From positions 238,012-302,011 of the forward strand of contig JAVYVJ010000002.1 in the NCBI GenBank assembly GCA_038727705.1: a DNA stretch of 64,000 bases, in the 5' to 3' direction. This document shows, piece by piece, positions 1 to 64,000 of the stretch (position 1 is the stretch's first letter; each line of letters opens with the position of its first letter). The notes under the pieces were generated by a model that ran no database searches, was not told the origin of the DNA, and was given only the letters and a program-made list of their open reading frames with translations. This DNA is from Zestosphaera sp. Its GTDB lineage: Archaea; Thermoproteota; Thermoprotei_A; Sulfolobales; NBVN01. The position numbers were made by a program, and so were the translations under genes.

Positions 1-1
1 C

Positions 2-262
2 ATGAGCAGGAAGATAATAAAGGAGGAAGACCTAAACACGGTCTCCCTTAAGGGGGACCTTGAGTTAAGCGTGGTTGAGAAGGCGATGAGGTTGTTGGCA
101 GGTCTATCTAGACCATCATTACTCCTCAAACTTAGGAGGGTAGCTCACTACATGAGTGAGGTGAAGCGACTCTACATGAATTACCCGGAGACTCCTGACG
201 GACTGAGCAAGTGGCGTGCAGAGGTTGAGGGGCTCTACAGCAGATTCGTGGGGGAGTTGTAA
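2..262 (+). CDS. Small hypothetical protein (possibly 5'-truncated)
   Basis: An 86-residue open frame begins with ATG at the second base of the window and ends at a TAA, so sequence upstream (promoter, ribosome site or a longer N-terminus) is out of view. The product is charged, mostly predicted helical, with a central segment rich in Leu, Ala and Arg (about residues 23-50), and no cysteine cluster, signal peptide or membrane segment. I do not recognise a family. It is followed by a 53-base gap and then the convergent lipid synthase gene, so it belongs to whatever operon lies to the left. Confidence 0.5.
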   Translation: MSRKIIKEEDLNTVSLKGDLELSVVEKAMRLLAGLSRPSLLLKLRRVAHYMSEVKRLYMNYPETPDGLSKWRAEVEGLYSRFVGEL

Positions 263-315
263 ACACACAGCCTTAAACGTGTCAGGGTGTTATGCAAAAC
301 TTGGTGAGTTTGGGG

Positions 316-2130
316 TTACTTACTGTGGGCTGACTCCTTAAGCCACGGATACATGTCGATCCATCTATGAATGAACTCATTATAGGTCTGCATGTAGAGT
401 GGGTGTGAGGTCATCCTCTTTATTAGGTCAAGATTCCTCCTATACTTGACGGCCTCCCCTATGCTGTTAGACCCTCTTAGCTTGACCCACTCGTCCAGAG
501 TAAACATGTACCTCTTCTGAACGTAATCCCTGTAGACATCATTTAGGACGTTAAACGTACAGAAAGGAACCACGCGCCCGTCCGGCATCAGGTAGTGGAC
601 GTTGCACCGCATAACCCTTTCCACGTCGTAGTTGTAGAGATCCATGAAGTGCATCATGCCGATGAACGTGAACTTATAGTGCCACTCGCCCAGCGATTCG
701 TAGGTGTGCTTTATGAGCACCTCGCCGAGCAGCTTGCGTAGGACGCCCTTTATCTCTGAAGGGACTTCATCCCATTTAATGTACTTAAAGAGGACGGAGA
801 GAAGGAGTTTGGAGCCTATCAAATACTTGCTTCCGCCACCCGTCATCTCCCGCGACTTCTCCCGTAGGTAGTCGAGGAAGCCGTGGACGTCGATCATCCT
901 AGTTATCGGTGTGTAGTTCACTTCACCATCCTCCCTTGACGCGTATATGTAGGTGCCGACGCCGCACTCCGGATGGTTGGCCATCTCGAACTTGAACTCG
1001 CCGCTGAATCCCTCCACGAATGTTGATATGGGTACGGAGGCTGGGACAGGGAACCAATCACCGACCCTTATTTGACCCCTCGTCTGCTCCTCAACCAACT
1101 TAGCTACATCGTATATAGTGATCCTCAGCTCGTCCCTCTCGGCTTTCTTAATCATTCCGGTGAGGGATACCGGTTGGAAGTTCACCGACCTTACGATGTC
1201 CTTGTTCAGAATGGCAAACTTTATTATGTCCCCTAACTCGTGAGTGTTCACCCCCCTAATCACCGTAGGCACCAGTACAACGCTGGTCATCCCTGACTTC
1301 CTGAAGGTGTCTAACGCGAACGGCACTTCCCAATGATTCTTCGGATTCGCTTGAGGCGATACGCCGTCGAAGCTCATGTATATGGTGTTCACCCCCGCAT
1401 CCCTGAGAGCTCTCGAAAACTTAACCGCCGCCTCCTCACCGTCGAGGAGGTACAGCTTAGCGATCTTAGTTATGCTCGTGTTCAGCTGGACGTGCCTGAC
1501 GCCCATCTCCCTAAGTAGCTTAACTATCTCAACTATGTCCTCCCTCAGGAGGGGCTCACCGCCAGTCAGCTGTATGGCTGGCGTGACCCCCTGCTTAAGT
1601 AGTTGCTGAACCATGAACTTAATTTGATCCATCGTTGGCTCGTAAACAAAGCCGGATTTCTCGGCAAAAAAGAAGCAGTACCAACAGTCTAGATCACACC
1701 TGTTTGTCAAGACTAGGTTTGCTAGTGCTGTGTGATTCTTGTGTATCGGGCATAGACCGCAACTGTAGGGACACGGTGCGGTGAGGTTCGTGTACACGTG
1801 CCTGGGACCCCTCCCCTCAACAAAGAACCTCTCTATCCGTTTAGCGAATTCGGATGAGCCTTGATACAACTCCTCTATCTCTCCGTGCTCAGGACATTCC
1901 TTCCTTATGTAGAGCTTGCCCTCCCTCTCAATTATCACTGCCGGGAGTAACGCATAGCAGTAGGGACATATTGACTGAGTGATTCTAAGAAGTTTCTCGC
2001 CCTCCCTAGGGCTGGGTATCGAAGCCCCTACGGTCACCTCTCTGTCAGCTATCCTTATCACGCGTCTGTCAGGGTCGTAATGCGAGGGGTTTATTAAGGA
2101 CTCCTCACCTCCAGGAGGAATGCCCGCCAA
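316..2130 (-). CDS. tes: Radical SAM tetraether lipid synthase (Tes/GDGT-MAS-like)
   Basis: 604 residues. The family (Tes of Methanocaldococcus, GDGT-MAS) couples the phytanyl tails of two archaeol lipids to give membrane-spanning tetraethers, using radical S-adenosylmethionine chemistry at the membrane surface. Visible features: an N-terminal Cys motif (C55, C58, then C79), a second cluster C120/C124/C127, the radical SAM CxxxCxxC at C145/C149/C152, a GGEP SAM-binding motif near residues 190-193, and further C-terminal cysteines, matching the several Fe-S clusters of this family. The overall order and the string CDLDCWYC are typical of it. The start is TTG, preceded by an in-frame stop and a GAGGT ribosome site. 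It stands alone, convergent with the preceding gene. A different member of the same radical SAM family remains possible, but lipid crosslinking is the best reading for a hyperthermophile. Confidence 0.82.
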   Translation of the reverse strand: MAGIPPGGEESLINPSHYDPDRRVIRIADREVTVGASIPSPREGEKLLRITQSICPYCYALLPAVIIEREGKLYIRKECPEHGEIEELYQGSSEFAKRIERFFVEGRGPRHVYTNLTAPCPYSCGLCPIHKNHTALANLVLTNRCDLDCWYCFFFAEKSGFVYEPTMDQIKFMVQQLLKQGVTPAIQLTGGEPLLREDIVEIVKLLREMGVRHVQLNTSITKIAKLYLLDGEEAAVKFSRALRDAGVNTIYMSFDGVSPQANPKNHWEVPFALDTFRKSGMTSVVLVPTVIRGVNTHELGDIIKFAILNKDIVRSVNFQPVSLTGMIKKAERDELRITIYDVAKLVEEQTRGQIRVGDWFPVPASVPISTFVEGFSGEFKFEMANHPECGVGTYIYASREDGEVNYTPITRMIDVHGFLDYLREKSREMTGGGSKYLIGSKLLLSVLFKYIKWDEVPSEIKGVLRKLLGEVLIKHTYESLGEWHYKFTFIGMMHFMDLYNYDVERVMRCNVHYLMPDGRVVPFCTFNVLNDVYRDYVQKRYMFTLDEWVKLRGSNSIGEAVKYRRNLDLIKRMTSHPLYMQTYNEFIHRWIDMYPWLKESAHSK

Positions 2131-2230
2131 ACCTCATTACCTCACCATATTCAATACCGCGCATCCTCATTTTAAGTGTGACTCTCTAAGGAACCGCCTC
2201 AATTAGCCGGCTTCGTAGTCAGGTGCTTAC

Positions 2231-3622
2231 ATGATCTACGTCAGGCTCTCAAGGGATTTAAAAGTTTTAAGGGAAGTGTATGTGGTGGTCGTGGTATCAG
2301 TCCTTAGTAGAGTGGCGTCAGCGCTGGTGTTGATGCTAGCGGTCTCGACGCCGTATGTGTTGTTCGCTGACAACTCCTATGGGGAGGGTGTTCACGAAGA
2401 GTTCGTTTTCGTTGACGTGGCTAGGGTGCTTCAATCCTCGATTGTTTCCGAGGGCTATTTCGAGACTCCCATCAACTATAGTGAGCCGCACTACATTCAA
2501 GCTGTTAAGCTCGCTAAGGTGGGTGGCGACGTGGTTGTCGAACACTCGGGCAACAGGACTCCCCTCAAGATACTCACTGCCGAAGGCGCTACCGGTTACG
2601 TAGTTCTCAACGTATCCCTAACACGTAATACTTGCAGGGAACTCGGTATAGTGGCTCAGGCCCTCTACGCGCTGAACATCACCAAGGTGCCTGTGGAGGC
2701 GCTCATCTGTATGCTTCTTGAGGGGTATGAGGTAAGCGACCTGCCGCCGGACACATATCGTGGAAACGCAACCTCTAAGTACGTCATGCAACCCAATAGC
2801 AGGGTGGTGGAAGTCGTGGTACCTCGGTTTGAGGGGTGGTTACGTGAGAGGTTGCCGCCTAACTACAGCATTGCGGACGCACCTAGGACGTATGTAGCGG
2901 TCTGGGCCGCCTACTACGTGTATGGAGGTTACCTCATAAGGTACGAAGCCAGCTCCACCCCTAGAAGTCTAGATGAGGTTCTTGAGAAGTGGAAGGGGGA
3001 CTGCGACGACATGTCTAGGGTCCTCCTTAACCTGCTCTGGTATTACGGCGTGCCGGCCAAGATTCAGTACGGGTATGTCTACATCGAGTCATTCGACTAT
3101 CTATCTGACTTCTACGGATCGCTGACTAGGTTCGTTAACGCAGGGCCTCACGCGTACGTAGTTTCCTACGTACCCAACGTCGGATGGGTTTCCGTAGATC
3201 TGCTTGCATGGGCACGCCTCATATACCCGACCCTAATAACGGGGGAGACGACTTATGCGAACATGAGTGTTGAGGAGCTGAAGGCCATCGAGGACGAATA
3301 CTCGGCGTTCAGATACGTGGAGCTTGTGGAAGTGCATGAGGCTAGTAGAGTACCGGACGCGCTCGCCAAGGCTATAGATAGTGGGAACCTACTCCCCAGA
3401 CTTGAGGAGCTGGTTGTGGGGACGCCCCAGGCAGTGGAGAGCATAACGACGTCCACACTCACAGAGACTCCTGCCCTGGAAACATCTTCAGACGCTACTG
3501 CAGCAACGCCTCGCACGGGATCGGGCGATGGGCCTGCCATGGCCGCATTGCTGCTGGCTGTGCCTCTAATCCTGGCTATTGCGGTCCTCTTCAAGGTGAC
3601 TGTCAGTCGTAAGACTGCATAA
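2231..3622 (+). CDS. Membrane-anchored transglutaminase-like protein
   Basis: 463 residues. A hydrophobic segment at about residues 17-45 and another at about 434-455 frame a large domain probably exposed outside the cell. That domain has the transglutaminase/cysteine-protease-like triad: Cys258 in a GDCDDMS motif, His307 in GPHAYV, and an Asp near 323 in SVDLLAW. A Ser/Thr/Pro-rich stretch before the last membrane segment looks like a surface stalk. Members of this fold cleave or crosslink peptide bonds, but the substrate cannot be inferred. The gene diverges from tes and is followed 10-20 bases later by a zinc-finger gene, probably its operon partner. Confidence 0.72.
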   Translation: MIYVRLSRDLKVLREVYVVVVVSVLSRVASALVLMLAVSTPYVLFADNSYGEGVHEEFVFVDVARVLQSSIVSEGYFETPINYSEPHYIQAVKLAKVGGDVVVEHSGNRTPLKILTAEGATGYVVLNVSLTRNTCRELGIVAQALYALNITKVPVEALICMLLEGYEVSDLPPDTYRGNATSKYVMQPNSRVVEVVVPRFEGWLRERLPPNYSIADAPRTYVAVWAAYYVYGGYLIRYEASSTPRSLDEVLEKWKGDCDDMSRVLLNLLWYYGVPAKIQYGYVYIESFDYLSDFYGSLTRFVNAGPHAYVVSYVPNVGWVSVDLLAWARLIYPTLITGETTYANMSVEELKAIEDEYSAFRYVELVEVHEASRVPDALAKAIDSGNLLPRLEELVVGTPQAVESITTSTLTETPALETSSDATAATPRTGSGDGPAMAALLLAVPLILAIAVLFKVTVSRKTA

Positions 3623-3640
3623 CTGTACGGGGTGCCCCCT

Positions 3641-3967
3641 ATGGAGACTTCCTGTGAGGTGTGTGAGAGGAGGCCGGCTACGAGGAGGTGCGTTATATGC
3701 GGTAGGAATGTATGTGAGGTGCACATCAACGAGGAGGGCGTGTGTGTTGTATGCGTTGATCTCATGTGTAGGGTATGTGGGAATAGGTTGGCAGTCACTT
3801 CTTGCGCGGTGTGTGGCAGGCCAGTCTGCAGGGAGTGCTCGCTTGAGCTGGAACCTGGGATCAGAGTTTGTCGCTCGTGCAGTGGGTCCTACGACGTGAA
3901 GAGCTTAGCAGACCTCAAGCGACTGTTCCGACGTCACGACCTCGGCTTTAACTTACCTCAGACCTAA
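3641..3967 (+). CDS. Cysteine-rich B-box-like zinc-finger protein
   Basis: About 108 residues with two repeats of a CxxC...CxxC...C/H pattern, each resembling a B-box or double zinc ribbon: C-x2-C, C-x2-C, then C/H ligands, repeated around residues 4-40 and 42-80. It probably binds four zinc ions and serves as a protein-protein adaptor; no catalytic motif is present. I prefer the ATG at 3641, which has a GGGGTG ribosome site six bases upstream, over the in-frame GTG at 3632. It directly follows the transglutaminase-like gene and its last 15 bases overlap the convergent gene on the other strand. Confidence 0.6.
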   Translation: METSCEVCERRPATRRCVICGRNVCEVHINEEGVCVVCVDLMCRVCGNRLAVTSCAVCGRPVCRECSLELEPGIRVCRSCSGSYDVKSLADLKRLFRRHDLGFNLPQT

Positions 3968-4471
3968 CTTCCTCCTGCAGGACTCAACGAGTGCGGAGGT
4001 GTATCTAACTAGGTTGAGCTCCTCTGACGCTAGAGCCCTCAACATGCTTGAGCTACCTATTATGTCGTCCTTTACGGCGAGCCTCAATACTGTCACGCGG
4101 TCCCTATATCTAACCTCAAGCTCATCCACGCCTAAAGACAGAGACGTGTATTTGCTGCTTAAAACCACCTTACGGCTCCTCTTCCTGTATGAGACCGCGG
4201 CTAATGGAGATCTGTGTATTAACGCCACCGCATGCTCGTCATTAACGTACGTTAAACCCTCACAGACCTTGCCCGTCTTAAGGCTGGGGGAAGTCACGAC
4301 CTCCTCTACCGATGCTGCCGCAGACACCACTTCTCTGAATTTAGCCAGCAACTCGCTCGTCAGGGCCAACGTAGTGCTGGCTCCCCCCTTAAACGCCGAC
4401 CCCTCCCTAGACTTCATCTCCTCATAGGTCTTCAAAGCGCTCTCAACCACTTCCAGAGCCTCTTTAAACAT
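3953..4471 (-). CDS. Hypothetical protein, 172 aa
   Basis: The frame opens with ATG and encodes an N-terminal helical, Lys/Glu-rich half (about residues 1-60) and a C-terminal half with alternating hydrophobic residues suggesting beta strands (about 85-140). One cysteine in each half; no signal peptide or membrane span. No family recognised. Its 3' end overlaps the zinc-finger gene on the opposite strand. Codon pattern and length support a real gene rather than a shadow, since no competing frame in this interval looks like protein. Confidence 0.55.
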   Translation of the reverse strand: MFKEALEVVESALKTYEEMKSREGSAFKGGASTTLALTSELLAKFREVVSAAASVEEVVTSPSLKTGKVCEGLTYVNDEHAVALIHRSPLAAVSYRKRSRKVVLSSKYTSLSLGVDELEVRYRDRVTVLRLAVKDDIIGSSSMLRALASEELNLVRYTSALVESCRRKLGLR

Positions 4472-4826
4472 ACCGATCTAGCACCACTAAAACATGCAAG
4501 CAAGTCTTTAAAGCTTTTTACCTTGATGGAAGGTTTGTTGGTGAGGCAAGGAAGATAACGACAAGCATTCAAAGAGTTCACGGGAGCTCAATCTCCTGAG
4601 GAGTCCCCCTCGCCGAGGAAAGTCTGAGAGGCCATGATTCCGTCGTTGGTCGCGGGGGGAAGCATAGAGTAATACTCAGTTACTCATAATAATACGGGCG
4701 GCATAGTTAATGAGGTAATCTTCGGTATTATTCACTCATCGATGACTAATATTCCACAGCCGGAGTCCCGAGCTAAACGGAGTGCTTTATATGAAGCCTC
4801 AATGTAATATATTGTGGTGATACTTA
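4472..4826. other. Gene-free 355-base stretch, possible structured RNA
   Basis: No protein-like frame in either direction. On the + strand a TATA-like AT run lies near 4507-4520. Downstream are several hairpins: CGGGAG/CTCCTG near 4580-4598, GAGTAA/TTACTC at about 4667-4685, and a two-part stem (ATGAG/CTCAT enclosing a pairing of GGTAAT with ATTATT) with a loop containing UUCG at about 4710-4738. The next gene has its own TATA element (4785-4793), so the 4540-4770 interval could be an independent noncoding transcript. I could not match it to RNase P, SRP, C/D or H/ACA RNA. Confidence 0.3.
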
Positions 4827-5093
4827 ATGTTTGTGATGGAGCTTGACGCGAGGAGGACGCGGACGCTGACCCTTAGGGTGCCGGTAGGCGTTAATGAAAT
4901 ACTTGAGAAAGCCTACCGGGATCTTGGATACTCAACAAAGAGCGACTTCATCAGGGAGGCCATTATAGAGTATATAAACGAGGCCCTGAAGAGGGGCTTG
5001 ACAGGTTCAAGCATCGGAAACGGGAAGAATAAAATTCATGGTAAGTCGAGACCTGCGGTTAGCAGGAACGCCCGACTGGTGGTTGTACGTTAA
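4827..5093 (+). CDS. Ribbon-helix-helix (CopG/Arc-type) DNA-binding protein
   Basis: 88 residues. Residues about 8-50 fit the ribbon-helix-helix fold: a short basic beta strand (RTRTLTLRVP), helix A (about 17-27), a Gly-containing turn, and helix B ending at about 50 with the usual SDFIREAI signature. These proteins bind DNA as dimers. The C-terminal 35 residues are basic and probably unstructured. A TATA element lies at 4785-4793 and a GGTGAT ribosome site at 4816-4821, which supports the ATG at 4827, though an ATG three codons later is possible. It sits directly upstream of reverse gyrase on the same strand. No toxin partner is seen, so a plain regulator is more likely than an antitoxin. 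Confidence 0.75.
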   Translation: MFVMELDARRTRTLTLRVPVGVNEILEKAYRDLGYSTKSDFIREAIIEYINEALKRGLTGSSIGNGKNKIHGKSRPAVSRNARLVVVR

Positions 5094-5168
5094 GGGGTTT
5101 GCCTGGACACCATGTGCTCTCAGGATTAAGGCCCTGAACCCAAGTGGTTCAGACATTCATTACGAACC

Positions 5169-5192
5169 AAATATAAAACCTGAAACAGTTTC
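5169..5192 (+). promoter_or_regulatory. Probable reverse gyrase promoter with inverted repeat
   Basis: AT-rich TATA-like run AAATATAAAA (5169-5178) is followed at once by the perfect inverted repeat GAAAC-A-GTTTC (5182-5192). Transcription would start around 5200, giving an untranslated leader of about 80 bases. A second TATA-like CTTTTAAG lies near 5225, so the exact start site is open. The repeat is well placed to be an operator; the ribbon-helix-helix protein encoded just upstream is an obvious but unproven candidate. Confidence 0.4.
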
Positions 5193-5283
5193 ACAAGGTC
5201 TAGAGATCCCTGTTTAAGCTCTTACTTTTAAGTCCTCCCTACCGTTAGTAGTATCTTAGGGTGGAGTGCCCTAGGTATTAAGC

Positions 5284-8200
5284 ATGGCTGTGAGGGCTGT
5301 ATTCAGGGGGCTGTGTCCTAACTGTGGCGGTGATGTGACGTCCGAAAGGTTAGTTAAGGGCCTCCCTTGCGTGAGATGCTTGCCCCCACACACAAAGCCA
5401 GTCTCACTTAGAGACGGATACTTACACAGGGTTCTAGGGGTCGAGGATAGGGTAAGGGAGGTGAACGAGATGTTTCGCCGGGCTGTGGGGTCTGGGCTGT
5501 GGGGCCTTCAGAGGCTGTGGGCCCGCAGGTTCTTCAGCAACGAGAGTTTCGCAATGGTCGCCCCAACTGGCAGCGGTAAGACGACGATGCAGATAATACT
5601 CGCTATCCACGCAGCACTTAACGGAAGGAAGTCATTGATACTTGTCCCCACGAGCCTTCTCGCCAGGCAGATACACGAGAAGGTATCGGACATTTGCGGA
5701 AAGCTCGGACTGAATGGGGTGAAGCTCGTGTCCTACCACAGTCTCATGAGCGAGAAAGCCAAGAGGGAGTCCGTGCGTGAGGTGTGCGACGCCTCCATAA
5801 TAATTACAACCTCAGCGTCGTTGATGAAGAGGCCTGAGCTACAGCAACATGTGGACGTGGCGTTCGTGGACGATGTCGACAGCTTCCTTCGAAGGAGTAA
5901 GAGTGTCGATATAGTGTTGAGGATGCTGGGGGTTACTGAGAATGAGGAGAAGGTCGTAAGCAGAATACAGGAGCTGGAGGACATGGCTAGGAGGCTAGCT
6001 ACTGAGAGACCTGATGAGGCCAGGAGGCTGATTAGCGAGGCCCTAAAGATGAGGACAGCGTTGCAGAGCAATACCAAAGGTTCAATAGTGGTTAGTGGGG
6101 CCACGCAGACCGCCAGGAGAACTAAGAGCGTGAGACTCCTGAACACCCTGTACGGCTTCACCGTCGGCGGTAAGATAGAGGTTGGGAGGAACATAGTTGA
6201 CACATACGTAAGGCCTGAGGGATGCACAGTCGAGGAGGTGGTCGCAAGGGTTGTCAGGAAGCTCGGCGGTGGCGGGTTGATCTACGTTCCAATGGATAAG
6301 GGAGTCGATTACGCAAGGAGGCTGGCGGAATTCCTCAAGGGAGAGGGGCTCAGGGCTGAGGCTTACCTAGGGTCTAGGAAGAGGGTTTTCGACCAGTTCG
6401 TGTCAGGGGAGCTGGACGTCCTAGTGGGGGTTGCCTCATACAGGAGCCCGCTAACAAGGGGGATTGACCTGCCGGAGAGAGTTAGATATGCTGTCTTCGC
6501 CGGAGTTCCCAAGTTCAGGCTGAGGATTAGCGTCGAGGACTTCCAGCCTGGCAGGTGGTTGATACTGCTCAACGAGATTAAGGACGCTATATACAGCAAG
6601 TACCCTGAGGAGTTTGACAGGGTTTTAGGGGGGTTGGTTAAGATAAGGACTTCCAGCAGGGACGTTTTGGAGGTTGTGCGGGAGGCGTTGAAGAGCGGGA
6701 GGGAACTTGCAGGGTATCAGGACTTCGTTAGGAGGGTTGCTGAGGAGGCCCTCTCCTTCATGAATAGGGTTCTCAAAGACCCTGACGTCATCGACAGGTT
6801 ATCAAAGAGCAGGACAATCGCTTTTGGCGGCAGGGAAGGTGAGTACTTCTTCATAATACCTGACGCGACGGCCTACATTCAGGCGAGCGGCAGGACCTCA
6901 AGACTTTACGTCGGCGGTCTGACCAAAGGCTTGAGCGTGTTGGTTATTGATGAGGAGAAGGCGTTCAACGCGTTGCTGAGGGATCTCAAGTGGTTGTTAG
7001 AGGCCATTGAGTTCAGGGAGTATAGGGATGACGAGGTCGAGGGGGTGATGAAGGAGGTGGACCGCGATAGGAGGAGAGTCAGGCTCGCACTGGAGGGTAG
7101 GCTGAGGGTGCGGAAGAAAGAACTCATGAAGACAGCTCTGTTCATCGTTGAATCCCCCAACAAAGCCAGGACTATAGCCAGGCTCTTCGGCAGGCCTGCC
7201 AGGAAGACTGTAGGCAGTCTTCAGACGTTCGAGGTCCTATCTGAGGACAGGTTGATAATCGTCGCCGCTACAGGAGGGCACATACTGGATTTAGTCACCG
7301 ACGCTGGACGTTTCGGGGTGTTAGTTAGAGGGTCTTCCTTCATGCCCGTGTACAAACCTATAAGAAGGTGTGTTAAGTGCGGTAGGGATGTTCCTGAGGA
7401 TGAGGATGCGTGCCCTTCATGCGGTGGCAAGACATTCGTAGAAAGTAGACCTATCATTGACTCTCTAAGGCACATAGCGACCCAGGTTGACGAAGTGCTC
7501 GTAGGTACTGACCCCGACGCTGAGGGGGAGAAGATAGCGTGGGACGTGACTCTGCTCCTTAAACCGTTTAATAATAGCATACACCGTGTGAGATTCCATG
7601 AAGTCACCCGCAGGGGCATCTACGGCGCTCTGGCAAGCCCCTCAGCGATAGACAATAACATGGTTGACGCGCAGATCGTTAGGAGGATTGAAGATAGGTG
7701 GATAGGCTTCAGTCTAAGTCCGATGCTATGGCGGAAGTTTAAGCTGAAATTCCTATCTGCAGGGAGAGTTCAGACACCTGTTCTTGGATGGGTTGTTGAG
7801 CGTACGGACAGATATAGGGTGAAGGCCGACCTGATAACGGTGGTGCTTAAGGGCGTTGATGTCCCGCTCATATTCAAGGCCCCTAGGAACTTAGCTAAGA
7901 GGATTAAGGATGTGGGTAGAGTGGTCCTGAAGGACTTCAGAAGGGAAGTAGTTGAGATCCACCCGCCTCCACCGTACACAACCGACACGATGCTTTCAGA
8001 AGCCTCCAGGGTCCTCAGGACGCCGGCTCTTAGGGTGATGGAGTCTGCGCAGAGGCTATTCGAAGCAGGTTTAATCACCTACCATCGGACAGATAGCACC
8101 ACAGTCAGCCCGCTGGGAATCTCGATAGCGAGAGACTACGTATCCAGGGTTTTTGGGGATGAAGTGTTTCAGGGCAGGAGGTGGGAGAGGCCGGGCGCGC

Positions 8201-8892
8201 ACGAGTGCATAAGGCCTACGAGACCGCTCGACTCTAAGCAGGTGAAGGCTTTGAGGGCTGCCGGCTTACTCTCTTTGGCAGTCCCCCTGAGGGCTGATGA
8301 CTACAGATTATATGACCTAGTGTTCAGGAGATTCATTATGAGCCAGATGCGTCCCTCTAAGGTTGAGAGGACCTCATTCAAGCTAGTTTTCGAGGATTTT
8401 ATGAAGGAATTCACGCTAATCACGAAGGTGATTGAAGACGGGTTCAGTAGAATGAACAGATTCTTTAACGTGGTGGACTTAAGCGGGGTTAGCGACGGTG
8501 AGTACGAGGTGAGTGATGTAGAGTCCAGAACGATCTCAGAATATCCGTTGTACACATACAGCGATTTAGTGGATTTGATGAAGAGTAAGGGGATTGGCAG
8601 ACCGTCGACCTACGCTAAGATACTGGACACACTCAAAAGGAGGGGCTACGTCATCGAGGTCGGTAAAGGCAGGCTAGTGGCTACCACGAGAGGTAGGGAG
8701 GTGTTCAGATATCTCAACGAGAAGTTCAATCACTTAGTCAACGAGGAGAGGACTAAAAAGTTACAGGAGAAGATAGACCTAATAGAAGCCGGAAGCGAGA
8801 AAGCCTGCAGAGTGTTGAGGGAGTTCTACGACGAGATAAAAAGCGTTGAAAAACTGGAGCCATTAGAATCATCTACCTCCCCCCTACCTTAG
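5284..8892 (+). CDS. rgy: Reverse gyrase
   Basis: 1202 residues, full length. This ATP-dependent type IA topoisomerase introduces positive supercoils and is the hallmark of hyperthermophiles. Domains in order: N-terminal zinc finger (CxxC near residues 11-14 and again near 30), helicase-like module with Walker A APTGSGKTT at about 93-101, a DDVD box in place of DEAD, and motif VI QASGRTSRL; then the topoisomerase half with VESPNKA at about 621, a second zinc finger (CVKCG...CPSCG), the Toprim acidic motif TDPDAEGEKIA, the active-site Tyr near 932 in ITYHRTDS, and the HECIRPT and GIGRPSTYA motifs. All catalytic residues are present and there is no intein or split. ATG start chosen to include the first zinc finger. 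Confidence 0.98.
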   Translation: MAVRAVFRGLCPNCGGDVTSERLVKGLPCVRCLPPHTKPVSLRDGYLHRVLGVEDRVREVNEMFRRAVGSGLWGLQRLWARRFFSNESFAMVAPTGSGKTTMQIILAIHAALNGRKSLILVPTSLLARQIHEKVSDICGKLGLNGVKLVSYHSLMSEKAKRESVREVCDASIIITTSASLMKRPELQQHVDVAFVDDVDSFLRRSKSVDIVLRMLGVTENEEKVVSRIQELEDMARRLATERPDEARRLISEALKMRTALQSNTKGSIVVSGATQTARRTKSVRLLNTLYGFTVGGKIEVGRNIVDTYVRPEGCTVEEVVARVVRKLGGGGLIYVPMDKGVDYARRLAEFLKGEGLRAEAYLGSRKRVFDQFVSGELDVLVGVASYRSPLTRGIDLPERVRYAVFAGVPKFRLRISVEDFQPGRWLILLNEIKDAIYSKYPEEFDRVLGGLVKIRTSSRDVLEVVREALKSGRELAGYQDFVRRVAEEALSFMNRVLKDPDVIDRLSKSRTIAFGGREGEYFFIIPDATAYIQASGRTSRLYVGGLTKGLSVLVIDEEKAFNALLRDLKWLLEAIEFREYRDDEVEGVMKEVDRDRRRVRLALEGRLRVRKKELMKTALFIVESPNKARTIARLFGRPARKTVGSLQTFEVLSEDRLIIVAATGGHILDLVTDAGRFGVLVRGSSFMPVYKPIRRCVKCGRDVPEDEDACPSCGGKTFVESRPIIDSLRHIATQVDEVLVGTDPDAEGEKIAWDVTLLLKPFNNSIHRVRFHEVTRRGIYGALASPSAIDNNMVDAQIVRRIEDRWIGFSLSPMLWRKFKLKFLSAGRVQTPVLGWVVERTDRYRVKADLITVVLKGVDVPLIFKAPRNLAKRIKDVGRVVLKDFRREVVEIHPPPPYTTDTMLSEASRVLRTPALRVMESAQRLFEAGLITYHRTDSTTVSPLGISIARDYVSRVFGDEVFQGRRWERPGAHECIRPTRPLDSKQVKALRAAGLLSLAVPLRADDYRLYDLVFRRFIMSQMRPSKVERTSFKLVFEDFMKEFTLITKVIEDGFSRMNRFFNVVDLSGVSDGEYEVSDVESRTISEYPLYTYSDLVDLMKSKGIGRPSTYAKILDTLKRRGYVIEVGKGRLVATTRGREVFRYLNEKFNHLVNEERTKKLQEKIDLIEAGSEKACRVLREFYDEIKSVEKLEPLESSTSPLP

Positions 8893-9147
8893 CACGTCCT
8901 ACTTATTGATCTAACCTTATGAAGCTACCTGACGGCAGAGATTCTTGGTGAGGGTGTTCCTGAATCCCTTGAGCCTCATGCGATGAAGGCGTCTTTGCGT
9001 GGGGAGCTGTAGATACAGAGTCGCGAGGGACCGGCCTGGAGTAGGGGGCTGTAGGGGGTCCTACTACCTATCGTAATCGAGGAGGTTTTGGGATGCAATG
9101 AAGGAGTTATAAAAACCCTCCCCCCAGTAAATATAAAGGGGTTAATA

Positions 9148-9582
9148 ATGAAGGTAGAGTCTAAGGACATGATTATTAAAGCCAGTGGTACGAGAGTCTC
9201 CCCGACCAAGATGATCGTTAAGTGCGGGGACTATGAAGTAATAACAGACAAGCTCGGGGGTGAGGCGCCAAGTCCTATCGAGTACGTCTTAGCAGCTCTT
9301 GCAGGCTGTATAAACATAGTTGGAACCCTGGTGGCTAGGGAGCTGGGGATCAGCATCGAGGATATGAGGATAAATGTTGAAGGGGTTTTTGATCCAGCTA
9401 AATTCGCCAAAGGCACAGGCGAGAGAGCTGGCTATAAGGATATAAGAGTGGAGGTTCTAGTGAAGAGCGACGCAGACGCGGAGACCCTTAAGAAATGGTT
9501 GAAGCTAGTTGAGGATAGGTGTCCAGTGGGCGATAATCTAGTGAATATGACTCCAGTTAAATCAGAAGTGAGGAAAATATAA
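9148..9582 (+). CDS. OsmC/Ohr-family peroxiredoxin-like protein
   Basis: 144 residues from the ATG at 9148. OsmC-family proteins reduce organic hydroperoxides using two cysteines. The first lies in ALAGCINIVG at about residue 55, in the helix with the family pattern PSPIEYVLAALAGC, and the second in DRCPVGDN near 129. An open frame extends 20 codons upstream to 9088, but that stretch is not protein-like and contains the TATA-like AT run, so the later ATG (GGGGTT ribosome site) is preferred. Probably a single-gene transcript; a zone of hairpins lies between it and reverse gyrase (8893-9087). Confidence 0.85.
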   Translation: MKVESKDMIIKASGTRVSPTKMIVKCGDYEVITDKLGGEAPSPIEYVLAALAGCINIVGTLVARELGISIEDMRINVEGVFDPAKFAKGTGERAGYKDIRVEVLVKSDADAETLKKWLKLVEDRCPVGDNLVNMTPVKSEVRKI

Positions 9583-9656
9583 ACTCTAAATCACTTCAGC
9601 ACTTCAAGCAACCTCTCCGAGAGAGAACACCTTTGAGTTAAGAGCTGAATAGGTAG

Positions 9657-9730
9657 TGGGGCCGCGGGGATTTGAACCCCGGACCACGGGGACCCAAGCC
9701 CCGCATTCTACCAAGCTAAACTACGGCCCC
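9657..9730 (-). tRNA. tRNA-Pro(UGG)
   Basis: Reading the minus strand from 9730: acceptor GGGGCCG pairs with CGGCCCC (9664-9658), D-arm with the GG pair, anticodon stem CGGGG/CCCCG closing a 7-base loop CTTGGGT with anticodon TGG, and T-arm CGGGG-TTCAAAT-CCCCG. The discriminator is A (9657), and CCA is not encoded. No intron. The structure is fully paired, so the gene should be functional. No duplicated 3' end or attachment site is visible beside it. Confidence 0.97.
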
Positions 9731-9754
9731 CACAAAACAATAAGAGGACAAAGG

Positions 9755-9764
9755 AAATATAAAT
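9755..9764 (-). promoter_or_regulatory. TATA box of the tRNA-Pro gene
   Basis: On the minus strand the run ATTTATATTT is centred about 30 bases before the 5' end of the tRNA, the usual archaeal TATA distance when the transcript starts a few bases upstream of the mature tRNA. Confidence 0.6.
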
Positions 9765-10032
9765 GATGAGCGATGCTTAAAAAATACGTAAGGTAATACG
9801 AGAAAATAAGGACTAAACTCGCTGCAAGCCATGTTTAACTTCTCTTTATGTTTAATGCTGCCTCATCTCTCAAGATAGGATTTCACACCCCCAAGGTCTT
9901 AGATTAAGACCCGCAACTTTCTATAGGGCTTCATTCCTTCCGAAGCTCTTTCTTAGCTTCTAAAAAGTGGCAACGCTTAGCGAGCTCGTTGTAGGCTTGC
10001 TCTCGGTATCTATCACTCCATGCTTCGGACTT
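9765..10032. other. Gene-poor interval with an in-frame extension of the MeaB-like gene
   Basis: No standard gene. The part next to the MeaB-like gene (9934-10032, minus strand) continues the same reading frame after that gene's TGA for 33 sense codons before another TGA. The translation is rich in Arg, Lys, Glu and Ala, looks like a charged helix, and has no ATG, GTG or TTG in frame. It may be the former C-terminus cut off by a nonsense mutation, a readthrough tail, or chance. The rest (9765-9933) is AT-rich and shows only a short hairpin, GAAGC/GCTTC, at about 9942-9960. Confidence 0.35.
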
Positions 10033-10989
10033 TCAGTTGTCGGTGAGTGCGTTTATGAGTTCTTTTCTGATCTTCCCTCTCAAGTCCCGAATTGACCCTC
10101 CTCTTTTTAGGAAGTCTTCATATTCCCTGTAGAGTGTGTTTCCCGGCGCGCTAACAATTTTTAGAGCGTTGTTGATTTCCTCGCTGGCTATTAGCTGCAG
10201 TTCTAACGACCTCCTCATGACCCGTTTCGCCGTCTCAAGTCCATTAGCCTTAAGGAATTCCCAGTGTTCTTTAATGGAGCTGACTAACGGCTCTACGCTT
10301 ATCAGGCTTAGGGCGTTGGTCATGTGGACTTTCGGCGCCCACCCAACCCTCTCGGTTGAGTTGATGGCGAAGAGCACCTGACTGTATGTCAGGTTCGCGC
10401 CAGGCAGGTCGGACTTGTTGACCACGTATATGTCGCCTATCTCCATCATACCTGCCTTAATCGCCTGTATTTCGTCGCCGGCTTCAGGCATCAGGACTAC
10501 TACCACGGTATCAACGGCCTTCATGACTCTGATGTTGAACTGCCCAGCCCCGGGCGTCTCTATGATTATATTGTCGTAACCCAGGCGTTCGAAGAGCTCC
10601 ATCGTCAACACGGTCTTGAGGGGAAGCGACTCCTCCTCGCCCGTAGTCATAGATCTGATGTAGACCTCTTTCGGAACATCCTTCATCCTGACTCTATCGC
10701 CCATCACCGCGCCCCCCGTTAACGGTGATTTAGGATCTACGGCCATCACCGCAACTGATCGACCTTCGCGGGCCAGCAGCGTTGCCACAGCATTTATTAG
10801 CGTGGACTTGCCGACGCCGGCGGAGCCTGTGAACCCTATGACGTGTGATTTCTTAGGATGATACGGTATCCTGCCCAACACTTCGAGCGATGTTATGGGA
10901 TCTGTTTCTATCAAGGTTATGAGCTTGCCTACCGATGCTTTCTCCTTATGTAAGGCCCTGTTAATCAGTTCCTCCACTCCTATACTCAT
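10033..10989 (-). CDS. MeaB/ArgK-family GTPase
   Basis: 318 residues. This P-loop GTPase family chaperones adenosylcobalamin-dependent mutases, typically methylmalonyl-CoA mutase, gating cofactor loading. Walker A GSAGVGKST at residues 55-63, an Asp-Pro-Lys-Ser-Pro switch near 85-89, the ETPGAGQ motif at 144-150 (usually ETVGVGQ) and the guanine-specificity motif NKSD at 191-194 are all visible. The gene overlaps the preceding threonine synthase by ATGA, so they are translationally coupled. No mutase subunit is present in the window, so the partner must be elsewhere or different. The frame continues 33 codons past the stop (see the adjacent interval). Confidence 0.85.
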   Translation of the reverse strand: MSIGVEELINRALHKEKASVGKLITLIETDPITSLEVLGRIPYHPKKSHVIGFTGSAGVGKSTLINAVATLLAREGRSVAVMAVDPKSPLTGGAVMGDRVRMKDVPKEVYIRSMTTGEEESLPLKTVLTMELFERLGYDNIIIETPGAGQFNIRVMKAVDTVVVVLMPEAGDEIQAIKAGMMEIGDIYVVNKSDLPGANLTYSQVLFAINSTERVGWAPKVHMTNALSLISVEPLVSSIKEHWEFLKANGLETAKRVMRRSLELQLIASEEINNALKIVSAPGNTLYREYEDFLKRGGSIRDLRGKIRKELINALTDN

Positions 10990-12032
10990 ATACTCATCCC
11001 GCCTGACACGTGCTTCATCCCATTGCCCGTCACCATTACTACCACATTCCCCGATATGTGTTGCTCTCTAATCAGCTCCATCGCGGCCGCGTAGCCGTAT
11101 GCGCTCGTAGGCTCAGCCACAATGCCCTCCCTCCACAGCTCTCTCAGGTAAGGTGCGACCAGCTCGTCATCTAATACTACGTACATGCCGTCGGTCTCTT
11201 TGAGGATCTCGGCCATGTGCCGTAGGCGGGGGGCGTCCGTCAGCCTTATGCCGTCGGGCAACGTTGCCTTAGATCTGCATGTCCTGATGAGTGGTTTGCA
11301 GTACGTGATGAGTGAGTCATACCCGCATGCCTGGACAGCCACTAGCTTGGGCATGTATTTGATCATGCCGGCCTCCAGCAACTCTCTATAGCCCTTCCAG
11401 ACACCTATTAACATGGTTCCACTAGCCAGCGGAGCCACTAAGTAGTCCACATCCCTGACCTCCCTGCTTAGCTCAAGAGCCAGATCCTTCATACCTTCTA
11501 GAAAGAAGGGACTCACACGATGCCCTACATAACACCCTTCCCGATCGCTGACCGCTAGCCTGGCGGCCTCGTCCCTAGTCGGTGCCTCAACCACCTCAGC
11601 GCCTAAAGCCCTCAACATATTCCGCTTCCCTACCGGGGCGTCGTAGGGTACGTAAATCCTTGCCTTAAGCCCTGCACGGCCGGCGTAAGCGGAGTAGGAT
11701 ATGCCTGCATTGCCTGATGAATCCTCAACGATGAGGGAGCAACCCCTACCCAGAGCCTCCGAGACTGCTGTGGCAGCACCCCTGTCTTTAAAGGACCCTG
11801 TCGGATTCAGATACTCAAGCTTTAGGTAAACTCCTCCGCGGGACTTAATCAGCGGCGTCCGCCCCTCACCAAGAGACACCAACCTTAACTCCCTAGGGAT
11901 TAAGGACCCGTCCCTCTGTAAAGACTCTCTGAAATCACTTTCCACGAGTAACGGTTCCCCGCACGAACTACATCTGATTACTCCCGCCACGTAATCTGTC
12001 TGGGAGCCGCATCTCCAGCACCTTAACTTCAT
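10986..12032 (-). CDS. thrC: Threonine synthase
   Basis: 348 residues from the ATG at 12032, three bases after an in-frame TTG, with GGGAGG upstream. A PLP enzyme that converts O-phosphohomoserine to threonine in the cytosol. An N-terminal zinc ribbon (two CxxC pairs, C-W-R-C and C-S-S-C, in the first 25 residues) is typical of archaeal members. The PLP lysine sits in NPTGSFKDRG at about residue 82, and the glycine-rich phosphate loop is near 210. No other threonine pathway gene adjoins it; it is coupled only to the MeaB-like GTPase. A related threonine dehydratase or cysteate synthase is less likely given the length and zinc ribbon. Confidence 0.88.
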   Translation of the reverse strand: MKLRCWRCGSQTDYVAGVIRCSSCGEPLLVESDFRESLQRDGSLIPRELRLVSLGEGRTPLIKSRGGVYLKLEYLNPTGSFKDRGAATAVSEALGRGCSLIVEDSSGNAGISYSAYAGRAGLKARIYVPYDAPVGKRNMLRALGAEVVEAPTRDEAARLAVSDREGCYVGHRVSPFFLEGMKDLALELSREVRDVDYLVAPLASGTMLIGVWKGYRELLEAGMIKYMPKLVAVQACGYDSLITYCKPLIRTCRSKATLPDGIRLTDAPRLRHMAEILKETDGMYVVLDDELVAPYLRELWREGIVAEPTSAYGYAAAMELIREQHISGNVVVMVTGNGMKHVSGGMSI

Positions 12033-12122
12033 CAAACCTCCCCTACAAATATAGGGTGTGGGTTCTTAAAGCATGAAGTGCCTAACGTGGGGTCGGCGCG
12101 GAGTCGGTGATCGATTTAGGGG

Positions 12123-13592
12123 TCAGGCAGTGTACCGCGTCAACATCGGGAACGGGATGACTTCCTTTATGGAGGTCTGGCCTGTGAGTATCATCGTCAA
12201 CCTGTCTATCCCCAGCCCGAAGCCGCCGGCCGGCGGCATGCCGTATTCGAGGGCCTCAACGAAGTCCCAGTCATACGGGTGTGCCTCAGCATCACCTAAC
12301 TTCCTCCTCTCCTCCTCCTGCCTGAAGTACCTCTCCTGAATAATCGGGTCGTTCAGCTCGGTGAACGCGTTAGCCAGCTCCATCCCGGCTATGTAGAGCT
12401 CAAACCTCTCGGCATACTCAGGATCCATTCTGTGGGGTTTCGCAAGAAGCGAGGACGACGCGGGGAAGTCTATGACAAAGGTGGGTTGCAGCAAGTGTTG
12501 CGTGCCGACCAACCTATCGAACAGCTTAACTATGGCCCTGCCCCTGTCGTAACCTCCCGGTAAAGCCAGCCTGTACTCCGTTAGGAGCTCTTTAATCTGA
12601 TCATCACTTAGTCTTTCAACATCAACCCCTGCAAACTCTCTCAGACCATCAATCATCCTCACCCTCCTGAACGGCGGTCTCAGATCTATGTCCACGTGGG
12701 AATCGCCCACAGGATAAGACACTCTAGTCGATCCAGTGACTTTCTCTGCTACGCTACTTATCAATTCCTCGACCAGCTTCATCACGTCCTCGTAGTCGGC
12801 GTAGGCCTCATACGCCTCCATCATGGTGAATTCAGGATTGTGGTGGACGTCTATGTCCTCATTCCTGAAGTTCTTACCTATCTCGAACACCTTATTGAAC
12901 CCACCGACTAGAAACCTCTTCAAGTACAGCTCGAGTGCTATCCTCAAATACCAGTCCTCATCAAGCGCCCGCACCCTGGTTATGAAGGGCTTAGCGGCCG
13001 CACCGCCGTACACCGGCTGAAGTATGGGGGTCTCAACCTCGATGAACCCCTTCCCCCACATAAACCTCCTTATCTCAGCTATGGCGTTAAAACGCGTCTC
13101 GAAGATCCTCCTGATTTGAGGGGACATCATTAAGTCTAGGTGACGTTTCCTGTACCTGACCTCAGGGTCGAGGATCTTGTGGCCCCACTTAACCGGGGGT
13201 GATCTCAACGCCTTAACAATGAGTTGATATTCCCTAACATTGATCGTCAGCTCCCCCTTCTGAGTGTAGAATAGCTCACCCCTAACATTTACGAAATCGC
13301 CAAGATTCACATACTTCATAAACCAGTCGAGCCTCTCGTCACCCACAATGCTTGAGTTCAGCGAGAGCTGTATCCTGGAACCGTCGTCAATAAGATCCAG
13401 GAAAGCTAACCGACCATGTCTCCTGATGCTGGCCACCCTGCCGGCCGTGGACACAGTCTCACCAACCTTAGGATTGGCGATTATGTCCCTCACTGGCATA
13501 TAACCCAAACTCAGACCGTGTGGATAGGGGTTGATGCCGTTCCTGAGCAACTCCTCCCTCAAGCTAGCTCTAAAGTCCCTCTCCACACTCAT
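12123..13592 (-). CDS. lysS: Lysyl-tRNA synthetase, class II
   Basis: 489 residues, full length. Charges tRNA-Lys with lysine. An N-terminal OB-fold anticodon-binding domain spans about residues 40-140, followed by the class II catalytic core: motif 1 around the helix after residue 165, motif 2 with RNEDIDVHHNPEFT near 245-258, and motif 3 GFGLGIDRL at about 457-465. Many euryarchaea use a class I enzyme; class II is usual in many crenarchaea, so this fits the inferred lineage. ATG start. It is probably monocistronic, diverging from the membrane regulator gene across a 198-base AT-rich promoter region. Confidence 0.96.
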   Translation of the reverse strand: MSVERDFRASLREELLRNGINPYPHGLSLGYMPVRDIIANPKVGETVSTAGRVASIRRHGRLAFLDLIDDGSRIQLSLNSSIVGDERLDWFMKYVNLGDFVNVRGELFYTQKGELTINVREYQLIVKALRSPPVKWGHKILDPEVRYRKRHLDLMMSPQIRRIFETRFNAIAEIRRFMWGKGFIEVETPILQPVYGGAAAKPFITRVRALDEDWYLRIALELYLKRFLVGGFNKVFEIGKNFRNEDIDVHHNPEFTMMEAYEAYADYEDVMKLVEELISSVAEKVTGSTRVSYPVGDSHVDIDLRPPFRRVRMIDGLREFAGVDVERLSDDQIKELLTEYRLALPGGYDRGRAIVKLFDRLVGTQHLLQPTFVIDFPASSSLLAKPHRMDPEYAERFELYIAGMELANAFTELNDPIIQERYFRQEEERRKLGDAEAHPYDWDFVEALEYGMPPAGGFGLGIDRLTMILTGQTSIKEVIPFPMLTRYTA

Positions 13593-13790
13593 TAACCATT
13601 ACCTAACCTAACAACATACAAGCAACATTTAAAAGTGTTTAGATGGCCTGAACCGCACTCCGCTTCCTGCCAGCCCTCTATCAGATTTACTCGGCTCAGT
13701 CAAGACCTTACATATTCTAAACACTAATATTATTTATATTGCACACCTGACTTATTTAACTTGGAAACGCGTTCGAGTCAGGTGACTTGC

Positions 13791-14834
13791 ATGGGTGTTT
13801 GCAAAAGCAGATCCGCTGGTATGCTAGCGTCGCTCGTCATCCTAGCGTTACTGGTTGCGACAGCCCTCACGCCGAGCAGCTCTTTTAACGTGCGGTATAG
13901 GTATGTGCTTAACCCAGACGGCACGTCCTCCATCCTCGTAGTAGTTAGTAACATAGTTGACGAAAAGAGTGTGAGGATTAAGTTAGAGAGGAACTACTTA
14001 GAGAACTCCTTAATGGCTTTCTCCTCTGAGGGAATGCCCCTGCCGACCACTATAACCCCGGAGGGGGAAGTAGTGCTTGACGTAATCGGGCTCAGCAACG
14101 TTACAATTGAATACGTCGCGCGCGTGGGGGAACTGGTTAATGACGTTCAGATCAACACGCTCATATCCCCCCTAGGGCCTGCGGAGGTAGTTCTACCTCC
14201 GAATTCAGCCCTACTCTACTTCAACGGGTCTCCCCGAGTAGGAACCAGAAGCGACGCCTCCGGCAAGTACACATACGTCATCCTCGAGTTTGATAGTGGG
14301 GGGCGCTACGAGGTGAACTACTTGGCACTCTTAACCACGGAAACAAGAACCACCACGCCTCCGGTCACTCCCACTACGAAACCCGCAACACCTGCGACAA
14401 CGCCCACAGTAACCCCTACAACAATCCCACCCTCAACAACACCTGCGACAACGCCCACAGTAACCCCTACAACAATCCCACCCTCAGAGGGCGAGGGTAT
14501 AGCTAGATACGTAGTGGTGGCGCTACTCGTCATAGCCCTTCTGTCGCTAATCGTGTATTTCCTCCTCAGGAGGAGGATCACTAGCTCGTCTGTAGAGCCC
14601 CTCATCGAAACAGGTTTCGATGAGCGGGATAAAGCCATTCTTAAAGTGTTAAGTGAGAACGAGGCGTCCTTAACCGACTTGAGCAAGGCTACGAAACTCA
14701 ATAAGTCAGTTGTTTGGAGAAGGCTTGAAAGACTTAGGAGCTTGGGGTATGTTGAGAAGGGTTACTCACGAGGCATGTCAATCTACAGACTAACCCCTAA
14801 GGGGTTGAAGCTACTTAAGGAATTCTCCGAGTAG
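13791..14834 (+). CDS. Membrane-anchored winged-helix regulator with Thr/Pro linker
   Basis: 347 residues from the ATG at 13791, which has a GGTGA ribosome site seven bases upstream; a TTG ten codons earlier is less likely. Layout: signal peptide (about residues 10-32), an extracytoplasmic beta-rich domain (about 35-185), a Thr/Pro linker built from a 17-residue repeat, one membrane span (about 245-263), an Arg-rich stop, and a C-terminal winged helix (about 275-345; two helices then RLERLRSLGYV and a wing) that would lie in the cytoplasm. This is a one-component surface-sensing topology: external sensor, internal DNA-binding domain. The ligand is unknown, and no target gene is obvious; the nearby convergent DtxR-FeoA pair is only a neighbour. 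Confidence 0.75.
   Translation: MGVCKSRSAGMLASLVILALLVATALTPSSSFNVRYRYVLNPDGTSSILVVVSNIVDEKSVRIKLERNYLENSLMAFSSEGMPLPTTITPEGEVVLDVIGLSNVTIEYVARVGELVNDVQINTLISPLGPAEVVLPPNSALLYFNGSPRVGTRSDASGKYTYVILEFDSGGRYEVNYLALLTTETRTTTPPVTPTTKPATPATTPTVTPTTIPPSTTPATTPTVTPTTIPPSEGEGIARYVVVALLVIALLSLIVYFLLRRRITSSSVEPLIETGFDERDKAILKVLSENEASLTDLSKATKLNKSVVWRRLERLRSLGYVEKGYSRGMSIYRLTPKGLKLLKEFSE
14387..14488 (+). repeat. Tandem repeat, two copies of 51 bases
   Basis: Two nearly identical 51-base units (14387-14437 and 14438-14488) encode the 17-residue Thr/Pro linker repeat of the membrane-anchored regulator. Identity is complete over the first 48 bases or so. The period is a multiple of three, so copy-number change would alter only linker length. 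A shorter, diverged copy precedes it. Confidence 0.85.
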
Positions 14835-14846
14835 ACTATCCAGTAA

Positions 14847-15071
14847 TTATATTCTTTCAACCTCGATCTTCATCGCGATGCCTCTGCTTATGCCCATCTC
14901 AGTACCCCTCGCCTCCAATATAATCACTCCCCCATTGTTATGCTTGACTAGAACCTCCTCCCCCGGCAGTAGACCCATCTGCAGCAACCGCCTCACCAAC
15001 CCTCTGCCCGTATTGACCCTAACTATGCGTACCTTACACCCGCCTGGCACGTTGGACAGGGCCTCACTCAC
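14847..15071 (-). CDS. feoA: FeoA-domain protein
   Basis: 74 residues, a stand-alone SH3-like FeoA domain: the GLVRRLLQMGLLPGEEVLV segment (about residues 24-42) and the C-terminal GTEMGISRGIAMKIEV strand-turn are the family core. FeoA assists FeoB in ferrous iron uptake or acts as a small metal-sensing partner. Its start overlaps the end of the DtxR-like gene by eight bases, so the two are translationally coupled. No feoB lies in the window, leaving its transporter partner unplaced. GTG start. Confidence 0.85.
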   Translation of the reverse strand: MSEALSNVPGGCKVRIVRVNTGRGLVRRLLQMGLLPGEEVLVKHNNGGVIILEARGTEMGISRGIAMKIEVERI

Positions 15072-15714
15072 TGCAGTCCACCTCCTGAACGTATATAGCC
15101 TCCCCCTCCTGATGTGTGAAGACTGAGCTGGTTTTACGCGTACTCACTGAAATCCCCTTCGAACCGAGGCCCTCAACCCTTACCACGCACGGATATCCAC
15201 ACCCGGATCTCACCAGCTTATCCAGAACAGTGCTCAACTCCACATAGAGGTGAGTTATCTCATAACACCTACCTGGCGTGGTCTTGTTGAGCGTTAGCAC
15301 TTTATCTAAGTCCTTAACCTCACCCACTAAGGACATTAGATAACGTAGACTAGGCCTGCCTAACTTCACATATATCGCCTCAATCACCTCATCGGGAAGG
15401 TGCTCCATCCTGTGGGCCAGGTAGTGAGCCTTAATCAGATCGAAACCCAGATAGTTGGAGAGGAAGGTCTCGAGCACGGCGTGTTTTCTGAGAATCTTCT
15501 CAGCTATCCTCCTCCCGTTATCAGTTAGCCTGACGCCTCTGTAGCTACTTAAAACCACTAGACCGCCTGACTGAAGTTTCTTCATGACCTTGCTGACCGT
15601 ACCCTCCCTTATCTTGAGCTCCCTAGCTATCTGAGCGGTTCTAGCAACACCACACAACTTCTCCAGCCGGTACACAGTAAGTACGTAATCTTCAATGGAC
15701 TCGCTCAAATCCAC
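15064..15714 (-). CDS. DtxR/MntR-family metal-dependent repressor
   Basis: 216 residues. An N-terminal winged helix (about 8-62) carries the family recognition helix (REGTVSKVMKKL). The dimerisation and metal-binding region (about 65-125) has His and Glu ligands in AHRMEHLPDEV, and the C-terminal 70 residues form a FeoA/SH3-like domain. Such proteins repress metal-uptake genes when Fe or Mn is bound. A near-perfect 11-base inverted repeat lies 45 bases upstream, on the predicted promoter, which suggests autoregulation of this gene and feoA. GTG start. Which metal is sensed cannot be read from sequence. Confidence 0.87.
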   Translation of the reverse strand: MDLSESIEDYVLTVYRLEKLCGVARTAQIARELKIREGTVSKVMKKLQSGGLVVLSSYRGVRLTDNGRRIAEKILRKHAVLETFLSNYLGFDLIKAHYLAHRMEHLPDEVIEAIYVKLGRPSLRYLMSLVGEVKDLDKVLTLNKTTPGRCYEITHLYVELSTVLDKLVRSGCGYPCVVRVEGLGSKGISVSTRKTSSVFTHQEGEAIYVQEVDCSE

Positions 15715-15758
15715 AGTATTCGTTCAGCACCACCGAAATAGAACTTCGTCGGAATAAA

Positions 15759-15784
15759 TAAATTTTAGATCAGTCTAAAATTTA
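15759..15784 (-). promoter_or_regulatory. Palindromic operator candidate upstream of dtxR-feoA
   Basis: TAAATTTTAGA - TCAG - TCTAAAATTTA: two perfect 11-base arms around a 4-base spacer. The AT-rich TATA candidate of the repressor gene (minus strand, about 15750-15760) overlaps its edge. It also contains the TAG stop of the aminotransferase gene that ends at 15775, so a second role as a transcript-end hairpin is possible. Confidence 0.55.
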
Positions 15785-16881
15785 AGTCCCTTAAGGAAGT
15801 CCCTAACGAGGCGAGCTACTGAGAGAACCTCCTCATCCTTAAGACCTGGATGCATAGGGAGTGATAGGACGTGCTTAGACGCTTCAACGGAGTTCGCTAG
15901 ATCACCGCGTAAAGTCATGTGCCCTCTTAACGCAGGTTGCTCGTGTATGGGTAGAGGGTAGTGAACGCCTGTCTGCACCCCTCTACTACGTAGGTAATCG
16001 GCTAACCTGTCCCTGACCCCTGAACCGCCGTCAACCCAGACCGTGTATTGATGGTACACGTGCTTGGCGTACGGCCTCTCAACAGGAGTTCTAAGCAGAC
16101 CGATTCCAGAGAGCTCATCGTCGTATATCCTAGCTATCGCTCGCCTCCTCTCATTCATCCTGTCAAGCCTGATTAGCTGCGAGTACCCTAGGGCCGCCTG
16201 TATGTCCGTTATCCTGAAATTCCAGCCTATCACGTGATGCAGGTATTTCTCCCTCTGGCCGTGATTCCTCTGAAGTTTAACGTACTCGGCTATGGACTCA
16301 TCACCAGTAGCTACCGCACCACCCTCCCCCATAGTTAAGTTCTTAGTGGCGTAGAAACTGAACGCGGAGACCAAACCTATGCTACCTGTCTTAACCCCTT
16401 TATACTCCGCCCCATGTGACTGCGCGCAGTCCTCAATCACATGAATGCCCCTCTCCTTAGCAAGCCTAACCAGGGGATCCATATCCGCAGGGTGGCCATA
16501 GAGGTGCACGACGACGATAGCTTTGGTCTTGTCGCCTAGCCTCCTCTCCAGCCCCTCAACGTCGATGGTGTAGGTCTCCAGTTCTATGTCGGACGGCACG
16601 ACCCTGCCCCCCGCCAGAGCAACCGCTGTGGCTGTGGCGGCAAACGTGAAGTCTGGAACCACGACTTCATCACCAGGTCCAACCCCTAATGCCTTTAGAG
16701 CTAGGTAGAGTGCTACAGTCCCGTTACTAACGGTCACCGCATGCTTGACCCCCAAATACCTTGCGAACCCCTCCTCAAACATGCGTACATAGTCGCCAGC
16801 CGCCAGATTACCGCTCCTCAAGACCTTGACTACCTCCTCCACATCGCTCTCGGTTATGTAGGGGGAGTTGACCTTAATCAT
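15775..16881 (-). CDS. DegT/DnrJ/EryC1/StrS-family aminotransferase
   Basis: 368 residues from ATG 16881; the frame extends 18 codons further, but that part covers a promoter-like AT run and is not conserved-looking. These PLP enzymes transaminate nucleotide-linked keto-sugars, feeding glycan or S-layer glycosylation. Visible: TVSNGTVALYLAL (cofactor loop, about residue 60-75), the Asp-Cys-Ala-Gln-Ser-His-Gly motif (about 160), and the PLP lysine in FYATKNLTMGEGG (about 185). No sugar epimerase or glycosyltransferase is adjacent, so the substrate is open; the gene stands between DtxR and the B3/B4 gene. Confidence 0.88.
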   Translation of the reverse strand: MIKVNSPYITESDVEEVVKVLRSGNLAAGDYVRMFEEGFARYLGVKHAVTVSNGTVALYLALKALGVGPGDEVVVPDFTFAATATAVALAGGRVVPSDIELETYTIDVEGLERRLGDKTKAIVVVHLYGHPADMDPLVRLAKERGIHVIEDCAQSHGAEYKGVKTGSIGLVSAFSFYATKNLTMGEGGAVATGDESIAEYVKLQRNHGQREKYLHHVIGWNFRITDIQAALGYSQLIRLDRMNERRRAIARIYDDELSGIGLLRTPVERPYAKHVYHQYTVWVDGGSGVRDRLADYLRSRGVQTGVHYPLPIHEQPALRGHMTLRGDLANSVEASKHVLSLPMHPGLKDEEVLSVARLVRDFLKGLKF

Positions 16882-17019
16882 CCTCAAACACCAACTTAAA
16901 CTGATAAAGATTGCAAAATAAACCTGCTCTAGCATAAGTTACAGGGAGATCGTGAAGCGATGATGTTAAGACGTCCTCCGCAATGCCTTAATCCAATCCC
17001 ATGCCAGTCGAGTCCCTAT

Positions 17020-17703
17020 TTAGGGGATTGTTCTAAGGTCCTCTGGCTTCACGTCCACGCACACACTGTCAGGATAGTACATCTCCACAAGATCCCTGAA
17101 CTCTCTGACTGCCTTACCTAGTGAGTACTTCGGCAGGTCAGGAATCCCGAATGAAATTACTGTAATGTTCCGCGTGTCTCTACTTACTGCATGCATTCTG
17201 CTGACCTTAGAGAATAGCACGTACATGACTCTGTTTGCCGCATCGGCTAGAACTACCTCACAACCGGAGAGCACTAAATCAGACTTAAACCTGGGGACGA
17301 CCTCATGCCTGAGGGCTTTACGCAACATGAGGGGGTAACTAACTCTGTCCCTGTCGAGCACCACGGTCGGTATGTAGGTCCTCAGCTCCGCGATATACCG
17401 CAGTCCCTCCACGTCGTTCTTAAGTCTTGCAAAGGGGGACATCGTAAGCACCTTAGCTAAGACCTCAGGAGAGTAGCCGGTTTTGCTGTAAGGTGCTTTG
17501 AGCGTTTCTTTAATGAATCTCTTGTAGAGGTTTGTGTAATAGCTTAAGTCCCTCCTTAACCATTCCGAAGTCTGCAGGGACCTAACGGTATTGACTAAGT
17601 GCTGTCTAATGTCAGGTCTGCCAACGCTTGGTTCAATACCACGGCACTCCACAGCCCTCACATACCCTGAGGTCAGGGAAGTCAGGAGCCTCCTGTACTT
17701 CAT
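17020..17703 (-). CDS. B3/B4-domain protein (possible tRNA-editing relative)
   Basis: 227 residues. The middle and C-terminal parts resemble the B3/B4 domain of phenylalanyl-tRNA synthetase beta and its free-standing relatives: YTNLYKRFIKETLK, the PEVLAKVL helix, then TVVLDRDRVSYPLML, and GCEVVLADAANRVMY followed by SRDTRNITVISFG, which match the order of conserved blocks I know for this domain. Free-standing members are thought to bind or edit mischarged tRNA or free amino acids. This is a family-level reading from memory of the pattern, not an alignment. Its stop codon lies in a small hairpin (17014-17025). It diverges from the flavoprotein gene with only 56 AT-rich bases between. Confidence 0.5.
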   Translation of the reverse strand: MKYRRLLTSLTSGYVRAVECRGIEPSVGRPDIRQHLVNTVRSLQTSEWLRRDLSYYTNLYKRFIKETLKAPYSKTGYSPEVLAKVLTMSPFARLKNDVEGLRYIAELRTYIPTVVLDRDRVSYPLMLRKALRHEVVPRFKSDLVLSGCEVVLADAANRVMYVLFSKVSRMHAVSRDTRNITVISFGIPDLPKYSLGKAVREFRDLVEMYYPDSVCVDVKPEDLRTIP

Positions 17704-17759
17704 CAGCTCATCGCATCCTTAATATTTTCACAAATAATAATTTATCGTAGGCGATAGCA

Positions 17760-18752
17760 GTGAGCCTAAGACTGGAAATGCCTAGAAGAGCGCGGCAGAC
17801 TGAATCATATGATGTGGTCGTGGTAGGTGCCGGTCCTGCAGGACTCTCAGCAGCTCTGTACTCTGCTAGATTAGGTCTTAAGACTGCGTGTGTGAGCGAG
17901 GATGTTGGCGGCACCCTGAATGAGGCCGGCGAAATCGACGATTACCTGGGTTTTCAGAGCACTCTAGGACCCGACCTCGCTAAGAGGTTTGAGGAGCATG
18001 TAAGGAAGTATGGGGTGCCTATCTTCAGGGAGTTAGTGGTTGATGTGGTGAGGGAGAGAGGCTCCTTTAAAGTGGTAACGAGATCCGGTAGCGTCTTCAC
18101 GGCCAAGGCCGTGATACTTGCCGTAGGGAGTAAGAGGAGGAGGTTAGGTGTTCCAGGCGAGGCTGAGTTCGCCAATAAGGGGGTTTCATACTGCGCGCCC
18201 TGCGACGCCCCCCTATTCAAGGGTAAAGTGGTTGCTGTGGTCGGAGGGGGTAACGCAGCCCTCCAGTCAGCGCTTCTCCTAACCTCGTATGCCGCTAAGA
18301 TCTACCTGATACACAGAAGAGGAAGTTTCAGGGCGTATGACACATATATCAGGTCAGTTACCACTAACCCGAAGATAGAACTCGTGATGAACTCGGTCGT
18401 GGAGGAGATAGGGGGAGATAGGTCGGTCAAGTGGGTCAGGGTGAAGGATGTGATCACAGGCGAGAGCAGGAAGTTGGACGTCGAGGGAGTTTTAGTGGAG
18501 GTAGGTTCTGAGCCCCCTAAAGCTTTCCTGAGTAAAGCGGGCGTGGAGTTAGATGAACACGGGTATGTGATAGTGGAGCCTGGACAGAGGACCAGCGTGG
18601 AGGGGCTCTTCGCAGCCGGCGACTGCACTGGAGGCCCTCACAAGAAGAAGTTCGACCAGATAATAACGGCCGCTGCTGAGGGTGCGCTAGCCGCCCTCTC
18701 AGCATATGAGTACCTCATTAAGGCAAAGCTTGATGAAGAACGTGGCTACTGA
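17760..18752 (+). CDS. Thioredoxin reductase-like FAD/NAD(P) oxidoreductase
   Basis: 330 residues. FAD-binding GxGxxG (VVVGAGPAGLSAAL) at about residues 21-34, redox-active CxxC (CAPC, about 145-148) in the position of the thioredoxin reductase CATC, a second nucleotide-binding VVGGGNAALQSALLL at about 160, and a C-terminal AAGDCTGGPHKKKFDQIITAAAEGA that closes the FAD site. It would pass electrons from NAD(P)H to a thioredoxin or glutaredoxin-like protein. The Pro in CAPC and an N-terminal extension of about 16 residues are mild departures. The GTG start at 17760 is not well supported by a ribosome site; ATG 17778 is an alternative. Confidence 0.9.
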   Translation: MSLRLEMPRRARQTESYDVVVVGAGPAGLSAALYSARLGLKTACVSEDVGGTLNEAGEIDDYLGFQSTLGPDLAKRFEEHVRKYGVPIFRELVVDVVRERGSFKVVTRSGSVFTAKAVILAVGSKRRRLGVPGEAEFANKGVSYCAPCDAPLFKGKVVAVVGGGNAALQSALLLTSYAAKIYLIHRRGSFRAYDTYIRSVTTNPKIELVMNSVVEEIGGDRSVKWVRVKDVITGESRKLDVEGVLVEVGSEPPKAFLSKAGVELDEHGYVIVEPGQRTSVEGLFAAGDCTGGPHKKKFDQIITAAAEGALAALSAYEYLIKAKLDEERGY

Positions 18753-18764
18753 CTACCCTGAGGA

Positions 18765-18874
18765 ACCCACACTGAAGGACGGGGGGAGATCAACTAAGTA
18801 AATCACCGTGAAATCTCTCTGGGCGGGCTAACGTGCAGGGCACCCGTAGTGGGGTCGAGTCCTTCAGTGGGGGT
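18765..18874. other. Structured inverted-repeat element between convergent genes
   Basis: Fills the gap between the stops of the flavoprotein gene and rpiA. The ends pair: CACTGAAGGAC (18770-18780) with GTCCTTCAGTG (18859-18869), extended after one mismatch by four more pairs. Inside, GGGGAGAT (18783-18790) can pair with ATCTCTCT (18813-18820, with two G-U pairs), and CGGG with CCCG around GTGC/GCAC (18824-18846), giving a three-way junction of about 110 bases. It does not contain 5S rRNA, tRNA or C/D motifs. Either a noncoding RNA or a transcript-end structure; the strand is not determined. Confidence 0.4.
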
Positions 18875-18877
18875 CAT

Positions 18878-19594
18878 CTAATTCGGTGGGAGGCCCTTCA
18901 AATATCTGACACTGCCGTTGTTAAACCCGACTATTACCACGTCGGCCTCGCTGAGGAATAACCCTGTCTCTATGACTCCTGTTAAACCCTTCACAAGCCT
19001 CTCAAATCCCTCAAGACTCATATCGGGCGGTGGGAAAGAGTCGAGGATAATTCCCCCAACGTCACTCACCACTGGACCTCTTTTACCAGTGCCTTTCCTG
19101 ACGCTCACCATCAAACCCAGTCTTGCAAGGTCTTTGAGAACCATTCTTAGTGAGCCGGGAACAACCTCTATGGGTATGGAGCGCCTTACACCTAACCTAT
19201 CAACCACCTTGAATTCGTCGACTACGAAGACCCTCAACTCAGCATGCCTTGCGAGGAGCTTCTCCATGGTTAACGCGGCCCCACCCCCCTTCACCATCCT
19301 CCCCTGCCCGTCAACCTCGTCGGCTGAGTCGAGGTAAAGCTCCAGACTGTCAACAGAGAGGATGTCAAAGACCTTATATCCTAACCTAGTCAGAATCTCC
19401 ACAGTCTCCATAGATGACGCCACCAACTCCTTACCGTCTAGCAAACCTGTGGCGTGCGCCTCCTTGATGAGGAGTTCGGCAGTGCTACCGGTTCCCAAAC
19501 CTATAACCCTTCTACCGTTAAGGAATTTGAGAGCCTCCTTAACTGCCGCCAACCGAGCTCTGTGGAAGTCCTCCACGAAGTGAGCCACCCTCAC
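18878..19594 (-). CDS. rpiA: Ribose 5-phosphate isomerase A
   Basis: 238 residues. Interconverts ribose 5-phosphate and ribulose 5-phosphate, linking sugar metabolism to nucleotide and amino-acid synthesis. Family signatures: IGLGTGSTAELLIKE (about residues 32-46), SADEVDGQGRMVKGGGAAL with the catalytic Asp and Glu (about 92-110), and KRGPVVSDVGG near 170. The frame starts with GTG, but the exact start is uncertain: the TATA-like run (19596-19606) is only a few bases upstream, so initiation may be at a later GTG. Monocistronic or convergent with the flavoprotein gene; the sRNA lies divergently upstream. Confidence 0.93.
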   Translation of the reverse strand: MRVAHFVEDFHRARLAAVKEALKFLNGRRVIGLGTGSTAELLIKEAHATGLLDGKELVASSMETVEILTRLGYKVFDILSVDSLELYLDSADEVDGQGRMVKGGGAALTMEKLLARHAELRVFVVDEFKVVDRLGVRRSIPIEVVPGSLRMVLKDLARLGLMVSVRKGTGKRGPVVSDVGGIILDSFPPPDMSLEGFERLVKGLTGVIETGLFLSEADVVIVGFNNGSVRYLKGLPPN

Positions 19595-19644
19595 AATATA
19601 TATATATGAACACAGTTAAGAATAAATCAGAGTGCAGTACCAGT

Positions 19645-19703
19645 GGGCTATGATGATGTCCTCGATCACTGAGAGATGATGTGAGTAATCCGCACTGAGA
19701 ATC
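19645..19703 (+). ncRNA. C/D box sRNA (2'-O-methylation guide)
   Basis: Boxes in order on the + strand: C ATGATGA (19650-19656), D' CTGA (19669-19672), C' ATGATGT (19676-19682), D CTGA (19695-19698). Both guide segments, between C and D' and between C' and D, are exactly 12 bases, with a 3-base D'-C' spacer, which is the strict archaeal spacing. By the N+5 rule the D guide (GAGTAATCCGCA) would methylate the G at the fifth position of UGCGGAUUACUC, and the D' guide (TGTCCTCGATCA) the C at the fifth position of UGAUCGAGGACA. I could not assign rRNA or tRNA targets. Transcript ends are approximate. Confidence 0.88.
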
Positions 19704-19789
19704 TGGATAAGCAGCCTCAGAATAGGCACAGCCAAATCAGGCAATGATAGACCGTGTGAAAATATGCCACGCATGAGCTTTATATTACC

Positions 19790-20023
19790 TTAACTCCTGG
19801 AGGACTTGCCCACCTCCACTATCTCCTTACACTTCAGTTGCTTTAGAAATCCGTCCAGTTCGTTAATCGGTATTTTTATTGTGTAGAGATATCTCTTGGT
19901 CCTAGCTTTAACTTTAGCTATGTTTTCCTTCTCTTTCTTAACTATCCTACATACCTCAGCCCTTGACGATATCTCTATGAACTTGTTCTTATCGTATACT
20001 TCAACAGGCACGTTACCACCCAT
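19790..20023 (-). CDS. rpl38e: Ribosomal protein eL38
   Basis: 77 residues. The order VEVYDKNKFIEISSRA, a basic KVKARTKRYLYTIKI strand pair (about residues 38-55) and a final hydrophobic helix-strand ending in IVEV matches archaeal/eukaryotic L38e of the large subunit, a protein found in Thermoproteota but missing from many other archaea. A TATTTAAG element on the minus strand about 23 bases before the ATG suggests a leaderless transcript from its own promoter, although the NTP phosphatase gene lies just upstream. Confidence 0.85.
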   Translation of the reverse strand: MGGNVPVEVYDKNKFIEISSRAEVCRIVKKEKENIAKVKARTKRYLYTIKIPINELDGFLKQLKCKEIVEVGKSSRS

Positions 20024-20050
20024 ATAGGTTTAGGGGTTCTGGCTTAAATA

Positions 20051-20072
20051 GGCGATCACGTGACTGATCGCC
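20051..20072. repeat. Perfect inverted repeat at the yjjX stop / rpl38e promoter
   Basis: GGCGATCA - CGTGAC - TGATCGCC, 8-base arms, with a nested palindrome TCACGTGA. It contains the TGA of the upstream phosphatase gene and abuts the TATA-like element of rpl38e (about 20043-20050). It could end the upstream transcript or be an operator for the ribosomal-protein promoter. Confidence 0.5.
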
Positions 20073-20604
20073 TTCCGTACGCGCGCTCGTTAATCCACGG
20101 GAGTAGGGCCATTAAAACAGCTATCTCCGTTAGGTAGGTCCTGTCAAACAGTCCCCCCGACAGGAGGTGTATAACGCCTTCACGCTCCCCTATGCTGGGT
20201 ATGCCGTAGACGAGCTCAACGGCCTCCTCCAACTCGCGTGCTTCACCTTCAAAGACTAGCCGAATTAAACTCTGAGGCACTTGAAAAGCTGGTGAGAGGC
20301 CTACGGAGAGGAATCCGTTACGATCCTCTACCGCTGCCGCCTGAACATCGAGGTACATCTTAGGTGTTAACTCAATGATCCCGGCTTCAACCCCCACTCG
20401 GAAATCACATTCGCTGGAGTTTGGGGGGTTTCTAGCCCTCCGTAGGGCCCCGTTAAGCACCTCGCTGAGGCCCACCGGTTGCGGACTCCCGCCCACATAA
20501 TCTACGCTGACCACTTCTAAACATGTATCCCCGAAGGCCTTGCTGAACGCTCTACGTATCCCCTCCAGTTTTGAGGGGTTCCTAGTTCCAGCGCAGACCC
20601 TCAC
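20056..20604 (-). CDS. Inosine/xanthosine triphosphatase (YjjX/DUF84 family)
   Basis: 182 residues. The family hydrolyses ITP and XTP, cleansing the nucleotide pool of deaminated purines. The N-terminal AGTRNPSKLEGIRRAF (about residues 5-20) is the substrate-binding signature; EAGIIEL near 72-78 and the GGSPQPVGLSEVLNGA loop (38-53) are also typical. GTG start with GGTGAT a few bases upstream. It lies in a run on the minus strand with PyrF and the PAC2 protein, followed by eL38. Its stop codon is inside an 8-base-arm hairpin. Confidence 0.85.
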   Translation of the reverse strand: MRVCAGTRNPSKLEGIRRAFSKAFGDTCLEVVSVDYVGGSPQPVGLSEVLNGALRRARNPPNSSECDFRVGVEAGIIELTPKMYLDVQAAAVEDRNGFLSVGLSPAFQVPQSLIRLVFEGEARELEEAVELVYGIPSIGEREGVIHLLSGGLFDRTYLTEIAVLMALLPWINERAYGRRSVT

Positions 20605-20633
20605 ACAATCACCGTTCTAAGCTGGACTACAGG

Positions 20634-21389
20634 TTACATTATTTCCCTAGACTCCCTCCTCTCGGCCCCCCGGCCCATGAGCTTACTCACCTGCGTTATA
20701 GCTGCCTGTATTCTGGACTCCACAAGCTCGGCCTGAGCTATTAAGTCCTCTGTATTTAGTCTTAACCCGAGGTAGTTTCTAAGCAGGTCCACAACAGACT
20801 TGACAGCCCTATAATCAACCTCGTTGAACTCCACTATAGCAGACCAGGTCTCGCCGAGCGCGACCACGCTTTTAACATCGTAGTACGAAGCCCAGCCCAC
20901 CACAACTCCATTGACCCCTGTAATGACGCCGTCCTCGAGGACGCTGCCGCCCAACCTGCTTAGCCTCTGGATGAGCTCCTCATCATTGCCCGCTATGAAG
21001 ACCTTCCGTGAGTCACTGAATTCAGGAACTACGTAGGCAGCCGCAGCTACTATCGACTCCGGTCGCCCCTTACTGACTAAGTGATCCAGCAACTCCATGC
21101 AGAGTTCATGCTGACCCTCCGAGCTCTGGGGCTGTGTGTCACTGGTGAACATCAGGAAATCGCCTGCGTCGTAGAGCCGCCCGACGAAAAGCGTTGAGAG
21201 CCCTCGCTTACTGACCATCAGTTGCGACGGGAATGTCGTCGAGTAGAGCTCAGCCACTAAGTCCCCGTCAACCTTCTCCAGTATGTAATTGACGGACGCG
21301 TAACCCACCCTGCCCATCCCAGGCAATCCTATGAGGACGTGCTTTCCCTTACTTTCGAACTCTTTAAGAATCCTCATCTTAGTTACCAT
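20634..21389 (-). CDS. PAC2-family protein (proteasome assembly chaperone-like)
   Basis: 251 residues from ATG 21389 (GAGG eight bases upstream); an ATG at 21461 would add 24 residues and overlap pyrF by 16 bases. The PAC2 fold appears in VLIGLPGMGRVGYASVNYIL (about residues 18-37), LYDAGDFLMFTSDTQPQSSEG (about 90-110), and a Gly-rich GVNGVVVGWASYY segment. Archaeal PAC2/PbaB relatives assist assembly of the 20S proteasome or similar complexes. The C-terminus ends in a basic helix. Cotranscribed with pyrF. Confidence 0.8.
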   Translation of the reverse strand: MVTKMRILKEFESKGKHVLIGLPGMGRVGYASVNYILEKVDGDLVAELYSTTFPSQLMVSKRGLSTLFVGRLYDAGDFLMFTSDTQPQSSEGQHELCMELLDHLVSKGRPESIVAAAAYVVPEFSDSRKVFIAGNDEELIQRLSRLGGSVLEDGVITGVNGVVVGWASYYDVKSVVALGETWSAIVEFNEVDYRAVKSVVDLLRNYLGLRLNTEDLIAQAELVESRIQAAITQVSKLMGRGAERRESREIM

Positions 21390-21445
21390 TTTATAGCCTC
21401 TACTTAAGTTATCCCTCAGGGAAGTTATAAAGCTCGGGCCGTACC

Positions 21446-22174
21446 TCACGTAGACACGCATGCATTACGTCTGCTCTCAAGGTATCTCTTCTGCGAGCTC
21501 GCAATTTCCTTGACTGCTTCCTCAGGGTTTACCGCCAGCGTTATGGCTCTGCCAACGACCTCAGCGTCAGCGCCTGAGCAGAGTCCCTCGCCGGGCTGCG
21601 CACCCATTCTCAGGATGCCTGATGCGAGGATCACGTACTTCTTGGTGAAGAAGTTTTTGAGGTCTTTAATGACTATGCTCTTGCTGGCTGGGACTATCAG
21701 CCCTGAGGCGTCCGCTAAGTTCAGGACACCCCTAACCAGAGGGTATGAGGGATCGAGCACCTCCCCAGCCCCTTCATGTGGTAGGGAGACCTGTAGGAAG
21801 AGGTCCATGTCCAAGCCCTTCACCTGAGCCGACAGGGACTCTAAAGCCCCCTTGTAGCCGACGAATGCGTGGGCCACCACCCCGTGGAAACCGACGCTGG
21901 AGACCTCGCTGACTGCAGGCCCCATGACCTCGGCTAGGTCGGCGAGCTTCAGATCCGCGATGAAGTAGTAGTCGTTCCTGTGTTTGCCGATTAAATTGCC
22001 TAAACCCTTGAGGCCGTATCTAAGCATGTAGGGCAACCCTATCTTAACGCCGGAGATGAAATCACGGACTTTGTTTAGAAACACATCAAGCACCACGATG
22101 TCTGGAGGCGGATAATTCACCGCCAGCACTATAGGTCTTCCACTGCCTCTCAGCATCCTGTGTGCGAGCCCCAT
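21446..22174 (-). CDS. pyrF: Orotidine 5'-phosphate decarboxylase
   Basis: 242 residues. Final step of UMP synthesis. Catalytic DxKxxD is present in FIADLKLADLAEV (about residues 71-83), an active-site lysine pairs with it in GVKIGLPYML (about 42-51), and phosphate-binding elements lie in the C-terminal GAQPGEGLCSGADAEVVGRAI. Slightly longer than the usual 210-230. A TATA-like TTTTTAAAC lies about 30 bases upstream, so it probably heads the pyrF-PAC2-yjjX run. No other pyrimidine gene is in the window. Confidence 0.9.
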   Translation of the reverse strand: MGLAHRMLRGSGRPIVLAVNYPPPDIVVLDVFLNKVRDFISGVKIGLPYMLRYGLKGLGNLIGKHRNDYYFIADLKLADLAEVMGPAVSEVSSVGFHGVVAHAFVGYKGALESLSAQVKGLDMDLFLQVSLPHEGAGEVLDPSYPLVRGVLNLADASGLIVPASKSIVIKDLKNFFTKKYVILASGILRMGAQPGEGLCSGADAEVVGRAITLAVNPEEAVKEIASSQKRYLESRRNACVST

Positions 22175-22281
22175 CAGAACACCTAAAATAATACCGAGTG
22201 TGTTTAAAAATAGAGTTCATCACCTTAAGCCTCGCCACGTGCGCTAAAGCCACCCTGCTAGATTTACCCCGCCATTCAAGT

Positions 22282-22575
22282 TCAGTGATTCTCAAGCGAG
22301 TGAAGAAGTGTCGCACCCTTACTGCTTAGCTTGACTCTAACGTCCTTCCCATTGCCTTCCATGGCGATCAACCCCGTCTGCGCAAGCAGGTTCAGATCGT
22401 TCTCGAGGTCTTTCGAATACGGGCCGAAGGAGTAATTCACGAAGCTGTAGCCCAGCTTGACCCCCTTCTCGCTCTGCATCACGTAGATCGCCTTATGCAG
22501 CTCCAACACGCTGTTAAACTCTTTATACCTACCCACAATCTTCAGGAGCTTCATAAGCGGTAGTTCGTTCCGCAT
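22282..22575 (-). CDS. YwgA/Panacea-like winged-helix protein
   Basis: 97 residues. The ELHKAIYVMQSEKGVKLGYSFVNYSFGPYSKDLENDL stretch (residues about 24-60), followed by LAQTGLIAM and a short basic wing, resembles the YwgA/SocA-type winged helix, with the YxFGPYS signature. Some such proteins regulate phage or toxin genes, others are housekeeping. No toxin or partner is next to it. A TTTTATA element sits about 30 bases before the ATG. Assignment by pattern only. Confidence 0.55.
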   Translation of the reverse strand: MRNELPLMKLLKIVGRYKEFNSVLELHKAIYVMQSEKGVKLGYSFVNYSFGPYSKDLENDLNLLAQTGLIAMEGNGKDVRVKLSSKGATLLHSLENH

Positions 22576-22690
22576 ACGTATCTCCGGTATTACTCCTTAA
22601 AGCTTGAGAACCGTATAAAAGACCTAACCTCTAATCTCTATCTGAAGCAATTTAAGGACGCAAGCTGATCTAAGAAGTTCCAAGCGCTTA

Positions 22691-23416
22691 CTAAGGCTGA
22701 AGCCCGTACCTCCTGAATATTTCGTGAAGTCTTTCAGGGTTTTTGGAGTAGAATCTGAGCTTAACCACCGACTTGCCGCTGCTCGTCTGGACTAGATCTA
22801 CGAACATCCTCTTAGTGTTGACCTCTACCTTGTACTTACTCTCGCCGAAGGGGAACTTGAGAGCGATCCCAGTGCCCAGCACGCCCTTATCATATACCTC
22901 GTACTCGGACACTACCTGAACCATCACTCTGACGGATCTTCTGCTCATCAAGTTCACGGCCTGGACTAAGGCGAAGGGGACTTCATAACCAATCAGGTAA
23001 GCTAGGAATCTGTACTCGCTTACCTCAACTATGGTTAGAGCGTTGATGAACTGGAAGTACGCCCAATACCATATGAAGAAGACCGGGAGGATTGCCAGAT
23101 TCAGCATTGAGAGCTTCAGCATGGGCTTCAGCTCAGCCACCAGTTCAGAGTCCTTACTCTGCAGCTCCATGACATCCGATCTAGAGGACTTCAAAAGTAG
23201 CCTGCCGCCCCTCACTTCCTCGGGCGATACCTTGCCCCCAACCCTCGATTTCCTAACGCTCCACGTGGTGAAGACCATGGCCGCTAGGAAGAACAGTATG
23301 AACGTGTACTGATAGTATTCAGGGTAGAACACGTTGACCGTGGCTAACGTAAGTATGAGGACTTGCGAGTACACCGTCGAAACCAGTAGCTGCTTCCTGC
23401 TCTGGACGTAAGCCAT
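22691..23416 (-). CDS. Integral membrane protein, possibly DUF2208
   Basis: 241 residues from ATG 23416 with GGGGTG upstream. Two close N-terminal membrane spans (about residues 13-52), a polar stretch, two more spans (about 100-150), then a hydrophilic C-terminal beta-rich domain of 75 residues. This arrangement is reminiscent of the crenarchaeal DUF2208 membrane proteins, which I recall but cannot verify. Function unknown. It diverges from the kinase-like gene. Confidence 0.55.
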   Translation of the reverse strand: MAYVQSRKQLLVSTVYSQVLILTLATVNVFYPEYYQYTFILFFLAAMVFTTWSVRKSRVGGKVSPEEVRGGRLLLKSSRSDVMELQSKDSELVAELKPMLKLSMLNLAILPVFFIWYWAYFQFINALTIVEVSEYRFLAYLIGYEVPFALVQAVNLMSRRSVRVMVQVVSEYEVYDKGVLGTGIALKFPFGESKYKVEVNTKRMFVDLVQTSSGKSVVKLRFYSKNPERLHEIFRRYGLQP

Positions 23417-23474
23417 CACACACACCCCAAGGAAACTTAATTGCGCAGTAATAAATTACTTTGGTGGCAGCTGC

Positions 23475-24182
23475 TTGAGCGGACTTAACTTAATAGCCAT
23501 GCTGGACAGACTGATCTCACAGTCTAAGGTGGTTGAGTCGGGTGAGAGCAAGTACGTTGTGAAGAGCTTTACCGGAGAGAAGTCCTCCCTCAAATGGCTT
23601 CCCGTAAGTGCCCTGCTAAGCCCCATCTACCCCTTCGCATATAGCCCGAAGGAGAGGCTCGAGAGGGAGTTGAGGTTCTTCAGCACGAGATGGGAGAGCT
23701 TCAGAACCCCGAGGATTATAGAGGTTGACGAGGAGAACTACACGGTTAAGAGGGAATACATATACGGAAGACCACTGAACATGAATCTAGACGCTCGGAA
23801 GCTGGGTCTAGCGGTAGGTGAGGTGCATAAGAAGGGATGGGCTTTAGGAGACACTAAACCAACTAACTTTCTAGTTGGTGATGATGACGTGCCCTGCATA
23901 ATCGACGCCGAGCAAGCCATACCGGACGCAGAGAAACACCATATCGCATGGGATCTCTACCTGATCTTCCTAACCTCGAGTTATGTGTTCGTGAGTTCTA
24001 CCAGAATGTTCGACGAGTTTATTAGGGAATTCATATCGAGTCACGGCAGGGAGTGCCGGTGTGCCGAGGTTTACAGTGAATTAATCAGTGCTAGATTCGG
24101 CGGGCTTCTCATACTCCTACCGCCCTCCCACCTATATAGACTTGTTAGCGCCGTCGAGAATATCACGCAAGACCTGCTATGA
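23475..24182 (+). CDS. Protein-kinase-fold protein (Bud32/lipid-sugar kinase-like)
   Basis: 235 residues from TTG with GGTGG seven bases upstream. The C-lobe has the catalytic loop as ALGDTKPTNFLV (residues about 114-125; D, K and N in place) and a metal-binding DAE in CIIDAEQA (about 135) instead of DFG. An ATP lysine candidate is in YVVKSF (about 26-31). The N-lobe is short, like Bud32 and bacterial Waap/RfaP-type small kinases. A catalytically competent kinase is plausible; its substrate is unknown. It is not Bud32 itself, since the usual glycine-rich start and length differ. Confidence 0.65.
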   Translation: MSGLNLIAMLDRLISQSKVVESGESKYVVKSFTGEKSSLKWLPVSALLSPIYPFAYSPKERLERELRFFSTRWESFRTPRIIEVDEENYTVKREYIYGRPLNMNLDARKLGLAVGEVHKKGWALGDTKPTNFLVGDDDVPCIIDAEQAIPDAEKHHIAWDLYLIFLTSSYVFVSSTRMFDEFIREFISSHGRECRCAEVYSELISARFGGLLILLPPSHLYRLVSAVENITQDLL

Positions 24183-24243
24183 TATGGACTAGAATTAGGT
24201 CCTGCCTGAGGAGTTCCAGGGAAAATAAAGTTGCTGTATTTCT

Positions 24244-24504
24244 TCAGGTGCCCTGCCGTCGACCCGCTGGCTGCACGACTCTACCGCTATCCCTTACTTT
24301 AGGAGGTTTATACACGGTGATGGTCACACCCTCGCTCGCCTTAGTTATCTTCACCTCTTGAATCACGTCCCTGTAACCGCAGGACTTACACTTAATTATG
24401 TACCTAGCCAGTTTATGTCCGTTAGCGAGCTCCGCCTCACCGTAGTACGTTATCCGGCTACCACATCTAGGGCACTTCACTCCGTCGGCACTGCTTAATA
24501 GCAT
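24244..24504 (-). CDS. Small zinc-ribbon protein
   Basis: 86 residues with one four-cysteine zinc ribbon: CPRC at about 11-14 and CKSC at about 36-39, separated by a beta hairpin, then a strand-rich tail. Typical of small archaeal nucleic-acid or translation-associated ribbons, but no specific function can be given. ATG start. It follows korC on the same strand after a 114-base AT-rich gap, so probably separate. Confidence 0.65.
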   Translation of the reverse strand: MLLSSADGVKCPRCGSRITYYGEAELANGHKLARYIIKCKSCGYRDVIQEVKITKASEGVTITVYKPPKVRDSGRVVQPAGRRQGT

Positions 24505-24618
24505 CGCTGTTCACCCTTCTGTCACTACGCTGCTGTCCTCACTAACTATTCTAGTTTGAGTAAATAAGTTCATTTCATAAAAAGATTTAATATCTATGCT
24601 GGGGGTTGGTGTGAATTG

Positions 24619-25152
24619 TTATTGAATCTCCAGGCCGGCTCTTAAAGCTTTCATATTTGTCTCAAGCCATTTCTCAGAAACTATTTCTTTTAAAGTGCTC
24701 TCAACGTGCCTTACGTCCATAATGCCTGTCCTCGCGATCATGTGCCCTAATGCCACAATATTACTCACTCTGGAGGTGCCCACGGCCCTCTCAGCGATCT
24801 CATCATACGGTGCTGAGAATACTTTCTGCACTGCAGAGGGGAACTCCTTAACATATGTGGAGTTGAGGAAGACGTAAGCATCACTACTCAGCATCCTGGC
24901 GTACCTGTCTAGGCTGTAGGGGAACATGAATAGTGCTATACTCGCCCTAACAACTTTAACGAAGTCCACGCCTTCAGGGTTGTCCGTTATTATGAGATCA
25001 ACACGCGACTCCCCACCCCTGGTCTCTGAGGCATAGGTCTCGGAGCCTGTGGCAAACAGGCCCGCGTACTTGGCCGCGGCCACCCCTAATATGCGTCCGA
25101 GAAGGAGGACCCCCTGACCGCCCCTCCCAACTATGAGTATCTCATGCTTCAA
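24619..25152 (-). CDS. korC: 2-oxoacid:ferredoxin oxidoreductase, gamma subunit
   Basis: 177 residues. The gamma domain of 2-oxoglutarate (or related 2-oxoacid) ferredoxin oxidoreductase carries the GRGGQGVLLLGRILG motif (residues about 8-22) and SETYASETRGGESRVDLI (about 38-55). It begins with TTG two bases after korB stops, with GGAGGCGG overlapping. The enzyme oxidatively decarboxylates 2-oxoacids to acyl-CoA, reducing ferredoxin. KOR is preferred to POR because of subunit sizes and the A-B-C pattern. Confidence 0.88.
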   Translation of the reverse strand: MKHEILIVGRGGQGVLLLGRILGVAAAKYAGLFATGSETYASETRGGESRVDLIITDNPEGVDFVKVVRASIALFMFPYSLDRYARMLSSDAYVFLNSTYVKEFPSAVQKVFSAPYDEIAERAVGTSRVSNIVALGHMIARTGIMDVRHVESTLKEIVSEKWLETNMKALRAGLEIQ

Positions 25153-25154
25153 GT

Positions 25155-25991
25155 CTACCGCCTCCCAAGTATCTCTAAGTAGCTAGGGTTGTCACGCATT
25201 ATATACTCGCCGAGAACGAACCCCTTCTCCCAGTCAAGCTCTGACTCCTCAACGTTGGGGTTCTGCTTGACTACGACCTTGCTCCTCAGCGTGTTGTAGA
25301 GAGTGACCGGATCTCTGAGTCCTATATGCCTCCCAAAGATTTCAGGACATGTTGACAGAACCTCGATGAATCTGAAGCCCTTCATTCCTAGGGCCCTGTA
25401 CATGAACTGCTCTATAAGCGGCGGATGCGTCACTGACGCCCGAGCCACGTAGTTGGGGTTAAGCGATGAGATCAGCTTCACCGCGTTAAGCGGTGGCTCC
25501 GGGTTGCCGTAGGGGGTCGTGGTCGTGTAGAGTCCGCGCGGCGTTGTCGGCGCCATCTGACCTCCGGTCATGGCATAGACGAAGTTGGTGATCATCACTA
25601 CTATCAGGTCCATGTTCCTCTTCGCCGCGTGGATTAAGTGGTTGCCGCCGATGCCGGCGATGTCTCCATCACCGCCTATGATTATCATCTCCAGCCCTGG
25701 CTTCGCGAGCTTAGCGCCAGTGGCGAAGGCTACAGCCCTCCCGTGCAGGGTGTGTGCAGCGTCGAAGTTGACGTAGAAGGAGGTTCTCGCAGAGCAGCCG
25801 ATGCCTGTGACGAAGACTATATTCTCCCTCTTCAGTGAGCCCTCCCTAACCCTCCTGTCTATAGCTCTCATGATGCTTCCTAAGTTTATGCCGAGCCCGC
25901 AGCCAGGGCACCATATGTGGGGTAGTCTGTCAGTCCTCAAGTACTTGTCGAGTGGGTGATATCCCTTCACGGAGGAGCCCTCTACATCCAT
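25155..25991 (-). CDS. korB: 2-oxoacid:ferredoxin oxidoreductase, beta subunit (TPP-binding)
   Basis: 278 residues. Thiamine diphosphate-binding subunit: WCPGCGLG (about 27-34), GIGCSARTS (about 63-71) contributing iron-sulfur ligands, and the TPP motif GGDGDIAGIGGNH through the Asn in ITNF (about 108-142). The start ATG overlaps the end of korA by ten bases, so coupling is tight. It would form the catalytic core with korA. Confidence 0.92.
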   Translation of the reverse strand: MDVEGSSVKGYHPLDKYLRTDRLPHIWCPGCGLGINLGSIMRAIDRRVREGSLKRENIVFVTGIGCSARTSFYVNFDAAHTLHGRAVAFATGAKLAKPGLEMIIIGGDGDIAGIGGNHLIHAAKRNMDLIVVMITNFVYAMTGGQMAPTTPRGLYTTTTPYGNPEPPLNAVKLISSLNPNYVARASVTHPPLIEQFMYRALGMKGFRFIEVLSTCPEIFGRHIGLRDPVTLYNTLRSKVVVKQNPNVEESELDWEKGFVLGEYIMRDNPSYLEILGRR

Positions 25992-27106
25992 TCTCTAATC
26001 CCCTCCACTATATCATCAGGCGTCGGTACATCCAGGTTCAGGAGCGGGAGAGACAAGACCTCACCATTCTTCACTATTCTCTCGATATCGTAGACTACCT
26101 TCCCTACATTGTTCTCAGCTACGAACACCTTATCAGCATGCCTGCAGTACTCCCTAATCACCCCAACCTTCAGAGGCCACAGCGTCTTGAGTCTAAGCAG
26201 GCCTGCCTTGACGCCGGAGTTTCTGAGGGCCCTGACAGCAGCCAGGGCCGCCCTGGCGGTCGAGCCGTATGACACTACGATGTATTTTGAGTCGTTTATG
26301 TAGTAGCCCTCAACGTCGAAGACCTGGTCAATGCGGTTTAAGATCTTGTTGCAGAGCCTGTTGACGAGTCTGCGGTACGTGTTAACGTCTTGCTTGTAGT
26401 ACCCGCGCTCATCATGCGTTAGGGACTCAACAATCACGTTATATCCCTCCCCGAAGCAGGCCATAGGCGGTATCAAGTCATCATCCGGTCTGTAAGGCAG
26501 ATACTCGTCCGGCGGGACCGTAGGTTTCTTCCTGTTAACTACCTCAATCTCCCCCGGCTCCCTCAAAATCGCCGCCTCCCATAAATGAGCAATCACAGAA
26601 TCGGAGAGCAGGACTACCGGCGTTCTTAAAGATTCGGAGATATTGAAAGCCTTCACGGTCATGTCGAAAGCCTCCTGAACAGACCACGGCGCAAGAACCG
26701 GGATCACGTAATCCCCGTGAGGTCCGTTCCTAACCTGAAGGACGTCGCTTTGAGATGATTTAGTGGGCACTCCCGTGGAGGGACCTGCCCTCATGACATT
26801 AACCACTACTAGCGGCGTCTCGGTGATGATGGCTAGGCCTAGCGCTTCAACCATGAGGGAGAAGCCCGGCCCCGAGGTGGCCGTCATGGATTTGACGCCT
26901 GCCCATGAGGCCCCGACCACAGCGTTAATCGAGGCTATCTCGTCCTCGAACTGCATCATGACGCCCCCTACCTCAGGGAGTTTCTCAGCTAGGTACTCCA
27001 TGATGTCCGAGGCAGGGGTTATCGGGTATCCTGCGTAGAACCTCATCCCAGCGGCTATGGCTCCCTCGGCGATCGCCGTATTACCCGAGATAAAAACCCT
27101 CCTCAT
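25982..27106 (-). CDS. korA: 2-oxoacid:ferredoxin oxidoreductase, alpha subunit
   Basis: 374 residues. Substrate-binding alpha subunit: GNTAIAEGAIAAGMRFYAGYPITPASDIME (split here as GAIAAGMRFYAGYPITPAS, about 15-33), the EDEIASINAVVGAS loop (about 54-67), a conserved GPGFSLMVEALGLA (about 79-92), and VMRAGPSTG (about 104-112), all of the KOR/POR alpha family. The ATG overlaps the TGA of korD (ATGA). No large N-terminal extension or fusion is present. Confidence 0.93.
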   Translation of the reverse strand: MRRVFISGNTAIAEGAIAAGMRFYAGYPITPASDIMEYLAEKLPEVGGVMMQFEDEIASINAVVGASWAGVKSMTATSGPGFSLMVEALGLAIITETPLVVVNVMRAGPSTGVPTKSSQSDVLQVRNGPHGDYVIPVLAPWSVQEAFDMTVKAFNISESLRTPVVLLSDSVIAHLWEAAILREPGEIEVVNRKKPTVPPDEYLPYRPDDDLIPPMACFGEGYNVIVESLTHDERGYYKQDVNTYRRLVNRLCNKILNRIDQVFDVEGYYINDSKYIVVSYGSTARAALAAVRALRNSGVKAGLLRLKTLWPLKVGVIREYCRHADKVFVAENNVGKVVYDIERIVKNGEVLSLPLLNLDVPTPDDIVEGIREWM

Positions 27107-27363
27107 CTACCACTAACCTCCACAAAAATGGCGAAGTCGGGGCAGTTAAACTCGCAGAGCCTACATCCGATGCACTTGCCTATGTTGGCTGGCACTGGAT
27201 ACCTGAACCCATATTTGTTATACCTATCGCCTCTGACCAAGACCTTAGTCGGGCACACGCTGATGCATATGCCGCATTCCTTACACCTATTCGCAACAAC
27301 GTTAATGCCGAACCTGCCGCCAGAAGACTTGATTAACTCCTCGGCCTGGCCAGGTAAACCGCA
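27103..27363 (-). CDS. korD: 2-oxoacid:ferredoxin oxidoreductase, ferredoxin subunit; start codon missing in frame
   Basis: This reading frame ends at TGA 27103-27105, overlapping the korA ATG, and encodes a two-[4Fe-4S] ferredoxin: cysteines in CxxCxxCxxxCP, twice (eight ligands; first codon near 27285, last near 27144). Upstream, the frame runs 26 codons back to an in-frame TGA at 27364-27366 with no ATG, GTG or TTG before the first cysteine. An ATG (27364) and GTG (27367), following a TATA-like TTTTTAAA (about 27390-27397), lie in another frame and would read out of frame. A +1 shift (real or a sequence error) or a rare ATT start at 27306 (67 residues) is needed. Function inferred from position: electron acceptor for KorABC. 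Confidence 0.8.
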   Translation of the reverse strand, partial: CGLPGQAEELIKSSGGRFGINVVANRCKECGICISVCPTKVLVRGDRYNKYGFRYPVPANIGKCIGCRLCEFNCPDFAIFVEVSGR

Positions 27364-27616
27364 TCACCCAAAATATACTGGGGACGCGTTTAAAAAGATC
27401 GCAAGGTTTAGGTGTTTTAAGATGTTTATTAGTTAGAATTTTAGAATATTATTCTCAGAACGAATTTAGGACTTCATTTCAGCGTACTGAATAATGCATG
27501 CTTATACGTAAAACTTAAGCAGCTCTCAAGTCCGCTGCGCGGGCACTGCACTAGTATGCACGCTGTATCAGGTCTTGAGACGTGCAATCGTTCTTCGAGT
27601 CCTTCGCTTAGTTAAA
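27364..27616. other. korD promoter region and possible small RNA
   Basis: Next to korD lies its TATA-like run (27389-27398 on the minus strand). Farther right is a structured segment: TCTCAAG (about 27525) pairing with CTTGAGA (about 27577), enclosing hairpins CCGC-TGC-GCGG and TGCA-CTAGTA-TGCA. A TATA-like CTTATACG precedes it on the + strand near 27508. No protein frame and no C/D boxes. A further inverted repeat, CTTAGTT-A-AACTAAG (27606-27620), overlaps the stop of the next gene. Confidence 0.3.
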
Positions 27617-27949
27617 CTAAGGTGCTGTAGTGAGAGCTACTCTAACGTTGCTTCCCTCAGGCACTATAAGCAACATACCATTCTCAAAGCTTATGTCGAT
27701 CTCCTCAACACTGCCTACATTCAAGTATTTGAGGAGATTCCTTGCAAGGACTGTCATCATCAGCGAGATTTTAGCCACGCATTCAGGGTCTGAGACTCTA
27801 GTCGGCGCATTTACGACTGCGTCGATGAAGTTTCCCTTGTTGTCGACATCGATGACTAGACTGAGTCTCTCGATAACTCCCTCACTAAGGACTTCACCCC
27901 CCTCCGCCGACTCATCAACCTCGAACTCATGGATAGCGTTATACGTCAA
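27617..27949 (-). CDS. Hypothetical protein, possible roadblock/LC7 fold
   Basis: 110 residues from TTG with GGGGGT just upstream; a TATA-like TTTATAAG lies about 35 bases further. Alternating strands and a central helix (VSDPECVAKISLMMTVLARNL, about residues 50-70, then NVGSVEEIDISFENGMLLIVP) resemble the roadblock/LC7 dimerisation fold used with small GTPases. This is a weak pattern match. No GTPase adjoins it. Confidence 0.45.
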   Translation of the reverse strand: MTYNAIHEFEVDESAEGGEVLSEGVIERLSLVIDVDNKGNFIDAVVNAPTRVSDPECVAKISLMMTVLARNLLKYLNVGSVEEIDISFENGMLLIVPEGSNVRVALTTAP

Positions 27950-28091
27950 ATACCCCCTTAATGAACTAGGGATGTGGGGTCCTTATAAAGAGTTAGGCTC
28001 TTAGCAGGCTTGATGTCGGTGGTCCGGGGTTAGGCTTCATGACAGGGTTGGGTTTTGCGGGCCATTTCGACATGGTTTCGAACCCCGCGCT

Positions 28092-29003
28092 TCAAACCTC
28101 GCCTAACGTGAGGATTTCCTTGAGCACTCTCTTGAAGCTCATGGGCGGTGATGAGGGCTTCTGAAACTCTATAACTACGTATTTGACCCCGTTTACGCTC
28201 TCCTGCATTCTCTTACTTAATTCGTTTCTCACATTCTCTATCTCATCGACGCTGGTGCCTTCAGGCACCTCAACCTGAAGCATCACGAGGAACTCGCCGG
28301 GCCCCACGACCAGCGACTTCACATCGTTGACGTCAACGATCCTGGGATCTGAGAGGGCGATCTTAACGACCCTGCCCACGATGTTCTTCGGCGCCGCCCT
28401 ACCCACCAACACCTCGAAATACCTGTAGCTCAGCAACGCTGAGGAAGACAGGAGAATCACCGACACCACTAAAGTGCCTAAGCCGTCGACGAACGGGCTT
28501 CCAAGTAAGAGGGACGTCAGAGCTGCTGAGCCGCCGACGCTATCAGCCAGGTTCTCAACCAGAGTTCCTTTCGCTGAGGGGTCGGCCGGGTTTCTCCTAA
28601 GCTCGATCAAGCTCCACAGTAGGATAGCTAGATCCAGCGTGAGGGCGGTAGCTAAAGACGCTATGGACGTAGTGGTTGAGATCACCTCCCCCCCAGCCAC
28701 CAGCTGTTGAACGCCTGAGAAGGAGGTTACGGCGAAGAGGAAGCCCCCGATAAGTGCTGACACTATCAGTCCGAAGACGTACACAGCCCTGCCTAAGCCG
28801 AAGGGGTACCTGGTTGAAGGCCTCCTCCTCGACATCAGTAGCCCGAGAACTAGGAGTCCTGACCCTATCGTGTCGCCTAATGCATGAAGGAACTCAGCGT
28901 TGACGGCTGTGGACGCAGCGTTTAACATGCTAACAGTCTTCAGTAGGAGTGATATCAAGTTCAACGTGAATGACGCGTGTGCAGCCCTCATCTCAGTCAG
29001 CAC
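28092..29003 (-). CDS. Cation diffusion facilitator (CDF) metal transporter
   Basis: 303 residues with six predicted membrane spans and a C-terminal cytoplasmic ferredoxin-like domain (about 205-290). Metal-site residues: HALGD (H40, D44) in the second span and, where HxxxD is usual in the fifth, ENLADS (E150, D154). Such proteins export Zn, Co, Fe or Mn in exchange for protons. The His-to-Glu change may shift metal preference. GTG start at 29003 or ATG 28991. Single gene, followed by a structured intergenic region. Confidence 0.88.
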   Translation of the reverse strand: MLTEMRAAHASFTLNLISLLLKTVSMLNAASTAVNAEFLHALGDTIGSGLLVLGLLMSRRRPSTRYPFGLGRAVYVFGLIVSALIGGFLFAVTSFSGVQQLVAGGEVISTTTSIASLATALTLDLAILLWSLIELRRNPADPSAKGTLVENLADSVGGSAALTSLLLGSPFVDGLGTLVVSVILLSSSALLSYRYFEVLVGRAAPKNIVGRVVKIALSDPRIVDVNDVKSLVVGPGEFLVMLQVEVPEGTSVDEIENVRNELSKRMQESVNGVKYVVIEFQKPSSPPMSFKRVLKEILTLGEV

Positions 29004-29057
29004 GTCACTAAGATTAATAAGTGGGTGAGCCCCTATAAGCGTTGCGCTCTTTTGAAA

Positions 29058-30221
29058 TCACGCAATAAACCATAGATCCTCGACAGGTCCAGTGAAGCCG
29101 TACTCACGGGCTAGTCTAAACGCCCTCTCCATCTCCTCGCCACTGACGTGTCTACCTAACTCACCCCACTTTTTAACGTCTCTGAGAACCACATACTCTG
29201 GTCGGTATTGATCCATTATGTTCACTAAAGCCCTCCTCACGTTCTCGGCCGCCCACTTAAGTACGTTACCAGTACAGCACTTAACGTGGTTGGGCAACAC
29301 GAGGTGCCTTATTATGAGATCCCCGGAGTCGTGAGCCACTTTAATATTTCTAGTCACCACCTCAAAGTAGTTCTTGGCTAAGGAGAGCTTCAACGCACAC
29401 TCGCTGTTCCCGTATTTGAGATCCGGTAGCCAGATGTCTATAACGTCCGCTATGAGCCCCATGGATTCCTCGCTTAAGTACATGTTGCTGTTCCACAGTT
29501 GAGGGACTTTAGCCGTCAGGAATTTAAGGGAGGACAATATTACTGGGATGTTTGGCGTCGGCTCGCCGCCAACGTGATTTATGTTCTTCGCCCCGCTGGT
29601 GGCTAGCCAGGTCTGTATGTCAGCGAGCTCCTCGGGGCCGCGTTCCTCGGCCGGGAGGCCTTCACGCTGGCTTATGCCCCAGTTCTGGCAGTACACACAT
29701 CTGAAGTTACAGCCTACGTAGAACACAGTGCCTGACGGGACTAGCGGTGCTTCCTCCCCCATGTGATGGAAGAATGTATCCACGAAGCCGTTGAGTCCCG
29801 TGACTCTACAATAACCCATCCGACCCTCCGCTCTAAGAGCGCCGCAACGCCATTCGCAGAGCTTGCAGGGGCTTGCAAGCCTCCGCGCCAACTCAACCTT
29901 CAGGTCCAGGAATGTAACCCCACTAACGCCCTTGAGACTCACGTAGCTCCAAGGCCTGCCCGACTCCCTGACCTCACTCCAGAGTTTAACGAACTCCTGA
30001 CGCAGTTTAGCATGCACACTTAACAATTCCTCAGTAACTACGTTAGCGAGCTCCTCCCCCCTGAATGGTGCGGGCATATTCTTAACTATGATGTACTTGG
30101 GGGGTGCTTCACCACGCATTACGGAGTAGTACCATGATAGCCTCTCCCTAACCCTACTGTCCCCCCACACCCTGACGGAGTCTGGCCTAACCAGCCCTGC
30201 GTATCTAGTGTAATCTAACAT
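29058..30221 (-). CDS. PflX-like radical SAM protein (COG1313 type)
   Basis: 387 residues. Radical SAM cluster CNFRCVYC (C171, C175, C178) followed by GGEPTPN. Ahead of it a CxxC...C pattern (C119, C122, C126, then C138) is the extra cysteine set of the PflX/PflA-like group. A poorly defined family of glycyl-radical-activase relatives with no known archaeal substrate. An N-terminal 100-residue extension is unusual in length. ATG start. Not one of the AmmeMemo or viperin-type proteins. Confidence 0.75.
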   Translation of the reverse strand: MLDYTRYAGLVRPDSVRVWGDSRVRERLSWYYSVMRGEAPPKYIIVKNMPAPFRGEELANVVTEELLSVHAKLRQEFVKLWSEVRESGRPWSYVSLKGVSGVTFLDLKVELARRLASPCKLCEWRCGALRAEGRMGYCRVTGLNGFVDTFFHHMGEEAPLVPSGTVFYVGCNFRCVYCQNWGISQREGLPAEERGPEELADIQTWLATSGAKNINHVGGEPTPNIPVILSSLKFLTAKVPQLWNSNMYLSEESMGLIADVIDIWLPDLKYGNSECALKLSLAKNYFEVVTRNIKVAHDSGDLIIRHLVLPNHVKCCTGNVLKWAAENVRRALVNIMDQYRPEYVVLRDVKKWGELGRHVSGEEMERAFRLAREYGFTGPVEDLWFIA

Positions 30222-30281
30222 ACGGGCCTCAATATGTTAAGCTCTTCCGTAACTAATAAGAATCTCGCTGCGCAGGGACTA

Positions 30282-31115
30282 CTAAGGTTGCAAACCCGGG
30301 CCCCTCCCCTCCAACTCTTTGAAGGAGTGGAAGGGAGCTGCTATAGGTGCCCTCTTATGCGCTGTCCTCCGGTGGAGTTGTAACACCCTCTCAACCACGC
30401 TTTGGGGTATCCCGGACGCCTTAGGTATGTCCTCAGGCCTGAGTCCCTCGTCAAACAGCCTGTAGAGCACCTCATCAATTTCGTCGTAAGTCAGGCCCAG
30501 CTCGCCCTCAGCCGTATGTCCGGGCCACAGGTCAGGCGATGGGGGTCTGGCAACCACCTCCGACGGCAGGTTAAGGTGCTTAGCGAACTCCCTCACTTGA
30601 GTCTTGTAGAGTCCTATGAGAGGATGTACGTCGCCTGCCCCATCACCCCACTTAGTGAAGAAACCTATCAACCACTCCGACCTATCGCTAGTCCCGACGA
30701 CCAGCATGTTCTCCCTGTTAGCTATGGCGTACAGAATCACCATCCTGGCCCTAGCCTTCACGTTACCTCTAACCAACCTCTCGGGGGATCCGTAGCTTAT
30801 CCCTAATGGCTTGAGGAAGGACGTGACGACCTCAGTGAGGTCTATTATTCTCATATCTAGACTCAAGCCGTTAGCCACCTTATTAGCTATCAGCGTTGAT
30901 GCGGGGTCGCTCTCACTGTCAGGCATGTGCACCACGGTGACGGACGAAGGGCCTAAAGCCCTTGCAGAGATGGCTGCACACACCGACGAGTCACCACCCC
31001 CCGAGAGTCCTATAACCACCCCCGAAGCGCCGGCCTCCCTGACTCTACCTCTGATGAAGTCCTTAATGACTTCCTCAGCTTTCCGGAAGTCTAGCCTCAG
31101 GTGTGGCGGTAACAT
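30282..31115 (-). CDS. nadE: NH3-dependent NAD+ synthetase
   Basis: 277 residues. Adenylates deamido-NAD and amidates it with ammonia, the last step of NAD synthesis. The ATP-pyrophosphatase loop SGGGDSS is at residues 38-44. TSDRSEWLIGFFTKWGDGAGDV (about 142-163) and VHPLIGLYKTQVRE are typical. No glutaminase domain is fused, so ammonia or a separate amidotransferase is used. ATG start. Diverges from mevalonate kinase. Confidence 0.95.
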   Translation of the reverse strand: MLPPHLRLDFRKAEEVIKDFIRGRVREAGASGVVIGLSGGGDSSVCAAISARALGPSSVTVVHMPDSESDPASTLIANKVANGLSLDMRIIDLTEVVTSFLKPLGISYGSPERLVRGNVKARARMVILYAIANRENMLVVGTSDRSEWLIGFFTKWGDGAGDVHPLIGLYKTQVREFAKHLNLPSEVVARPPSPDLWPGHTAEGELGLTYDEIDEVLYRLFDEGLRPEDIPKASGIPQSVVERVLQLHRRTAHKRAPIAAPFHSFKELEGRGPGLQP

Positions 31116-31230
31116 CTAACCACCAAGATTATAGGGGGCTCTCAAATTTAAGGAGGGGTATATCAACGTCAAGGTCTATCTATGAAAACCTGATCCCCAA
31201 ACAATTAATTCCCTTCAGCGAACTACTTTA

Positions 31231-32250
31231 GTGGGTGTTCAGTTGGGTAGGGTCGTGGCCTCGTCTCCAGGTAAGATAACGCTCTTCGGGGAGCACGCGG
31301 TGGTGTATGGATACCCGGCGATAGTGGTGGCTATTGACCGGAAGGTCTACGTCACTGCGGAGGCCAGGGGTGACGACAGCGTAAGGATAAACGCTCAAGA
31401 CCTCAGAACCCCGGGCGTCATCGTCTCCATGAGTAACGGGGAGATTCAAGTCACCACGGACTACGGCAAGACCCTGTCGGCTATAGGGTATTTGAGCAAG
31501 GCGATAGAGCTGACTGCTGAGTTCCTCGGGGTTAGGAGGGGGGTTAACCTGGAAGTCAGGTCCGAGATGCCTGTAGGCGCGGGCCTCGGAACGTCGGCCG
31601 CCGTCTCTGTGGCTACGATAGCAGCTTACAGTAGTTGCTTAGGTTATGAGTTGAGTAAGGAGGACATAGCACGACTAGGTTGGGAGGTCGAGAAGAACGT
31701 TCAGGGTCTTGCCTCCCCGATGGACACATCCATAGCCACCTTCGGAGGGGTTCTGAAGATATGGTTTGAAGGAAATGCGATACACAGGGTACCCATCAAC
31801 GTGGGCGGTGATCCTACTTTCGTGATAGCGTACGTCGAGAGGGAGAGAAGCACTAGGGACATGGTGCTGTGGGTTAAGAACCTCAGGGACAGGCATCCAG
31901 ACCTGGTGAACGGGATACTTGAGCACATAGGTAAGGTCACGCTCGAGGCTGAGAAAGCCTTGCCGGCTGGAGATCTCGCCGAGGTGGGCATACTCATGAA
32001 CATAAACCACGGCCTTCTAGATGCTTTAGGGGTTTCTACGAGGAGGTTAAACGAGGTCATCTACATTGCTAGGGTGGCCGGCGCTTTAGGATCCAAACTG
32101 ACTGGAGGAGGTGGTGGTGGGGCTTCAGTAGCGTTGACGCGGCCGGACAGCGCTGAGACGCTGACCAACGTGCTTAAGCTCATCACGCCGCAGGTGTTTA
32201 AAGCGGAGATAAATGCTGAGGGCGTTACTGTAGAGCGTCTTCAGAGCTGA
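31231..32250 (+). CDS. mvk: Mevalonate kinase
   Basis: 339 residues, GHMP kinase family. Phosphorylates mevalonate in isoprenoid lipid synthesis. GHMP motif 1 PGKITLFGEHAVVYG (about residues 10-24), motif 2 PVGAGLGTSAAVSVA (about 109-124), and motif 3 KLTGGGGGGASVAL near 290-303. The GTG start lies about 10 bases after an AT-rich run, probably leaderless. HMG-CoA reductase, the preceding enzyme, lies 29 kb to the right. Confidence 0.95.
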   Translation: MGVQLGRVVASSPGKITLFGEHAVVYGYPAIVVAIDRKVYVTAEARGDDSVRINAQDLRTPGVIVSMSNGEIQVTTDYGKTLSAIGYLSKAIELTAEFLGVRRGVNLEVRSEMPVGAGLGTSAAVSVATIAAYSSCLGYELSKEDIARLGWEVEKNVQGLASPMDTSIATFGGVLKIWFEGNAIHRVPINVGGDPTFVIAYVERERSTRDMVLWVKNLRDRHPDLVNGILEHIGKVTLEAEKALPAGDLAEVGILMNINHGLLDALGVSTRRLNEVIYIARVAGALGSKLTGGGGGGASVALTRPDSAETLTNVLKLITPQVFKAEINAEGVTVERLQS

Positions 32251-32271
32251 CCGCCCGCTTAGGGGTGGCTC

Positions 32272-33639
32272 TCAGTAGAAGCTGCGGACCTCCCTGCCTG
32301 ACAGCATGCTCGTAGCTACCTCTCTGACCTCATTCGCGTACTTCACGTGCTTGTCCCTAATGTAGATCCTGAGGAACGCTAGCTCGGCAGGCATGGAGCC
32401 TGCGAGCGTTTCCCTGACGGGCTTCGCCTCTATACTGCCCTCCTCATTCTCTATCAGAACCTCGGCCTCCTCAAACATGGGGTTGGTGGGGAGCTTGGGC
32501 GTGTCCACGAATATGATGTTTTCCCCGTCAACTATCTCCGGATGCATGCTCCTTAACCTACTCTCTATGCTCCTCTTGATGACGTCCTTACTCATTGTGA
32601 GGAATCCTTTGAATGTCTGGTCTATCGGGAGGACTGCCTGGTAAACGTTCTTGTAGGGGACCACCCTATTCAGCAGGTACCTACTCTCATCGAGAGCCCT
32701 GACGCTCGGGTTTGAGAGGACGTACTCATCGTCAAGCTCAACGTACTTGTTTACGTCGTCCATTATCCCGCTATAGTTGAGTATGTTATCAGCCTTAATC
32801 AGCATCTCCCCGGCGATTTTGTCGAAGGCTCGGACGGTCTTATGGTAGTACACGGTCTTAAACATGAAGATCCTTGCTATGAGCAGATGGTCTAGAACGT
32901 CCTTAGCCTTGTACTCCAGAACTATCCTGTCCTTGACAGGCTTCGAGTGGTATGCCAGCCTTTCCCAATCAAGTCCGAAGCCGTAGTTAGCGCCGGTGAA
33001 GTACGAGTCCCGAAGGAGGTAATCAACTATGTCGGCGCTGTAGGCCCCCTTAATTATGTAGTAGAGCGTCCTCTCTGAAACCCCTTCCCCTATGCTGGAT
33101 GTGAGGGGCCATGAATCCAGGGAAGGCGCTTCAATAAGCCTCGCCATGACCTCGGCGGAGAGCCCCAGCTCCTTCTCTATATAGTCGTCGAAGCACTTGG
33201 ACACCTCTGGATGCTCCCTCACTATCTTGCCGCCTAGAACCTCGTGGTTCACGCCATAGTTGACTAGCACGTGGTCTTCGAAGGTATGCGAGAATGGACC
33301 GTGCCCTACATCATGCAGTAAGCCGAGGAGACGTGCGATGTACTTCAGTCTGCTCAGCTCCGAGAAATTCAGCCCAAGCTTGGAGTAGGTGTACTCAGCA
33401 AGCACTCCAGCCACATACATGGAGCCTAGGGAGTGGGAGAACCTCGTGTGGACGGCCCCCGGATACACGAGATGCGATGTGCTCAACTGCTTGAGCCTCC
33501 GCAACCTCTGCATGGGCGAGGACGAGACCAGGCATATTTCGTGTCTAGCCAGCCTTAAATATCCGTGCACCGGATCCTTAATCTGAATCAATTCCTTATC
33601 CAGGTCCTCACACCCGCTATCTCTATCTCGTTCCGCCAT
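32272..33639 (-). CDS. HD-domain phosphohydrolase, SAMHD1/dGTPase-like (copy 1)
   Basis: 455 residues. HD motif as LLHDVGHGPFSHTFE (about residues 110-124), with VHTRFSHSLG (about 62-71) supplying another metal His, and an IKDPVHGYLRL start typical of SAMHD1/YdhJ-type proteins. Members hydrolyse deoxynucleoside triphosphates or related nucleotides. A paralogue, 421 residues, is encoded at 47933-49198. The C-terminal 120 residues differ and may determine regulation. ATG start; it overlaps nothing and diverges from the DHH gene with 61 bases between the two starts. Confidence 0.88.
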   Translation of the reverse strand: MAERDRDSGCEDLDKELIQIKDPVHGYLRLARHEICLVSSSPMQRLRRLKQLSTSHLVYPGAVHTRFSHSLGSMYVAGVLAEYTYSKLGLNFSELSRLKYIARLLGLLHDVGHGPFSHTFEDHVLVNYGVNHEVLGGKIVREHPEVSKCFDDYIEKELGLSAEVMARLIEAPSLDSWPLTSSIGEGVSERTLYYIIKGAYSADIVDYLLRDSYFTGANYGFGLDWERLAYHSKPVKDRIVLEYKAKDVLDHLLIARIFMFKTVYYHKTVRAFDKIAGEMLIKADNILNYSGIMDDVNKYVELDDEYVLSNPSVRALDESRYLLNRVVPYKNVYQAVLPIDQTFKGFLTMSKDVIKRSIESRLRSMHPEIVDGENIIFVDTPKLPTNPMFEEAEVLIENEEGSIEAKPVRETLAGSMPAELAFLRIYIRDKHVKYANEVREVATSMLSGREVRSFY

Positions 33640-33700
33640 TAATATGTTAGCATGCAGTCAGCCTTCTATTTTAAGGTCCATACGTAAATTTCTTTTAGTG

Positions 33701-34705
33701 ATGGGATTGAGCTCAAGTGTGGTGGTGACTCACGGGGATTGTGACGGGGTTATCTCTGCATACCTCTACATAAAGCACTTCATGAAGGACATGTGGCCTT
33801 CGCGGATTACTGTAGTCTTCACCCAACCTTGGAGGGCCAACCTAGACCTGATGAGGGGCTTGCACGAGGGGGTTGGCGAGCTGATTCTCCTTGACCTAGC
33901 GCTCAACAACGAGCTCGTCAATGAGATAGTTAAGGCAAGCAGTAGTTTGAGGAGGGTGACGGTAGTGGATCATCACGTGAGTTCCCTCGAGTTCGTCAAG
34001 CGGGTTTCAGAACTTGCATCAAGCAATGTTAAGGTGGTGTGTGAACGGACTCAGTCATGTCCGAAACTCATAATGAACTCCCTGAGGATCTCGCCTAACC
34101 CGTACGAAAGGATGCTCGTTGATGTGGCGGACGTGTGTGAGGGCGGTGAAGCGTCGTCGCTGGACGTAGCTAGGCTGGCCGACATAATAAAGCTCTCCAT
34201 AGCCAGGGATCCGGGCGACTACGACTTCATGAACTACCTCCTCAATTTATTCATGAGGAATAAAGACGTTGAGTCCGACGACGTTGTGGGCAGGAGGTAT
34301 AGGACTGCTAAGTTCCTCCTGGGCAGGTTGCTTAAGCTGATGAGCGAGAATGCACTCTCGTACAGGAATGTGGTGAAGATATCGACACTTACGCTCCCTG
34401 AGTCAAGGATCTTCGCCGGTCTGCTCGGGATAGGCACCACAGAGCTGGCGAGGATGTATAAGTCTGACATCGTCCTCGTTAGGAGGGAGGAGGACAAGGT
34501 TGTTGTGACTGTGAGGACGCTGAACGAAAAAGCGCTCAAACTGTGCGAGGGGATAGCCCGCCTCGGTAAGGGCAGGTTCGGCGGTCACGCTGAAGCGGCC
34601 TCAACAACCCTACCTGGACTGAACCTCCAGGAGGTAACAGACCTTATAGTTGGTGCTGTAGGCAATGTCAGGGAGGATACTCAGCAGGGGAAGCGTAACT
34701 CCTGA
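33701..34705 (+). CDS. DHH-family phosphoesterase (RecJ/NrnA-like)
   Basis: 334 residues from ATG 33701. An upstream frame of 19 codons crosses a TATA-like TTCTATTTTAAGG, so the transcript is probably leaderless from here. HGDCDGVISAYL (about 10-21) and the VDHH motif (about 87-90) are the DHH catalytic signatures, and GGHAEAASTTL near the C-terminus marks the DHHA1 substrate domain. Likely a nuclease or nanoRNase. Its end overlaps nucS by 41 bases. Confidence 0.85.
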   Translation: MGLSSSVVVTHGDCDGVISAYLYIKHFMKDMWPSRITVVFTQPWRANLDLMRGLHEGVGELILLDLALNNELVNEIVKASSSLRRVTVVDHHVSSLEFVKRVSELASSNVKVVCERTQSCPKLIMNSLRISPNPYERMLVDVADVCEGGEASSLDVARLADIIKLSIARDPGDYDFMNYLLNLFMRNKDVESDDVVGRRYRTAKFLLGRLLKLMSENALSYRNVVKISTLTLPESRIFAGLLGIGTTELARMYKSDIVLVRREEDKVVVTVRTLNEKALKLCEGIARLGKGRFGGHAEAASTTLPGLNLQEVTDLIVGAVGNVREDTQQGKRNS

Positions 34706-35393
34706 AGAGCTCGGCAACTTAATTAAGAAGTGGTTCAAACGCTCAACGATAGTGGTGGTAGCAGAGTGTGAGATAACCTACGTGGGCAGGGCCTCATCCA
34801 GAGCTAGTAATTCATGGAGGCTCATCCTGATTAAGGAGGACAGCACGGTCCTCATTCACGAACCTACCGGCAGGGAACCCATTAACTGGCAACCCAACTC
34901 ATACGTAACCGCTGAGCTCAGGGGCGACACCCTAGTAGTTAGGGCGATCAGAACGAGACCGCGTGAGGAACTCACCATATCTTTAAAGGGACCCTGCGAA
35001 GTCATCGTAGCTAAGTTAGGTGTTGGGAGGTACGTCATTTCCGGGACCGAACGTGACGTGATAGAGTATCTGGCGCGTAGCCCAGGGCTGATCGAGGAAG
35101 GTGCTGAGTTAGTGTCGAGGGAGGTTATGACGCCACACGGGCGGGTGGATCTAGTCCTCCGCGATAGGGGCGGCGGGTTGTTGGTGGTGGAGGTCAAGAG
35201 GGGTGCGGCGGACATCGAAGCAGTCTACCAGTTAAAGAGGTACGTGGAGTATTATGCGTCTCTGGGAGTGGTTAACGTGAGGGGGGTTTTAGTGGCTCAA
35301 TCCCTAACGCCGAACGCTCAGAAGCTGGCGCGTGATTTAGGCTTCACATATAGATGTGTTAGGGTGAATGGTAGTGAAGCCGTCGCTGAGTAG
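34665..35393 (+). CDS. nucS: Endonuclease NucS (EndoMS)
   Basis: 242 residues. Mismatch-specific or branched-DNA endonuclease. An N-terminal DNA-binding beta domain (about 20-120) and a C-terminal RecB-like nuclease with catalytic EVK in LLVVEVKRGAAD (about 174-186) and an upstream Asp in GRVDLVL (about 163-169). ATG start within the upstream DHH gene, giving a 41-base overlap. Coupled to the TatD gene on the other side. PCNA is expected to be its partner; a C-terminal PIP-like tail is not obvious. Confidence 0.92.
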   Translation: MSGRILSRGSVTPEELGNLIKKWFKRSTIVVVAECEITYVGRASSRASNSWRLILIKEDSTVLIHEPTGREPINWQPNSYVTAELRGDTLVVRAIRTRPREELTISLKGPCEVIVAKLGVGRYVISGTERDVIEYLARSPGLIEEGAELVSREVMTPHGRVDLVLRDRGGGLLVVEVKRGAADIEAVYQLKRYVEYYASLGVVNVRGVLVAQSLTPNAQKLARDLGFTYRCVRVNGSEAVAE

Positions 35394-36117
35394 GTACGTT
35401 GACTCACACATACATCTCAACGAATACGGTGAGGTGGAGCGGCTGAACTACTGCGGTAGGGAGGACCTGGAGTTGATCGCCGTCTCCGAAGACCTGAAAT
35501 CCTCGCTGACCAACCTTACATTGATGAGGGAGTGTCGTAACGTAAGGGCGGCTGTGGGGGTGCATCCGTGGCTAGTTGATAAGGTCAGCGGGGAGGACTT
35601 CTCTGAAGTCCTTCGACTGATTAACGAGGCTGAGTTCATAGGTGAGGTGGGTCTGGACAAGAGGTTCGTGCCAGACACGTTGGAATCTCAGATGAGGGTG
35701 TTTACAGAGTTCGTGAGGAAGGCTGAAGAGAGTGGGAAGGGATTACTACTTCACGCCGCAGGAGCCTGGAGGGAGGTGCTCGACGTAGTCACCAAGGCCT
35801 CCGTTAGCGTGGCTGTAATGCACTGGTACACAGGACCCACTGAACTCATAACTAAAATCAGGGAACATGGGTACTACATAGGCGTTAACGCCGCCTTGAT
35901 AAGGCAGCCTAAAGCGAGGGAGGTGGTCAGGCAGACACCCCTCGACACGATACTGACAGAGTCCGACGGACCTTACGAGTACAGGGGTCTCAGACTAGGC
36001 CCTGACCTCATTCAAATCCTGGTGAAGGAGATAGCGGTGATTAAGGGTTTAAGGCCTGAGGAGGTCGTTGATGAAGTATATAATAACTACCTGGAGTTGA
36101 TACGTAGAGTCAAGTAG
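35368..36117 (+). CDS. TatD-family metal-dependent hydrolase
   Basis: 249 residues. TIM-barrel metallo-hydrolase, often a DNase. D12-x-H14-x-H16 near the start, GEVGLD (about 90-95), LLLHAAG (about 125), a His in AVMHWYTG (about 150) and ESDGPY near 195 give the metal ligands. ATG start, with a GGGTGA just upstream, overlaps nucS by 26 bases. Consistent with a DNA repair module of DHH-NucS-TatD. Confidence 0.88.
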   Translation: MVVKPSLSRYVDSHIHLNEYGEVERLNYCGREDLELIAVSEDLKSSLTNLTLMRECRNVRAAVGVHPWLVDKVSGEDFSEVLRLINEAEFIGEVGLDKRFVPDTLESQMRVFTEFVRKAEESGKGLLLHAAGAWREVLDVVTKASVSVAVMHWYTGPTELITKIREHGYYIGVNAALIRQPKAREVVRQTPLDTILTESDGPYEYRGLRLGPDLIQILVKEIAVIKGLRPEEVVDEVYNNYLELIRRVK

Positions 36118-36128
36118 GGTGTATTCGG

Positions 36129-37058
36129 TTGGGCTGCGTTAAGGTAGGCGTAGTCGGCGTAGGGTCCTGGGGTAAGAATATTGTTAGGGCATTGAAGGAG
36201 CTGGAGAGCGAGGGTTTGGTCAAGCTGGTCGGCGTTGCTGACGCTAACCCTGATCTAGCGGCTGACGTGGCTAGAGCGCACGGCGTGACGGAGTACGTTA
36301 GGACTGTTGGGGATCTGGTTCGGCTGGGTGTGGAGGCAGTAGCCATCTCAGTGCCTATAGACAGGCTTTTCCACGTGGCTAAAGATGCGCTGAGCCTGGG
36401 TCTACACACCTTCATAGAAAAACCCGTGTCAACAAGCAGCGATGAGGTGAGGGAGCTGATGAGGATTGCTGAGAACGCGTCATTAATCGCCCAGCCAGGG
36501 TTCATAGTTAGGTATGATCCCGTCAGCAATGTTTTGAAGGACTTCCTTACACAGCGCAGGGTCAAGTACGCGATTCTCAAGAGGCTGTCGGCGAGACCCA
36601 CCCACCGGAGGGGGCATTCAATAACGCTGGACTTAATGATACACGACATCGACCTAGCGCTTAACCTGGTGGGGGTTCAGGAGGTTAGGGTGTTGAGTGC
36701 GGTGGGGTTCAAGATGGAGTTTGGGATCCCTCAGGAGGTCCATGCCTTACTCACCCTAGGCAAAACTCTTGTGTATCTAGTGACGGACGGAACACTGCCG
36801 GTTAAGGTCAGGGTCGCCGAGATAGTTACTGAGGATTCTTACTGCGAGGTCTCATACACCGACTCAACCGTGCTTGTCAGAAGCGGTGAGGGGAGTTATG
36901 TGAGGAGGGCGTCCGGTGAGGAACCGCTTAAGGCCGAGCTAAGGGATTTCGTGAGGTCGGTGGAGGGGGTTAGATCCCCGCGCGCTCCGACACTGCAGGA
37001 TGCCCTGAGAGCACTCACGGTGGTTGAGCTTATTAACGAAAAACTCAACAGGGTTTAG
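36129..37058 (+). CDS. Gfo/Idh/MocA-family oxidoreductase
   Basis: 309 residues from TTG with GGGTG upstream. N-terminal Rossmann fold VGVVGVGSWGKNIVRAL (about residues 5-21), FIEKPVSTS (about 96-104) with the catalytic Lys, then the alpha/beta C-terminal domain. Uses NAD(P) on sugars or related polyols. It follows the TatD gene after 11 bases and is the last of the DHH operon, or has its own start. Its 3' end overlaps the convergent cDPG synthetase gene by four bases. Confidence 0.85.
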   Translation: MGCVKVGVVGVGSWGKNIVRALKELESEGLVKLVGVADANPDLAADVARAHGVTEYVRTVGDLVRLGVEAVAISVPIDRLFHVAKDALSLGLHTFIEKPVSTSSDEVRELMRIAENASLIAQPGFIVRYDPVSNVLKDFLTQRRVKYAILKRLSARPTHRRGHSITLDLMIHDIDLALNLVGVQEVRVLSAVGFKMEFGIPQEVHALLTLGKTLVYLVTDGTLPVKVRVAEIVTEDSYCEVSYTDSTVLVRSGEGSYVRRASGEEPLKAELRDFVRSVEGVRSPRAPTLQDALRALTVVELINEKLNRV

Positions 37059-38392
37059 CCCTTCCTCTCAAGGAACTCCGCCACCAACTCACTTATGGTC
37101 GGTCCCTCAAGTACTTTGAGTTCCCACGTAACCTTAACAACGGGCTTGTCTATCCTTACCAGCCTAGTTATGTCTGCTGGGGTTCCCAGAACCACTACAT
37201 CAGCTGGCGTCCTCCTTATGGTCTCCTCCAGATCCCTCAGCTGCTCAGCAGTGTATCCGGTGGAGGGAAGCACCTCCTTCATGTGCGGGTACTCCTCATA
37301 CAGGCTCTTAAGAACACCTACAGCGTATGGCCTGGGATCTACGACCTCAGAGGCGCCGTACTTCCTAGCGGCCACGTACCCAGCGCCGTAGGGGACCCCT
37401 CCATGCGTTACTGTGGGCGAGTCCTCAACGACTAAAACCTTCTTTCCCTCGACTAGGCTCGGGTCGGTTACTGAGACCTCCATGTCGGCCAGGCATATCC
37501 TAGCCCCCGGGTTGACTCTCCTGACGTTGCTGACCACCTTCTTGACGGACTCCTCGCTTGCCTGGCCAACCTTATTAACGACTACAGCGTCAGCCATCCT
37601 GACGTTCACTTCACCGGGATATGAACCGATCTCGTGGCCCGGTCTCATGGCGTCCGCAACTGTTATCATGTAGTCAAATCTGTAGAACGGGAAGTCGTTG
37701 TTACCCCCGTCCCACAGGATGACATCTCCCATGCCCTCAGCTACTGTGAGCACCTTGCCGTAGTCAACTCCAGCCAGTATTGGAAGCCCTAGTCTAAGGT
37801 ATTGCTCATACTCCTCCCTCTCCTCCACCGTGACCTTCCATCTCTCAAGGTCCTCGAACGTTTTGAAGACCTGCACCGCCATCTCCCTCAAATCCCCGTA
37901 CGCCATCGGATGACGTATTGGGACAGGCTTAACCCCCTTCTTGAGGAGCTCCTTCACGACCGCTCTCGAGACGGTTGACTTACCGGCTCCAGTCCTCACC
38001 GCCGTCACCGCCATCACCGGCCTGTGTGAGGTCAGCATGGTCTCCCTGGGGGAGAGGAGTCTGAAGCTGGCCCCACTGGACAGAGCTGTGGAGGCGATCC
38101 TCCCCACATCCTCGTATCTGAGGTCGCTGTATGACAGCACCACCTCATCCACGTGGAGCTCCCTAATAACGTCCCCCAGCTCAGCCTCAGGCACTATAGG
38201 TATTCCGTCTGGATAGAGGGAACCCGCCAACTCTGCCGGGTACCTCCTCCTTTCAACACCGGGTATCTGAGCCGCCGTAAATGCGACGACCTCGTAGTCG
38301 GGGTTGTCCCTATAGAACACGTTGAAGTTGTGGAAGTCCCTGCCCCCCGCACCGACTATGACTACTCTAGTCCTCCTGACCAAAGGGAACAC
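37055..38392 (-). CDS. cpgS: Cyclic 2,3-diphosphoglycerate synthetase
   Basis: 445 residues. In Methanothermus this enzyme makes the thermoprotectant cyclic 2,3-diphosphoglycerate from 2,3-bisphosphoglycerate and ATP; related genes are widespread in crenarchaea. RVVIVGAGGRDFHNFNVFYRDN (about residues 8-28) starts the N-terminal Rossmann-like part, and TAVRTGAGKSTVSRAV (about 129-145) is the P-loop. GAGYVAARKYGA and a C-terminal strand complete it. Start is GTG 38392, or TTG 38383 with GAGGTG placed at normal spacing. The substrate branches from lower glycolysis, whose genes (apgM, pgk, gap) are nearby. Confidence 0.85.
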   Translation of the reverse strand: MFPLVRRTRVVIVGAGGRDFHNFNVFYRDNPDYEVVAFTAAQIPGVERRRYPAELAGSLYPDGIPIVPEAELGDVIRELHVDEVVLSYSDLRYEDVGRIASTALSSGASFRLLSPRETMLTSHRPVMAVTAVRTGAGKSTVSRAVVKELLKKGVKPVPIRHPMAYGDLREMAVQVFKTFEDLERWKVTVEEREEYEQYLRLGLPILAGVDYGKVLTVAEGMGDVILWDGGNNDFPFYRFDYMITVADAMRPGHEIGSYPGEVNVRMADAVVVNKVGQASEESVKKVVSNVRRVNPGARICLADMEVSVTDPSLVEGKKVLVVEDSPTVTHGGVPYGAGYVAARKYGASEVVDPRPYAVGVLKSLYEEYPHMKEVLPSTGYTAEQLRDLEETIRRTPADVVVLGTPADITRLVRIDKPVVKVTWELKVLEGPTISELVAEFLERKG

Positions 38393-38538
38393 CTCATGTA
38401 TATAGTTTGTATCAATGCTTAAAAAATTTTAGACGAGTTTCATGAAATTATTCAGCCACCACATAAAGGGGGATCACGACGTTAACGCTTATTAGAATGT
38501 CCGCAGTCCTTAACATGTTGCTAGTGTGGTGGGCCGTC

Positions 38539-39636
38539 GTGAGGTTAGGTAAGCTCATGAGGGTGGTTGAGGAGTTCAGTCTGGACGCTGTTCTGGTGAC
38601 TTACGAATGGAACGTATTCTACTATCTAGGCGTGCCGAGGTCTGGAGGTGTTTTCCTCCTTTACGAGAGGGATGGGTCTGCGAGGGTGCTAACGCCGGCG
38701 CTGGATTACTATAGAGTCTCCGACGCCGTTAAAGGTTCCCTGGAGGTGATGCCTTACGCGACTTACGAGTTGCCTGGATTTCCTAAACTGCTTAAGGGCA
38801 GGCTCTCTGACTGGCTCGTCAGGTACTTCTCGGATTCAGGGTTTGCAAGAATAGGTCTTGACTTAAGCTACCCAACACAACTCGCGTTTGAGTTGAGTGA
38901 GAGGCTGAGGGATCGTATTAAGGTGGAGAACGTGGGGTCAGCTATAGCCCTTCAGAGATCGATTAAGGAAGGAGATGAGGTCGAGTTCATGAGGCAGGCA
39001 CTGAACATAGCTGAGAGGAGCTTCGTCAAACTCCTGGCAGAGGGGATTGAAGGGCTGAGTGAGAGTCAGGTTGCCGCGAAGCTGGACAGCTTCATGAGGT
39101 TGGAGGGGGCTGAATCCATACCGTTCGAGACTATAGTTGCGTCAGGACCTAACTCCGCGTACCCACATGCGTTCCCGACCGGCAGAACCATCGGTAAGGA
39201 AGTCGTAACCATTGACTTCGGCGCTAGGTATGGCGGCTACTGCTCCGACACCACCAGAACGCTGGCCGTGGGTGGTTCAAGTCCCGAGGTGATGAAGGTT
39301 GTAGAGGGGGTGAGTGAGGCTTTAACGGCTGCATCTGACCTAATCAGCGATGGCGTGAAAGCCAGCGAGCCTGACTCCGTCGCTAGGGAGGTGCTAAGGA
39401 AGCATGGCTTGGAGCAGTACTTCATACACTCGCTAGGTCATGGGGTGGGCTTGGAGGTTCATGAGAGGCCCAGGCTAGCTCAAGGAGTCGATGACGTGTT
39501 GATGGAGGGGATGATCATCACTGTGGAGCCCGGCACCTACATGCCGGACAGTTTCGGCGTTAGGCTAGAGAACATGGTCTTAGTGAAGAAGAGAGGATGT
39601 GAATTCCTAAACAGGCTACCGATCATAATTGCTTAG
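38539..39636 (+). CDS. Xaa-Pro dipeptidase/aminopeptidase (M24 family)
   Basis: 365 residues from GTG 38539 (GGTGGG upstream). The listed 14 extra N-terminal codons are hydrophobic and not conserved-looking. M24 pita-bread fold with the five metal ligands: two Asp in TIDFGARYGGYCSDTTRTL, His in LGHGVGLEVHERP, and Glu in VEPGTY and RLENM. Cleaves dipeptides with a prolyl second residue. Its last 14 bases overlap lpdA on the other strand. Confidence 0.9.
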   Translation: MRLGKLMRVVEEFSLDAVLVTYEWNVFYYLGVPRSGGVFLLYERDGSARVLTPALDYYRVSDAVKGSLEVMPYATYELPGFPKLLKGRLSDWLVRYFSDSGFARIGLDLSYPTQLAFELSERLRDRIKVENVGSAIALQRSIKEGDEVEFMRQALNIAERSFVKLLAEGIEGLSESQVAAKLDSFMRLEGAESIPFETIVASGPNSAYPHAFPTGRTIGKEVVTIDFGARYGGYCSDTTRTLAVGGSSPEVMKVVEGVSEALTAASDLISDGVKASEPDSVAREVLRKHGLEQYFIHSLGHGVGLEVHERPRLAQGVDDVLMEGMIITVEPGTYMPDSFGVRLENMVLVKKRGCEFLNRLPIIIA

Positions 39637-41023
39637 GGACGTGGAGCGGCCTCCCTAGAGCATTTGATACGGCCTCGCTGAAAAGCTCTGAATATGTTGG
39701 GTGTGTTATGATTGCCTTCCTCAACGATTGGAGTGTAAGGTGCTGACTGATAGCCAGTGAGAAGAGATGTATTACGTCAGCGGCTCCGTTACCAACTATA
39801 GCGACTCCCAGAATCTTGGCAGCGTTCTTATCCAGTACGAGTTTGACGAAGCCGTCGGGGGTTGATTTAACTGAAGTGGAGTCCCTTCCGAGCACCGTAT
39901 AGGGCAGTTTCACGACCCTGTAATTCACGCCGGCGTTGGCGGCCTGAACCTCGCTCAACCCCACAAACCCTACCTCCGGGTGCGTGTATATGACCATTGG
40001 TATGGGCCCCCTGGGGAGAGGTTCCTCAACCCCTGCAATAGCTTCGGCCGCTATCATGCCTTCCCTGAAGGCCTTATGAGCTAGGAGTGGGGGGCCTGTA
40101 ATGTCGCCGGCAGCATATATATTGGGCACGGTCGTCCTCATCAGGTCGTTTACGAGCACGACACCCCTGTCATCTAGCTCAACCCCCGCCTCGGCCAGCC
40201 CCAGGTTTTTTGTATTGTAACTTCTGCCAGCCGCTATGAGCACCTTCTCCGCACGCACTTCAGTAGTCCCCCTATCGTTCGAGATCCTGACCACGACTTC
40301 ATTATCTAGGTGTCCGCTGAACTGCGCTTTGGACGAAGTATATATTTTGACACCGGACTTCACAAGGTACTTAGACACGACGTCGCTGACGTCGCTATCG
40401 ACCTCTGGAAGTATCTTACCCATGATCTCGACCAGGTGTACCTCCACACCTAGTTGCGCCAGGGCCTCAGAGATCTCGCAACCTATCGCCCCAGCCCCCA
40501 CTATCACTATCGAGTTAGGGAGCGAGTCCAGCTCGAAGAAGTGTCTGTTATGTATTACCCTCACGCCGTCGAAACTGAAGGTCGACACGGTCTTAGGCTC
40601 GGTCCCCGTTGCCAGGATGATGTTGCTTGCCTCAACCTCCATAGTCCCCGCGTCCCCTACTTTGACTGTGTGGACATCCTTAAGCCTCCCAACCCCTTCA
40701 ATGACCTCCACCTCGCTGAGGAGGTATTTGACGCCCTCCCTGGCCTTAACCACAGCCCTTGAGACATGCCTCAACACCCTACCCCTATCGATGCCTTCCA
40801 CCCTCACTGTGATGCCGTGCCTGTTTAAGGTCTTAACGCTACCTAAGGCGTTGCCCAACTCTATCAGTGCTTTAGAGGGTATGCAACCCCAGTTGCTACA
40901 CTCACCGCCTAAGTACCTCCGCTCGACGAGCGCAACCCTTAGCCCTTGCTGGACGGCCGTCACAGCTGCCACGTAGCCAGCAGGCCCCCCGCCGATGACC
41001 GCCACGTCGTACCTCAAGCCCAT
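39623..41023 (-). CDS. lpdA: Dihydrolipoamide dehydrogenase-like flavoprotein
   Basis: 466 residues from ATG 41023; an ATG 14 codons upstream is not well supported. FAD motif IGGGPAGYVAA (about 10-20), redox cysteines in GGECSNWGCIPSK (C42, C47), NAD motif IVGAGAIGCEISEAL near 180, and a C-terminal HPTYSE with the catalytic His. No E2 lipoyl acyltransferase or glycine-cleavage genes are seen in the window, so the lipoyl partner, if any, is elsewhere. Confidence 0.9.
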   Translation of the reverse strand: MGLRYDVAVIGGGPAGYVAAVTAVQQGLRVALVERRYLGGECSNWGCIPSKALIELGNALGSVKTLNRHGITVRVEGIDRGRVLRHVSRAVVKAREGVKYLLSEVEVIEGVGRLKDVHTVKVGDAGTMEVEASNIILATGTEPKTVSTFSFDGVRVIHNRHFFELDSLPNSIVIVGAGAIGCEISEALAQLGVEVHLVEIMGKILPEVDSDVSDVVSKYLVKSGVKIYTSSKAQFSGHLDNEVVVRISNDRGTTEVRAEKVLIAAGRSYNTKNLGLAEAGVELDDRGVVLVNDLMRTTVPNIYAAGDITGPPLLAHKAFREGMIAAEAIAGVEEPLPRGPIPMVIYTHPEVGFVGLSEVQAANAGVNYRVVKLPYTVLGRDSTSVKSTPDGFVKLVLDKNAAKILGVAIVGNGAADVIHLFSLAISQHLTLQSLRKAIITHPTYSELFSEAVSNALGRPLHVPKQL

Positions 41024-41133
41024 CGACCGAAGAATTAGTGGACGTAATCCTAAAAATACTTTCAACTAGGACTAACGCATTATCCACTTATATTCCCTGT
41101 ACCCAATACATATCTCTCATTGGGGATCCTGCT

Positions 41134-41898
41134 GTGGAGCCGGTCAGCGTCTTAGGCCTGAACGCCTCCCCGAGGAAGTATGGAAACACGTATAAACTGC
41201 TTGAGGTAGCGCTTGAGACGGCGTCCATCTACGGGGCCGAGACGAAACTCATACACATATATGACTACGACATAAGGCCTTGCGAGGGTTGCCTGAGCGA
41301 CGAGCAACTTGCCTGCAGACCACCCTGCATTAATGACGGTAGCTGGGCTCTCCTTAAGGAAATACTGAACAGCGATGCCCTCATCGTGGCGACGCCCGTG
41401 TTCTGGTACGGTCCTTCAGGACACCTGAAGAACTTGATAGATAAGTTAACAGTGTTCGAGAACATGATATTCATAGATGGTAAGTCATGGGTTGAGGGTA
41501 AGGTGGCTGGTTTCATAGCCGTAGGGGCTGAGGCCGGTGCGGCAATGACGATCGCGTACCTCATGTCAGTCTTTAACTCCTTCGGGTACCTAATACCGCC
41601 TTGGGCGTTAGCCTACTACCAAGGAACTGATGACGTGCTTAAGAGCAGGGAGGCGGTGATGGACGCAGCCAACATAGGTAAGATAGTCGTTGAGGCTGCA
41701 GAGCTGGTTAGGGGGAGGCCTTCGATCAAGTGGTACGACCCTCAAATACAGGAGGTCTTGGCAGGAATGAACGTGCTGACGAAGGTCGCTGACAAGGCTA
41801 GGAGGCTTAAGGATGTAACCACCTCCAAGAGGGCTGAGTTCATAGGAAGGTTGCTGGAGACCGACGCAAACAGGTATAGAGACAGCGACCCAGGCTAG
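41134..41898 (+). CDS. Iron-sulfur flavoprotein (NADPH-dependent FMN reductase fold)
   Basis: 254 residues from GTG 41134; the upstream frame to 41038 crosses a TATA-like CTTATATT (about 41088-41095) and is not used. LGLNASPRKYGNTYKLLEVAL (split, residues about 8-27) and TPVFWYGPSGHLKNLIDKL (about 88-106) are flavodoxin-fold FMN motifs. A cysteine cluster (C50, C53, C61, C65: CxxC, seven residues, C, three residues, C) recalls the [4Fe-4S] site of Isf-type proteins, but the spacing is wider. Diverges from lpdA with a shared promoter region of about 110 bases. Confidence 0.85.
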   Translation: MEPVSVLGLNASPRKYGNTYKLLEVALETASIYGAETKLIHIYDYDIRPCEGCLSDEQLACRPPCINDGSWALLKEILNSDALIVATPVFWYGPSGHLKNLIDKLTVFENMIFIDGKSWVEGKVAGFIAVGAEAGAAMTIAYLMSVFNSFGYLIPPWALAYYQGTDDVLKSREAVMDAANIGKIVVEAAELVRGRPSIKWYDPQIQEVLAGMNVLTKVADKARRLKDVTTSKRAEFIGRLLETDANRYRDSDPG

Positions 41899-41921
41899 AT
41901 ACAGTCGTTTGGAGGAGGTGT

Positions 41922-41966
41922 GAGGCCCGCCACGCCGACTATTGAACGCGCCTCAGGCCGGGCCTC
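41922..41966. repeat. Inverted repeat upstream of apgM
   Basis: GAGGCCCG (41922-41929) and CGGGCCTC (41959-41966) are perfect 8-base arms around a 29-base loop, placed before the apgM TATA element (41983-41992). Either the 3' end of the flavoprotein transcript or a regulator site; no further clue. Confidence 0.4.
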
Positions 41967-42020
41967 GGATTCACGGGTTGCGATTATTAAAAGCTTCCTG
42001 GCTAATCTTCTTGGGTGTAA

Positions 42021-43319
42021 ATGATGAAGTTAATATATCTAGTTCTCGACGGAGTCGCTGACAGGCTAGCCGACCCCAAGAGCTCGTTAACCCTGGCCAG
42101 GAAGCCATACCTAGACCTACTCGCGAGAGCCGGTGTTTGCGGTTTAGTGTACAGTGTAGGTGCGGGGATAGCTCCGGAGTCCGATGCTGCGGTCATGAGC
42201 ATACTCGGCTATGACCCGCACACCCACTATACAGGCAGAGGCCCTGTCGAGGCGGTTGGCGCTGGGATCCCGTTCCTTGAGGGTCGTGAGGTGGCTTTTA
42301 GAGCTAACTTCGCCACCGTGGACCCTCTCAGCAGGAAGTTGGTCGATAGGAGGGTTGGGAGGTCGCTGAGTACTGAGGAGGCACGCGAGCTCGCCGAATC
42401 ACTTGACGGGATGAGGTTGAGTAAGTATGGCGGTTACGTTAAGGTTAAGGCGACTGTAGGACATAGGGCGGTCGTTGTTTTAGGCAGTGAGGAACTCTCC
42501 CTCAGCGATGAAGTGGAGAACACGGACCCCGCCTACAGGAAGGTGGGTAGCATATCGGTGGCGGAGAAAGTTTTCACGCCGTACGTCAGGGAATCCTCAC
42601 CGCTAAGCACCAGCCTGAACGCCCGCGTCGCCGCAGAACTGATCAACGAATTCACAGTCAAGGCCGTTGAAGTGTTGGATAAGCATCCGGTCAACAGTAG
42701 GAGAGAGAGGAAGGGGCTCCTTAAGGCTAACGTGATACTGTTGAGGGATGCGGGCTCAAGACTCCCCCGACTAACCCCTATAAATCAGCTGTATGGACTC
42801 ACGTTCGGCTCTATAACGGAGATGCCCGTGGAGAACGGGATAGCGAGACTTGCCGGGATGCGTTCTATAGAGATGCCGCCGCCAACCCAGGATAAGGCCT
42901 CCGACTATTCGCTGAGGCTGGAAGCCACTTTCAAATTACTCGGTGAGGTAGACGTAGTCTACGTTCATCTGAAAGGGCCTGACGAGCCCGGACACGACGG
43001 CGACTACCTTGGTAAGGTGAGGTCTATAGAGGATATAGATAAGCATTACGTTAAGGAGTTGATCGAGGGAGTGAACCTGGGTGAGACAGCCTTACTGGTG
43101 ACGGCGGACCACGCCACACCGCCCTCCGTTAAAGCCCACACCGACGATCCAGTCCCCCTGCTACTCGTGGGCGGTGATGTGGCTCCCGATAGAGTTCTGA
43201 AGTTGTGCGAGAGCGAATGCCACGGGAAGGGAGGGCTAGGCCTGATAGACCATGGGTGGGAGGTACTGCCTAAAATCCTTAAGATTCTGGGTATAGGCAC
43301 CCTGGGCCAGCCTCAGTAA
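42021..43319 (+). CDS. apgM: 2,3-bisphosphoglycerate-independent phosphoglycerate mutase, archaeal type
   Basis: 432 residues. Interconverts 3- and 2-phosphoglycerate. The alkaline-phosphatase-like fold is seen in LVLDGVADR (about 6-14), GAGIAPESDAAVMSILGYDP (split, about 48-67) with the metal-ligand region, and HLKGPDEPGHDGD and TADHATPPSVKAHTDDPVP near the C-terminus. Preceded by a TATA element at 41983-41992. A second ATG is at 42024. With pgk and gap nearby this completes much of lower glycolysis. Confidence 0.93.
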   Translation: MMKLIYLVLDGVADRLADPKSSLTLARKPYLDLLARAGVCGLVYSVGAGIAPESDAAVMSILGYDPHTHYTGRGPVEAVGAGIPFLEGREVAFRANFATVDPLSRKLVDRRVGRSLSTEEARELAESLDGMRLSKYGGYVKVKATVGHRAVVVLGSEELSLSDEVENTDPAYRKVGSISVAEKVFTPYVRESSPLSTSLNARVAAELINEFTVKAVEVLDKHPVNSRRERKGLLKANVILLRDAGSRLPRLTPINQLYGLTFGSITEMPVENGIARLAGMRSIEMPPPTQDKASDYSLRLEATFKLLGEVDVVYVHLKGPDEPGHDGDYLGKVRSIEDIDKHYVKELIEGVNLGETALLVTADHATPPSVKAHTDDPVPLLLVGGDVAPDRVLKLCESECHGKGGLGLIDHGWEVLPKILKILGIGTLGQPQ

Positions 43320-44242
43320 GTGACCTCACCGGCAACGTCCTCGACGCGTTGCCAGCCCTGAGCGAAGACTCTCTCATACGATTTCTTAATATCCTCCTTA
43401 AGTAGGTGGACGTATATCTGAGTGGTTTTAACGTCTTTATGTCCTAAGAGGCTCTGCAACGCTAGAACATCCATACCTCTCCTCAGCGCTTCTGTGGCGA
43501 AGGTGTGTCTCAGGACGTGGGGTCTGACCTTGTCAACCCCTACGCCGGCCCTTGCTGCAAGCGTTTTCAGTCTCTTGTACAACCCGCTGTACGTTAGGTT
43601 AATCAGCCTCCCTCCCCCCCTCCTATATGATGTGAGGTAGACCTGCAGGGCCTCAGCACTCAGAGGGCCGAAGAAGACAACTCTCTCCTCACCGAACTTA
43701 GCGTGCCTAACCACTATCTCACGGTCTTTGAGGTTTAAGTCCTCCACGTTTATGGTGAGGAGCTCCTGCGCTCTGAGTCCGGTCTCATACAGCAACGCAA
43801 CGACAACCCTGTCCAAAACATCTCTTGAGGCTTCAAGCATTCTGCGGACCTCCTCATCCTTAAGTGCGGTCACGTTCCTCCTCCCCCTAGGTCTAGCAAC
43901 TGCGGGAATCCTGTCAGCCAGGCCCAGCCACTTAATGAATGCCCTCACGTAGAGTGAGTAATAGTGTAGCGTGACTTGAGCCTTCCTTCTATCGCTCGAC
44001 CCCCTTGGTAGGCCCCTCCTCAACCTATCCAGTCTCCACCTGTTGTAGTCCTCAACGCTTAACTCCCTAGCGAGGTTCTTGCCCAAGAACTTGAGGAAAT
44101 TCGTTATGCCATATCTGTAGGCGCGGACAGTCTTCGCCGAGGCTCCAGCGGCTTCAAGCTCTGTCAAGAACACTTCCAGCGCGTGCCAGACATCGCTCTC
44201 AAGGACGTCTCTAGAGGCGCCGGCTAAATCGAATCTGACCAC
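43313..44242 (-). CDS. xerA: XerA-family tyrosine recombinase
   Basis: 309 residues. Archaeal Xer: resolves chromosome dimers at dif. SAM-like N-terminal domain (about 15-110) and catalytic residues R157 (ETGLRAQE), K182, H242 and R245 (HVLRHTF), H268 (LLGHKD) and Y277 (QIYVHL), all present. Not flanked by phage or IS genes, so likely the host enzyme. GTG start. The 136-base gap upstream contains an AT-rich repeat ACATAT-A-ATATGT (44318-44330) and GGCG-TTA-CGCC; neither can be called dif from sequence alone. Confidence 0.92.
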   Translation of the reverse strand: MVRFDLAGASRDVLESDVWHALEVFLTELEAAGASAKTVRAYRYGITNFLKFLGKNLARELSVEDYNRWRLDRLRRGLPRGSSDRRKAQVTLHYYSLYVRAFIKWLGLADRIPAVARPRGRRNVTALKDEEVRRMLEASRDVLDRVVVALLYETGLRAQELLTINVEDLNLKDREIVVRHAKFGEERVVFFGPLSAEALQVYLTSYRRGGGRLINLTYSGLYKRLKTLAARAGVGVDKVRPHVLRHTFATEALRRGMDVLALQSLLGHKDVKTTQIYVHLLKEDIKKSYERVFAQGWQRVEDVAGEVTY

Positions 44243-44378
44243 ACTCCCCCACAGTAGACCTCACACAGTCTTTCCTTAAAAAGAAGGACCCTTCAACTCC
44301 AGTCTTGATGCGTGCTACGTAACATATAATATGTACTACGATGGCGTTACGCCTGCGTCCGACGTCCGGTTGAAGCTC

Positions 44379-45476
44379 TTAAATGTAGACCTTACATATA
44401 TCTAGGGTCGTGCCAGCCCTCTCCACCGATATGTCGAAGACCGCCTCTGAAACCGCCTCCATGGCCCTGCCGACCTCTATGAGCCTATCTATGAATTCCC
44501 TCAGCATCACGTAGCTCTTATCGAACTCCTTCTTCGGTTCCTCCTTCTCCTTAAGCGCTCTGAAGAGTAGTTCGTCATACTTCCTGATTAGCGTGTAGTA
44601 CTCTGTGACCATGTTCAGGATTTCATTAGCTATGTAGAGATCTAGGGTCTTGAAGGTCCTGTCAATCCTGTCGACGGTCATGAGTAGGTAATCCAGGCTC
44701 TCCTTCAGTATGTTGGATTCGTGGGTTAGCAGCGGGAGCTGGTTCCTGCTCTCCAACTCCTTGAGTATCTGGGCCGTGATGCTCAGAGCGTCCGCAGCCT
44801 CCTCAAGCCCTTTCACGATACCTCTGTACTCAGGTATTAGTGAGGCCTTGATCCCCAGATGCTTAACCAGCGTTCTGTCGTTCTGGGCCTGGAGGATCTG
44901 CCTCACGGCCAGCGCGTGCAGTCTGTCGACCTCCTTCTCTATCTCGCTTATCTCGTCAAGCAGGTATGGCTTATTATCTATGACCGCTATCTGCAGATGC
45001 TGGATCATGAACTTAACGCGGTTGACAAGCCTGTTGAGCATGTTGATGGCGGAGTACTTGCTTGGATCGACCAGTATCTGCACGGAGACTTTATTCGGGG
45101 TGTGTTCAAGGATCTCAGCCCCCAAGAGCTCCTTAACCACGTCCCTGACGGTCCTCAAATGCGTTTCGGAGAGCACGCCATCCATAGCCTCCACAATCAC
45201 TACATCAACCCCAAGTAGGTAGCCCGCGATTATGCTTCTCGCGAGCAGGGTCTCAGAGGAGCTCTTACTCACCTTTATCTGCAGAACCCTCTCCTCCTTC
45301 TTCTGCGCCATGTAGAGAGGCACGACCCTCAGTGTGCCGTCCTCCATCAAGTCGATGGCGACGCTGTCGCCAGGCGATAGCTTCATTGACTTAACCCAGC
45401 TTGCCGGCAGAGATACCATTAACGTTGACTTACCGAACTTCTGAATTCTCCTTATTTCAGGCACGCATCCACCCAT
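44379..45476 (-). CDS. AbrB-PhoU fusion regulator
   Basis: 365 residues. An N-terminal SpoVT/AbrB DNA-binding domain (RIQKFGKSTLMVSLPASWV, about residues 9-27, to the strand ending near 52), then a long helical PhoU region with the double three-helix bundle (about 130-350). Archaeal homologues regulate phosphate or related transporters. No pst or intact phosphate permease lies beside it. The ATG lies about 22 bases from a TATA box held in a perfect inverted repeat, suggesting a leaderless transcript and autoregulation. Confidence 0.88.
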   Translation of the reverse strand: MGGCVPEIRRIQKFGKSTLMVSLPASWVKSMKLSPGDSVAIDLMEDGTLRVVPLYMAQKKEERVLQIKVSKSSSETLLARSIIAGYLLGVDVVIVEAMDGVLSETHLRTVRDVVKELLGAEILEHTPNKVSVQILVDPSKYSAINMLNRLVNRVKFMIQHLQIAVIDNKPYLLDEISEIEKEVDRLHALAVRQILQAQNDRTLVKHLGIKASLIPEYRGIVKGLEEAADALSITAQILKELESRNQLPLLTHESNILKESLDYLLMTVDRIDRTFKTLDLYIANEILNMVTEYYTLIRKYDELLFRALKEKEEPKKEFDKSYVMLREFIDRLIEVGRAMEAVSEAVFDISVERAGTTLDICKVYI

Positions 45477-45488
45477 AATAATATACGT

Positions 45489-45509
45489 TAAACATATTTA
45501 TAATGTTTA
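45489..45509 (-). promoter_or_regulatory. Inverted repeat around the TATA box of the AbrB-PhoU gene
   Basis: TAAACAT - ATTTATA - ATGTTTA: 7-base perfect arms whose spacer and inner edges contain the TATA sequence (TATAAATAT on the minus strand). A dimeric regulator bound here would block TBP; the AbrB domain encoded downstream is a candidate. Confidence 0.5.
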
Positions 45510-45650
45510 GTGCTGTTTTAACATGTTACTTACTGTGGAGTGACTGCTTAAAATTCTGTCGTTTTAGATAATCACGGGGGCTCGCTGTCTGAGTATGATA
45601 TGTGGGTTAGGAATCTCTTTAGTCTATATTGTGTATTTAGCGACGTCGCT

Positions 45651-46385
45651 TCAGAGACTTAGCGTGGAGCAGGGAGCGGGGAGAACCAGCTCAACACCCT
45701 CTAAACCCTCTAAGCTGAACCTAGGTGATTCCAAGTAGTAATGTATGGGGGCTATCCGCTTCGGGCTGGAGGCCTTGACGATCCTGCCTATCTCGGAGGT
45801 GGTGGTGTGCCCTAACGCGTTGGCCGCCTCCCCCATGTCCTCCGGGACTGAGAACTCGTGGATCAGCAACTCAGCCCCCCTAACCACCTCCGAGAAGTCG
45901 GGGTTCGGGGTGGTGTCCCCGCTGTATCCTATTTTAACGCTGCCCACCTCGAGCACGACGGATATCGCGGGGATAGAGTGTCTGGCTCTAACCCACTTAA
46001 GCAGCGTGTTGGGGTTAAGCCGCATGGAGCCCTCGTGAGGTATCTCAAGCATGAGCAGCTGTTGGAGTTTGTTCTCTATGTGCAGGGCTTTAAACAGCGC
46101 TCTGATGTCGTCCGCCGTTTCACTCAGCACCACCGTCTTCACGGGATGCTTCAGGTGTTGGGCTATCGTCGGCAATCCCAGCACGTGGTCGCCGTGGGAG
46201 TGCGTGACGATTATGTAGTCAAGCTCGCCGGCCTGGATGCCCGTGCACGTCCTCAACCTCTCCAGAGTGCCCTCACCAGCGTCCAGCAATACCTTAAGCT
46301 CTGGAGTAAGCACCAGGATTCCAGACTGACCGAAGTGAGGGTTCGAGAGCCAGCCACCGACCCCGAGAAACACCACATCAATCAA
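45651..46385 (-). CDS. rnz: RNase Z-like metallo-beta-lactamase-fold protein
   Basis: 244 residues. MBL-fold metal motif THSHGDH with H62, H64, D66 and H67, and later His/Asp ligands in SGDT and FSVPEDMG...HTTTSE. Similar to tRNase Z, which removes 3' trailers of tRNA precursors, but shorter than the usual 290-310 residues and with little room for the tRNA-binding exosite arm, so another MBL hydrolase is possible. TTG start. Upstream is the AIR-synthase gene on the other strand. Confidence 0.72.
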   Translation of the reverse strand: MIDVVFLGVGGWLSNPHFGQSGILVLTPELKVLLDAGEGTLERLRTCTGIQAGELDYIIVTHSHGDHVLGLPTIAQHLKHPVKTVVLSETADDIRALFKALHIENKLQQLLMLEIPHEGSMRLNPNTLLKWVRARHSIPAISVVLEVGSVKIGYSGDTTPNPDFSEVVRGAELLIHEFSVPEDMGEAANALGHTTTSEIGRIVKASSPKRIAPIHYYLESPRFSLEGLEGVELVLPAPCSTLSL

Positions 46386-46472
46386 AACCCAGCACCCGAC
46401 TAGGTTGCTCTAAAACATTATACGAGCCAAGAGATTTAAGCACTGCCTGAACTACGTTATCAGGTGGGGGAC

Positions 46473-47489
46473 GTGAAGCTGAAGCCCGAGGCTTTAAGGA
46501 GGTACGTCATAGATAAATTCAGTGCGGCGGACCCTGACGTGGTTATGCAGGCGGGTGTGGGGGTTGACGCGGCCGCTGTCAAAGCTTGCGGTGAGACCCT
46601 CATCGCCGTGCACCCAGACCCCATATCAGGAGCTGTAAAACATCTGGGCACGCTCTCTATAGTGATACCGGCTAACGACGTCGCCATGGTCGGGGCCTAC
46701 CCTAGATTCTTCACCTCAGTACTGCTACTCCCCGAGGGTTCCGGCGAGGACTTAGTTGACGAGATAACGAGTTCGATGGTGAGGGCGTTGAGCAGATATG
46801 GGGCGTCCATGGTCGGCGGCCACACAGAGTTCACGGACAGCGTCACCAGACCCGTAGTGGTTACGACGGCCTTCGGCATCCTCAAGGCAGGCAGTCTAGT
46901 CAGGATTGACGGGGTTAGGGAGGGTGATGTGATAGTGATGAGCAAGTACGCCGGGATTGAAGGAACTGCAGTCCTGGCCTCGGACTTCAGGCAGGTTTTG
47001 AAGCATAGGGGGGTGGGTGAGGAAGTGCTCGTCAAGGGTGAGGAGATGATCAACGATGTGAGCGTGGTTGAGGAGGCGAACCTCCTGAGCACGGAGGCCC
47101 TGGTTAACGCCATGCACGACCCGACGGAGGGAGGCATTCTGGGAGGGCTTGCTGAGATGGCTTACGCCTCCGGTAAACTCATTAGAGCCTACGCGGATAG
47201 GATCCCAGTGAGTCCTGTGACGGTTAGGGTGGCTGAAGTCCTCGGGATTGATCCGCTTAGGATGCTCTCCTCAGGGGCTCTACTCGCGTCGATTCCTAGA
47301 GAACGTGCGGAGGACGCCGTCGACCTGCTCGAGGGGATTGGCGTGAAAGCGTCTGTGATAGGTGAGGTCCTCCCTGGAGGCCGCGGCGCCCCACTCCTTG
47401 AGCTAGTTAGAGGGAGCTCCAGGGAGTTTATTTACGACCCATACATTGAGGACGAGGTAATGAAGCTATGGACTCTGATGAGGGGCTGA
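46473..47489 (+). CDS. AIR synthase-related protein (HypE/PurM-like)
   Basis: 338 residues from GTG 46473, with AGGTGGG five bases before it; the frame also opens at GTG 46464. PurM/HypE-type ATP-binding fold: GVGVDAAAVKACG (about 25-37), VIPANDVAMVGAYPRFF (about 69-85), VGGHTEF, and GGLAEMAYAS. HypE works in hydrogenase cyanide ligand synthesis, but no hyp or hydrogenase genes are here, so this is a generic archaeal member. Overlaps rimI by 22 bases. Confidence 0.78.
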   Translation: MKLKPEALRRYVIDKFSAADPDVVMQAGVGVDAAAVKACGETLIAVHPDPISGAVKHLGTLSIVIPANDVAMVGAYPRFFTSVLLLPEGSGEDLVDEITSSMVRALSRYGASMVGGHTEFTDSVTRPVVVTTAFGILKAGSLVRIDGVREGDVIVMSKYAGIEGTAVLASDFRQVLKHRGVGEEVLVKGEEMINDVSVVEEANLLSTEALVNAMHDPTEGGILGGLAEMAYASGKLIRAYADRIPVSPVTVRVAEVLGIDPLRMLSSGALLASIPRERAEDAVDLLEGIGVKASVIGEVLPGGRGAPLLELVRGSSREFIYDPYIEDEVMKLWTLMRG

Positions 47490-47938
47490 AGTGCCTTGTC
47501 AGAGGCGCTACGTTCAATGATTTAAGCGCTGTGATGAGGATAGAGAGGAGGTCCTTCCGGTACCCGTATCCGGAGACCGTCTTCCTCTCGACGCTGATCC
47601 TCCACCCTCAGCTGTTCCTAGTGATTGAGTGTGGTGAGGCTGTAGCCGGATACATAACCGGCTACATAACGAGCGAGGGATGTTGCCACATAGCCTCAGT
47701 GGCTGTGGATCCCTCACTACGGAGGAAGGGCCTCGGCCGCATGTTGCTCAAGACCTTCGAAGGCAGGTGCGTGGAGGCCGGCGCTGAGTATGTGTGGCTT
47801 GAGGTCTCCGTGTTTAACGATGATGCAATAAGGCTCTACAGGAAGCTGGGCTATGAGGTGGTGGACAGATTACCCAACTACTACCCTGACTCCGACGCGT
47901 ATCTGATGCGTAAACTCCTTAAAACGCAGACCTCATAG
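47468..47938 (+). CDS. rimI: GNAT N-acetyltransferase, RimI/Ard1-like
   Basis: 156 residues. Acetyl-CoA binding motif RRKGLGRMLLK (about residues 80-90), with the preceding HIASVAVDPSL and the C-terminal YRKLGYEVVDRLPNYY, matches archaeal Nat (Alba and nascent N-terminus acetylation). ATG start within the AIR-synthase gene, so coupled. Its end overlaps the HD gene by six bases. Confidence 0.88.
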   Translation: MDSDEGLKCLVRGATFNDLSAVMRIERRSFRYPYPETVFLSTLILHPQLFLVIECGEAVAGYITGYITSEGCCHIASVAVDPSLRRKGLGRMLLKTFEGRCVEAGAEYVWLEVSVFNDDAIRLYRKLGYEVVDRLPNYYPDSDAYLMRKLLKTQTS

Positions 47939-49198
47939 CAGGTTGAGGACGTTCTTAACAGCGTCCTCGACCTCCGGCAGTGCGTAGATACGCACTATCT
48001 CCATGTATCTGGGCAGGGACCCCACTATCGAATCCTCGATCTCAGAGATCCTGAGCGATTTCGCCTCCCTTATGACCCTGGCCTCACCCTCCCTGGAGAT
48101 TATCGGCACGGACTCGGTGTACGTTCTGAAGATGTAGGTGCCGAGACCCTTCAGGAGTAATGACCTGCTCACCCTATCCAACTTATCCATTTCAGATGAT
48201 GTGATGCCGGCCCCCTGCTTGAAGCTTATGTGGTTGTACACGGCCCTGTAGCCCCTCCTATTAACGTAGGACTTGATGAGCCCGCGTAAAACGTCGCTCC
48301 CGAGCTTCCTGGCGAGAACCATGTCCATCACACCGCCTATTAGGAAGTCGTCCCATGCGGCGATGCTGCCGTCCCTAACGGCCCTCCTTATCCCCTCGAG
48401 GGATGTGAACGGCTCCAGCAGGCTCTTAACCTCCCTCTCACTCATCATCAACTCATATATTGAGGCAAGCAATAGTTGATAACCTGTTATAGTTTTATGG
48501 TAGTAGACCGACCTATACATGTGTAGTCTGGACACGTAGAATGACTCCACGGCGTGTATTGCTTTAGGCAACACCGCCACGTTACCGTCCCCATCCAGCG
48601 TCAGCGTCTGAATTATCCTCTCCAGATCTATCAGACCATACTTAACCCCTGTGTGGAGGGCGTCTCGAGGCAGGTAGTCGAGCCTGTCCACGTTCAGGTC
48701 ACCGCCCAATATGTTGCTGAAGATCACGTTCTCATGCCCTCCCGTCACCACCTCAGCCACCTCACTCGGGGTTAGCCCGTAGCTCGACAGCGCCTCAGTG
48801 ATGTGCGGCTCCTCAGTTATCATCATGTAGCTCAACTCCTCATGATTGACCCCGAAGCTGGTGTAGAACACGTACTCAAGCGCGTGGGAATAGGGTGTGT
48901 GGCCGATGTCGTGGAGCAACGCCGCAACCCTGAGTAGGTCCCTCTCATCCTTCCTGAGCAGTCCATCAGATATCAGCTTGTCCGCAACCTTCTCAGCCAG
49001 CCTCATAACACCTAGGGAGTGTGAGAACCTCGTGTGAACCGCCCCCGGGAACACGTACCAGGCTTGGGACAGTTGCTTTATCCTCCTCAACCTCTGCAGG
49101 GGAGGGGTGTCAACCAACTCCCTGGTGAGGTTGTCCAGAACTATGTATCCATGTATCTCGTCAAACACGTACTTCCTAGGTTGCGCGCTACTCAACAT
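47933..49198 (-). CDS. HD-domain phosphohydrolase, SAMHD1/dGTPase-like (copy 2)
   Basis: 421 residues, paralogous to the protein encoded at 32272-33639. HD motif in LLHDIGHTPYSHALE (about 92-106), VHTRFSHSLG upstream (about 55-64), and EVKS-type C-terminal half. Members act on (deoxy)nucleoside triphosphates. Two copies with different C-terminal halves suggest different nucleotides or regulation. ATG start. Confidence 0.88.
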   Translation of the reverse strand: MLSSAQPRKYVFDEIHGYIVLDNLTRELVDTPPLQRLRRIKQLSQAWYVFPGAVHTRFSHSLGVMRLAEKVADKLISDGLLRKDERDLLRVAALLHDIGHTPYSHALEYVFYTSFGVNHEELSYMMITEEPHITEALSSYGLTPSEVAEVVTGGHENVIFSNILGGDLNVDRLDYLPRDALHTGVKYGLIDLERIIQTLTLDGDGNVAVLPKAIHAVESFYVSRLHMYRSVYYHKTITGYQLLLASIYELMMSEREVKSLLEPFTSLEGIRRAVRDGSIAAWDDFLIGGVMDMVLARKLGSDVLRGLIKSYVNRRGYRAVYNHISFKQGAGITSSEMDKLDRVSRSLLLKGLGTYIFRTYTESVPIISREGEARVIREAKSLRISEIEDSIVGSLPRYMEIVRIYALPEVEDAVKNVLNLL

Positions 49199-49259
49199 AA
49201 TCCCCTAAGACCATTCCTCCCGACCTTATAATATTAAAAGGGTTTGGAGAGTATGGTGA

Positions 49260-49688
49260 CTACCTGATCAGGAATACGGAGGTGTTAGAATTCACCACTA
49301 TCGATAGCGCTACGGACCCCAGGTTCAGATCTGGGTTAAGGGTTCTGCCACGCGCCGTTATCAGGACTAGGTCGTAGTGCTCCTCAAACAGTTCCTCAAT
49401 TATCGCCGTGGCGACGGAGGAGTCCGGGTAATTCGGCTTCCTAACCTTGATTCCAACGCTAACACCCCTCTTACCCGCTACCTCCGTTACCCTCCTCTTT
49501 ATCTCGTCGACGTTAGGTGTTGACTGGCTCTCGACGATTAGAACCGTCAGTTTAGAGCCGTACCTCAACGCGAAGTCCAGCCCTACCTCAAGCGCTTTAT
49601 AACTCGCCGACGACCCGTCGACCGGGATGAGGATCCTTCTGAAGAGGTAGCTGACAACGTATGTGGGTTCGGGGTAGTAGCTCATCAT
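49260..49688 (-). CDS. Universal stress protein (UspA family)
   Basis: About 142 residues. The fold is clear: RRILIPVDGSSASYKALEVGLDFA near the N-terminus (split), TVLIVES, and the ATP-binding GxGSxxxS-type loop ITARGRTLNPDLNLGSVALSIVVNS near the C-terminus, with G-x2-G replaced by GRT. The start could be GTG 49694, ATG 49688 or ATG 49685; GGTGG suggests 49688. Overlaps GAPDH by a few bases. Confidence 0.82.
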   Translation of the reverse strand: MMSYYPEPTYVVSYLFRRILIPVDGSSASYKALEVGLDFALRYGSKLTVLIVESQSTPNVDEIKRRVTEVAGKRGVSVGIKVRKPNYPDSSVATAIIEELFEEHYDLVLITARGRTLNPDLNLGSVALSIVVNSNTSVFLIR

Positions 49689-50704
49689 AACCACCTCTTA
49701 ATGCCCAAGCTCTCGTCAGTAAGGCTTATCGACTCCTCTGGACTCTCCTTAAGCCTCATCACAGCCCGTATGGCATCCACGTTTTCAGGAACCACTATGG
49801 CCTCCTGATGAACTGCGTAAGTCAGCATCACCTCATCACCCCTCACGTAAACGCTGTCACTCCAGACTATGTTCTCGAAGACGTCCCCATACGGCCTCCC
49901 TAAATCACGTGCTAACTCCCTCAACTCAGCCGTCGATTTGAGCAGTCCACCGCTAACCAGGAGTATGCGGGGTGTGCTGGCCAGCGAGTCAAGGACCTCA
50001 TCCGCAGTCACATTCCTGCCCATAGAGAAGTGTAGGACATGCACGTGGGCAAGGGTTGTCGGCGCCACGATGGCGTAGGTCACTATGTCGAGATCTTTAA
50101 TTACGGTATTAACGTCCAGCGCGTGATGTGATGGCGGCTTAGGCGGGTCTAACACTAACCCCTCAACAGGTCCCTTCTTAACCTCCTTCAAGTCCGCCGC
50201 CCTCCTGACTATGACCCCCCTGACGCTCCTTACCTTACCAACCCTGGACATGGCGTGTACGATTCTAAGCAGTCCCGTAGTGTTGCATGAGACCACTCTG
50301 ACGTACCTCTTACCCAACGCCTCCCTGTAGTTCACGAGGGAGTTGAAGCTGACTTCAGCTACCTCCGGCTCCTCACCACCTTGGAACACGGCCCTGCGGG
50401 CGTAGCCCTCGTAAAGAGCCCTGTAGGACGCCCCCACATCACCCGGGGTTGCGTCGATGACCACGTCGACGGCGTTCAGCAGGTCCTCAAGAGTCCCCTG
50501 TACTTCAATACTTCGTGCGTGGAAGTCCCTGACGTTCTCCTTAGGTGTGTAGATCTTGTAGCCTCTCTTAAGGGCTGAGAGCGCTTCCCAGTTCGGCTTA
50601 GTCTTAACTACCCCCACCAACTCCATGTCGGGTTGCTGGGTCACTGCCCAAGCAACCCTCTTACCTATAGTCCCGTAGCCGTTGACACCCACCCTAACCT
50701 TCAT
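49685..50704 (-). CDS. gap: Glyceraldehyde-3-phosphate dehydrogenase, archaeal phosphorylating type
   Basis: 339 residues. Rossmann motif GVNGYGTIGKRVAW (about 6-19), catalytic Cys140 in VSCNTTGLLR, and the archaeal RRAADLKEVKKGP loop. Converts GAP to 1,3-bisphosphoglycerate with NAD(P). The ATG overlaps the TGA of pgk (ATGA), so the two glycolytic enzymes are translationally coupled; Usp follows. Confidence 0.95.
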   Translation of the reverse strand: MKVRVGVNGYGTIGKRVAWAVTQQPDMELVGVVKTKPNWEALSALKRGYKIYTPKENVRDFHARSIEVQGTLEDLLNAVDVVIDATPGDVGASYRALYEGYARRAVFQGGEEPEVAEVSFNSLVNYREALGKRYVRVVSCNTTGLLRIVHAMSRVGKVRSVRGVIVRRAADLKEVKKGPVEGLVLDPPKPPSHHALDVNTVIKDLDIVTYAIVAPTTLAHVHVLHFSMGRNVTADEVLDSLASTPRILLVSGGLLKSTAELRELARDLGRPYGDVFENIVWSDSVYVRGDEVMLTYAVHQEAIVVPENVDAIRAVMRLKESPEESISLTDESLGIKRWL

Positions 50705-51942
50705 ACAGAACCACCCGTGAAAAACTTCCTGTAGGAGATCTCCAGTGCTTTCAGGGCTGGGAGGGTCTCCCCCGACAGCGCTATCAGGAGAGCTCCACCG
50801 CCTGTCGAGACGTGGACGCCCCTCTCCCTAACCACGCCGACCTCGTTCAGCATCGAGCCAAGGTGCCCTCCCCCTATCACCACGTGGGCGTTGCTCTCTA
50901 GAGCGGCTTTAAGGAGTTCGAAAGTCCCGGCCCTGAATCTAGGGTCTTCGACGTACCCGGCCGGCCCCCTCATAACCACCACTGCGGCCTCCTTAATCAT
51001 CTCAGAGAACATCAGGGTCGTGTAGGACCCCACGTCCACTGGCACACCGTCCGCAGTGTTTATGGGCTCCTCGACCACTCTGCCGTCATCTTTAACCACC
51101 TTCACGTCGTAGGGAGTGTCTACAGGCGCTCCTGAGAGCACTACCCTGCGTGCCATGGAGATCAGGGTTGTGAGTCCCTTCTCCTCAAGGAACTTCAGCA
51201 ACGACTTCCCGGCTCTGCCGCCTTTAGCAACGTGGAACGTCAGGCCCACAAGCCCCGTCGTCAGTATCCTGTCCGCGGCCCTCTTCCTGGTTAGGAACTC
51301 CACTATCTTAATGGTGTCCCTGACCTTAGCACCCCCTAGAACGAAGAGCCTAGGGGTCTCACTGCCGGAGAGCGACTTCCCAAGGGCCTCAAGCTCCTGC
51401 TTCATCACGTCCCCGACGAGGGATGGGAGAGCCACCGGGAACCCCACTATCGACGGCTGGGATCTGTGAGCGGTCGCGAAGGCGTCGAAGACGTAGTGAG
51501 TGAATAGCGGGGAGAGCCTCCGGACTAGGTAGGCTCTGGCCTGCTTCTCAGGCTCCGCCTCAATGAGCTCCTCCGAGACCAGCCTCACGTTATCTAGGAG
51601 GAGGGCCTCACCCCCCTCCAGCTCCTTGATGGCCTTTAGGGCTGCAGGACCTATGACGTCGTTGATGAACTTGATGTCAGCGCCCACAACCTCCCTGAGC
51701 CTATCCGCATGAGCCTCAAGAGTCACGAAGTCGTCGTCCCCCGGTCTTCCCTGATGCGTTATGATGACTGTGGCGGCGCCCGCGTCCATCAACTTCTTGA
51801 TGGTCGTTCGGTGCGCCCTTATCCTGGAGTCATCCATGATGGTACCGTCCTTACCTATGGGTGAGTTGAAGTCCACCCTCACAAGGACCTTCTTCTTAGC
51901 TAACTCAACTCCATCTATGTGGGGGAATTGTGTGAACTCCAA
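50701..51942 (-). CDS. pgk: Phosphoglycerate kinase
   Basis: 413 residues from TTG 51942, the normal family length; the frame extends 20 codons upstream, across a TATA-like TTATAAAT (51976-51983), so the longer start is not preferred. VLVRVDFNSPI (about 14-24), GGAKVRDTIKIVEFL near 205, and GGGHLGSML near 365 are PGK motifs. Transfers phosphate from 1,3-bisphosphoglycerate to ADP. Heads pgk-gap-usp. Confidence 0.95.
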   Translation of the reverse strand: MEFTQFPHIDGVELAKKKVLVRVDFNSPIGKDGTIMDDSRIRAHRTTIKKLMDAGAATVIITHQGRPGDDDFVTLEAHADRLREVVGADIKFINDVIGPAALKAIKELEGGEALLLDNVRLVSEELIEAEPEKQARAYLVRRLSPLFTHYVFDAFATAHRSQPSIVGFPVALPSLVGDVMKQELEALGKSLSGSETPRLFVLGGAKVRDTIKIVEFLTRKRAADRILTTGLVGLTFHVAKGGRAGKSLLKFLEEKGLTTLISMARRVVLSGAPVDTPYDVKVVKDDGRVVEEPINTADGVPVDVGSYTTLMFSEMIKEAAVVVMRGPAGYVEDPRFRAGTFELLKAALESNAHVVIGGGHLGSMLNEVGVVRERGVHVSTGGGALLIALSGETLPALKALEISYRKFFTGGSV

Positions 51943-52044
51943 AATTCCGCATCCCTTTACATCACTCACAGCATGATTTATAAGCTTAATCAGGCGATGC
52001 ATGAGAGCGGTGGGGCAGACCTCACCGCTTAGATAAAGTCTACA

Positions 52045-53178
52045 CTAGATCTCCCTGACAAGCAACTCCTCATCACTTGAGTCAAGGAGCCTGTCGAGGG
52101 TTAGTGAGTACAGCCTCACTGGGAAGGCATATCTCTTCGCCCTCGTGTTGTCTAGGTAGAGACACCTCCACGACTTCGCGAGCCCTTCACGCTTAAGCCT
52201 CTCGAGGAAGAGGCTCAGGCTGAAGAGGCTTCTCTGAGGTACTAAGGCCTGGGTTAGCAGTATGTTGTCGGAGATGTTTAGGTATGCGTCCAAGAAGTAT
52301 GGGTGGGTGGTCAGCACCCTAGCGACCCTCAGCAGATCCACAGGGTTGCCGGCTAGGACGCTGAGAGTCTTGACAGGTGAGTCCAGGAGGATCTGCTCCA
52401 GCTTAAGCCTAACGCCCTTCATCACGTCCCTCTCCCTGACGTGGTTGTTGTAGTGCCTTAAGACCAGGACGTAGTTGATGTTCTTGCCGGGGTAGAGCTC
52501 CTCGTTGAGCTTCCTGGCTATGCTTTTGATGGAGCTGAAGGGGTTGAGCTCAAGCTCCCTGATCAGGTAAAGGTCGATCTCATCGTACTTGAGCCTCTCA
52601 GCCTGCACTTCCCTGGGGAGGGACTCCCTTGAGGAGGTCTTAACGCGCGTTACTAAGTCCCCCCACTCCACATGTAGCCTCCTGGAGTTAACGTCGTAGT
52701 ACTCCTTAAGGCTCGGCTTGCTGTGTATGGTTACCGGCATTATGTAGACCTCCCTAGCCTCCACGTTTAAACGCATATAGAGTGAGTTGAGGAAGGGCTC
52801 GACAAGCTCTCTGGGCACCACATACCTGAGGTAGGTCCCCCAAGGCAGGAGGGGGGCATACTCACGTAGCAGGCACTTAGGGACTTCATGGGGCTCGAGC
52901 AGGGCGTCGAATATCAGGACGACCTCAACCATGCCTAGACGGGCGACGTCCACAAGCCCTTGAAGCAGTAATCCCTTCTGCCTCAGCACCTTCATCAGCT
53001 TCCACACAGTGGACACGTGGAAGTCCATCAGGTCAGCAACCCCTGAGATCTCCGGGATGTACTCAAAACTCTGGAGCTGATCCAGGAAATCTATGAGCGA
53101 GGGGTTGAGGTACTTGCTGGACTGAAGCGCCTGCAAGTCCTCCGACTGCATGCCCGAGAAGTCGCTGGACGCGCTCAA
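52045..53178 (-). CDS. Two-part helix-turn-helix protein, probable regulator
   Basis: 377 residues. Two DNA-binding-like helix pairs are visible: an N-terminal one at about residues 25-70 (DLMDFHVSTVWKLMKVLRQKGLL) and a central one at about 200-240 (SIKSIARKLNEELY). The rest is alpha/beta and not recognised. It is similar in plan to Lrp/AsnC-like or archaeal ligand-responsive regulators with a duplicated HTH. It lies 70 bases from the end of the BMP transporter operon on the same strand and could regulate it. TTG start, or ATG 53151. Confidence 0.55.
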   Translation of the reverse strand: MSASSDFSGMQSEDLQALQSSKYLNPSLIDFLDQLQSFEYIPEISGVADLMDFHVSTVWKLMKVLRQKGLLLQGLVDVARLGMVEVVLIFDALLEPHEVPKCLLREYAPLLPWGTYLRYVVPRELVEPFLNSLYMRLNVEAREVYIMPVTIHSKPSLKEYYDVNSRRLHVEWGDLVTRVKTSSRESLPREVQAERLKYDEIDLYLIRELELNPFSSIKSIARKLNEELYPGKNINYVLVLRHYNNHVRERDVMKGVRLKLEQILLDSPVKTLSVLAGNPVDLLRVARVLTTHPYFLDAYLNISDNILLTQALVPQRSLFSLSLFLERLKREGLAKSWRCLYLDNTRAKRYAFPVRLYSLTLDRLLDSSDEELLVREI

Positions 53179-53248
53179 CCGACAATCCCTAATAAGAACT
53201 TCACAGCCGAGTTAAAAACAACCCGCTGAATCTGAAGGCCCCCTGCCT

Positions 53249-54181
53249 CTAGACCGACCTCTCCTCACTGAAAAAGATTATACCAAGACTCTTCGGCGGT
53301 GAGAACCTCCTACGTAACTGCGGAATGGCGGAGACTATGAGGGGAACAGCCACGGCTGCAGTGAACGGTAAGGCCACGACGACGTAGTTCGAGACGTTGA
53401 TTCCGTACGTGATTAGGACGTCCTGAAGCACGTACGCGTACCTGATCAGCGACGCGAATACCAGTGACATCAGCATCCCTACGAGCGGGTGCCGCCCCGA
53501 CGAGAGCGAGATTGCGAAGGATATCCAGCCCTGGCCCATGCCCGCCCCTTCCTGCCAGCCCTTCGTGTAAAGCAGTATGTATGTGGAGGAGGCAGCCCCT
53601 ATCATTAAATACCCGATGAAGGAAGCCAAGACCCTCACCCTAAGGACGTCAGTCCCCAGCGAGGAGGCGGCGGCGGGGTTCTCCCCCACAGCTCTTATGG
53701 CGACCCCTAACTTCGTCCTGAATATGAGGAGGTGCAGGGCGAGGCCGGCGGCCAGTGAGGCCGTGAGGAACGGTAGGATGACCTCGGGGGTTGGAAGGTA
53801 TGTGTTCAGAGACAGCCGCTCCCGAGCCATCCTCATGGAGGTTGGGTAGGCTAGGAAGGAAGCCGCGCCGTAGCCGACGAACTGCATCGACAGTCCCACG
53901 GCGCCGTGGGAGACAGGCAGTTTAGTGGTTAGGAAGGCTATCAGGACTCCAAGCAGCCCTACCGCGAAGGATGTCGTGAGCAGGGCTACGGTGGGGTTGC
54001 CGAGCAGGACGGCTGTCACGAAAGCGACCGCTACCCCCAGCGTGTAGGCGCCGTCGATAGCTAGGTTAAGTATGCCGGACCTCTCCACGAGTGAGTTGCC
54101 TAAGCTGGCCAGGTAGAGGTAGATGAAGACGGGGATTATGGGTATCACGAAGCCGAGCGTCTGCTCTATCAACGAGCTCAC
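53249..54181 (-). CDS. BMP-type ABC transporter permease 2
   Basis: 310 residues with about 8-9 membrane spans; branched-chain/ribose type inner-membrane permease of the nucleoside (YufQ/NupQ-like) importer. EKSG-type coupling loop is seen in FRTKLGVAIRAVGENPAAA (split, about 154-172). GTG start overlaps the stop of permease 1 by four bases. Partners: the permease, ATPase and BMP protein that follow in the same operon. Confidence 0.9.
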   Translation of the reverse strand: MSSLIEQTLGFVIPIIPVFIYLYLASLGNSLVERSGILNLAIDGAYTLGVAVAFVTAVLLGNPTVALLTTSFAVGLLGVLIAFLTTKLPVSHGAVGLSMQFVGYGAASFLAYPTSMRMARERLSLNTYLPTPEVILPFLTASLAAGLALHLLIFRTKLGVAIRAVGENPAAASSLGTDVLRVRVLASFIGYLMIGAASSTYILLYTKGWQEGAGMGQGWISFAISLSSGRHPLVGMLMSLVFASLIRYAYVLQDVLITYGINVSNYVVVALPFTAAVAVPLIVSAIPQLRRRFSPPKSLGIIFFSEERSV

Positions 54182-55446
54182 CTCCTCAGCCTCACTGAGT
54201 AGTCGACGAACACCCTCATCACCACGTAAACCAGGAGTATCACCCCTATAGGTATGTAGGTCAGGGCTGCCCCGGTCAGCGAGAGGTCCTGAAATCTAGC
54301 GTTTATCTCCGACTGAAGCAGGCTTCCGCCCTGGAAGAGTGAGGCTACTATGTAGGCGTAGACGGGGACGAGCCGCGGATCAAGCATGGAGAGCCATGAT
54401 ACAAGTATGGCTGTGTAGCCTAGGTTCAGCGTGGGCGGCGTGACGACGTTAGCTATCTTCTCAAGCTTGCCGACCGCCGGGTTAGCGAATATGGAGACCC
54501 CTGCGGCGCCGGCGAGCATGCCGCTCAGGAGCATGGCCAGCAGAATGTACTTCCTCTCATCTATGCCTACGGACCTGAGTAGCTGGGGGTTTGAGCCAAG
54601 CACCTTAAGCCTGAGCCCTACCGACGTGTACTTGAACATGACAAGCGTCAGCGCGAGGAACAGCAGACACATAATGACCTCCTGCAACGTCAACGTGGTT
54701 CCCGGCAGGCTTTCGAACAGGAGTGCTGAGTTAAGCCTGTCCGTCCTGAAGAACCGCTTGGCCTGAACGCTCAGCCCGCTGATGGAGTAGGTCACCAGGT
54801 GGTTGAAGACCTGGTATGCTACGTAGTTGAGGATGAGGGACACAGCGACCTCGTCTATCCCGACGTACGCTTTAAGCAAAGCCGGGATCAAGGCCCACAG
54901 ACCCCCTGCAACCATGGCGGCGAGGACCATGAGCAACTGACCTACTGCGGGACTCATCTGGAGTATTGACACCACCGGCCTCAAGGGGGACTGGTCTATG
55001 ATCTCAACGCCCGGCATCGCGAGGTAGCTGGGCAGTTCACTTGGGCTCACGTACATGGTGCGGGAGGCTATGAAGAGTCCGACGAAGCCCCCTGCAAGCA
55101 TGCCCCAGATCATCTGCCCTTCAGCCCCCACATTCCAGACGGAGGCCCTGAAGCTGGTGGTTAGGGCCACACCCAGGATGATCAGGAGTACGGAGTAGCG
55201 GAGGGTGTGAGGGCTCATGAAGCCCAGCCCAACCTCTTTTATAAAGAGGTCTGGAGGAACACCGACCGCTTGGAAGATCACCGCGGACGCGAGCAACCCT
55301 AGCCCTATTGAGAGTATCGGCACGCCGGCGTAGTACAGGTCGATGCAGGCCCTACCGGATTTGACATGAAGCCTCCCCCTACTCAGCGAATTAAGTAGGT
55401 CGCACAGCGTGTACGCCTTCACGCGCTTAACTATCGCTAAACGCAC
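54178..55446 (-). CDS. BMP-type ABC transporter permease 1
   Basis: 422 residues from GTG 55446, which begins right after the stop of the ATPase gene with a GGTG site; the listed 8 further codons overlap that gene. About 9-10 membrane spans, and the EAA-like loop KYTSVGLRLKVLGSNPQLLRSVGID (split, about 295-320). Family YufP/NupP. An extra loop of about 40 residues after the second span is longer than in bacterial versions. Confidence 0.9.
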   Translation of the reverse strand: MRLAIVKRVKAYTLCDLLNSLSRGRLHVKSGRACIDLYYAGVPILSIGLGLLASAVIFQAVGVPPDLFIKEVGLGFMSPHTLRYSVLLIILGVALTTSFRASVWNVGAEGQMIWGMLAGGFVGLFIASRTMYVSPSELPSYLAMPGVEIIDQSPLRPVVSILQMSPAVGQLLMVLAAMVAGGLWALIPALLKAYVGIDEVAVSLILNYVAYQVFNHLVTYSISGLSVQAKRFFRTDRLNSALLFESLPGTTLTLQEVIMCLLFLALTLVMFKYTSVGLRLKVLGSNPQLLRSVGIDERKYILLAMLLSGMLAGAAGVSIFANPAVGKLEKIANVVTPPTLNLGYTAILVSWLSMLDPRLVPVYAYIVASLFQGGSLLQSEINARFQDLSLTGAALTYIPIGVILLVYVVMRVFVDYSVRLRR

Positions 55447-55447
55447 G

Positions 55448-56995
55448 TTAAGACACCATGATTCTTTCAATCTCGTCCCGGCTAAAAGCGGATCTGAATA
55501 CCTTCAAGACCCTCCCTGAACTGATGACGGCCACTGCATCACACATCTCGACTATTTCATCCAGGTCCTCCGACGCTATGATGGCGCTCATGCCTCCGGA
55601 CGAGGTCTTACCCCTCACCAACCTCCTGACGTAGTGGGCCGACACCTCGTCAAGACCTCTGGTCGGGTTGTAGGCAAGCAGCAGGTTCTCAGCAACCGTC
55701 AACTCCCTCGCCACTAGAACCTTCATTAAGTTGCCCCCGGAGAGCACCTTGACCTTGACGGCGGTTGAGGATGCCGCTATGTTGTAATCCTTAATTAGGT
55801 TGGTCGCGAGGCCTCTGACGGACCTCCAGTTTATTATGAATCCCGAGAGCCTCGGGTGTAGGGCGAGGTTCTCCTCTATGGTGTTGTCGGCTGACACCCC
55901 CCTCAGGACCGGCTCATCGGGTATGTAGCCGACTCCGAGAGCCCTTATCAGGGCGGGTCCCTTGTTGGTGACGTCCACCTCCTTACCCCCTACGCGAATG
56001 CTTATGCGGCCCCTCTCAACCCTCCTCAGGCCAGCCAGCGACTGGATCAACTCTAACTGCCCGTTCCCAGCGACCCCAGCGATGCCCAGGATCTCCCCTC
56101 TACGCACGGTCAGCGAGACCTCCCTCACCGCGTAAGCGCCGTAATCACCTCTTACCCACAGATCCGTGATCTTCACAACCTCCTCAGCGCCGGGGCTACG
56201 TCCGTTACCCCCTAATGAATTGGAGTGCACAAGTCTATCCCCGAACATCATCGCCCTGACCTGCTCCACGTCAACCTCCTCAGGCCTGACGGTGCCGACG
56301 ACCTCACCCCTCCTGAGCACTGTGATCCTGTCCGAGACCTCCATAGCCTCAGGGATTCTGTGCGTGATTAACAGTATGGAGCCGCCTCTAGACTTGAAGA
56401 GTCTTGCGAAGTCGTAGAGCTTCCTCTTCTCGGCCTGCGGGAGGAGCGTGGTCGCCTCGTCGAAGGCTATGACCTTAGCGTTTAAGAGTAGAGCCCTCAC
56501 GATCTCGACCATCTGCTTCTGAGTGTAGCTCAGCCTCCAGACCTCGGTGTTCGGGTCGATCTTAACCCCGTACTCACTCGCCTTCTCGGCAAGGAACCTC
56601 TCCACCCTCACAACACTACTCATCATGCCGAACTGCCTGAGGGAGAGCGCCAGATTCTCCACCACCGTCAGGGACTCCACCAGCTGAGGGACCTGCGAGA
56701 CCAGCACTATGCCCCTCCTCATCGCATCCAGTGGCGAGGTTATTAGGACCCTCTCACCATTCACCATGATGTCACCCCTGTCGGGTACGTAGATCCCGTA
56801 AAGGATCTTGACTAGCGTTGACTTGCCGGCGCCGTTCTCACCGAGCAATGCGTGGATCTCCCCAGCCAGTATGTCCAGGTTCACGTTCTTAAGACTAACT
56901 ACACCGGGGAAGTTCTTCCACAGACCGCGGACGGAAATAATGGGGGTACTGCCTAGAGGTGTTTTTTCCGGGGAAAAAAGGGTTTGAGAACTCAT
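55448..56995 (-). CDS. BMP-type ABC transporter ATPase (two nucleotide-binding domains)
   Basis: 515 residues. First domain: Walker A GENGAGKST (about 53-61), signature LSYTQKQMVEI, Walker B VIAFDEATTLL. Second domain: degenerate Walker A GVAGNGQLEL, signature LSGGNLMKVLVAREL, then DEVSAHYV. One domain intact and one degenerate is normal for this RbsA/NupO-like family. ATG start. Energises uptake with both permeases. Confidence 0.93.
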   Translation of the reverse strand: MSSQTLFSPEKTPLGSTPIISVRGLWKNFPGVVSLKNVNLDILAGEIHALLGENGAGKSTLVKILYGIYVPDRGDIMVNGERVLITSPLDAMRRGIVLVSQVPQLVESLTVVENLALSLRQFGMMSSVVRVERFLAEKASEYGVKIDPNTEVWRLSYTQKQMVEIVRALLLNAKVIAFDEATTLLPQAEKRKLYDFARLFKSRGGSILLITHRIPEAMEVSDRITVLRRGEVVGTVRPEEVDVEQVRAMMFGDRLVHSNSLGGNGRSPGAEEVVKITDLWVRGDYGAYAVREVSLTVRRGEILGIAGVAGNGQLELIQSLAGLRRVERGRISIRVGGKEVDVTNKGPALIRALGVGYIPDEPVLRGVSADNTIEENLALHPRLSGFIINWRSVRGLATNLIKDYNIAASSTAVKVKVLSGGNLMKVLVARELTVAENLLLAYNPTRGLDEVSAHYVRRLVRGKTSSGGMSAIIASEDLDEIVEMCDAVAVISSGRVLKVFRSAFSRDEIERIMVS

Positions 56996-57006
56996 TCCAC
57001 TGACAC

Positions 57007-58446
57007 CTAACCAGCCCTGCCGATGATCCTCACGTAGTCCGGAACCCAGTCCATGTTCCAGAGGTCGTCATGCCCCAGCCTAGCTCCTGAAGGCACGGAG
57101 ACCTTCTGGCTCGGGTTCTCTATCTTATAGCCGGTTAGAGGCCCCATGAACGGGTCGAATACGGGGGCTATAGGGTACTTCACGGGCTCGCCGCCGACCG
57201 TTATCATTGCGGACGTCAGGTTCTCGTAGATGTGGCTCGTCGCCATCTGCTGGAATGAGATGAGCATGGGGGCGTTCCTCATCTGCTCGTACCTGAGCCA
57301 TATGAGGTCGTACGCGCTCATCCGCTGCCCAGTAAGTTTATCGGTTACCGTGACGGACTTGAGGGCGTTGTAGAACTTCGGGTTTATGTGCATGACACTC
57401 CCGTTGGGGAATATGTGTGCCGCCATCTCGACGGCCCCGGTGTTGAGGAGGTACCAGTAGTCAGCGTTCTTCAGGTTGGTTGTCGTGTAGAGCCCTGCCT
57501 TAACCTTGTTCAGTATGTCGGCGTATATGACCTCCCACCTAACCAGCTGCCCGCTCACCACCACGTCAGGTCCGTACGTGTACATGGGACTGTAGTGCCC
57601 GAAGACGTATACCTCCTTACCGAGCTTGGACTGCTCCTCAGCGTACTCGACCACCGCCGTCGAGTCTTCAGTGAAGGCCAGCACGTCCACCCCGTAGTTG
57701 CTGACGAGGGTTTCAGCCGCTGCCCTGGCCTTAGCCGGGTCGTACCAGGCGCCGATCTCAATCACGTAGAGCGTGAGGTCAAGGCCCCTCTGCTCCGCCA
57801 CCTCCTTAGCCCCTATGGCGAAGGCACTTAAGTGCCTGACCACCTCAGGTATGAGGAATGCGGCGACATACCCGACCTTACCGGTCTTCGTCAGGGCGCC
57901 TGCGGCCAGCCCGTTGAGGTAATAGACTTGATATAAGTCCGCGAAGTACGTGCCCATGTTGTCATTCCTTAAGTAGCCGCTGCAGTGCCAGAAAATAACC
58001 TCAGGGTGCTTCTTAGCGACGGCCAGGGTTCCCTCCATGAAGCCGAAGGAGGTTGTGAAGAGCACGTTGTAGCCCTTCCTTATCAGCTCCTCCAGCTTGT
58101 CGGCCTCAGCCCCTTCAGGGACGCTCTCTATGTAGGTCGTCTCAAGCCAGTCCTTATACAGGTCCGCGACAACCCTCCTGCCTAGGTCATGCATGTAGGA
58201 CCAGCCGAAGTCGCCGACAGGCCCTACGTATATGAAGGCCGCCTTAATCTTCTCAGGGGGTCTGTAGGTGGGGACGACCGTCTCGGTCTTAACCCTCGTC
58301 TCGGTAACTGTCCTCGTCTGAGCGGCTTGAGTCACCGTCTGCACGGGGGCCGCCATACCTCCTAAGTAATACCCGAGTACGCCGACCACCACAACCGCTA
58401 TGACTAGAACGACCATCACAGGGCTTGACTTAGGGTTTGAAGTCAA
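57007..58446 (-). CDS. BMP-family substrate-binding protein (nucleoside-type)
   Basis: 479 residues from TTG 58446, with GAGGTG at a spacing of six bases (GTG 58455 is the longer option). An N-terminal membrane anchor (about 10-30), a Thr-rich stalk, then the BMP domain with IKAAFIYVGPVGDFGWSYMHDLG (split), SFGFMEG, and HPEVIFWHCSG. BMP proteins bind nucleosides or related purines. The gene is the first of the importer operon, promoter with inverted repeat at 58477-58493. Confidence 0.92.
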   Translation of the reverse strand: MTSNPKSSPVMVVLVIAVVVVGVLGYYLGGMAAPVQTVTQAAQTRTVTETRVKTETVVPTYRPPEKIKAAFIYVGPVGDFGWSYMHDLGRRVVADLYKDWLETTYIESVPEGAEADKLEELIRKGYNVLFTTSFGFMEGTLAVAKKHPEVIFWHCSGYLRNDNMGTYFADLYQVYYLNGLAAGALTKTGKVGYVAAFLIPEVVRHLSAFAIGAKEVAEQRGLDLTLYVIEIGAWYDPAKARAAAETLVSNYGVDVLAFTEDSTAVVEYAEEQSKLGKEVYVFGHYSPMYTYGPDVVVSGQLVRWEVIYADILNKVKAGLYTTTNLKNADYWYLLNTGAVEMAAHIFPNGSVMHINPKFYNALKSVTVTDKLTGQRMSAYDLIWLRYEQMRNAPMLISFQQMATSHIYENLTSAMITVGGEPVKYPIAPVFDPFMGPLTGYKIENPSQKVSVPSGARLGHDDLWNMDWVPDYVRIIGRAG

Positions 58447-58476
58447 GACGCACACCTCATGTTAGGTGCGGTGAGG

Positions 58477-58493
58477 ACGCTTTAAAAAAGCGT
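58477..58493 (-). promoter_or_regulatory. Inverted repeat on the BMP operon promoter
   Basis: ACGCTTT - AAA - AAAGCGT: 7-base perfect arms; its centre supplies a TATA-like TTTTTTAAA on the minus strand about 30 bases from the start codon. A probable operator for the importer genes; the HTH protein at 52045-53178 is a possible but unproven ligand-responsive regulator. Confidence 0.5.
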
Positions 58494-58739
58494 TTAGCAG
58501 GAACGAGTGAATTTCGTAAAGTATTGAATGCAGGTTAATTAATTTACATGTTGGGATGACCCCTAAATCAGGGGTTAGGATTTATTAACTCGTCCCCGGC
58601 TAATCCCCGCATCTATCGGGCATGTTTTTATTTACATAACTGAAGTTAAAAAGGAGTCATGCACGCCGAATTCACACACCTGCGGACGGCCTTAAACCAA
58701 TATAAGCGGGCGGTCGTTCTGTCTTTGGTGTGAGGGCGA
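58494..58739. other. Intergenic region with divergent promoters and hairpin
   Basis: AT-rich. A perfect hairpin ACCCCT-AAATC-AGGGGT lies at about 58559-58575. Near the right side TATA-like AATATAAG (58699-58706) is the promoter of the glycosyltransferase gene, whose TTG at 58740 follows a GAGGG ribosome site. No gene or known RNA seen. Confidence 0.5.
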
Positions 58740-59792
58740 TTGCGTGCGCTGGTGGTGGTGCTCAACAAGAACAACGCTGAGGGTCTGAGGGCTGCGCTGG
58801 AGTCCCTTGTTAGGCAGTCCGGCGTGGATGTGTGCGTGGACTACGATGTGCTGGTTGTTGACGGGTGGTCTGCAGACGCTTCTGAGGAGGTCGTTAAGGG
58901 CTTCTCGAGCAGGTTCGGCTGCGTTGAGTTCGTCAGGCAGAGGTTTCCGGGGGGTGTGGGTCAGGCCAGGGTTGAGGCCGTTAGGCGTGCTCTAGACCTC
59001 GGCTACGACGTGGTGGTCTGGGGTGATTCGGAGAACGTCTATGATGAGGACTATCTGAGGGAGATCCTCGGATGCATTAACCCCGCCTCAGGATGCGACG
59101 TGTGTTCTGGGTCGACGTACGTCAGGCAGGGCTTCTGGGGGGGTTTCTTCTACTGGTACCACACATACCACCACCTATTTAAGATGGTGTCCAGGAGGCA
59201 TGCGCCAGGTAATAATAAGGCTGTGAAGGCAGCCCTATACAGGACTAACATCTACCCGGCGATATCTAGGAGCGATGACTTCTTCTTCAGTCTGGCCGTG
59301 CGTGGAAACGCTGAGTTCTGCCACTGTAGTGGGGCCAGACTCACAACCTCACTCCCCGACTCCCTTAAGGGGGTGATTGCGTGGCAGAGGAGCAGGGTTA
59401 GGGGGCTGGTTGAGGGGGCACTGCTTAAGGGTTGGGGGCTCCCACCCGACTTCCTGCCCTGGTTCCTCTTCATGGCCTCACCGCCCCTACTTACCTTAAC
59501 CCACATCCTCAGACTCTTAGGGATTGACACGTTCCTGCAACCGGTGGTGTGGTTCCTCACCGCGGCCTTCACGGCCGGGGCTGTGTATATGATGGTGAGG
59601 TTAGAATTACTGGCCAGGGAGAGGTATCTGGGCTATAGACCGATGCAGGGTTTTTTAGGTTTCGTGGGCATGTACCTACACTCAATATTCACCACATACT
59701 ACACGCTTAAGTACACCATCACCCTCAGGAGGCGTGTCAGCGAGTTGAGGGAGTTCAACAGAGCTGTGAGGTCGTACTTCAGGTTCCCCTAG
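58740..59792 (+). CDS. Family 2 glycosyltransferase with C-terminal membrane spans
   Basis: 350 residues. GT-A fold: VVLNKNNAEGLRAALESL (about 5-22), DVLVVDGWSADAS (about 37-49), and a WGDSENVYDEDYL motif (about 91-103) replacing the classical DxD. The last 110 residues have three or so membrane spans and a basic tail, so the enzyme is on the inner face of the membrane. Likely acts on lipid-linked or surface glycans; donor and acceptor unknown. TTG start. Confidence 0.85.
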   Translation: MRALVVVLNKNNAEGLRAALESLVRQSGVDVCVDYDVLVVDGWSADASEEVVKGFSSRFGCVEFVRQRFPGGVGQARVEAVRRALDLGYDVVVWGDSENVYDEDYLREILGCINPASGCDVCSGSTYVRQGFWGGFFYWYHTYHHLFKMVSRRHAPGNNKAVKAALYRTNIYPAISRSDDFFFSLAVRGNAEFCHCSGARLTTSLPDSLKGVIAWQRSRVRGLVEGALLKGWGLPPDFLPWFLFMASPPLLTLTHILRLLGIDTFLQPVVWFLTAAFTAGAVYMMVRLELLARERYLGYRPMQGFLGFVGMYLHSIFTTYYTLKYTITLRRRVSELREFNRAVRSYFRFP

Positions 59793-59850
59793 CTCGGCCA
59801 GCGGTGAGCGTGTTTAAGTCCTGCCTGACCCCTAATACTTAGGGGTGAGG

Positions 59851-59967
59851 TTGGAGCGCTGTGAGTTCGGCGGGGAATTGAGTGAGGACTTACTTAAGTA
59901 CGTTAAGGTTGTGGCGGGCGTGGTTAGGCACAGCAGTGAGGCATTGTCCAGGATGAGGGTCCGATGA
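59851..59967 (+). CDS. Possible 38-residue protein
   Basis: TTG directly preceded by a strong GGGTGAGG, following a TATA-like CTAATACTT. It encodes an acidic-then-basic peptide with a single amphipathic helix (LSEDLLKYVKVVAGVVRHSS). It lies between the glycosyltransferase and the decayed phosphate permease, and its 3' end is antisense to the latter. No family known; it could also be a chance frame. Confidence 0.3.
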   Translation: MERCEFGGELSEDLLKYVKVVAGVVRHSSEALSRMRVR

Positions 59968-60106
59968 ATTCGAAGACCGCCACCGCTAAGGCACTCTCAA
60001 ATTTCAGAACCCTGGCCCTCACAACAGTCGTCACGAAATTGGCTACGTTGTTGGATCCGGCACTCCATGCCAGAACTGTTGCCACCGCCGGCGACGCAAT
60101 CAGCAA
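59924..60106 (-). pseudogene. Remnant of a PiT-family phosphate permease
   Basis: The minus strand encodes 60 residues that align with the N-terminus of archaeal PiT (Pho4) permeases: AWSAGSNNVANFVTTVV followed by RARVLKFESALAVAVFEFIG, matching the usual AWAIGANDAAN...GARAI...KQA...EFTGA. The signature Asp of the GANDxAN motif is changed to Asn, and the frame stops at once after the first two transmembrane segments; the rest of a protein of about 330-400 residues is missing. The most likely state is a decayed or deleted transporter. TTG start, no good ribosome site. Confidence 0.75.
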
Positions 60107-60197
60107 ATATCTGAGTCACGCTCTATTAAGCTTTCGTCCTCTAACCCCCTCAGGAAGTTCGCCGACTACAGTTCTACATACGGAGATATTGCTGGCC

Positions 60198-60455
60198 TTA
60201 AACCTTCTCGTCTGAGGCGGCGTTCTCCAGGCCGTTCTTTATCCCGTCAAGTATTCTGCTGAAGTCTTCGAGAACGTCTGTCACCTCCTCCCTAGATAGG
60301 CCGCTGACCTCTACCATCCCTAGGGCCTGCTTTACGGACCTTCTGAACGCCTCGTCCTTACTAAGCCCTCTCTTCCTCCAGTGCCTGTAGAGTCTTAAGG
60401 CGGATATTATTGCACCCTCAACGTACCTCCTGCGGGACTCATCCTCTGAGATCAC
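60198..60455 (-). CDS. Small helical hypothetical protein
   Basis: 85 residues, three helices, Arg/Glu rich (about residues 8-35, 38-55, 57-80), no membrane segments or cysteines. GTG start with GGTGGG four bases upstream gives confidence that it is a gene. Family not recognised. It lies between the phosphate permease remnant and HMG-CoA reductase. Confidence 0.55.
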   Translation of the reverse strand: MISEDESRRRYVEGAIISALRLYRHWRKRGLSKDEAFRRSVKQALGMVEVSGLSREEVTDVLEDFSRILDGIKNGLENAASDEKV

Positions 60456-60572
60456 TAACCCACCTACCTTTAAACTGATTCCAATGAAGTAAATGGTGAT
60501 GGGTTTAAAAAATCATGTGGCCGGCGCAGGGACCCATAAAAGCCCCGGCTCGCTTTACTATGCGGTGATTGC

Positions 60573-61844
60573 TTGGTCGACACTTCACGCCTGCCCGGCT
60601 TCCACAAGCTGACCCTCCGCGAGAGAGTTGAAAAGCTACGTGAAGTCGCCGGGTTGAGTGAGGACGACGTGAAGCTTCTGCTCAGGGAGGGAACGCTGCC
60701 GCTCGAAATCGCTGACAAGATGATCGAGAACGTGGTTGGAAGCCTCTCACTACCGCTGGGGGTGGCGACGAACTTCATGATCAACAAGAGGGACTACCTA
60801 GTCCCGATGGCGATCGAGGAGCCTTCCGTCGTTGCCGCGGCCTCCAAAGCCGCCAGGATGCTGAGGGAGGGCGGCGGGATCAAGGCCAAGGCAACTGACT
60901 CCCTGATGATCGCTCAGATACAACTCGTTAAGGTGGCGTCACCACACACCGCCGTATACGCTATCCACGAACATAGGGAAGAGATTAAGGAGATCGCGAA
61001 CTCGACTAACCCCCTTCTAGTCAGCTTAGGTGGTGGTGTGAGGGACGTGGAGGTCTACACTGTGAACTCGCCTGCGGGGCCTATGGTGATAACGAACCTG
61101 ATAGTGGACGTCAAGGACGCGATGGGCGCGAACACCGTGAACACGATGGCCGAGAAAGTCGCTCCATACATAGAGGGCTGGACGGGCGGCAAGGTTTACC
61201 TGAGAATCGTGTCCAACCTGGCTGACAGGAGACTGGTGAGAGTTTGGGGGAGGGTTCCAAAGGACGTGATCGGTGGTGAGGAAGTTGTTGAAGGTATAAT
61301 CTACGCGTGGGCCTTCGCCACCGCTGACTCGTATAGGGCGGCGACTCATAACAAAGGGATAATGAATGGCGTCATAGCGGTCGCGCTCGCGACCGGACAG
61401 GATACAAGGGCTCTTGAGGCTGGCGCCCACGCCTACGCCGCCAGGTCTGGGAGGTACACCTCGCTGAGCACATGGGAAAGGGACGAGAGGGGTGACTTGA
61501 TAGGCTTCCTCGAGATCCCTATGCCCGTGGGACTTATAGGGGGGGCTGTTAAGGTCAACCCTATAGCTCAGCTCAGCTTGAAGATACTGGGCATAAAGAG
61601 TGCAGGGGAACTGGCCGAGGTGATGGGTGCTGTCGGCCTGGCTCAGAACCTAGCGGCCCTGAGGGCCCTAGCCGTCGAGGGTATTCAGAAGGGCCACATG
61701 AAGCTACACGCCAGGAACCTCGCTATAACGGCTGGAGCTAGGGGGACTGAGATCGATTTGGTTGTTGAGGAGATGATTAAGAGGGACGCCATAAGGCTTG
61801 ACGTGGCTAGGGAGATACTTGAGGCTATAAGGAAGGAGGGCTGA
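60573..61844 (+). CDS. hmgA: HMG-CoA reductase, class II
   Basis: 423 residues from TTG with GGTGAT upstream. Reduces HMG-CoA to mevalonate, rate-limiting for isoprenoid lipids. The ENVVGSLSLPLGVATNFMIN block (about 51-70, split), E81/E82 in EEPSVVAAAS, Lys261 in ATHNKGIMNG, an Asp near 277 in TGQDTRALEAG, and His379 in MKLHARNL mark the class II (Pseudomonas mevalonii/Archaeoglobus-like) type, rather than the class I enzyme usual in crenarchaea. The active site is complete. No other mevalonate gene adjoins it. Confidence 0.95.
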   Translation: MVDTSRLPGFHKLTLRERVEKLREVAGLSEDDVKLLLREGTLPLEIADKMIENVVGSLSLPLGVATNFMINKRDYLVPMAIEEPSVVAAASKAARMLREGGGIKAKATDSLMIAQIQLVKVASPHTAVYAIHEHREEIKEIANSTNPLLVSLGGGVRDVEVYTVNSPAGPMVITNLIVDVKDAMGANTVNTMAEKVAPYIEGWTGGKVYLRIVSNLADRRLVRVWGRVPKDVIGGEEVVEGIIYAWAFATADSYRAATHNKGIMNGVIAVALATGQDTRALEAGAHAYAARSGRYTSLSTWERDERGDLIGFLEIPMPVGLIGGAVKVNPIAQLSLKILGIKSAGELAEVMGAVGLAQNLAALRALAVEGIQKGHMKLHARNLAITAGARGTEIDLVVEEMIKRDAIRLDVAREILEAIRKEG

Positions 61845-61975
61845 CCTTCTCCAATCATTGCTGAGTTAAATACGCACAAATAACTAGATCCAGTGAAGGG
61901 AAGTCCAGTTCTTGAACAAGAACTAAGGTTTAAGTGTTGTGAGAGGAAAAACAGGTTTTAGCTTTTTGGCTTAGC

Positions 61976-63169
61976 TTACCTTGCTGGCGGTGCTGCGGCC
62001 TTCCTTATCGTTATGATCGAGTAGGCTGAGAGTATGCATGCGAGCAGTGCAAAGGCGACCGCTACATATGCCGCTGTCGTGGCGGCGTCGGCCTTGCCGC
62101 CTACCTCTTTCCTGACTGACTCAACTGATGTCTTGAGGGTTGCGACGTCGCTCTTGACGCTGTTTAAGTCGGTTCTGAGGGAGTTTATATCCGTCCTCAG
62201 ACCGTCCACCGTCGGGGTCAGCTTGTTGACGGCGTCCTGCAGGCTTGAGGTGGTCTCCGATAGTGTGTCAATTTGGGTCGACAGCTGTGTTACCTTCGTG
62301 TTGAGGTCGCTCAGGTTCTTTGATAATGTGTCAACCTTACCGCTTAGCGTATTGACGGTGCCCGCCAGCTGGTTCAGCGTGTTCTTCACTGTGTCGAGAT
62401 CCTTCGAGAGCGCATCGACCTTACCGCTGAGTGTGATTAGGTCGCTCCTCAGCTTGCTCAGGGTGCCGGTTACGTTGGTTATCAGGTCGTTCAGCTTCTT
62501 CTCCAGATCTGCTACCTTATCGGACAGTTGCTTCAGTTCGGTTCTCAGCGCGTTGATCTCGTCCTCAAGACTCATCAGGGATATGGTCTCCACGTTGTTG
62601 TCTCCGGTGGTCAGGGTGACACTCTTCGTGGTGGTTACGTAACCTGCCTTAGACACCTTCAGCGTGTAGGTCCCTGGTGAGGTGTAGAGCTCGAACGTGC
62701 CGTCGGACTTGCTTGTGGTGCTGTCGCCCTTCTCAACCACCATTACCTCAGCACCGGCTACTGGGAGGCCCTTACCATCAACCACCTTGCCGAGCACCCT
62801 CGCCCCAGGACTTAGGACGAAGGTGGTAGTGTCTGTTGAGGCCCCCAGGTACGCCCTCACGGTGTATGTGCCCGCAACCCAGTTGCCGTAGGGGAGCATT
62901 CTAGGTAGTGTGAAGGACGCTGTGTAGGTGTTGTCCGAGCCCGCCACAACCTGCCTATAGTCGACCTCCTTACCCTCAGGACTCACTATCGATATGCCGA
63001 CGTACGAGCCAGCCGGCGCCGACCCGCTTACGAGCACGGTCTCGCCAGGTATGTATGTAGCCTTATTAGTGCTTACAGTCAGCGCCTGAGCAGACACTAG
63101 AGTAGCCATGGGAATGATGATGAGAAGGAGGATTGCCAGCGAAAAAGTCGGCATCGACTTAACCTTCAT
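61976..63169 (-). CDS. Secreted coiled-coil protein with beta-sandwich domains and C-terminal anchor
   Basis: 397 residues. Signal peptide (about 1-28), an Ig-like domain (about 30-120), a carboxypeptidase-regulatory-like domain (about 128-195), a long coiled coil with strong heptads (about 200-365; repeats such as LSGKVDTLSKNL), and a C-terminal membrane span (about 368-390). This is the plan of crenarchaeal S-layer stalk proteins (SlaB or tetrabrachion-like anchors). ATG start with GGTGAT six bases upstream. Follows the large S-layer-like gene by 14 bases, so likely its anchor. Confidence 0.82.
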   Translation of the reverse strand: MKVKSMPTFSLAILLLIIIPMATLVSAQALTVSTNKATYIPGETVLVSGSAPAGSYVGISIVSPEGKEVDYRQVVAGSDNTYTASFTLPRMLPYGNWVAGTYTVRAYLGASTDTTTFVLSPGARVLGKVVDGKGLPVAGAEVMVVEKGDSTTSKSDGTFELYTSPGTYTLKVSKAGYVTTTKSVTLTTGDNNVETISLMSLEDEINALRTELKQLSDKVADLEKKLNDLITNVTGTLSKLRSDLITLSGKVDALSKDLDTVKNTLNQLAGTVNTLSGKVDTLSKNLSDLNTKVTQLSTQIDTLSETTSSLQDAVNKLTPTVDGLRTDINSLRTDLNSVKSDVATLKTSVESVRKEVGGKADAATTAAYVAVAFALLACILSAYSIITIRKAAAPPAR

Positions 63170-63183
63170 CTCTAATCACCACT

Positions 63184-64000
63184 TCACGCAACTACAGTGG
63201 CGGTGAATGACGCCGCCTCACCCATCGGCGTCCTGTCAGCAAGCGACTTCACAATGTAGACTTCAACACTGTGGCTGCCGGACACTATGGGCGTCCAGCC
63301 GAAGGAGAGGTTTGTGGACGCGCCGGCGCCAAGGGTTGCACTACCGGCGAACCTCGCCACAGCAACGCCGTTGGGATCTCTCACCACTATTATCAGGGTC
63401 ATGGACCTCTCAACTATGTCCGTGTTCTTCAGAGCTACGGTGAGGAAGACTTCCCTGCCAACCCTGGGAGTCACGGTCTGTCCTGTAGTAACGTCAACGA
63501 AGGTAACGCTCTCAGCCTTGCCCGGCTTCTCAACGAACCTACCCACCATCACGGTCTTGCTGAAGATCTCCTTCTTTCCGCTGGTTGCTATCGGGTCTTC
63601 GTAGACTATTTCTATAGTGTCGCCGAGCTTAGCCGGTATTTGAGGCGCACCAAGAATCCAGTCATTCAGGGACACAGGTGTCACAGACACCTCGTACACG
63701 CCGGACTCGACTTCAGAGGCGTACAGGGTTACGCCGGTCGGGTATGTCGTTGACCTGATGACTACCTTCCTGAAGTCTGCTGCCGGGTTCTGCGCTATGT
63801 CGGCGTTCTTTATAGTTATCTTTAGGACCTCGTCCAAGTTAACAGCGGTCTTATCGACGATTATTTCGGCGTTGACAGCCTTTATTGTGAGGGTCGATAT
63901 TACGGTAGCCTTATTTCCGGTTGCATCAACTTCATCGACGTAGACTATGGTCAGCTTCTTGCCTATGTAGGGTGCTAGATCCTCAGGACTCGGTGTATTG
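63184..64000 (-). CDS. S-layer-like surface protein (C-terminal part; runs off right edge)
   Basis: The frame stays open to the end of the window; only the last 271 or so codons are seen. The protein is built from Ig-like/CARDB-like beta domains, with a repeated theme of DEVLKITIKNADIAQNP and DTIEIVYEDPIATSG, and VVRDPNGVAVARFAG near the C-terminus. Few cysteines or charged clusters, high Thr/Val, as in S-layer and adhesion proteins. The adjacent coiled-coil protein would anchor it to the membrane. The start lies beyond the window. Confidence 0.75.
   Translation of the reverse strand, partial: NTPSPEDLAPYIGKKLTIVYVDEVDATGNKATVISTLTIKAVNAEIIVDKTAVNLDEVLKITIKNADIAQNPAADFRKVVIRSTTYPTGVTLYASEVESGVYEVSVTPVSLNDWILGAPQIPAKLGDTIEIVYEDPIATSGKKEIFSKTVMVGRFVEKPGKAESVTFVDVTTGQTVTPRVGREVFLTVALKNTDIVERSMTLIIVVRDPNGVAVARFAGSATLGAGASTNLSFGWTPIVSGSHSVEVYIVKSLADRTPMGEAASFTATVVA

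Follow-up and report, generated by a model that had tools for sequence, protein, structure and literature searches.

We asked whether a short C/D box motif between rpiA and rpl38e is a real sRNA gene, and at which RNAs its two guides would be aimed. The window, that is, the whole 64 kb stretch of DNA that was analysed, comes from a genome in the same family as a Zestosphaera genome (G005); Zestosphaera tikiterensis (L145) is listed under Desulfurococcaceae in NCBI. A preliminary description of the window had placed here a C/D box sRNA with perfect C, D', C' and D boxes, two guides of exactly 12 bases, and no assigned target. Read directly from the sequence, the gene spans 19650-19698 on the plus strand, and its parts follow one another 5' to 3' as box C, a 12-base guide, box D', the 3-base linker GAG, box C', another 12-base guide and box D. 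The features of the locus are as follows.

18878-19594, minus strand: rpiA, neighbour (Pfam PF06026, E 1.9e-44)
19618-19627, plus strand: proposed TATA-like promoter element, AAGAATAAAT, aligned with AAG[GA]ATTAATA of genus members
19650-19656, plus strand: box C, ATGATGA; TGATGA is invariant in 20 of 20 aligned orthologues, 18 of which had been fetched with a pattern requiring TGATGA
19657-19668, plus strand: guide before D', TGTCCTCGATCA, 12 bases; pairs with own 16S 1265-1274
19669-19672, plus strand: box D', CTGA (sequence and orthologue alignment)
19676-19682, plus strand: box C', ATGATGT, one base off RTGATGA, with T for A at the last base (sequence and orthologue alignment)
19683-19694, plus strand: guide before D, GAGTAATCCGCA, 12 bases; proposed diverged member of the guide lineage for 16S 1188-1198, with no firm target
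19695-19698, plus strand: box D, CTGA (sequence and orthologue alignment)
19790-20023, minus strand: rpl38e, neighbour (Pfam PF01781, E 2.3e-6, 28 bits against a cut-off of 27)

The sRNA thus lies on the strand opposite to both neighbours. With the boxes read, the motif unique, the neighbours identified by Pfam and the element conserved in orthologues, the initial placement of a C/D box sRNA between rpiA and rpl38e holds, as do the guide lengths and the two guide complements written out at that time. The word "perfect" is right for C, D' and D and has to be withdrawn for C'.

The C/D arrangement occurs a single time in the window, on both strands and under both a strict and a loose rule, and not at all in 100 simulated first-order Markov windows. 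A looser scan, which allowed two mismatches in all and required an exact box D, again found only this motif in the window, and none in 10 Markov windows. Pairwise identity among five genus members averages 0.86 across the span from box C to box D; for the 50 bases on each side, the average is 0.41 (before the sRNA) and 0.23 (after it). A BLAST search with a 211-base query covered 60 genomes, among them the window's own; in each of the four other genus members, the match was limited to the sRNA (query 61-116 at most). Conservation of the boxes in close relatives, which the preliminary description had named as a test of the gene, is seen in 20 aligned orthologues and the five genus members. The sRNA also sits between rpiA and rpl38e in G001, G003 and G004. 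Nineteen orthologues were aligned with the window, and in 12 of them the fetched stretch, which varies in length, includes rpiA or rpl38e. A pattern scan of contigs returned 23 stretches, of which 19 were archaeal and carried the sRNA and four were bacterial chance matches. In the order, 121 of 214 genomes gave a match to a profile built from 20 orthologues, a count that includes weak chance matches (e.g., G035, G054, G077, G083, and G192). Upstream of the sRNA, AAG[GA]ATTAATA stands at the aligned place in all four other genus members. The TATA-like element of the window lies about 25 bases from the start of the sRNA, as fits an archaeal promoter.

Folding did not set the element apart: 148 of 200 shuffles were at least as stable as the sRNA, and no terminal stem was evident. 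The box sequences are able to form the core of a kink-turn. The lack of an evident stem would suit a gene that has decayed or fallen silent, or a motif arisen by chance, but we consider such an origin highly improbable, as conservation is confined to the sRNA, the simulated windows hold no motif, and a guide is kept in register with 16S rRNA. Judged from sequence, the element very probably encodes a genuine small RNA that guides 16S methylation.

No Rfam family matched above its gathering score at the sRNA. Sub-threshold alignments over 19646-19700 included the archaeal C/D families sR47 (RF01131), sR1 (RF01152), and sR44 (RF01129); these run over the whole element through the boxes, not the guides, and score 20-21 bits against cut-offs of 40-45. 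None of the 20 orthologue-bearing stretches reaches any Rfam cut-off. In box order, spacing, two 12-base guides, and own-16S pairing over the N+5 base, the element resembles the C/D sRNAs of Crenarchaeota/Thermoproteota as described in the part of PMC4644070 covered here, which reports 489 C/D box sRNAs from seven archaea. Neither the 16S site nor the sRNA is named in the main-text literature covered here, and they may already be in print. On these sequence comparisons, the element belongs to a well-known sRNA class, as a new member that is conserved across the order and has a predicted target for its first guide. An orthologue is present in Sulfolobus acidocaldarius, and it may figure in the supplementary tables of PMC4644070.

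The first guide, TGTCCTCGATCA, forms ten unbroken Watson-Crick pairs with 16S rRNA 1265-1274 of its own genome, and its target, originally reported as unassigned, can now be named: 10 of the 12 bases of the complement given in the preliminary description are present there. C1268, the partner of the guide base five positions upstream of D', is the predicted 2'-O-methylation site; it aligns to E. coli U1308, and we take it to lie in 16S helix 42. A run of ten anywhere in 16S or 23S arises by chance for 1.0% of guide shuffles and 1.4% of 12-mers from the window, so the ten-pair match alone is only suggestive. We assign the D' guide to 16S because the match is conserved across genomes.

For this comparison, we used 21 genomes with both the sRNA and a 16S sequence at hand. 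G035, G054, and G026 (16S but no clear sRNA) were dropped beforehand, as was G003, with its bacterial-looking rRNA locus; 16S fragments lacking helix 42 were unusable (e.g., G010, G017, G022, G025, G019, G126, and G039). The ten-base core pairs fully in 14 genomes, with one G.U in five, and with one mismatch (plus a G.U) in two, G213 and G045; it is therefore paired without mismatch in 19 of 21. One base of the core varies. Where the 16S base is A, the guide has U in six of six genomes; where it is G, the guide has C (10 genomes) or U (five), and no genome has an unpairable choice. When 16S targets were swapped among genomes, the own score was reached in 153 of 20000 shuffles, and covariation at the variable base gave a Fisher p of 0.012; both tests overstate independence because the genomes are related, and the 16S A arises in two families only. 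We regard the agreement between guide and 16S at this base as support for the predicted target, not proof. Methylation at 16S C1268 (E. coli 1308) is a prediction for many genomes of the order, and it can be tested.

Two observations on the rRNA loci were made along the way. The locus of G003 (L083, L140) is probably on a contaminant contig. The 16S matches in G005, G004, G053, and G054 (L080, L082, L081, and L079) are 2.2-2.4 kb long, with a 672-base insertion in the G005 16S, and probably contain 16S introns.

The second guide, GAGTAATCCGCA, had no acceptable target in its own 16S, 23S, 5S, SRP RNA, or tRNAs (tRNA loci on both strands and 45 mature tRNAs parsed by Aragorn). The search of rRNA and tRNA genes for both complements, suggested at the outset as a check, therefore placed the D' guide and left the D guide without an acceptable match; for the D guide, the earlier suggestion of an unusual target or an orphan may hold. 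PMC4644070, in the part covered here, sets the bar for a target at nine or more consecutive Watson-Crick pairs with rRNA that take in the N+5 base; the D' guide has ten such pairs, and the D guide has no such run in its own 16S or 23S. Only one guide of the element reaches nine pairs, a difference from the sRNAs described there. An orphan second guide is not unusual, because 163 of the 489 sRNAs, about a third, are given there as lacking significant rRNA complementarity, and 28% of Pyrobaculum guides are without a target, as reported in the covered part of PMC7994747.

Several candidate targets of the D guide were set aside. The best 23S match, at local position 1897 (TGCGGATCACCC, two mismatches), was abandoned: in G001, G002, and G004 the bases that would pair are altered, yet the guide is the same. 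A recurrent 23S match at position 24, with two mismatches, two G.U, and four consecutive pairs, was too weak. The pattern GNGGATTACTY has nine matches in the own genome, one of them the sRNA, against six for the reversed control, which is no excess; the full 11-base form, GCGGATTACTC, is found among these matches in the sRNA only. A sequence about 13 bases downstream of tRNA-Thr(GGT), TGCGGATTAAAC (L040), makes nine pairs with the D guide, probably by chance.

Comparison of second guides across genomes gave a possible origin for GAGTAATCCGCA. Among 79 classified genomes, 63 carry a guide that we call class B, 10 a diverged class A, three an intact class A, and one another guide; two were left unclassified by the script. 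Class B guides (GGCAGGGTTT and similar) are unrelated to the D guide of the window. They fit 16S at the equivalent of 1245-1257, about 20 bases from the site of the first guide: on the own 16S of 14 genomes, this site is the best of a 190-base region in nine, second-best in two (G053 and G224), and outside the top two in three (G038, G142, and G059). We also found 9-11-pair matches of the class B D guide to the 16S and 23S insertions of Zestosphaera (G005) and to the 16S of G004, and set them aside because both genomes carry class A and class B fits exon 16S.

The intact class A guide, TGTAGCCCGCGA, is found in family f6 (G045, G166, and G167 by script, G165 by eye). It makes 11 pairs with 16S 1188-1198; the own 16S was tested for G045 only, where another nearby site scores 19 against 20 for 1188-1198. 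Diverged class A guides belong to the family of the window: CTAGTCCGC, TTAGTCCGC, GTAGTGTCCGC (Zestosphaera), and GTAATCCGC (G012, G019, and the window genus). Among 1490 sites in the 16S of the window's genome, these guides rank site 1188 second (G012/G019), third (G013), ninth (window and G004), 10th (G020), 18th (G003), and 79th (Zestosphaera). G015 was rejected as a class A member: its guide ranks site 1188 at 201, and G006 has a class B sRNA at rpl38e plus a separate G015-like copy elsewhere. This separate C/D-like sRNA of G006 and G015, with D guide GTGTAGTCCCGCT, lies away from rpiA/rpl38e (L282 around 2140-2205, L283 around 1995-2060).

From these comparisons we infer that the D guide descends from a guide for 16S 1188-1198 and has since diverged. 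At 1188 of its own 16S, positions 2-10 of the guide give seven Watson-Crick pairs and one G.U, with an A-C mismatch at the remaining position. The low rank of site 1188 for the Zestosphaera guide and the nearly equal second site in G045 weigh against this descent. Two further findings count against it: (i) eight sites of the own 16S pair better with the guide; and (ii) its nine-base core, GTAATCCGC, is shared with G012 and G019 of the same family, and a core kept between two genera is unexpected for a dead guide. Within the window genus, the D guide is identical in three members, the window included, with one change in G004 and more in G003. It is most likely a relict, weak, or retargeted.

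Taken as a whole, the locus is probably an ordinary C/D sRNA, with a D' guide for methylation of C1268 and a D guide diverged from one for 1188-1198. The gene would be transcribed, probably from its own promoter, into a C/D box sRNA some 50-60 bases long. In archaeal C/D sRNPs, L7Ae, Nop5, and fibrillarin bind the RNA at its C/D and C'/D' motifs, and assembly of such an RNP is expected here. The D' guide would pair with 16S 1265-1274 and direct 2'-O-methylation of C1268. The D guide, as a descendant of the 1188-1198 guide, would now pair there only imperfectly, and may add a weak second contact that does not ensure methylation, or be moving to another target or to none.

The rival explanations turn on what the D guide does. 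Both guides might act on 16S, with the D guide still pairing with 1189-1197, where the strong D' pairing at a distance of 70 bases would anchor it, and methylating G1192 (E. coli 1232). The site is the same one, within 100 bases, as that of the exact guides of family f6; the D-guide core is kept between the window genus and G012/G019; and double guides within 100 bases are common in the part of PMC4644070 covered here. The imperfect pairing at 1188 nevertheless falls short of the nine consecutive pairs used there, and with eight other sites pairing better, we find this somewhat unlikely. The guide might instead have been retargeted to an mRNA, RNase P RNA, a tRNA precursor, or a tRNA outside those found. 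That seven genomes of two genera share the core and yet lack a good rRNA target for it would agree with this, as would the nine-pair match downstream of tRNA-Thr(GGT), but that trailer match may be chance and the GNGGATTACTY count shows no excess over its control; we hold retargeting of this kind to be unlikely. A broader scheme, in which one guide stays fixed on 16S helix 42 and its partner is exchanged or re-aimed, here off the ribosome to another RNA, we judge improbable; if true, the sRNP would link 16S with an RNA from outside the ribosome.

Under the preferred reading of an ordinary C/D sRNA with a diverged D guide, the locus would offer a tractable case of two guides of one sRNA evolving at different speeds: the first guide stays, and the second is exchanged, drifts, or is swapped in place with the first. 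The swap is seen at L155 (7616-7657, minus strand) and L243, where the guides stand in reverse order, class B before D' and the helix-42 guide before D, as if the sRNA had been circularly permuted.
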